Origin: Prochlorococcus sp. AG-315-B03
GTDB taxonomy: Bacteria; Cyanobacteriota; Cyanobacteriia; PCC-6307; Cyanobiaceae
Direction: 5' to 3'
Length of the DNA stretch: 35,836 nucleotides
Assembly (NCBI GenBank): GCA_003283745.1
Contig: QBWA01000009.1
Coordinates: 1-35,836 of the forward strand
Positions 1 to 35,836 of the stretch are shown here, in pieces. Numbering within the stretch: position 1 is the stretch's first letter; each line of letters starts with the position of its first letter. The position numbers were made by a program, and so were the translations under genes. Under the pieces are notes generated by a model. It did no database searches. It saw nothing but the letters and a program-made list of their open reading frames with translations, and was not told where the DNA came from.

Positions 1-117
1 AAGCTCAGATAGTTCTGGTAAAAGTCCATGTTTCCCGAGCATCTGATCCAAATCACGCAGCTCTTGGCGAATATAACGCAAATGTGAGCTAACTTCCTCT
101 CTCTTACTAGTAGACAT
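1..117 (-). CDS. Partial conserved-hypothetical protein running off the left edge (N-terminus MSTSKREEVSSHLRYIRQELRDLDQMLGKHGLLPELSEL...)
   Basis: Open reading frame on the minus strand starting at the CAT at 115-117; protein-like helical composition; no stop before the window edge. Confidence 0.6.
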   Translation of the reverse strand, partial: MSTSKREEVSSHLRYIRQELRDLDQMLGKHGLLPELSEL

Positions 118-379
118 TATAAAATTGAATAAATTGCTTGCCTTAGAAGTCTCAATATAGATTACTACACTAGGCAACTCAAAATCAAAAGTATTATCAA
201 TTGGGCATAACAAAAGGCGATATAAGTCTTTAGTCACATTTAAAGTATTAATGTCCTAATAGAATCAGAAGGCTTGTATTAAATTTATCGAAATAAACGA
301 TTTATAAGATCTGCTTTATTTTTGTAAAAAAAAATAAATTAAACTTTAGATATCTCAAAAATATAGCTAGAAATAAGAT

Positions 380-526
380 ATGAACATAAAAAAAAGCAAA
401 GACCTCAATATGAGGGTTGGGAATTTAATACTGGCAATATTTCTTGCAACTGTTCCCACAGCAATAACTTATGGGACTCTTAGTATGCATGGTCTGAATA
501 TTTGCAGAACTCTCAGCTACTTGTAA
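380..526 (+). CDS. 48-aa small membrane-like ORF (MNIKKSKDLNMRVGNLILAIFLATVPTAITYGTLSMHGLNICRTLSYL*) whose last codons and stop lie inside the duplicated purK segment
   Basis: Manual translation; one hydrophobic segment; the frame terminates at a TAA inside the repeat that starts at 515. Confidence 0.45.
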   Translation: MNIKKSKDLNMRVGNLILAIFLATVPTAITYGTLSMHGLNICRTLSYL

Positions 527-1626
527 CAGCAGGAAAAAAAAGAGCTGTTGATGTTGTCGTGCAAACCATTTCAAAGTCTGATCCTGCTGCAGTTGTAGCT
601 TCAGAAGTTGTTTTATCAGATCCCACAAATGTAGAAGGTACAAAATTGTTAGCTGAAAAGTGCAGGTCTATAACTTTTGAAAATGAATGGGTTGATATCG
701 CTAGTTTGATGACTCTTCAAAATCAAGGGGTATCATTTTTTCCTAAAATTGAATCCATAACTCCTTTGATAAATAAAATTTCGCAGAGAGAGTTATTAAA
801 CCATCTCGATATTCCATGTCCAGAATGGATGCCTATGCCAATAAATGAATCTTCAAGCTTTATTTTTCCTAAGGAATGGAGCTTTCCAGTAATGGCCAAA
901 GCTGCTAGTGGGGGTTATGACGGAAAAGGAACAAAAATCATACAAAACCTAAAACAATTAGAAGAATTGATCGCACTAAATAATGATGTAAAATGGTTTA
1001 TTGAGAAATGGGTTAGTTATGAGAAAGAATTGTCAATTGTCGCGACAAGAGATGTAAACGGTATTGTCCGTAGCTTTCCCATAGCAGAAACTTCTCAATC
1101 TAATCAAGTTTGTGATTGGGTTATTGCTCCTGCTCATATAAATCATAATGTCCAGTTAATGGCTAAGAATATTGCATCATCTTTGTTAGCTGAGTTGGAT
1201 TATGTTGGTGTTTTAGCTATCGAATTTTTCTATGGCAAGGATGGATTACTTGTAAATGAAATAGCACCTAGAACTCATAACTCAGGACATTTTTCCATAG
1301 AGGCTTGTAGTAGTAGTCAATTTGATCAACAAATATGTATCTCTTCAGGTATACCTGTTCCAATGCCTGAAATGACTGTACCTGGTGCGTTAATGGTTAA
1401 TTTACTTGGGTTACCAAGTAATTATCCTGTTTCTATAGATGGCCGATTAGAGGCATTGAAAATTATTCCTGGTATTAATGTTCATTGGTATGAAAAAAAA
1501 GAGGAGAAAACAGGGAGAAAACTTGGTCATGTTACATATTTATTAGAGAAGGATGATGCTATATCTCGAAAAGTTGAAGCAACTGAAGTTTTAAAAAAAA
1601 TAAGATCAATTTGGCCTAATTGTTAA
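515..1626 (+). pseudogene. purK: 5'-truncated purK copy lacking the start codon and the N-terminal GGGQLA motif region
   Basis: Same protein as 26533-27678 from LLVTAGKKR onward, but the first ~12 codons are replaced by unrelated sequence; only a TTG at 502 is available as a start. Confidence 0.85.
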
Positions 1627-1649
1627 TCAAATTAGTTTAGATTGAAGAA

Positions 1650-1827
1650 AGTACTGCCTTGTTGGTAATGGCCTTTCCAAGTGCTCTGATCTGACTCTCT
1701 TTCGACTTGGGGAGTCTGTCGTGAAAGTAACGTATACCGGCTAGTTCCGGAAACGAAGCTTCACTTTGAATCCCCCCTCTGGTTTTTCCAGGTCGATGCT
1801 TCTTGGGTCATACGGCATGGCGGTACT
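1650..1827 (+). ncRNA. ssrS: 6S-like RNA (cyanobacterial 6Sa type), left copy
   Basis: GC-rich non-coding block directly downstream of purK; terminal stem AGTACTGCC (1650-1658) pairs with GGCGGTACT (1819-1827); ~178 nt; the purK-6S linkage is known in cyanobacteria. Confidence 0.75.
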
Positions 1828-2120
1828 AACCCTTAAAATTATGTTATGAATTAGTTCGTTATTGGTTAATTGAATTTCCCAGGTATTTCTACAACCTTCT
1901 TTAGTAGAGTAGATTTTTAAAGAATTCTTATTTATATTTCTGGACCAAGTATTTTATAGACTTGGGCGTAGCAATGATTATTAATGCTTATGTTCTTTTG
2001 CAAGTTTGATTCCATTATGTGTTAAGTTCTTATTAAAGCTAACCTTACTAATATTCGATCAATAATATTTTGATGTATTGCTGAAATTATTTTATTTACT
2101 ATCAACTTACTAGTTGAATT

Positions 2121-4523
2121 TTAGGATGGCTTTGCTAGCGGCAATAAGCATTTGTCTGAGTCACAACCAGCAGGACCTGCTTCTGTTAATTCTCCTTGGT
2201 CATATCTACTAAGTGCTTCAAAGAAATCAGTACTTTCTCTTCTCCTAATTACTTCGGATTGTAGTTTTGAATAGGTATCGGAATTAATAGGTTCAAAAGG
2301 TAGCCTTGGGAATGTTGCATTTGCATCAAACCTTGCTAGTAAGGCAGCTGAAATATAGCCTTTATTTTCATCTATTGAGTCGTAGAGGGCTTTCGCCAAT
2401 TCTTCTATTTCATTTTCTCTGAATTCAATTGTTGCAGATGTGTTGTGATCTGTGTAATTAGACTGTACTTGCATGTAAAAGTCAAACTGGGCTAGTGCTT
2501 TGAAGTTATTTATATTAATTTCATCTGCTCCTGGAATATTTGCCCAGCTTACTTCTGTTGGTATCTCAACTAGCCATTCAGTACAGTTTGGATCAAAAGG
2601 ATTGTCTAATAGTTTGCCTTGCTCGTCTTTATCTGATTGAGAAGGAACAATTGTATACCCATAATCCATGCAGGCCATTGCTACAGGATCATTTTTTCTG
2701 AAAGTAATTCTCCTTATAAAACGTTGAGCTTTTGGAGGGTGCCAACCAGGAGATGCCCCTGTTAATAGACTTTTTGTTCCGGCAGGTTGGACAGTTGTGC
2801 AACGACTTGGACGGCGTATATTATGACGATCGCAATAATCCCATACAGTCTCGTTGACTATCTTTTTCCAGCGACTTAAAAATGTTGCTTCTTGGTTCTT
2901 AAAGCTTTTACCTTCCTCTGTTTCTGGTCTGCCCGCTTCCCACCACTTCAGCCAAGGAGTGCCAAAAGCATGAACAAAAAAGTCAAATAGACCTGTGAAA
3001 CTAACCCCTACTATCGGGTCCCATTCTCGGCTTTGTCTATAACGTTCTACCTCAAATCGATGATTTAGTAGACATGCTACTGATAATGCCGCTGATTTAA
3101 AGGCATCTTCTTGTAATTGATGGTCTAAAGGATCTATTTGATTAAGGTGAACTTCAGCTAGATTGCAATGAAAATCAGAACCCAGAATTTCACCACAGGG
3201 ATTAAGCCCATATCTACTTAGTCGGTGGTTGAGTTCTTTGTTTTCAAATGGTCCGTAATTATCATGGAGCCATCTGGCTGCTTCTTCTTTTCCTTGGACG
3301 CAATAGATATCTATAAATTCATTTCTTAGTTCTACAGTATTAAGAATGTCAGCATTAGATCGCGCAATCGCTTCAGGAGCAAATTGAATAGCCCCTTCTC
3401 CTGAATGGAATTGTTTTTTTACTGCATCAACTAAAACTTGAAGCGGGGGACGTGAGTGATAAACACGAGTATGATTGGCCATTCTTAGAGCATCTTTGTC
3501 AGGGTCTATGCTCCAATTACCTTCTGAGTCTTGTTTCCAAAGATTTTCCTTAGCCCCAGCAGCAGAAAGGTCTTCTGATGAGAATTGACGCATCCCTGCA
3601 CTTCTTCTTATGTTGCCAGCTACAATTGTTACAGCGGCTTCATCAATTAATAGACAACATTCTATTGATGTGAGTTTTCTACCAATAGATTTGTTTAAAA
3701 GCTTTGTTACACGAGGGTATAAATCTTTTAGCTTTACAGGATTAGCCATTCCTCCAAAACCTTTAAGTGACTCTCCAGCAGGTCTTACATCTTTTAAATC
3801 AATAGATACATTTATTTCTTTAGTGTTGAAATTTTCATCACTGCTCAATTCAAGTATCTTCTGGTAGCTGTCAACCCATCCACGTCTACTATCCCCAACT
3901 TTTATAAGTACATCATTGTCTTTGGTTGAAAATGTAGTCTTTTCACTTCTATCTTTGATAGGTGTTTTCCCTATTTCTGAGACGGAGACAATATTAATGG
4001 TATTAATAATAGTTGGTAGTTGGCTAATTAAGTGAGGCTCAATTATTGCTCCAGTACCACAACCCATCATGGCTAAATCCATCATGAGTCCGAAGGCTTC
4101 CCAGTCCAAAAGATTTGTTGATGTGCAATTGTATGCGCCTGAAAAATTCTTTTCTTTTTCGATCCACTCTGTCCCTCCTATCCAAAGCCAACGTCCAGAA
4201 GGTAAAGCCTTTTTCTCTTGTTGCATTCTCGCCATTAGATCTAGTTCTGATTTATTTAAATCTCCTAATTTTCCTAAGCCACCAAGATTTCTTTTGCTCA
4301 CTTCCTGCCAGCTCTCTCGACCACTAGGAACTTTTCTGCTGTAAGTTCTATAAAAAACAGGATTAGCAGCTGGAGCCGTGATAGGAAAATCAGCCTTTTG
4401 CTTCTTTGTACCCGAGGTTGAATTATTGGTTTCGGGCTGGCTAGTTGCAATTGTCAAGATCTTTGTACCCTTTGGTAAAAACAGGCTAACGCCACTAGTA
4501 GCGTTAGCAAGTTTTTTTAACAC
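2121..4523 (-). CDS. nrdJ: Adenosylcobalamin-dependent (class II) ribonucleoside-triphosphate reductase
   Basis: 800-aa ORF with NPCGEI, an N-terminal-half NCTSTN cysteine and a C-terminal C-x4-C (AGCDSDKCLLP) typical of monomeric class II RNR. Confidence 0.92.
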   Translation of the reverse strand: MLKKLANATSGVSLFLPKGTKILTIATSQPETNNSTSGTKKQKADFPITAPAANPVFYRTYSRKVPSGRESWQEVSKRNLGGLGKLGDLNKSELDLMARMQQEKKALPSGRWLWIGGTEWIEKEKNFSGAYNCTSTNLLDWEAFGLMMDLAMMGCGTGAIIEPHLISQLPTIINTINIVSVSEIGKTPIKDRSEKTTFSTKDNDVLIKVGDSRRGWVDSYQKILELSSDENFNTKEINVSIDLKDVRPAGESLKGFGGMANPVKLKDLYPRVTKLLNKSIGRKLTSIECCLLIDEAAVTIVAGNIRRSAGMRQFSSEDLSAAGAKENLWKQDSEGNWSIDPDKDALRMANHTRVYHSRPPLQVLVDAVKKQFHSGEGAIQFAPEAIARSNADILNTVELRNEFIDIYCVQGKEEAARWLHDNYGPFENKELNHRLSRYGLNPCGEILGSDFHCNLAEVHLNQIDPLDHQLQEDAFKSAALSVACLLNHRFEVERYRQSREWDPIVGVSFTGLFDFFVHAFGTPWLKWWEAGRPETEEGKSFKNQEATFLSRWKKIVNETVWDYCDRHNIRRPSRCTTVQPAGTKSLLTGASPGWHPPKAQRFIRRITFRKNDPVAMACMDYGYTIVPSQSDKDEQGKLLDNPFDPNCTEWLVEIPTEVSWANIPGADEININNFKALAQFDFYMQVQSNYTDHNTSATIEFRENEIEELAKALYDSIDENKGYISAALLARFDANATFPRLPFEPINSDTYSKLQSEVIRRRESTDFFEALSRYDQGELTEAGPAGCDSDKCLLPLAKPS

Positions 4524-4541
4524 CAGCTACAGGGCTATGAA

Positions 4542-5261
4542 GTGAATGTAACGAAAATCTCTTTTGCTATGAAACGAATTACTGAGCCTGAACTTATGGA
4601 AAGCCCAGCCCAGGTAAAGGCTTATGCCGAAGCTGACTTCTCTAAAAGTGACTCCATGGTGCTAATAGGTCTTGAAAAATTCCTGAAACAATCTGGTAAA
4701 ACTCTTGATGAAAGCAATTTAATTATTGATATAGCTTGTGGACCTGGGAATATTGCTGAGTTGTTAGCTCTTAATTGGCCTTCAGTGAGAGTAATTGGAA
4801 TTGATGGATCAAAGCAAATGTTGATCGAAGCTAAAAGAAACCTAAGGAAAAGTGATTCAAAGATATTTGGAAAACTTTCTTATGAAAATATTGATATAAA
4901 CTCAATTGCAAGTTCTGAAAAATCGCTTCCTTTCTTTGCTGATATAATTGTCAGTAATAGTGCTTTGCATCATTTGCATTCGCCTGAAAGCTTTTGGACG
5001 GCTTTGCAAAAACTCGGCGAGGAAAAATGTATCCATTTTCATAGAGATTTAAGAAGGCCTTGTTCAATAGATAAAGCTTATGAAATGCAAGAAAAGTATT
5101 TTATTAATGCACCGGAAATTTTGAAAAAGGACTTTTATGCATCTCTTAAGGCATCATTTACAGTAGAAGAAGTAAAACAGCAGCTTATTGATGCAGGATT
5201 ATCTCAATTAAAAGTATTTGAAGTTGATGAACTATATCTTGAGATTATTGGATATGTGTAA
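4542..5261 (+). CDS. SAM-dependent class I methyltransferase
   Basis: [17 protein letters not shown] motif I and following Rossmann-type pattern. Confidence 0.8.
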
Positions 5262-5299
5262 TCAATTCCTTTTTTACTCTTGAAAAATTTCTAACAATA

Positions 5300-6967
5300 A
5301 TGAAATCCACTTCTACAGAAATGAAAGATTTAAAGGTGAACCCAGAGGAGGAATTTGGAGAATCTCTAGTTGAAGCAGTAGGCAAAAGAAGAAATTTTGC
5401 AATTATTTCTCATCCTGATGCAGGTAAAACTACTTTAACTGAGAAGCTTTTGCTTTATGGAGGTGCTATCCAACAAGCAGGAGCAGTAAAAGCAAGGGGA
5501 CAGCAGAGAAAAGTTACCTCTGACTGGATGGAGTTGGAAAAACAAAGAGGGATTTCTATCACATCAACTGTTTTGCAGTTTGGCTATGGAGATAAGACTA
5601 TTAACTTATTAGATACTCCTGGTCACCAAGACTTTTCTGAAGATACCTATAGAACTCTTGCCGCTGCAGATAATGCAGTCATGCTTGAAGACGCGGCTAA
5701 AGGACTTGAACCTCAGACCAGGAAATTATTTGAGGTATGTCGAATGCGTCAGATACCAATTTTTACTTTTATAAATAAGATGGATAGGCCTGGTCAAGAA
5801 CCTCTTGATTTGCTTGATGAAATTGAGTCGGAGTTAGGTTTATCAACGTTTGCGGTTAATTGGCCGATTGGAAGTGGTGAGTTGTTTAGGGGAGTTATTG
5901 ACCGTGCTAATAAAGAAGTTGTTTTATTCTCTAGAGCTGAAAGGGGGAAGCAATCCAAGGAAATACGTTTAAAAATTAATGATCCTGAACTGAAAAACTT
6001 AGTTGAAGAAGAGTTGTTGCAAAAATCATTTGAAGAAATTGAGATTTTAGATGAGGCAGGTTCTGAATTAGATCTTTCTTTAGTTTTAGCAGGTGAATTA
6101 ACACCAGTTTTTTTTGGCTCAGCAATGACTAACTTCGGGGTACGTCCGTTCTTGGATAGTTTTCTTGAATTGTCCCAAGGCCCTGTTGCAAGAAATAGTT
6201 TTGATGGCCCAATTCTTCCTACAAGTGAATCTTTTAGTGGATTTGTATTCAAATTGCAAGCAAATATGGATCCCAAGCATAGAGATAGGGTTGCATTTGT
6301 TCGAGTTTGTAGTGGCAGATTTAAAAAGGATATGACAGTACAACATGCTAGAACTGGTAAGCAAATTAGATTATCAAGGCCTCAAAAGATTTTTGGTCAA
6401 GATAGAGCAGTAGTCGATGATGCTTACCCAGGGGATGTTATTGGCTTAAATAATCCAGGGATGTTTTCTATTGGAGATACATTATTTATTGGACGTCGAG
6501 TTGAGTTTGAAGGTATACCTTGCTTTAGTCCTGAGATTTTTAGTTGGTTAAGAAATCCAAATCCCTCTGCTTTTAAGAATTTTCGAAAAGGAGTTAATGA
6601 ATTAAGAGAAGAGGGTGCAGTTCAGATTCTTTATGATACTGATCAAAGTAAAAGAGACCCGATTCTGGCTGCAGTAGGACAGCTTCAACTTGAAGTGGTT
6701 CAACATCGTCTGGCTAATGAATATGGAGTTGAAACGAGGATAGAACCTATGGGTTATCAGGTCGCTAGATGGGTTAAAGGAGGTTGGCCTGCATTAGAAA
6801 AAACAGGGCGTATTTTTAACTGCAAGACTGTTCAGGATGCATGGCTTAGACCCGTACTCCTTTTTAAAAATGATTGGAACCTTAATCAGTTAACAGATGA
6901 TCATCCGGAAATTGAATTAAATACAGTTGCACCTGTTGTTAGCGGCGTTGATCCAATTACTCTTTAA
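5300..6967 (+). CDS. prfC: Peptide chain release factor 3
   Basis: GTPase motifs [29 protein letters not shown] and NKMDRPG characteristic of RF3. Confidence 0.95.
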
Positions 6968-7022
6968 TATGAATGAGATTCTACTTAAATAGCTTTTTAA
7001 ATTTTTCGGATAAGCAAATTCT

Positions 7023-7712
7023 ATGGATTCTAGAACAAATACTCAGCCTGATTCAAACTCAGAGGATCCCTATTTGCTTCTAGGCTTGAAACCTGGTGCA
7101 AGCTTTGATGAAATTCAGAAAGCTAGAGATGAAAAATTAAGAGAAGCAGGGGATGGTCAAATTCTTAAGGCGAAAATAGAAGCTGCTTATGACTCCTTAT
7201 TAATGACAAGTTTAAAATCTAGACAACTTGGTAATGCAAGTAATGAGGCTATTAATGCATCAAGAAGAGAAGATGTAGTTAAACAAGCTGGAGATACAGG
7301 CCCTAGCGCATTACTTACTAGACTGAAAAATACCAAGTTTCCTGATGACAATTTACCTGGTTCAAGTTTCTTGCCAAGATTTGACTTGCCTTCGGGGCAA
7401 CAGCTTACTATAAGAATATCATTGGGAATTTTAGCTCTTTTACTTGTTTTAACTATCCCTGCTGACGGTATCGAGTTAATACTTTCATTGTCCACAATAG
7501 GTTTGCTTGTAAGTCAGGTTCGTAGAGGCAGAACCTTAATGCAATCTTTACTTTGGTCTATTATTCTTTTGTCTGTAGGAATACTATTTGGTAATTTACT
7601 TCTTGGAAGTGCTCATTCATTTGTTGATCATACAAACACTTTTTCTTCAGAAAGATTAGAAGCTATACCTGCAATTGTATTGCTTTGGTTAGGTACACTT
7701 TTCCTTTCTTGA
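7023..7712 (+). CDS. CPP1-like / J-domain-like membrane protein
   Basis: N-terminal DPYLLLGLKPGASFDEIQKARDEKL and C-terminal hydrophobic helices. Confidence 0.75.
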   Translation: MDSRTNTQPDSNSEDPYLLLGLKPGASFDEIQKARDEKLREAGDGQILKAKIEAAYDSLLMTSLKSRQLGNASNEAINASRREDVVKQAGDTGPSALLTRLKNTKFPDDNLPGSSFLPRFDLPSGQQLTIRISLGILALLLVLTIPADGIELILSLSTIGLLVSQVRRGRTLMQSLLWSIILLSVGILFGNLLLGSAHSFVDHTNTFSSERLEAIPAIVLLWLGTLFLS

Positions 7713-7716
7713 GTAT

Positions 7717-8619
7717 TTATTGATTAATTAAAGAAATTAGTTCTTCTTTTTTAACTATATAAACTTCTTGACAGAAACTACAAACTAATTCAGCTTCACC
7801 TTTTTTATCTACAATATCTTCAATTTCGTTTTTCCCTAAGATAGTTAAAGCTGATAGGCTTCTTTCTCTTGAACATCTACATTTAAACTGTACATCCTGA
7901 GATGTACTAATAATTTCCGATGATGATTGATCAAGTTCAGGGAAGATTTCTTTAATTAAAGACAATAAATTATTTCTATTTTTATGCAGCAGCTCTCCAA
8001 AAGAGTTTATTTCCTTACATCTTTGTTCAAGTAGATTTATTAAAGAATGGTCCCTTTCTGCTTTAGGCAATATCTGTGCTATCAACCCACCACTACAAAG
8101 GATTCCATCTTGATTTATTCTTTCACCTACAAATACAACTGATGGAGTTTGTTCTGAATGTAAAAGATATGAAGCAACATCTTCACCTATCCCTCCATTA
8201 ATTAACTCAACTGTACTGCTATGAGGTTCTCCTTTCCCAATGTCACGAATTACATGAAGGTAACCAATACCTGTTGCTTTTTTAAAATCAAATGAATAAT
8301 TATTATTCTTGTCTTTAATGAAGTCCAATTCAAGACTTGGCTTCCCGACATATCCTCTGACAGTTCCATCTCTTCCAGCGTCAATAGTTAGACCTTTGAT
8401 AGGTCCATCTGATCTTAATCTTAGAGTAACTCTTCCATGATTAACTTTCATTGAGCTTGCAAGTAAAAGACCTGCACTCATAGCTCTTCCTATCATTACT
8501 GAAGTCAGATAGGAAAGTTTATGCCTTTTTTTAGCTTCCTTTGCCGCTTCTGTTGTGGAAACGGCTACTAATCTTATGCCTCCCTTTGCAGCAGTTGCTC
8601 TAATAAGTGAATCTGCCAT
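7717..8619 (-). CDS. hslO: Hsp33-type redox-regulated chaperone
   Basis: [25 protein letters not shown] start and a C-terminal CxC...CxxC zinc motif (KCRCSRER...[10 protein letters not shown]). Confidence 0.95.
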
Positions 8620-8624
8620 TAGAT

Positions 8625-9302
8625 TTAGCTGATTGATAAAAAATTATTTTGAGAGTGAAGTTGACCTCCTCTTAACTCATAGTTTTCAATATTAAGACTT
8701 TTAAAAAGTTCTGGTTCATGAGTGACTACTAAAATTTTTTGGTTTCTTCTCAGTCTTGAAAGTAATTTTATAACTTCATCTTTTACAGACCAATCCAGGC
8801 CAGCTGTTGGTTCATCTAATAAAAGTACTTTGGGTTTTCTAAGTAATTGAACGGCTATAGCAAGACGACGTTGTTGACCTCCGCTAAGTTGCTCTGGAGG
8901 TTGCTTGAAATCCAAACCATCTAGCCCCACTTCTTTCATTACTGATACTTGGTCTTTATTACTTAGTTTTTTATGACCTAGACGTAATTCTTGACCTACG
9001 GTTAATCCAAGGAAATATCTTTCTGGAAACTGAAAAACCAAACCGCATAACCAGCGTCGTTGCCTTGCACTTAGTTTTTTGTTTCTCCATTTTATTTCTC
9101 CTTTCTGATAGCCTGAAAGCCCACTAATAATCTCTACCAAAGTAGTCTTTCCACTTCCGCTTGAACCACTTATGATTACAATCCCTTTAGAGTTAGTCTC
9201 TAACGTTAGGTCTTCTAAGATGGGTCTCTCTGCTGTTGAGGGTTGATAGTAAATTCCTTTTAGACTTAGCATTTCTATTCTAGTGAACTTTATCCTATTC
9301 AA
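8625..9302 (-). CDS. ABC transporter ATP-binding protein
   Basis: Walker [11 protein letters not shown], signature LSGGQQRR, Walker [13 protein letters not shown]. Confidence 0.9.
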
Positions 9303-9383
9303 ATAAAGATTTTTCTATTACTAGATAAACTACTATAAATTATATCTAATCAGTCTTAGTTTACTTTTCAAGATCTCATCTTT

Positions 9384-9833
9384 ATGGAAGTTCGTTTTCG
9401 TGAGGTTAATCCTTTTAATTGTTGGATTTGGCTTAGATTTTCAGATATCCCTAGCAAAGGTGAAAAAAATTATATTGATGGTGTCTTTGATAGTTGGTAT
9501 GTAATAGGTCGTTTGGGAGGATTTAATTCTGAAAACATGCAATCTCATGAAATGGGATCTGATCTTAGTTGGATGGACTATGAGAATGAAGATTCCTCTT
9601 CAAATTTACCTTCTTTGATGCATAATCTTGGAGAGTTTGAATATCAGGGGTGTTGGGGGCGATGTTGGGTCGACTTAGGAACTGCTGATGCCATTGCTAT
9701 TGATGTGTTGATAAATTCTTTGAAGCAAGTGGATGTTGATGTTGTAAAACTAGAAGAATTATTAATTGGTGGAGTAAATGATGATTGGTCTGTTGAAGAA
9801 CACCCTGATGCAATTTTCCCCTCAATTGAGTGA
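9384..9833 (+). CDS. DUF3531-like conserved cyanobacterial protein
   Basis: 149-aa ORF with strong protein character; family assigned from sequence resemblance only. Confidence 0.7.
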   Translation: MEVRFREVNPFNCWIWLRFSDIPSKGEKNYIDGVFDSWYVIGRLGGFNSENMQSHEMGSDLSWMDYENEDSSSNLPSLMHNLGEFEYQGCWGRCWVDLGTADAIAIDVLINSLKQVDVDVVKLEELLIGGVNDDWSVEEHPDAIFPSIE

Positions 9834-9839
9834 TAATTT

Positions 9840-10613
9840 ATGAATGAGATGAGAAGATTATTAGTAGATCAGAACCGATTAAGAAATGAGATTGGTTTAG
9901 ATAGGATATTAGTTTTGAACTCTGAAGAATATCATTATTTGCATAGAGTAATGAGAATGAGATTGGGAGGTTTAATAACTATTATTGATGGTAAGGGTAA
10001 CCTATGGCATGCGAATATTGAAGAGAAAAGGAAAATCAGGTTAACAACTAGCTTTGTTAATCCACTTCAGAAAGAATTAAGAATAAAACCATTAATATGT
10101 TTAGCTGTTGCTATTCCAAAAAAGGGATTCGACGACATTCTGCAAATGAGTTGTGAAATGGGTGTTGATGTGATTCAACCATTAGTTTCTCAACGATCTG
10201 TAGTTAAAGATAACAATGTTGATAAGACTATTAGATGGAGAAAAATTATTTATGAAGCAGTTGAACAATCAGAAAGACTATGGTCTCCAGATTTAAGACC
10301 GATCACTAAAATGAATAAATGGTTAAATGAATTTACAGAAGGAGAACATATCGCTTTTGCTACGACGCGGATAGATGGATTGAAAGATTGTGTCCTCTGG
10401 TTAAATGAATTACCTTCAGATATTGATCAAGTATGGTTCTCAATTGGTCCGGAAGGGGGATGGACTAAAGAGGAGGAATCAATGGCTTTTGACTTAGGAG
10501 TTGAAGCTGTTCATATGGGAGAAACAATTTTAAGAACTTCAACTGCCGCAGTTGCGGCTTGTCAATTAATGATTTCATGGAGAAGGACACAATCCTTTTT
10601 TTTATGTGACTAA
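9840..10613 (+). CDS. rsmE: 16S rRNA (uracil1498-N3)-methyltransferase, RsmE family
   Basis: SPOUT-type motifs SIGPEGGWTKEE and GETILRTSTAAVAA. Confidence 0.92.
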   Translation: MNEMRRLLVDQNRLRNEIGLDRILVLNSEEYHYLHRVMRMRLGGLITIIDGKGNLWHANIEEKRKIRLTTSFVNPLQKELRIKPLICLAVAIPKKGFDDILQMSCEMGVDVIQPLVSQRSVVKDNNVDKTIRWRKIIYEAVEQSERLWSPDLRPITKMNKWLNEFTEGEHIAFATTRIDGLKDCVLWLNELPSDIDQVWFSIGPEGGWTKEEESMAFDLGVEAVHMGETILRTSTAAVAACQLMISWRRTQSFFLCD

Positions 10614-10679
10614 TAATAAAATTGGCCTTAGTGTTGTTTCTAAACGGATCTGTAAGAAATGATCTCTAAATTTATTCTC

Positions 10680-11420
10680 ATGAACAGTTCTTGGCTTAAT
10701 GCATTTTTAATAAATTTTATTTTAATATTTTTTGCACAAAACCTACCTTTTTTAACTAAAAAAGGGTGGATTCATGCAGGAATACTTGGAACTCTTTTAT
10801 TGGGTGCTAGTGGTTGGAATGGCTGGATTTCAGTATGTATTTATCTTTTAATTGGTACATTGGTTACAAAAATTGGCTATAAAAACAAAGCCTCAAGAGG
10901 GATTGCAGAGCCTAGGGGTGGGAAACGGGGGCCTGAGAATGTTTGGGGCTCAGCGGCAACTGGTTGTTCTTTGGCTTTGCTGAGTTATTTTTTCCCTGAA
11001 TATTCACTTGTTTTTATGATTGGTTTCGCCTCAAGCTTTGCGGCTAAACTCTCAGATACTTTCGCAAGTGAGATTGGTAAAAGATTCGGTAAAAAAACTT
11101 TTTTAATTACGACTTTTAAATATGTACCACCTGGAACAGAGGGTGCAGTTAGCTTGGAAGGTTCCATCGCTGGTCTTGTTGGCAGTGCTTTTATGACATT
11201 TGTGATGATTAAACTTTCAATAATATCTGGTTTATATGTTGCTATTATTGTTTTATTTTCAGGTTACATTGCAACAATTCTAGAAAGTTATATTGGGGCA
11301 TTAATACAGAATCGAGTCACATGGATGAGTAACGAGCTGGTTAATTCAATTCAAACAACATTGGCTGCCTTAATGTCTATATTCCTTTATGAAAGTTTTT
11401 TTAATTATTATTTAATTTAA
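10680..11420 (+). CDS. DUF92 (TIGR00297-type) membrane protein
   Basis: Motifs SDTFASEIG and PPGTEGAVSLEGSIAGL in a multi-helix protein; the internal ATG (MNSSWLNAF) at 10680 is preferred over 10659. Confidence 0.85.
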   Translation: MNSSWLNAFLINFILIFFAQNLPFLTKKGWIHAGILGTLLLGASGWNGWISVCIYLLIGTLVTKIGYKNKASRGIAEPRGGKRGPENVWGSAATGCSLALLSYFFPEYSLVFMIGFASSFAAKLSDTFASEIGKRFGKKTFLITTFKYVPPGTEGAVSLEGSIAGLVGSAFMTFVMIKLSIISGLYVAIIVLFSGYIATILESYIGALIQNRVTWMSNELVNSIQTTLAALMSIFLYESFFNYYLI

Positions 11421-12064
11421 TCTATTTCTGACCAATGTTTTAAAAAATCCCATTCCTTAAGTTGGTTGAAAATCCACTTATGACCATCTGAATTGAGGTG
11501 AATACCATCAGTAGAAATTAATTTCTTCCAAGAATATTCTTTTGTCATTTTATTATGAATAGATAAAAAAGGTATATTTAGTTCTAGGCATGTCTCTTCG
11601 ATCTTTTTTTCATAAATAGAGCAGTAATTATTTGAATACCAAAGGCATTCTGCAAATGGCATAGCCTCTTCATTTACAGGAGTTAAACCTATCATCATAA
11701 CTTGTACTTCTTCTTTTATCTGACTGATTAATCTTTTTAATCCGAATTTAAATGCCTCTTCCGTAAGTTGAGGTCGACCATCCTTTGTCCCAATTCGAGC
11801 GGTATCATTTAATCCAATTGATATGAGAAGGCCTTCAGGAACCTTCCTTCTAAGTTCTCCTCTACTTTCCCACTCATTCTTATATCTTTTTGCTAGTTTC
11901 TCCAGTCCATCTCCTCTAACACCAAGTGAGTAAATTATAGGAGAATTTTCTATCTTAATCCAGTTTTGTCTTAACCTTTCACTCCAACCTCCCCCTTCTA
12001 TGTCTCCCCAACCATAAACCCCACTATCTCCCATGATTATTAATTTTTTCGGGTATTTTTTCAT
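11417..12064 (-). CDS. SGNH/GDSL-family hydrolase
   Basis: GDSGVYGWG block I, IGLND block and C-terminal DGIHLNSDGHK block. Confidence 0.88.
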   Translation of the reverse strand: MKKYPKKLIIMGDSGVYGWGDIEGGGWSERLRQNWIKIENSPIIYSLGVRGDGLEKLAKRYKNEWESRGELRRKVPEGLLISIGLNDTARIGTKDGRPQLTEEAFKFGLKRLISQIKEEVQVMMIGLTPVNEEAMPFAECLWYSNNYCSIYEKKIEETCLELNIPFLSIHNKMTKEYSWKKLISTDGIHLNSDGHKWIFNQLKEWDFLKHWSEID

Positions 12065-12088
12065 AAATAGAATATTTTCAATTCAAAC

Positions 12089-13648
12089 TTAAGTGGATAA
12101 AGTAAGAGAATTATTAGTTGTAGTTCTTAGCCAATATTTCCGAGAGATATCACATAAGAATTCTCCAGAAATAGTTATGAGAGCAAAAACTGATGTAATG
12201 ACAATTACTTGTGCCCAATCAAAAGAACTTAATGACTCTTGTAATTGCCATCCTAAACCTACTCCGCCTACTGCACCTATAATTGCTGTTTCTCTTAGTA
12301 AAACATCAGTTCTATATGATGCATATGCTAAGTAAGTATTTGTTTTAGGACTTAAGATCCCATAAAGAGTTGCAGATTTTTCATTAGATCCAGTATTCCT
12401 CATCGCAATATAAATACCCTTACTTTTATTATATAAACTATCTGTAAGTAATCTACCCATAACCCCCATATTTGTAATTCCTAGTGCTAATGCTGCTACA
12501 GATATATTAGGGCTAGTGAAGAAAAGTATAACTATAGCTGTTAAAGGAGGTGGAATTAACCTGAGAAATATCCAAAAGATACTTTGAATCTTTCTCGAGA
12601 GTTTACCTGGAAAATATATTAAGATTAATGGTGGAGTACCTATTGCTATTCCAGAAGCAAGAAATGTTATTAAAATTGTTGAGAAGATTAGATTTAATAA
12701 AGGAAGCTCCAGATAGGCCTGTTTGATTTCAGAAATTGTTGGTAAATATATTGAGGTAATATTAAAAGGAGTAAACAAATCAACTTCCCGAAAATAAAGC
12801 CAAGTTAGCGAGATTAATATTGTTAATAGAAAAGTATAAATTATGCCTGTATAGTATCTCTTTAAATTAATTTCTTTATTACTTGAATAACGCATCCAAT
12901 TTAATAGACTCTCCAATGATATCATTACTCCAAAAATCATCCATAAGCAGGACCACATTTCTCTAAATTCCAAGGATTGTAGCGTTAAATATAATTCTGT
13001 ACCAATACCACCTAAACCAAAAACACCTAATAAGGTAGCACTTCTAATTGAACATTCTAATCTATATCCTCCATAAGTTGATAGAATGGGAATTAATTTG
13101 GGACATAAGATAGCTGTTAAAGAAGTAATAGATTTAGCACCTGTTAGTCTGAGTGCAATTAATGGTTTAATATCAATATTGTCTAGTTGCTCTGAGACAA
13201 CTCGTGCAGTTAATGCTGAATATGGAATGACAATTGCTAATATGGCCACCCAAATATTTAAACCTAGGATTTGTATAAATAATATTCCCCATATTACTTC
13301 ATGTATTGACCTTGGTATTGCTAATACTATTTTTAAGAGTTTTCCAATAAAGCTATATTTATTATAACCTTTCCAAAATATATCAGATGATAATATGCCT
13401 AAAACTAAACCAGTAAACATACTAATTGTCCAGCTTAGAAGTGCTGTCGCAACTGTTATTTGTAATCCATTCCAAGCACTTTTAAGAACTATAGGGTTCA
13501 GTGAAGGATTTAGTGCTGAGGTTATGAGGGATAAGATTATATTTAGACCTCCAAAATGAATACCTTTTAATATTTCTATTAGGATAGGAATGTAAGCTAT
13601 TGATGGTAAAAATGTTATTAGAGGTACTGCAATCTTTGTTAATTTCAT
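12089..13648 (-). CDS. phnE: Phosphonate-type ABC transporter permease with two fused permease domains (PhnE-like)
   Basis: 519-aa polytopic protein; internally duplicated binding-protein-dependent permease-like architecture; downstream of PhnC/PhnD-like genes. Confidence 0.82.
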   Translation of the reverse strand: MKLTKIAVPLITFLPSIAYIPILIEILKGIHFGGLNIILSLITSALNPSLNPIVLKSAWNGLQITVATALLSWTISMFTGLVLGILSSDIFWKGYNKYSFIGKLLKIVLAIPRSIHEVIWGILFIQILGLNIWVAILAIVIPYSALTARVVSEQLDNIDIKPLIALRLTGAKSITSLTAILCPKLIPILSTYGGYRLECSIRSATLLGVFGLGGIGTELYLTLQSLEFREMWSCLWMIFGVMISLESLLNWMRYSSNKEINLKRYYTGIIYTFLLTILISLTWLYFREVDLFTPFNITSIYLPTISEIKQAYLELPLLNLIFSTILITFLASGIAIGTPPLILIYFPGKLSRKIQSIFWIFLRLIPPPLTAIVILFFTSPNISVAALALGITNMGVMGRLLTDSLYNKSKGIYIAMRNTGSNEKSATLYGILSPKTNTYLAYASYRTDVLLRETAIIGAVGGVGLGWQLQESLSSFDWAQVIVITSVFALITISGEFLCDISRKYWLRTTTNNSLTLST

Positions 13649-13654
13649 ATACCT

Positions 13655-14389
13655 TTAGTAAAGACTATTAAGTTGATCATTTGTTATTTCCTTGGCTGAT
13701 TGGTCGATTAACATTCTTCCATCTTTAAGTCCTATGACTCTGTCAAAACAATTAATTAGTTCTACCTGATGCAGACTAATTAATAATGTCCCTGGGACTC
13801 TGATTGAACCTGTTTCATTTTGATTTATGAATAACTCGAGTATTTTTCTTGACAATAATGGATCTAGGCTTGAGAAAGGTTCATCAGCAAGAACTATTTC
13901 TGGCTCTTGTCTTAAAAGACGTGCTATCGCAACTCTTTTTCTTTGTCCTCCAGATAACTTGCTTATTTGTGAGTACATAATTTCTTCTGGAAGTTTAACT
14001 GAATTGAGACAGGTTTTACATAGTTCCTTATCTATTGATCCAAATAAGTTTCTGAGTGACCAAAAGAAATTGTGCTTACCTAATGCTCCACAGTTAATAT
14101 TTTGAGCAACATTTAGTTCTTCTACTAGAAATAATTCCTGCCATATAGTCCCGATATTTGATAATTCTCTATTTGAGTTGTTGTTAATTAGTCTACCCTT
14201 CCAAAATACATTTCCAGTGGTTGGTAATAGTGATCCATTTGCAATAGATATTAGTGTACTTTTCCCTGAGCCACTTTTCCCTACTAGAGCAATTCTCTCG
14301 TTTTGCCTGATTGTAAGATTAATATTCTCTAATCTAATCTTTTCCTTACTGTGGATATTTATGTTAACTAATTCAAGTAATTTAATCAC
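13655..14389 (-). CDS. phnC: Phosphonate-type ABC transporter ATP-binding protein (PhnC-like)
   Basis: Walker A GKSGSGKSTL, signature LSGGQRKRVAIAR, Walker B VLADEPFSSLD. Confidence 0.85.
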   Translation of the reverse strand: MIKLLELVNINIHSKEKIRLENINLTIRQNERIALVGKSGSGKSTLISIANGSLLPTTGNVFWKGRLINNNSNRELSNIGTIWQELFLVEELNVAQNINCGALGKHNFFWSLRNLFGSIDKELCKTCLNSVKLPEEIMYSQISKLSGGQRKRVAIARLLRQEPEIVLADEPFSSLDPLLSRKILELFINQNETGSIRVPGTLLISLHQVELINCFDRVIGLKDGRMLIDQSAKEITNDQLNSLY

Positions 14390-15552
14390 TTTATCTTCCC
14401 AATTTTTCTAGCAATACGTTCTATTTCATTGTAGTTTTCATGACTTGAAGTTATAAATTTACTTGCACCAAACAGTTTGAGTATTTGCTTTTGTCTCGTA
14501 GAGCTTTGATTTAATTTAAGGAATACAGTTGTTAATTTTTTTGTAAATCCTTCTCCAAATGTTTTATCGAGATCTGGTTGAGCTAACCAATGATAATCGT
14601 AGTAAGTAGGTGTTCTCCAAATTACATAGACTTTGGAAGGATTAATACGTCCTCTTTTAAGGTTACTTTCCCATACTTGTTCATTTAGTGCTCCAGCATC
14701 ATAAGAACCACTTTGTACCAGAGCTAATGTTGCATCATGACTTCCGCTAAAACCAACTGTTCCACCTTTGAAGTCTGTTATTTCTAGACCTGCTTTATTC
14801 ATGAAATATTGCGGCATTAGTCTTCCGGATGTAGAACTTTCGGAGCCAAAGGTAAAACGTTTCCCTTTTAGAGATTTCAAGTCATTTATATTATTTAATT
14901 TATTTATTGAGCTTTTCTTATTTGCAATAAATACACTACGGAATTCTGCATCTATGTCTCTTTGTGCTAATACTATACCACCATTATTTTGGAGCCTTGC
15001 TTGCACACCTGTTAAGCCTCCAAACCAAACAATATCGAGATTGCCTGTCTTAAATGCAGTTACAGCGGCGGGATAATTTATGACTGGTTTATATTTGACC
15101 ATGACATTAAGTTGTTCATTTAATTCAGACGCAAGTACTTTATATAAACGGTTTAACTGTTCAGGATTTTGATCTGGAATTGCCCCAATAAATAAAGTCT
15201 CTTCATTCTTATTTATGATTCTTTCTTTCTTTGAAATTAAATCAATGTTGTTTAATTTGTAAGTGAAGAATATACTTAATATACTTATGCTAGCAATGGG
15301 AGTTATAAATAGTAATTTCTTATTTCTTTTGAACTTGGTTGATTTTATAAATCTTGATGATGAACCTTTTGCTTTTAAATAGAGACTTGTTAATAATACC
15401 TTAGTATTATATATTTGATTTTTTAATTTTGCTAAATCCTCAGTGTCTAAGTATGTTCTTTTGCCGCAGTATTGACAATCTATATATTCTGAGGATTTAA
15501 CCCATTTGATTGGACCTCCACATTTCTTACAGCTATCAGGTATGTTTTTCAT
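14386..15552 (-). CDS. phnD: PhnD-like substrate-binding protein with an N-terminal zinc ribbon and an internal TM anchor
   Basis: FGSESSTSGRLMPQYF and WFGGLTGVQAR resemble PhnD-type binding proteins; N-terminal CKKCGGPIKW...CQYCGK zinc ribbon, then a hydrophobic segment LLFITPIASISILSIFF. Confidence 0.85.
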   Translation of the reverse strand: MKNIPDSCKKCGGPIKWVKSSEYIDCQYCGKRTYLDTEDLAKLKNQIYNTKVLLTSLYLKAKGSSSRFIKSTKFKRNKKLLFITPIASISILSIFFTYKLNNIDLISKKERIINKNEETLFIGAIPDQNPEQLNRLYKVLASELNEQLNVMVKYKPVINYPAAVTAFKTGNLDIVWFGGLTGVQARLQNNGGIVLAQRDIDAEFRSVFIANKKSSINKLNNINDLKSLKGKRFTFGSESSTSGRLMPQYFMNKAGLEITDFKGGTVGFSGSHDATLALVQSGSYDAGALNEQVWESNLKRGRINPSKVYVIWRTPTYYDYHWLAQPDLDKTFGEGFTKKLTTVFLKLNQSSTRQKQILKLFGASKFITSSHENYNEIERIARKIGKIK

Positions 15553-15678
15553 ACGAGCAATATAGGTTGAATAGGTAAGTTCTTTTTAATTTTAGCTGCA
15601 TTGAGATAAAAAAATTATCTTGTTTTCATTGCATAATCATAACTAGATAACTAACTAATAATTGACTTAATTATATTT

Positions 15679-16857
15679 TTAGAAAGAAGCTATCAACTTT
15701 TCTAATCTATCAATACCGTCATTTAGAGTTTTAATTGATGAAGCGTAAGAAATTCTTATACAGTTATCATCTCCAAAGGCTATTCCAGGGACAATAGCTA
15801 GACCAACTCTTTCTAATGCATAATTGCAAAAACTTATTGAATCAATTTTTTTTAAGTTTATTTCAGGGAATACGTAAAAAGCTCCCTGTGGTTGAACAAA
15901 TGAAATTCCTTTTATTTTTTTAAGCCTGTTAGTTATTAAATCTCTACGCTTATTGTAAATTTGTGCCATCTCATGTACGCAGTCTTTTGAACCTTGAAGT
16001 GCAGCAATAGCGCCTTTCTGAGCAAAGCTGCAAACGTTGCTTGTACTTTGACTTTGTATTGCAATTGCTTTTTTAATTACTTGTGGATTCCCGCTTAAAT
16101 ATCCCACCCTCCAGCCTGTCATTGCCCATGCTTTAGCAAAACCATTAACCGTGAAAACTCTATTTTGGAGATCGGGTGCGATTTTTCCAAAACTGTGATG
16201 AACCTGATTACTAGAAATAAGGAATTCATAAATCTCATCACTCATTAATAATATTTTGGGGTGTCTTCTTAGGAACTCTGCTATAGCATCTAAATCTTTG
16301 ATTGATAGTACGCAGCCTGTTGGGTTGTTTGGAGAGTTGAGGATCAATAATCTTGTCCTTTCATTTGTTTTTTCTTCTAATGAGTCAATATTGATTTTGA
16401 AGTTATCTTTGGTTGATAATTCTATTTTTATTGGCTTAGCTCCTGCTAAAAGAGTTATCTCTGGGTAGCTAAGCCAATATGGTGAAGGTATGAGAACTTC
16501 ATCTCCTGGATTTAGAATTACTTGTAATAAATTGTAGATTGCTTGTTTTCCACCATTTGTGACTAAGACATTTTCAGCTTTAGTTGGGATTTTATTTATA
16601 TTGGATTGTTTCTCTGCAATTGCTTCTCTTAGTTCAGGATCTCCCGCGGCAGGTCCATAACGAGTTTTCCCCTCCTTCAAGGCTTTTAAAGTTGCTTCCA
16701 CTATGAAATCTGGAGTATCGAAGTCAGGCTCTCCTGCACTTAAACTACAGATATTTTTACCTTCAGCTTCAAGAGCCTTAGCCTTTGAACTTATCTCAAG
16801 GGTTAGAGAAGGTTTAATAGAGAGAGCTCTTATTGATATCTGTGTTTTATCAGTCAT
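15679..16857 (-). CDS. aspC: Class I pyridoxal-phosphate aminotransferase (aspartate aminotransferase type)
   Basis: NSPNNPTGCV, SDEIYEF, NGFAKAWAMTGWRVGY (PLP lysine) motifs. Confidence 0.93.
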   Translation of the reverse strand: MTDKTQISIRALSIKPSLTLEISSKAKALEAEGKNICSLSAGEPDFDTPDFIVEATLKALKEGKTRYGPAAGDPELREAIAEKQSNINKIPTKAENVLVTNGGKQAIYNLLQVILNPGDEVLIPSPYWLSYPEITLLAGAKPIKIELSTKDNFKINIDSLEEKTNERTRLLILNSPNNPTGCVLSIKDLDAIAEFLRRHPKILLMSDEIYEFLISSNQVHHSFGKIAPDLQNRVFTVNGFAKAWAMTGWRVGYLSGNPQVIKKAIAIQSQSTSNVCSFAQKGAIAALQGSKDCVHEMAQIYNKRRDLITNRLKKIKGISFVQPQGAFYVFPEINLKKIDSISFCNYALERVGLAIVPGIAFGDDNCIRISYASSIKTLNDGIDRLEKLIASF

Positions 16858-16948
16858 CTTCGAAGCATAACTTCCAAATGTTCTTCAATTATTCACTTTC
16901 AAAGTGAATAGATATATTAGATAACTTACTACTTAATCAAGTACGTGC

Positions 16949-17344
16949 ATGCCTTTGATGAATATTAACTTTCTAATTGCCTCCAAGGATCCAAAAGGAT
17001 TGTCTAACTTTTATAGCAAGATCAATTCTGACAAGGTTATTAAAGGTTTTAATTCAACTCATTATTTTATTTCGTTAAGCAATAGAAGCAAAATAGATTT
17101 TTATCGACCTGGTAAGAATTATGAATGGACCAACAGAGGGAATTCAGCTTCACTTTGCTTTGAAGGCAAACCTTCAATTGAACCTTTAAAAGCTATAGAA
17201 ACTTGGTCGCTGGAGTTGTTAAAATTAGGAGGAAAAACTAAATCATCGTCCAGACTGGAAAAATTTGGTGCTGAGCTCTGGATGCTTGATCCAGAAGGTA
17301 ATCATTTCTTGATATTGGTACCATTTTTTAAGAATGTTATTTAA
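16949..17344 (+). CDS. VOC/glyoxalase-fold protein
   Basis: C-terminal LWMLDPEGNHFLILVP typical of VOC domains. Confidence 0.75.
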   Translation: MPLMNINFLIASKDPKGLSNFYSKINSDKVIKGFNSTHYFISLSNRSKIDFYRPGKNYEWTNRGNSASLCFEGKPSIEPLKAIETWSLELLKLGGKTKSSSRLEKFGAELWMLDPEGNHFLILVPFFKNVI

Positions 17345-17353
17345 AGGTTTAAA

Positions 17354-17944
17354 TTGTCAATGATAAATCATTCAGATTTGCCTCTTTGTGAAGTTTGTAA
17401 GTCTGATATCTCTACTAATAAAATTGTTGTTGCACGGGGAAACCCTAATGCATCATTGATGATTATTGGAGAAGCACCAGGAGCAAAAGAAGAAGAAATT
17501 GGCCAACCATTTGTAGGCAGGTCAGGAAAATTACTCGATAAATTGCTTATAAATTCTGGAATTGATATTGCTTTAGATGTTTACTTTTGCAACGTCGTAA
17601 AATATAGACCTCCTAAAAATAGACGTCCAACAAAAAGAGAAATAGAGGAGAATCTACCCTGGTTATATCAACAAATAAAATTAGTTGATCCTGATATTGT
17701 TGTTCTTGTAGGAACAACAGCAGTTGAATCTATTCTGAGAATCAAGACTCGGATTAGTTTTCTTAGGGGTAAATGGATAAAATGGGAGGATAAAATCGTT
17801 ATGCCTGTTTTTCATCCCTCATATCTATTGCGGAACCCTTCAAAAGAAGAAGGAATGCCTTTTGCTCTTTCACAATTGGATTTCTTAAAAGTTAAAGAAA
17901 AAATGGATCACTCCGAAGATTCCTCGAATATGTCATTCTTATAA
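17354..17944 (+). CDS. Family-4-like uracil-DNA glycosylase
   Basis: GEAPGAKEEEIGQPFVGRSGKLLDKLL motif 1 and HPSYLLRNP motif 2; N-terminal CEVC pair. Confidence 0.9.
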   Translation: MSMINHSDLPLCEVCKSDISTNKIVVARGNPNASLMIIGEAPGAKEEEIGQPFVGRSGKLLDKLLINSGIDIALDVYFCNVVKYRPPKNRRPTKREIEENLPWLYQQIKLVDPDIVVLVGTTAVESILRIKTRISFLRGKWIKWEDKIVMPVFHPSYLLRNPSKEEGMPFALSQLDFLKVKEKMDHSEDSSNMSFL

Positions 17945-17969
17945 TTAAAAGAGGCCCAGTTATTAAGTC

Positions 17970-19181
17970 ATGATTGCGACCCTGGAAAAGAATAATCACT
18001 CACAGCGTTATAGCACCCGAATTAATCGTAGAGAGACAAGAACAGTAATGGTTGGAGATATAGGTATAGGAGGGGATAATCCTGTTCGAGTTCAATCAAT
18101 GATTAATGAAGATACTATGGATGTTGAGGGGGCGACAGCAGCAATAAGGCGATTACATGAAGTTGGCTGTGAAATTGTTAGATTGACAGTACCTACACTT
18201 GCTAGTGCTAAAGCTGTCGGAGAAATAAAGAAGCTTCTTTCTACCACTTATCAACCTGTCCCTTTGGTCGCAGATGTTCATCATAATGGGATGAAAATTG
18301 CTTTAGAAGTAGCGAAACATGTAGATAAAGTTCGTATAAATCCAGGTCTATTCGTTTTTGAACGACCTGATCCGAATAGAAAGGAATTTACTAAAGATGA
18401 AATTAATATTATAAAAGAAAAAATTGTTCAAAAATTCAAACCAATAGTTAATACTTTAAAAGAACAAAATAAGGCACTTCGTATTGGGGTTAATCATGGT
18501 TCTCTAGCAGAGAGAATGTTATTTGCATACGGAGATACCCCTTTTGGAATGGTTGAGTCAGCTATGGAATTTATTAGAATATGTGATTCTCTAGACTTTC
18601 ATAATATTGTAATTTCAATGAAGGCTTCTAGGCCTCCAGTAATGCTTGCTGCCTATAGGATGATGGCAGATACGATGGATAAAGAAGGATTTAATTATCC
18701 TTTACATCTAGGAGTTACTGAAGCTGGTGATGGAGATTATGGAAGGATTAAAAGTACAGTTGGGATAGGTACTTTGTTATCTGAAGGTATTGGCGACACA
18801 ATAAGAGTCTCTTTAACTGAAGCTCCTGAAAAAGAAATACCAGTTGCTTATTCAATTTTGCAAGCGGTTGGGTTGAGAAAAACAATGGTTGAATATATAA
18901 GTTGCCCTAGTTGTGGTCGAACTTTATTTAACCTTGAAGAAGTCGTAGCAAAAGTTAGAGCAGCTACCGAGCATTTAACAGGCTTAGATATTGCTGTAAT
19001 GGGTTGTATTGTTAATGGTCCAGGTGAAATGGCAGACGCTCATTATGGATATGTCGGTAAAGGTGTAGGGACTATTGCTCTTTACCGGAATAGAGATGAG
19101 ATTAGGCGTGTAGCAGAAGAAGATGGAGTCCAGGCCTTGGTTGATTTGATAAAAGAGGATGGGAAATGGGTCGATCCATGA
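17970..19181 (+). CDS. ispG: 4-hydroxy-3-methylbut-2-enyl diphosphate synthase
   Basis: [25 protein letters not shown] and CIVNGPGEM motifs. Confidence 0.96.
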
Positions 19182-19256
19182 ATAAAGGACTCATTTATCA
19201 ACAATGTTGTTTAAAAAAATTAAAAAAATTAAAAAATTTAAGAAAATCAAATAAAT

Positions 19257-20561
19257 ATGTTTAAGAAACTTTTTAAAGCTTTTTTATTTTTAGTTTTTAT
19301 TACTTCTCCATCTTTATCTTTTCAAAGTAATGCTTCTACCTTTGTAACCGATAGTCCAAAGGAAATTATTGATCAAGTATGGCAGATTATATATCGAGAT
19401 TTTCTAGATTATTCAGGTAAATTCAAATCAGAGGAATGGATTAAATTAAGGAAGGATATATTGTCGGGTAAGTATTATGAACCTGAAGATTCATATATTG
19501 CAATTAGAGAAATGTTGGCTCAGTTGGATGATCCTTATACAAGATTTTTAGATCCAGAAGAATTCAATGAAATGCGAATAGACACATCGGGCGAATTAAT
19601 GGGTGTTGGTATTCAAATTTCACTTAATGAAGAGACAAATGAGATTGTTGTGGTGTCACCCATAGATGGTTCTCCAGCATTCAATGCAGGAATTAAAGCT
19701 AAAGATATTATTGTATCTATTAATGAAAAGTCAATTGATGGTTTAAGTATAGATAATGCTGTTAAACTTATTAGAGGTAAGAAAGGGACGAAAGTTGAAC
19801 TAGGTATAATTAGAGGCGATGACTTTTTTAAAGTGTCCTTGATAAGGGATAGAATAGAAATTAATGCTGTTGATAGTAGAATTAATAATACAAATATAGG
19901 AGCAAAAATTGGTTATATAAGATTAAAACAATTCAATGCTAATGCTGCTAAAGAGATGAGTTATGCACTTAAAAAATTAGAAAGGAAAGAACCTTTTGGG
20001 TATGTTTTGGATCTTAGAAGTAATCCTGGTGGCTTACTTGAGGCGAGTATTGAAATCGCTAGACAGTGGATAAATAAAGGGATTATTGTTAGTACTAAAA
20101 CAAAGAATGGGATTACAGATGTTAGAAGATCTAAAGGTAGAGCCTTAACAGATAGACCAGTAGTTGTTCTTATTGATGAAGGATCAGCTAGCGCTAGTGA
20201 AATATTATCTGGAGCCATTAAGGATAATAATAGAGGAATACTTGTAGGGAAGAAAACCTTTGGGAAAGGATTAGTTCAATCAGTAAGATCACTTCCAGAC
20301 GGCTCTGGGCTTACGGTCACAGTCGCTAAGTATTTAACACCTAGTGGCAAAGATATTAATAAACATGGTATAGAACCTGATATAAAAATTGATTTATTAT
20401 TGAACAATGGTAATAAACTTACTAACTTAGATTTGGGTACACTAAATGATAGTCAATATATAAAAGCTGAGAATTTTCTGACTAATAAGTTTAATATTTT
20501 AAATAATACAACATCTTATAATCCGAATAAATCTAATTTGAATTTCGCCTTAGACTATTAA
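19257..20561 (+). CDS. ctp: Carboxyl-terminal processing peptidase (S41, PDZ-containing)
   Basis: Signal-like N-terminus, PDZ region, LDLRSNPGG and EGSASASEILSGAIKD...KTFGKG catalytic motifs. Confidence 0.94.
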   Translation: MFKKLFKAFLFLVFITSPSLSFQSNASTFVTDSPKEIIDQVWQIIYRDFLDYSGKFKSEEWIKLRKDILSGKYYEPEDSYIAIREMLAQLDDPYTRFLDPEEFNEMRIDTSGELMGVGIQISLNEETNEIVVVSPIDGSPAFNAGIKAKDIIVSINEKSIDGLSIDNAVKLIRGKKGTKVELGIIRGDDFFKVSLIRDRIEINAVDSRINNTNIGAKIGYIRLKQFNANAAKEMSYALKKLERKEPFGYVLDLRSNPGGLLEASIEIARQWINKGIIVSTKTKNGITDVRRSKGRALTDRPVVVLIDEGSASASEILSGAIKDNNRGILVGKKTFGKGLVQSVRSLPDGSGLTVTVAKYLTPSGKDINKHGIEPDIKIDLLLNNGNKLTNLDLGTLNDSQYIKAENFLTNKFNILNNTTSYNPNKSNLNFALDY

Positions 20562-21115
20562 TCCTTGTCTATTCTCATATAGCCATACCAGTCTGGATGT
20601 AATTCTTGACTTCTCTCTTTTGGATCAATGATAAGTTTTACTTCCCAATTTCCTATTCGGTTAATTGAATGTATCTCATCAACTTGAGAGATATTACTTA
20701 TTTCTGACCAGTCATCATTATGTTTAGACTGTATAATATCCGTCCAATAATCTTTTGCTTTTCTTTTTGCTTTTAATACTGAATCAGCAACAACTAATCT
20801 AAATGAATGTTCCTCTGACATTCTTTCTGGATTGTATCCACCTAAATTAACAAACCAAAGTCTTTTATCATTACAAAAACTATTCTTTGGATACGTCTTG
20901 TTTTCTTCAGTTATTTTTATTTCATACCCATCAATATATTTTATTGCTTTGTAGCTATCTATGTGAAGTCCTTTTAGTTGTCCAAACCATTCTTTTCTAA
21001 GAGTTGGGAAAGTCTCATGAATTCTTTCTCCTATAACCCATCTAACATCATGAACCTCTATATTGCTTTTTGAGGTTCTTCCCCCTAATACAACAAGGAA
21101 AAGAGATAAATCCAT
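20558..21115 (-). CDS. DUF1543-like protein
   Basis: LSLFLVVLGGRTSKSNIEVHDVRWV pattern; family assigned from resemblance only. Confidence 0.65.
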   Translation of the reverse strand: MDLSLFLVVLGGRTSKSNIEVHDVRWVIGERIHETFPTLRKEWFGQLKGLHIDSYKAIKYIDGYEIKITEENKTYPKNSFCNDKRLWFVNLGGYNPERMSEEHSFRLVVADSVLKAKRKAKDYWTDIIQSKHNDDWSEISNISQVDEIHSINRIGNWEVKLIIDPKERSQELHPDWYGYMRIDKD

Positions 21116-21177
21116 GCTTTTAATTTATTTAGAAGATGTTTAATCTAAAAGTTATTTTAAATTATTAGCTATATAAA

Positions 21178-22149
21178 CTAATTACTCATGTCAAGCATCC
21201 TTCTTAGTGGTTTATAAGCCATTGATCTAATTTCTTCATCCATTTTTAATTCTGGCTTCATTTCTTTCAGACAGTTATAGACTTTCTCAAGAGTATTCAT
21301 TCTCATATAGGGACATTCATTACAGCTACAACCATCTAGTCCTGGAACTTCTAGATATGTTTTTAAAGGATCTTTCAATCTCATTTGATGAATAATTCCT
21401 GGTTCGGTAAGAACTATGAACTTTTCTTTCTTACTTGATTGAGAAAAATCAAGTAACTTACTTGTTGAACCGATGAAATCAGCATGATCTAAAAGGCTTT
21501 CTTGGCATTCTGGATGTGCAAGTACTTCAGCGTTTGGATTCTTGATTTTTAGCTTTATGAGAGCTTCTTCATTAAAAGTTTCATGTACGAGACATCTTCC
21601 TGGCCACAAGGTTAATTTTCTTCCACTTTGGCTTTCAACCCATCTTCCCAGATTTCGATCTGGAGAAAATAAAATTGGTAGATCTTTTGGTAGTTGAGTT
21701 ACGAGATCTACTGCATTACTGCTAGTACATATAAGATCACTTTTCGCTTTAACTGCTGCGCTGCAATTGATATAACTAATTGCAAAATGATTTGGATGTT
21801 TGTCTAGAAAACTTTGAAATTCATCAGGGGGGCAATCATCTGCAAGTGTGCAACCTGCGTCAAGATCGGGAAGAAGTACGGTTTTATCTGGGCATAAAAT
21901 TTTTGCTGTTTCTGCCATAAAATGAACACCACAAAAAACAATTACATCCGCATTTGTTTCAGAAGCCTTTCTTGATAGTTCAAGTGAATCACCAATAAAA
22001 TCTGCAATGTCTTGTATCCCAGGCTCTTGGTAGTAATGAGCAAGAATTATGGCATTTCTTTTTTTGCGCAAGAAATCTATCTCATCGATGAGTTCTTTGC
22101 CTTTATGGGAGACTGATATATCAGTCTTGTAAGAGGAAACAGTAGTAAT
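21178..22149 (-). CDS. nadA: Quinolinate synthase; N-terminus probably upstream of the tracked TTG start at 22071
   Basis: [46 protein letters not shown]; conserved-looking coding ([29 protein letters not shown]) continues in frame upstream without ATG/GTG/TTG; ATT at 22149 is a candidate. Confidence 0.8.
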
Positions 22150-22202
22150 AAGTTCCCAAATGATCTTATTGGGGCAGTATAGAGGTTGCCTTACTACAAA
22201 AC

Positions 22203-23048
22203 CTGTCAGTTATCCGAATTGCTATTGCTGGAGATCTTCATGGGTCCTGGGGTCAGGAGGATCTTGAATTACTTAAAGAACTATCTCCTGATGGTGTTTT
22301 GTTCGTCGGAGATTTATCAGATGGAGATTTAAGGATTGCTAAGGCAATAAGTAAAATTTCTATTCCTACCGCTGTAATGCTTGGAAATCATGATAGAGGT
22401 AATGACGGATGTGGAAATGTTTTAAGAGCTCAATTGGACTTATTGGGGGAGAAAGTTTGTTCTTGGGATTTATCAAAATGGAAATTAGACAGTCTTTCTG
22501 TCGTGGGTGCTAGGCCATGTAGTGGGGGTGGAGGCTTTTTCCTGACACCAGAGGTTAAGGCGGTTTTTGGTCAGGTTGAGCTAAATGTATCCGTTAATCG
22601 CATAGTTTCTGCAGCCAAATCAGCACCAGGATCCGTGCCCCTTTTAATTCTTGCTCATTCTGGGCCAGTTGGTCTTGGATCTGAAGCTTCAAGCTTATGC
22701 GGAAGGGATTGGAAATTACCTTCTATGGATTGGGGCGATAAGGATCTTGGGTTAGCTCTAGATCAAATTAGGAAATTTAGGATTCCTGAACTAGTCGTGT
22801 TTGGCCATACTCATCATCAATTAAGAATAGGCGGTAACAGGACCAGAAAAACCTTCGCAAGGGATATTTGGGGTACTTCATACTTGAACGCGGCATGTGT
22901 CCCTAGACGAGGTATCGACTCAACGGGGCAGAATCTATGTCATTTCTCTTGGATTGAATTCACTAAAGGTTCTTTAACTCATGTTTCTCATAGATGGTTT
23001 CGTAAGGATGCCTCTATTGCATATGAAGAAATACTTTTTCCAGAATGA
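22203..23048 (+). CDS. TIGR04168-like metallophosphoesterase; 5' end uncertain
   Basis: [15 protein letters not shown]..., [16 protein letters not shown] and VFGHTHH metallophosphatase motifs; the first motif lies upstream of the tracked TTG start at 22299. Confidence 0.82.
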
Positions 23049-23083
23049 GTTGATATCATTTCTGGGATAAATGAAGTAATAAT

Positions 23084-23896
23084 TTATTTGATTTCTTTTT
23101 TTGACTCTATTTCAGGGGCCTTAAATTTTCTTTGTGCAATTAAATATGCTCCGGTTGCAGAACCTAAGAAACTTAAAATATTTCTAAATAATGGTAGAAG
23201 ATCCGTTGTCCTAGTTATAATAGGGGCAATACCAAATATTCCAAATAAGATTATCCATAAGGGAGAAAGAAGTAACAGCCATCCAATGGAGAATGCCTCT
23301 TTACCGTCTCTCGGAGATGCTGCAAAACCTGCAATTATTCCACCTAAAATAGATGTTAATAAGGTAAACAGCCACTGCTCTTTTGGTAATCCAGGGACTA
23401 CTTCACATCCCCCTCGATCTAAACAAGTTTCAACAGCTTTTATCGATGATAATATTGAACCATCTTCACCATTGTCTCTGACATAGAATTGATTGCCATA
23501 TCTAGTTTGTAATTCTACCCAGAATATCCTTGGCATAAGGGCAAAATATGCATCCCCAACGTTAAAACTAAGTAGATTTCCTCCTCTAGGATCAGCTATT
23601 ATCAAAAGACTTGTTTCATCAAGATTCCAATAATCTTTAACAGCTAAGCCAGGTGTCTTTTCGAATTGAGATAGTACTCTGATCTTCCAACCGGTTTCTT
23701 TTTCGTAAGTATTTAACGAGGTCTCTAGTTCTGATCTTTGTTCTTTACTGAGAGCTTTAGCTAGATCAATTATTGGTGTTTGTTCTTTTGGTAATAAATC
23801 CGGATTATCGTAAGCAAATGCACTTACCTCCGCACTAACAATGATCAAGAGGCCAATAATGAAAGTTATGGCTTTTCGAAAAGATCGTTTGAGCAT
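23084..23896 (-). CDS. TPM-domain / Psb32-like protein
   Basis: Signal-like N-terminus, then LLPKEQTPIIDLAKALSKEQRSELETSLNTYEKETGWKIRVL; start chosen at MLKRSF to avoid overlap with the divergent neighbour. Confidence 0.8.
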   Translation of the reverse strand: MLKRSFRKAITFIIGLLIIVSAEVSAFAYDNPDLLPKEQTPIIDLAKALSKEQRSELETSLNTYEKETGWKIRVLSQFEKTPGLAVKDYWNLDETSLLIIADPRGGNLLSFNVGDAYFALMPRIFWVELQTRYGNQFYVRDNGEDGSILSSIKAVETCLDRGGCEVVPGLPKEQWLFTLLTSILGGIIAGFAASPRDGKEAFSIGWLLLLSPLWIILFGIFGIAPIITRTTDLLPLFRNILSFLGSATGAYLIAQRKFKAPEIESKKEIK

Positions 23897-23928
23897 GCGT
23901 TTTTTTTTCTTTAAATATATTCTGTTCA

Positions 23929-25131
23929 ATGATTGATTTGACTGCGAGATGTCCAAATTGGTTGGCTGGCCGTTTAAACGATCAGGGTGGAGCAATTAGC
24001 TTTTATCAATATATGGATTTGGTTTTGAATGACCCCGATCATGGTGCCTATTCAACTGGCAGGTTGAGAATCGGGAGAGATGGAGATTTCTGTACTTCGC
24101 CTTCCTTAAGCAAGGATTTTGGACTTTTACTGTCTAAGCAAATTGTTGATTGGCTTTTACAACTTGAGAAAGTAAGTAAAAAAAATCAATTTCTTTCTTT
24201 AGTTGAGATTGGTCCTGGGGAGGGTTTTCTATCAAGAGATTTGATAAATAATATTGCTGTAATCGCCCCAGATTTGATTGCAAAAATTGAACTCGTTTTA
24301 GTTGAACTTAATGAAGGTATGAGATTACGACAAGAAAAAGTAGTTAATAGTTTAAAGGATATTAAAATTCGTTGGACTAATTTGGATGAGCTGACAAATA
24401 ATCCAGTAACAGGTGTGGTTATTGCACATGAGGTCCTTGATGCATTTCCAGTAGAGAGGTTGGTTTTTAGGCAAAATAATTTTTTCAGGCAAGGTGTGGC
24501 ATTACAAAAAGTAAATAATAGTTATTATTTAGAATTTATAGATTTAAAAACTACTATGGCTATCGATAGATTTATTGATGAGAGTAATAACTTGTTGGGA
24601 ATTGATTTTCCTCCAAAGGATATTTGTGATGGATGGACAACTGAATGGCATTGTGATTTACCCCACTGGTTCAAGGATATCTCTAATGCGTTGATTGATG
24701 GACCTCTACTTATAGTTGACTATGCAATGGAATCTAAACGTTATTATAGTAAAAGAAGGGAGGATGGAACTTTAATTTCTTATCGAGGCCAAAAGGCTAG
24801 TTCGAATATTTTAAAAGAATCTGGTTATTGTGATTTAACATCACATCTATGTTTGGAAGCAACTATTTCTTATGCAATTAGAAATAAATGGAGATTCTTA
24901 GGAGAGACAAGACAAGGACAAGCCTTATTGGCCTTGGGGCTTTCTGAATTACTTCATTCCCTTAAATTTATTCCTAATAATAATATTGTTTCTGCTTTGG
25001 ATCGAAGAGAATCATTATTAAGACTTGTCGACCCAATGGGATTAGGTGAATTTAGATGGCTAGCCTTTCAGAAATTTAATAATAACGATTTAGTGATAAA
25101 AAGTCGCTTTCTAGAAGCCCCGATTATGTAA
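23929..25131 (+). CDS. DUF185/NDUFAF7-like SAM-dependent methyltransferase
   Basis: [38 protein letters not shown] and [15 protein letters not shown] motifs. Confidence 0.88.
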
Positions 25132-26230
25132 GGCTTTCTAAGCATTCTGTTATCTCTTTAGTTGTTATGTCATTAAATATATTCACATCTCCAATTTTGG
25201 TAGGTAACACAAAACATATTTTACCTTCTTTGACTTTTTTATCTCCTTGAAGAGAGCTCAATACTTTATCTAGCTTAAGTTCTGGCCATCTAGACGGTAG
25301 ACCTGCATTTTTAATTAATTGTTTTTGCCTTTTGGCCTCTGTGTCTTTCCATAAGCCTCTTCTTACTGCTAGTTCTCCTACTGCAACCATTCCCATCGCG
25401 ACAGCCTCACCATGAAGCCAAGTTCCATAGCCACAAAGGTTTTCTATTACGTGACCAAAAGTATGCCCATAGTTTAAAAATGCCCTGATACCACTTTCTT
25501 TTTCATCAAGAACTACAATTTTTGCTTTTGAGCTTGCAGATCGTTCGATAATTTCTTCTAGCAATTTCTCTTTTAGATTACATAAATCAGAAATAAGTTC
25601 ATGATTCTCTAGGAGCTCAAATAAGTCTGGATCTGATATTACGCCATATTTTATGACTTCCGCCATCCCCGCTCGGAATTCTCTAGCTGGAAGAGTATTT
25701 AAGGTTGAGGGATCTATTAAAACTAATTTAGGTTGATGAAAGGCGCCTATTAAATTTTTACCCTTCGAATGGTTTACTCCTGTTTTGCCTCCAATAGATG
25801 CGTCTACCATCGCCAATAAAGTAGTTGGGATTTGTATTACTTGAACTCCTCTCAGCCAAGTAGCGGCTGCAAAACCAGTCATGTCGCCAATCACGCCTCC
25901 TCCAAGAGCAATCATTAATGAACCTCTTTCAATCCGGGCTTCATAGGCTGCATCGTGAATTGAGTTTATTGATAATTGATTTTTCTGCTCTTCCCCAGCT
26001 TCTATTGAAAGTAATGAAGATTTATATTGATGTTGGTTAAGACTATTCAGGACTCGTTCTCCATAGCTTTCTTCAACAATTTTATTAGTAACAACAAGTA
26101 TTTTAACTCCTTTTTTGATACCAATTTTGACTAATTCATCGCCAATACAGTCGAGACAATTGCTTCCAATTACTACCTCATATGGATTATTAGCTAGTGA
26201 AACTTGAATACGTCGATTTTCTTTGTGCAC
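25124..26230 (-). CDS. aroB: 3-dehydroquinate synthase
   Basis: [53 protein letters not shown]. Confidence 0.97.
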
Positions 26231-26532
26231 AATTGTATGAGGTAAAAATAATTGCCTAAATTTTCAGGCGAAATCTCTTTGATAATAAAATAAACTTAGC
26301 TAGAAGATAGGTTTAAGAACCTCTCATTAACAATACTTGTTTAGTTACAGAATGACTTTTATTACAAGTTCAAAAAATTTTCTACTTTAAATAAATCTAA
26401 TGGGTTGTGTTTAAAGGGTATTCTTTATTAAAATCACTTGGAGATGGATTTATTTTATCTGTTTGTATAGTCAGTAATGTTCTTATAAAGCATTACTTCT
26501 TGAAAATGTTCAAAAAATGAGGATTTGAATTA

Positions 26533-27678
26533 ATGATTGGGGTTGTTGGAGGCGGGCAGCTAGCAAAGCTACTTGTAACAGCAGGAAAAAAAAGAGCTGT
26601 TGATGTTGTCGTGCAAACCATTTCAAAGTCTGATCCTGCTGCAGTTGTAGCTTCAGAAGTTGTTTTATCAGATCCCACAAATGTAGAAGGTACAAAATTG
26701 TTAGCTGAAAAGTGCAGGTCTATAACTTTTGAAAATGAATGGGTTGATATCGCTAGTTTGATGACTCTTCAAAATCAAGGGGTATCATTTTTTCCTAAAA
26801 TTGAATCCATAACTCCTTTGATAAATAAAATTTCGCAGAGAGAGTTATTAAACCATCTCGATATTCCATGTCCAGAATGGATGCCTATGCCAATAAATGA
26901 ATCTTCAAGCTTTATTTTTCCTAAGGAATGGAGCTTTCCAGTAATGGCCAAAGCTGCTAGTGGGGGTTATGACGGAAAAGGAACAAAAATCATACAAAAC
27001 CTAAAACAATTAGAAGAATTGATCGCACTAAATAATGATGTAAAATGGTTTATTGAGAAATGGGTTAGTTATGAGAAAGAATTGTCAATTGTCGCGACAA
27101 GAGATGTAAACGGTATTGTCCGTAGCTTTCCCATAGCAGAAACTTCTCAATCTAATCAAGTTTGTGATTGGGTTATTGCTCCTGCTCATATAAATCATAA
27201 TGTCCAGTTAATGGCTAAGAATATTGCATCATCTTTGTTAGCTGAGTTGGATTATGTTGGTGTTTTAGCTATCGAATTTTTCTATGGCAAGGATGGATTA
27301 CTTGTAAATGAAATAGCACCTAGAACTCATAACTCAGGACATTTTTCCATAGAGGCTTGTAGTAGTAGTCAATTTGATCAACAAATATGTATCTCTTCAG
27401 GTATACCTGTTCCAATGCCTGAAATGACTGTACCTGGTGCGTTAATGGTTAATTTACTTGGGTTACCAAGTAATTATCCTGTTTCTATAGATGGCCGATT
27501 AGAGGCATTGAAAATTATTCCTGGTATTAATGTTCATTGGTATGAAAAAAAAGAGGAGAAAACAGGGAGAAAACTTGGTCATGTTACATATTTATTAGAG
27601 AAGGATGATGCTATATCTCGAAAAGTTGAAGCAACTGAAGTTTTAAAAAAAATAAGATCAATTTGGCCTAATTGTTAA
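26533..27678 (+). CDS. purK: Phosphoribosylaminoimidazole carboxylase ATPase subunit (intact copy)
   Basis: MIGVVGGGQLAKLL start, KAASGGYDGKGT and EIAPRTHNSGHFSIEA motifs. Confidence 0.96.
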   Translation: MIGVVGGGQLAKLLVTAGKKRAVDVVVQTISKSDPAAVVASEVVLSDPTNVEGTKLLAEKCRSITFENEWVDIASLMTLQNQGVSFFPKIESITPLINKISQRELLNHLDIPCPEWMPMPINESSSFIFPKEWSFPVMAKAASGGYDGKGTKIIQNLKQLEELIALNNDVKWFIEKWVSYEKELSIVATRDVNGIVRSFPIAETSQSNQVCDWVIAPAHINHNVQLMAKNIASSLLAELDYVGVLAIEFFYGKDGLLVNEIAPRTHNSGHFSIEACSSSQFDQQICISSGIPVPMPEMTVPGALMVNLLGLPSNYPVSIDGRLEALKIIPGINVHWYEKKEEKTGRKLGHVTYLLEKDDAISRKVEATEVLKKIRSIWPNC

Positions 27679-28072
27679 TCAAATTAGTTTAGATTGAAGA
27701 AAGTACTGCCTTGTTGGTAATGGCCTTTCCAAGTGCTCTGATCTGACTCTCTTTCGACTTGGGGAGTCTGTCGTGAAAGTAACGTATACCGGCTAGTTCC
27801 GGAAACGAAGCTTCACTTTGAATCCCCCCTCTGGTTTTTCCAGGTCGATGCTTCTTGGGTCATACGGCATGGCGGTACTAACCCTTAAAATTATGTTATG
27901 AATTAGTTCGTTATTGGTTAATTGAATTTCCCAGGTATTTCTACAACCTTCTTTAGTAGAGTAGATTTTTAAAGAATTCTTATTTATATTTCTGGACCAA
28001 GTATTTTATAGACTTGGGCGTAGCAATGATTATTAATGCTTATGTTCTTTTGCAAGTTTGATTCCATTATGT
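26567..28072 (+). repeat. Right copy of the ~1,506-bp direct repeat
   Basis: Matches 515-2020; diverges immediately outside both boundaries. Confidence 0.97.
27702..27879 (+). ncRNA. ssrS: 6S-like RNA (cyanobacterial 6Sa type), right copy
   Basis: Same sequence as 1650-1827, directly downstream of intact purK. Confidence 0.75.
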
Positions 28073-28180
28073 TTTCTTCTTTTATATTGTAAATTACAAG
28101 AAAATATAAACTCTTCTCCCGTCTTGATTAGAAAAATGATATGAGAAATATGCTTTACTAACTTTTAATATAAATAAAAA

Positions 28181-28384
28181 ATGAAACGCTTCTTCCTAAT
28201 CGCTTTAACTTCATGTCTTCTAATTCCTAGCAATGCTGATGAGAGAATATACGAAACAAAGAATATTTGTGCTCTTTACTATGCAACTGAAATCAATGGT
28301 ACTAAGGCGGCAACTTTACTTGGAATAAAAAACTCTGGAAGAGTTGGGTCAAGAGTGGAACAATATTGTAATTTCTTTCGATAA
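28181..28384 (+). CDS. 67-aa small predicted secreted protein
   Basis: MKRFFLIALTSCLLIPSNADE signal-like N-terminus followed by a short mature region with two Cys. Confidence 0.65.
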   Translation: MKRFFLIALTSCLLIPSNADERIYETKNICALYYATEINGTKAATLLGIKNSGRVGSRVEQYCNFFR

Positions 28385-28661
28385 ATAATGCATGAATTAC
28401 TTTTTAAAAATAATGAGATAAAAAATGAAATATAAAAGTCTGAATATCATTTTGAAAATTCTATATTAGTATTTTCTAGATTTAAAGTTGTGTTATCAAT
28501 AGTAAATTATTAATGATAGATGTTTTTTAATTTTCTCCTTATGATAATAATCTAATACCAATAACTATAGATTTTCTAAACGTTTTAGATAGATAAGAAC
28601 TTTTACTTATTACATTTAAAGACAAGTTGATTAAAATCAGTTCTAGATAATCCATGTCATA

Positions 28662-28769
28662 ATGGAACAAACTCATAACTATGCTATGAACCTCTTAGTC
28701 CCTTTGATGGGAATAGGTCCTCTTCTAGTTCTTTTTATATTAAAGGGTGATGAAAAATCTAGGAGATAA
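28662..28769 (+). CDS. 35-aa single-TM micro-protein (MEQTHNYAMNLLVPLMGIGPLLVLFILKGDEKSRR)
   Basis: Manual translation; one TM helix with a charged C-terminal tail; below the ORF-track cutoff. Confidence 0.5.
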   Translation: MEQTHNYAMNLLVPLMGIGPLLVLFILKGDEKSRR

Positions 28770-29166
28770 AAAAGATTGAATAGATCAAGAAATTGAGAAT
28801 TATTTTCAAGTGTTCAATTAGATCAAGTTAAAAGCTTTCTACTTCGTCTGTTTAATCATTATTCTTAATTAAAAAGAAATTGGGTTCATGTTATTCAAGC
28901 AATTATGGAATAGTATGTTTTATTAATTAATTTGATGAATAGATAAGCTAAGCAAAATATTTAAATTTAGACATAATCCAAATTTAAAAAGAAAAATAAA
29001 GAGTTTGTTAGTTAGAATTTTTTATGAAAATTAGAAGTTAATCTTTATATTTAAATTCCTTATTACAGTAATAAGTTTTTCTGTGTACGGGGATCCACTT
29101 TCATTATTATATTCATTGTATTGTGTTTTTTTATTAAAATATTATTATATTTATTTTTAATTCCCA

Positions 29167-29295
29167 ATGTTTGAGAATAAGACCCAACAGTTTTCAAGGT
29201 TTTATTTGAATGATAATAGGTCTAGATTTTTTGATTTTAAAGAAACAGAATTTCATGTTGAAGAAATTAAAGTTTCCACTCAAAAAGGGAAGTAA
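29167..29295 (+). CDS. 42-aa charged small ORF (MFENKTQQFSRFYLNDNRSRFFDFKETEFHVEEIKVSTQKGK)
   Basis: Manual translation; protein-like composition in an AT-rich region. Confidence 0.35.
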   Translation: MFENKTQQFSRFYLNDNRSRFFDFKETEFHVEEIKVSTQKGK

Positions 29296-29337
29296 ATCTT
29301 AGTAGATACCTTTTGTCGGAAATTTGTGGATTGCTTT

Positions 29338-29673
29338 TTAACAGAAATCTCTTAACTCTTTCCATTTGTTTAAACCATTTTCAAAATTGTCAAGTTCTCT
29401 TTTACTTGCACTCTTTAGTTCAAAGGCCTTTATGAGAGATTCGCTGGCCTCAACTCCAAGCTTTCCTGCTTTTTTTTGGTTGATGCATCCCATCCTTTTA
29501 TTACCTTCTTTTAAAGCGGATTCTGCTTTTTTTAAATATTTGGATGCTAAGGCGATTTTATTATTCCAATTAGATATGGAACTCTCAAATTCATTTATAT
29601 CTTCCGCAATGACTGGTCTTCCTTGAAAGAGTAATGTAATTACTATTAAAAATAAAACTAGTAATTTTTCCAA
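29338..29673 (-). CDS. 111-aa predicted secreted helical protein
   Basis: Signal-like N-terminus MEKLLVLFLIVITLLFQGRPVIAED, then an alpha-helical, charged mature part. Confidence 0.7.
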   Translation of the reverse strand: MEKLLVLFLIVITLLFQGRPVIAEDINEFESSISNWNNKIALASKYLKKAESALKEGNKRMGCINQKKAGKLGVEASESLIKAFELKSASKRELDNFENGLNKWKELRDFC

Positions 29674-29906
29674 TTTGAAATTTATAAAGTTATTTATTAC
29701 TCTAGATAGTTAGGCTAGAAAAAACTATTATTTTATACTCTCTATTGATGTTTACTGCTTTTTAGACTTCTGAGTTATTTGTTAAGTGGCATTTATACTT
29801 AGTGACTAATATTAATTTTTCCATCTCAAATCGATTAATAATCTTTAGGAATTTTTGATTGCATTAAAATTATGCTATTACTTGACTCAGTTTTCATTGG
29901 AGGGAA

Positions 29907-30086
29907 ATGATCAAGCCAATTCAAAGAAAAACTACTTTAAAATGGAGTTCAGATGGAGAGCTCTCTTCAGTTGATATGGCTAGAATATTAGACCTTTTAG
30001 CTGATAAAGAATTAACTCAATGTGCTTTAGCCTGTGACGCAAATAGAAAATCCTCAGAAATATTATTTCAGTTAGAAGACAGATAA
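29907..30086 (+). CDS. 59-aa small protein (MIKPIQRKTTLKWSSDGELSSVDMARILDLLADKELTQCALACDANRKSSEILFQLEDR)
   Basis: Manual translation with an upstream GGAGGG ribosome-binding-like sequence (about 29899-29904). Confidence 0.6.
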   Translation: MIKPIQRKTTLKWSSDGELSSVDMARILDLLADKELTQCALACDANRKSSEILFQLEDR

Positions 30087-30174
30087 TAAGTGGATTTACC
30101 TAAAGAAGTTTTGTTAATTTGTTATACATAATTAATTATCAAGATGTACATTTATAACCCATAGGGAAAAAAGG

Positions 30175-30318
30175 ATGAAAAATGCACAAGATAGATACTT
30201 TGAATGTTTGGAGGTTTGTATTGAAGATGAGCAAGGTATGACTTGTAGGCAGGTCTGTGCCCCAATTTTGAATGATGATCCTGCTGACCATCCTACGGTA
30301 CCTTTAATTAGTGAATAG
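30175..30318 (+). CDS. 47-aa twin-CX3C micro-protein (MKNAQDRYFECLEVCIEDEQGMTCRQVCAPILNDDPADHPTVPLISE)
   Basis: Manual translation; AGG-rich sequence immediately upstream; two CX3C motifs separated by 9 residues. Confidence 0.6.
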   Translation: MKNAQDRYFECLEVCIEDEQGMTCRQVCAPILNDDPADHPTVPLISE

Positions 30319-30594
30319 AAAATAAATAGAAGATATATTTTTTATCTATAAGTAGTTTTAATATTTTCTTTTTATTTTGTAGTTTATTAATATAAATAAT
30401 GAAATTACTATAATATAACTTCAATGATAAATTGTTTTATATACTTTATTCATGTATTATTTTCTATTAATTCTATAATCATTTTTTTGAAAACAATAAA
30501 AAAATGAAATAGATTTATTTCAATTGTTTGAATTCGGAGATACCAGTCTTACAAAAAAACAAATAACCTTATTTAGATGATATTAGTTATCTCT

Positions 30595-31032
30595 TCAATC
30601 ATTTTCATTAATTTCTAAACTTTTTTTTGTCAAGAATGAGTATGAGGCTTGGTGTTTCTCTTTCCATTCTTTATGTTCCTGGATTTGTTGCTTTAGTTTT
30701 TTTAGGCTTTCGATCTCATTAGGATATACTTTAGCTAAATACTCAGGGTTTAAATTTATATTCCCCTCATATTCATATACCATTTCTTCGAATGATTCGC
30801 AGATCCCAAGGATATCAGCCATAAAATCTTCAAATTCGTCAACATTTAATTTTTGTAGAGTCTGTCTTAATTTACTTTGACTGCTTTCTTCTGGTTCCCA
30901 TTCTTTTTTTAAAACGTGTAATAGATTGAGTTGTCCCATTTTATCTAAATAATCCCACTTCTCAGCATCATCGGCACTGTAAAAGTAGGAACCATCTCCT
31001 GATTGATAAAACTTAGCTCTTTCTTTATTCAT
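30595..31032 (-). CDS. 145-aa hypothetical protein, acidic/helical
   Basis: ORF with consistent protein composition (MNKERAKFYQSGDGSYFYSADDAEKWDYLD...). Confidence 0.7.
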   Translation of the reverse strand: MNKERAKFYQSGDGSYFYSADDAEKWDYLDKMGQLNLLHVLKKEWEPEESSQSKLRQTLQKLNVDEFEDFMADILGICESFEEMVYEYEGNINLNPEYLAKVYPNEIESLKKLKQQIQEHKEWKEKHQASYSFLTKKSLEINEND

Positions 31033-31319
31033 ATGAAATTAGGATTTTAAATATAAGAATTATGCTTGTCTATCTATAAATTAATAGACAAGAAGAGTTC
31101 ATTTTTTAAAAATGAACTTAGATATTTCCTTAGTGGTTTTCATGAATGTAAATTTATAAAATCCATATATGAGTCAATCATTTTTTGTTATTATTACTCG
31201 ATTTTTATATTGTTGCAAATTTTTATAGAATTCCTTAGTTATTCTAATCTGTATTAAGCAATTAATTTAAAGAACTAAATGTAATTATATATCGATCTAT
31301 TCTTAATATTTGAATTTTT

Positions 31320-31697
31320 TCAACTAAAGAAATCTAAAGGAAAGGGTCCAAGAGTGATTGCCATAACTGAGTCCTGATTCTTATGACAACTGATTATTAT
31401 TCCTTCGCCAAGCCCATACTCTATCCTTGCATGGATTTCACCACTATTTTGATTGGCCTTTAGGAAAATAGGTCCTTCCATTGATACTTCTGTTGAGACC
31501 TTTAATTTTTGCCATCTAAACCTTTTTTCCATTTCTCTAATTACATTAAGGCCATTTTTAAAGGACGGTGCCATTATCCCAACAGTGAACCAGTCTGCAT
31601 TTTTCATTATAACTTTTAATTCTTTTCGTATTATTTTAGAATCTATTTCATTTAGAATTGGCGCAGTTCTTAAACTATTAAGATCATCAATTTTCAT
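31320..31697 (-). CDS. DUF1824-like protein
   Basis: ADWFTVGIMAPSF... and C-terminal GEGIIISCHKN...TLGPFPLDFF resemble DUF1824 of cyanobacteria. Confidence 0.65.
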   Translation of the reverse strand: MKIDDLNSLRTAPILNEIDSKIIRKELKVIMKNADWFTVGIMAPSFKNGLNVIREMEKRFRWQKLKVSTEVSMEGPIFLKANQNSGEIHARIEYGLGEGIIISCHKNQDSVMAITLGPFPLDFFS

Positions 31698-31850
31698 TAT
31701 GAATTTTTAAAATATTTATAAGATATCAGAGCTTTTATATTTAGCTCTTTTTTCTGTAATTTAAATTGTTTTTAATCTTATTGATTTTTTACCATCTCTA
31801 TTTAATAATTATTGAACTATTTATGTTCTTTAATCAGTTTAAATGGCTTT

Positions 31851-32042
31851 TTACTTAATTGTATTAGATTCTTTAATTCTTCTAGATTCGTGCACTTTCT
31901 CTAATTCAGTATAAATTTCACGTAATTTTTTCTGAATATGCTCAAGATTTTCGACTGCACCAAGAGAGTTCATAGCTCGTATGAGACTTTCTTTTGCTTC
32001 TATTAACCCTCTACATTGAGGGCTTCCAGCTTCAGAAGACAT
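31851..32042 (-). CDS. 63-aa small helical hypothetical protein
   Basis: MSSEAGSPQCRGLIEAKESLIRAMNSLGAVENLEHIQKKLREIYTELEKVHESRR, coiled/helical composition. Confidence 0.55.
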   Translation of the reverse strand: MSSEAGSPQCRGLIEAKESLIRAMNSLGAVENLEHIQKKLREIYTELEKVHESRRIKESNTIK

Positions 32043-32248
32043 CTTAGAAATAGTTTTTATATTTTTATACTATACCTATTTTTTCTTTATTCCTGCACCT
32101 TGGGTTATTGAGTCTATAAGGTCTCATCCGTTACTCCTTAGTGCTCTTATGATGAAATAATTTCTTTATCATTGCTTTATTTTTTAGTCTTGACGAGATC
32201 ATCTTTTTTCATTAGAAACAAAATTATAATATTTTTTTTCACTCAAAA

Positions 32249-32509
32249 ATGAAAAGTCTTGATATTTCAGGAGGTTGGCTAGTTGATCCTAATAATAAAT
32301 GGGCCATACATTTTGATTCTAAGGATAATGCAAGTAAAGAAACAGACTCTGAATTCTCTATTGATATGTGGGGTCTTGATTCAGACGGTAATCCACTTAA
32401 ATTTAAAAGTAGAAGAAAAGCTTCAAAAAATGATTCTCTAAAAACTTGGAATCAATTGGTTTCTTCGGATTGGTCGATGGCTAATTTTAAGAAACTTAAA
32501 AGTGCCTGA
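32249..32509 (+). CDS. 86-aa DUF1651-like protein
   Basis: GGWLVDPNNKWAIHFDSKDN pattern resembling DUF1651 of marine picocyanobacteria. Confidence 0.55.
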   Translation: MKSLDISGGWLVDPNNKWAIHFDSKDNASKETDSEFSIDMWGLDSDGNPLKFKSRRKASKNDSLKTWNQLVSSDWSMANFKKLKSA

Positions 32510-32637
32510 GTAATACTTTTTGTATAACTAATAGATTATTTAACCTTATTTTCAAATAATAATTTAATAATCTCTTATTGCCGTTTGCTTTTTATTGTGT
32601 GAATATATATATGAATTTTTAAAATAGATTTAATACA

Positions 32638-32853
32638 TTGTCCAGAATTATTAACTTCATTATTATTTTTTCAGCAGTTATCAGTAGTTGGACAATGATA
32701 GTGCTGATTTCAAATACTTCGTTGGAATTGGAAATAAATGAGGTAATACGAAAGATGTATTTAAACCAAAAAGGCTTTTTGTCTAATGTTAAGGATTTAT
32801 CTTCCTTATTAGTTGAAGATGCCAATATTAGGTTATTTAGTCATGAAAAGTAA
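32638..32853 (+). CDS. 71-aa single-TM small protein (TTG start)
   Basis: N-terminal TM, then EVIRKMYLNQKGFLSNVKDLSSLLVEDANIRLF. Confidence 0.55.
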   Translation: MSRIINFIIIFSAVISSWTMIVLISNTSLELEINEVIRKMYLNQKGFLSNVKDLSSLLVEDANIRLFSHEK

Positions 32854-33064
32854 CCTTTATTTTAAAACTATATTACATTATATTTTTTAGCTTCTAGAAC
32901 CAAATTTTATAATATCTAGAAATAGTTACTAATATAATTTTTATTCTAACTATTGTTCATCTAAGTTATTTTATATTTATTCTTTAATATTTTTATAGCT
33001 CTAACCACTCTAGTATATTAATATGCTTCAATCTTTTATAATTAATAACTTTATAACATAGGCT

Positions 33065-33092
33065 ATCTAATTATCTAATTATCTAATTATCT
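33065..33092 (+). repeat. Short tandem repeat, unit ATCTAATT x 3.5
   Basis: Read directly: ATCTAATT ATCTAATT ATCTAATT ATCT, ending ~10 nt before the ATG at 33103. Confidence 0.95.
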
Positions 33093-33102
33093 TTTAATTT
33101 CA

Positions 33103-33939
33103 ATGAATTCCTTATTTAAAATTTATGATTTGAGATTCGAGATTTCATTTAATACGTTTGATCAATTACGGCAAAAACTCTATTTTTACATAAATAATAA
33201 TATAAAAAAAATCAATATTCCATGTAAAGCAAATATAAATAATAAGTTTTTATTGGACTCAATTCAGATTTGCAGGAGTGAGTTCCCAAGCATTAATCTA
33301 ATACCTCATTTTAGTATCCAGTATGAGTTTAATTCAACTAAAGATCGTACAATTAATAAGCTAATTAATTTTATAAAATTATCCATTAGATTAGAATGTG
33401 AGGATATATTACTTGTATCAGGTTCAGCAAGGAAGTTGTCACTTGATAGTGTAACAGCAATAAATTATCTAAAGGATAATATTATTAAAGGGATCGAACC
33501 TATCGGAGTTGCCTTTAATCCTTACTTGCCAGATTTGTTGTTTCTAGAAGAATTAAGAAGATTAAAATTAAAACTATATTCGGGTTTAGTTCATTCAATA
33601 TGGATTCAGTTCGGTACAAACTATATAGAATTAAGCAAAAATATTTTAGTTTTAAACACTATCTTAAATTTCTACTATAAAGCCAATCCCAGAAGTCCTA
33701 AAATAATTTTATATGCGAGTATTTTAGTTCCTTCTAAGTTGTTTAATGCTCGGTTTAAATTTAGACCATGGAAGGGTGTTTATTGTTCTGAAAAATTCTT
33801 GAGTTCTCTTGATTATGCGAATGATGTCATTGGAAAAATGTTATGTATCTATAAAAAAAATGGAATTATACCTATTATTGAAACAGACACTTCTAGTGAA
33901 AAAAAAATTATAGCTTTAAAAAATTATATTGAGTTTTAG
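33103..33939 (+). CDS. Divergent methylenetetrahydrofolate-reductase-like TIM-barrel protein
   Basis: LRFEISFNTFDQL (cf. SFEFFPP), LIPHFSIQYEFNSTKDRTIN...CEDILLVSGSARK, IGVAFNPYLP in the order seen in MetF-type proteins. Confidence 0.55.
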   Translation: MNSLFKIYDLRFEISFNTFDQLRQKLYFYINNNIKKINIPCKANINNKFLLDSIQICRSEFPSINLIPHFSIQYEFNSTKDRTINKLINFIKLSIRLECEDILLVSGSARKLSLDSVTAINYLKDNIIKGIEPIGVAFNPYLPDLLFLEELRRLKLKLYSGLVHSIWIQFGTNYIELSKNILVLNTILNFYYKANPRSPKIILYASILVPSKLFNARFKFRPWKGVYCSEKFLSSLDYANDVIGKMLCIYKKNGIIPIIETDTSSEKKIIALKNYIEF

Positions 33940-33983
33940 TATATAAATTCCTTTTTAAAAATCCCTTTATTCCTGAATTAAAC

Positions 33984-34166
33984 TTATAAGGCTTCTTCTC
34001 GCTCCTCATCTATATACTCCCATACACCTTGTATTATGTTAGATGCATTTAGATTAAGATTATCTTCATATTTTCTATGATGCTTTATTTGTATTATTTC
34101 ACTATTATTTTCTGAATGATTTAGTTCTAAAACCATTATTCTAAATAGATTTTCTTTAATATGCAC
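33984..34166 (-). CDS. 60-aa hypothetical small protein
   Basis: ORF with charged composition (MHIKENLFRIMVLELNHSENNSEIIQIKHHRKYEDNLNLNAS...). Confidence 0.4.
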   Translation of the reverse strand: MHIKENLFRIMVLELNHSENNSEIIQIKHHRKYEDNLNLNASNIIQGVWEYIDEEREEAL

Positions 34167-34467
34167 TAAAGAAATTTTTTTGCAAGAGTAATTTCAATTA
34201 AATAAATATTAGATTTGTATTTTTGAACACGTGTGTTACATTTAGATTAACCTTTTTTGTATTCTGCGTAGGATTAATTACTTGAAGTGTTTTTTCTATT
34301 ACATGTAGGCATGGCTTGAAAGGATTCATTTCCATTGCGATTATATGAATTAGTGATGTTGACTGATAAATTTTTTTTGTTAGGGGGAAGAGTCATCTAT
34401 GTTTCATGAAAACTTACTAATTCATTAAATCATCAATTCCTGTAACAAATTATTTAATTGACTCGTA

Positions 34468-34683
34468 TCAGAATATGACATATTTGTTACTTTGTGTGAA
34501 GCCTTTCTCGATTGGTCCAAATGCCGCATGATTTCTCAGCATCTCCAATCTCTTGTTAGGACTCCTCTTCCCATTTAATTGAATGCTCTTCTAGCAACTA
34601 ACCTTATTCCCGTCCTGCATCCATGTGTCACACTTTTCTTTTTCATTTAAGATATGTTCCGCATCTTCGTCTGCTTTGTTGCG
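34468..34683 (-). pseudogene. Possible relic of a small protein gene with an in-frame TAG and no start codon
   Basis: GC-richer patch; reads RNKADEDAEHILNEKEKCDTWMQDGNKVSC*KSIQLNGKRSPNKRLEMLRNHAAFGPIEKGFTQSNKYVIF*. Confidence 0.35.
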
Positions 34684-35041
34684 TTAATTATCAACTATTT
34701 TAATTTAGAATTTTTTTTACTTTAAATTAATTATAGCGTTAATTCTGGAATCCCTTGATAATTATTTTTCTATCATATTCTTTTCAGTTATTATTACTAC
34801 TATAATTTAGAGATAATACCCTTTATATATTTTCCAATTAAAGATAGTTATTTCGATGCCCCCTTTATTTTGTACACTTGGTCTTAATTTGATTTCTTTT
34901 TAATTCACTAAGTAGTAATTTATTCAGTGCTTAATCATCTGCTACAATTAATACACTTTAAATCTCATATAGATATAATTTTTCATTAACAGTTAACCAT
35001 TACTTGATTTAACTTATAGAATTAATTATTGCTTTATTAAC

Positions 35042-35377
35042 ATGCCTAATTCTTGGGATGATTATTACAGTCATTACTCTGACTGGGATGAGGCTCATTC
35101 CTTTAATGTTAGGATTCAGCTTCGATTTGAGGAAAATTTAAAATTTCTAGGATATAGTGAATTATTAGAACATGATTTTTTACTATCTTTAGAAGATAGT
35201 TTTATTGATAAAGCTCTTCCACAAAATAGAACCTATATTAAGAATGAAGACGAGATTGTTTTATCTTTTGAGGTTCCATTCGATTGGTCGATTGATTCTG
35301 ATTGGGAAGATAGAGCTTTAGTTCTTTTAGGCATAAAAGAAGAGTGGGTTATTGATTCTTCGGTAGAGGATAATTAG
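35042..35377 (+). CDS. 111-aa acidic hypothetical protein
   Basis: MPNSWDDYYSHYSDWDEAHSFNVRIQLRFEENLKFLGY..., consistent protein composition. Confidence 0.65.
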   Translation: MPNSWDDYYSHYSDWDEAHSFNVRIQLRFEENLKFLGYSELLEHDFLLSLEDSFIDKALPQNRTYIKNEDEIVLSFEVPFDWSIDSDWEDRALVLLGIKEEWVIDSSVEDN

Positions 35378-35453
35378 AAGAAGGTATTTTAATTAGTACG
35401 ATAATTTCCAATTAAAAAAAATATTTTTCTAAATCTAGAGTTGATTTTTCTTA

Positions 35454-35720
35454 CTAAGAATAAAAAAGTAGAGCTAAGCCTCTATCAGTTTGATGGAATT
35501 CTTTTTCTTCTCTGCTTAAGTCAATTGCTAATTCCTCACCTTCTTTTATTGCTTGTTCATATGGTGGCTTAGTTGTCTCGATACCTTTGTAGACTGCTGC
35601 TATGCCAATGGGAGTGGCATTCCATGCGAAATTCTCAGTTTCGCACATGGGAGGTTGTCTTAAGGCTTCCTCTAGAAGGTTTGTTAGGCTTCCTTTTTTC
35701 TCAGTTGTACTAGCAGACAT
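35454..35720 (-). CDS. 88-aa hypothetical protein
   Basis: MSASTTEKKGSLTNLLEEALRQPPMCETENFAWNATPIGIAAVYKG..., consistent protein composition. Confidence 0.65.
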   Translation of the reverse strand: MSASTTEKKGSLTNLLEEALRQPPMCETENFAWNATPIGIAAVYKGIETTKPPYEQAIKEGEELAIDLSREEKEFHQTDRGLALLFYS

Positions 35721-35836
35721 TTTTAAATAATAATGAGGATATTGAAAAAAGAGTTTTAGTTCTGTTTAAAATATTTACTACCTTCTAATTCATAATTTTA
35801 TTATTTGTGGCATTTTTGTTGATCTCTGCATCCTTT

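Follow-up and report, generated by a model that had tools for sequence, protein, structure and literature searches.

A second, identical 6S RNA sequence in a Prochlorococcus draft genome is probably an amplification and assembly artifact

Probably a single 6S RNA gene written twice

The stretch of DNA analyzed here (the window, 35,836 bases) is the entire contig C9 of a Prochlorococcus assembly of 957,139 bases in 61 contigs that is 56.2% complete. It very probably contains one ordinary 6S RNA gene, the right-hand copy downstream of purK, and the identical left-hand copy is best explained, on the grounds of junction structure and synteny, as an artifact of amplification and assembly. This reading is favored because the first 514 bases are displaced and inverted, a second contig fills most of the interval that separates them from their native place, and the join beyond them cuts a conserved gene mid-way; because relatives have no second purK–6S unit near nrdJ, all 36 other congeners with 6S RNA have a single copy, and the two copies are 100% identical; and because the draft is only 56% complete, lies in 61 contigs, and has joins that resemble MDA chimeras. 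The cell thus presumably carries one 6S RNA gene. An earlier note on this DNA had proposed that a doubled dosage of 6S RNA could matter. This proposal is not supported, since the extra copy has abnormal joins on both sides, one inverted and one a back-jump, close to the end of a contig in an incomplete draft, and every other congener with 6S RNA has one copy. The same note had itself named an assembly error as a finding that would refute it, and the junctions and synteny largely point that way.

Identity of the RNA and extent of the repeat

It is established for the family that 6S RNAs act as mimics of an open promoter and are bound by the housekeeping RNA polymerase holoenzyme; family members also template product RNAs. 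The RNA in the window is the known picocyanobacterial 6S RNA (Yfr7/SsaA), real and ordinary. Two full-length matches to RF00013 were obtained with cmscan (Rfam 15), at 1648–1830 and 27700–27882, both on the forward strand; each covers model positions 1–187 of 187 and scores 90.5 bits (E 6.7e-17) against a gathering score of 46.4. The earlier note had placed the left copy at 1650–1827, with a partner in the repeat, and was right within 3 nt. Its identification of a purK-linked cyanobacterial 6S RNA is borne out by the covariance model that it had suggested running, by the location directly downstream of purK that is usual in cyanobacteria, and by covariation: an alignment of 21 relatives has compensatory changes at 12 of 55 consensus pairs. 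The fold, at z = -3.7 versus shuffles, closes the terminal stem, and together with the repeat coordinates it confirms that the RNA, with this stem, lies inside both repeat copies. In Prochlorococcus, Yfr7 sits downstream of purK and is a probable orthologue of SsaA/6Sa and of 6S RNA from gamma-proteobacteria (PMC1242208). The RNA here shares with cyanobacterial 6S RNA (Yfr7/SsaA/6Sa; RF00013) its location, covariance model, closing stem, and interrupted rod, and at about 183 nt it is within the 175–185 nt found for Prochlorococcus 6S RNA by Northern. Nothing in the RNA itself sets it apart; the only difference is the apparent second copy.

Both 6S sequences are contained in an exact direct repeat of 1506 bp on the forward strand (515–2020 and 26567–28072; start-to-start offset 26,052). 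The two copies show zero divergence over this length, and a chance origin of such a repeat is impossible. The left copy consists of a 5′-truncated purK, 6S, and the 190 nt that follow, and the right copy has the same content in native context. The intact purK (26533–27678, forward strand) encodes 381 aa with Pfam ATP-grasp and PurK_C domains. On the left, the frame at 502–1626 encodes 374 aa, with MQNSQ in place of the first residues MIGVVGGGQLAK of the intact protein; purK is broken there, as the earlier note had it. A scan for promoters and terminators around the left 6S copy gave nothing above chance.

The 6S-1 and 6S-2 RNAs of Bacillus and the 6S RNAs of the B. cereus group are encoded by distinct genes with their own sequences. 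Both are published cases of species with two 6S RNA genes, arranged in tandem in the B. cereus group (PMC7726162). The window resembles them in having two 6S sequences in one genome, but here the copies are identical and one of them lies between abnormal joins.

Genomic context of the two copies

6S RNA is present in 37 of 41 congeneric genomes, this one counted, and occurs exactly once in each of the 36 others. The right copy has purK upstream and conserved blocks downstream as in relatives: its flank (28073–35836) matches block by block what comes after 6S in those genomes, which makes the right copy the native one. The flank itself is a run of small, mostly hypothetical genes whose order is conserved in relatives; three of these genes (30595–31032, 33103–33939, and 35042–35377) were tested against Pfam and PADLOC and matched neither.

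The flanks of the left copy, in contrast, are not colinear with relatives. In a genuine duplication, both flanks should fit one chromosome in an arrangement common to relatives or sister cells; the left flank is inverted and out of place. In all eight relative loci that reach far enough (L036, L038, L040, L042, L044, L049, L153, and L160), the counterpart of bases 1–514 (reverse strand) is found on the opposite strand, about 13 kb downstream of 6S. Contig C49 of the same assembly (3,223 bases) covers most of what lies between the counterparts of the window's right end and of 514..1. The first 514 bases therefore belong a few kb past the last base of the contig, reversed. They hold the truncated start (380–514) of a conserved small gene, which continues in relatives; the small ORF at 380–526 starts as its first ~43 codons and switches to purK mid-gene. 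What the earlier note had taken for a foreign small ORF is thus the N-terminal part of a conserved gene that is normally found on the other strand about 13 kb downstream.

On its other side, the left copy adjoins nrdJ (2121–4523, reverse strand; Pfam RNR-II_ins_dom), which encodes a B12-dependent ribonucleotide reductase. In same-genus relatives, the 3′ end of nrdJ lies about 25 kb upstream of purK–6S in the same order and orientation, and a search of these relatives for a second purK–6S unit beside nrdJ found nothing similar. Candidates for the native left neighbor of nrdJ, on the end of contig C2 and on C42, gave only matches of ~430 bp and ~100 bp that are not clearly colinear, and they were not used as evidence.

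The joins on either side of the left copy

The left copy is bounded by two joins. The first, J1 (514..515), is inverted and links the reversed downstream stretch to purK, about 13 kb apart, cutting the conserved small gene in its middle; where the window has AGC followed by purK, relatives read on as AGCAGTAAAG or similar, and the microhomology is about 3 nt (AGC). The second, J2 (2020..2021), is a direct back-jump of 26,052 bp: sequence 190 nt past 6S is joined, upstream, to the 3′ flank of nrdJ, and about 5 nt (ATTAT) are common to both sides. Both microhomologies were read from relatives, as the native sides of the joins are absent from this assembly.

A real tandem duplication (or circle) of 2021–28072 (26,052 bp) would be expected to have just such a joint as J2, direct and with short microhomology. 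The cell would then have two purK–6S units together with nrdJ to aroB, J1 alone would be an amplification artifact in the upstream unit, and 6S RNA dosage would be doubled in a streamlined Prochlorococcus. This explanation is improbable: it requires J1 as a further artifact or rearrangement only 1.5 kb away, and a second 6S RNA occurs in no congener, and the draft genome is incomplete. A real rearrangement of the chromosome, with a 1.5-kb purK–6S segment copied beside nrdJ and an inversion of the region downstream of 6S, has in its favor that the contig as written reads so. It is still harder to credit than the tandem duplication, given that it needs two linked events, that a conserved gene is broken at J1, and that the region leading from the right end of the window to 514..1 is partly present on C49 in native order.

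Comparison with MDA chimeras and single-cell assemblies

When a single E. coli cell was amplified by phi29 MDA, inverted joins made up 85% of the chimeras, usually between sites <10 kb apart, and direct joins mostly linked sites >10 kb apart, with segment order reversed about half the time. Complementarity of at least 2 nt was found in 76.8% of chimeras, but in only about one-third of joins >10 kb (Lasken and Stockwell, 2007; PMC1855051). J1 and J2 likewise join genomic segments that are not neighbors, J1 as an inverted join over ~13 kb with an intervening deletion and J2 as a direct join in reversed order over 26 kb, and, judged from relatives, both appear to have short complementarity. J1 differs from most published inversions in spanning ~13 kb rather than <10 kb.

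The published pipeline for Prochlorococcus single cells uses MDA or WGA-X and SPAdes --sc, keeps contigs above 2,000 bases, and, when benchmarked on cultures, made 1.5 misassemblies per 100 kb (PMC6122165), a rate at which the order of 14 would be expected for an assembly of this size. The smallest contigs encountered here, which are the last-numbered, have 2,070 and 2,008 bases and fit a cut-off of at least 2 kb, and the majority of the named relatives are single-cell genomes. We infer that this assembly is also a single-cell genome of this kind and that its source DNA was probably phi29-amplified.

Under the artifact reading, a strand copied from about 13 kb downstream of 6S would have been displaced and re-primed, inverted, inside purK (J1). 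The chimeric strand would then have run 1.5 kb through purK–6S before joining, 26 kb upstream, the 3′ flank of nrdJ (J2), and the assembler may have written the resulting loop, probably a simple one in its graph, as two copies. The single 6S RNA gene would work as 6S RNA does elsewhere. Several points count against the artifact reading: it needs two joins within 1.5 kb, J1 spans more than the usual distance of MDA inversions, and microhomology is found in only about one-third of MDA joins >10 kb. The absence of further exact duplications also counts against it, the 1506-bp repeat being the sole one among the window and 24 contigs or contig ends. As a caution, exact kb-scale duplications near contig ends of amplified single-cell assemblies need to be checked for inverted or back-jump joins before claims on dosage or regulation are made.

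The 6S 3′ end as a putative attachment site in relatives

In one closed congeneric genome (G002), ~7.4 kb of inserted sequence follow 6S, with the complete 6S on one side and a second 6S 3′ end on the other. At this locus (L034; G002:C1:120500-138000), 6S lies at 2429–2609 (forward strand) and the 3′-end copy, 67 nt at 83.6%, at 9819–9885 (forward strand), adjoining a gene for a 422-aa tyrosine recombinase (8481–9749, reverse strand; Phage_integrase 1.1e-07). In a census of 300 genomes drawn from the family, homologues of this integrase (E <= 1e-20) were found in 13. In 10 of the 13, the integrase is encoded 2.4–39 kb downstream of 6S and invariably on the other strand (besides L034, loci L165, L167, L168, L170, L171, L173, L174, L175, and L176). 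In nine of these ten loci, the 6S 3′ end of the respective genome recurs as a copy ~60–200 nt upstream of the integrase start, and the tenth (G162) ends 45 bases beyond that start. For instance, the fragment in G256 reproduces the unusual 6S 3′ end of that very genome. The matches in G256 and G076 cover the integrase N-terminus only, so these elements look decayed. In G196, which is 64% complete, a 6S fragment lies beside the integrase, but a 6S gene was not found. Exceptions to the linkage with 6S are G154 (530 kb away), G218 (located on another contig and lacking a fragment), and the second homologue of G206. The core shared between the 6S 3′-end copies, a putative recombination region, is about 45 nt, and no tRNA genes were found near these integrases.

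These sequences suggest that, in picocyanobacteria, a family of tyrosine recombinases has repeatedly used the 3′ end of the 6S RNA gene as its attachment site. Such a site raises the question of whether a mobile element using the 6S gene caused the duplication in the window. Integration, however, duplicates only ~45–80 nt of the 6S 3′ end, whereas the repeat here spans 1506 bp and includes purK; the right 6S is followed by a short, insert-free flank (~780 bp to the syntenic marker), and an integrase of the 6S-site family is absent from this assembly. Given the repeat boundaries and the missing integrase, this explanation was rejected, and its probability is negligible.

A secondary source (PMC10872708) gives seven tRNA genes as those used by the tycheposons of Prochlorococcus. 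A search of the open-access literature found no description of integration at the 6S gene, which is not proof of novelty. The 6S 3′-end lead seems more valuable than the duplication itself and merits separate study.

A PADLOC scan of the island genes gave no match. At L152 (G043:C1:121500-136000, 1836–6721), ~3.8 kb of extra sequence with small hypothetical genes lies between 6S and the syntenic marker; a clear second 6S 3′ end was sought there and not found. At L151 in a second congener (G048:C1:94000-104000, 1600–4257), an insert of ~2.7 kb after 6S has a 43-nt 6S 3′-end copy at its far end and carries a gene for a 773-aa TPR/glycosyltransferase-like protein without the integrase; this insert is likely a cargo-only or decayed element at the 6S site.
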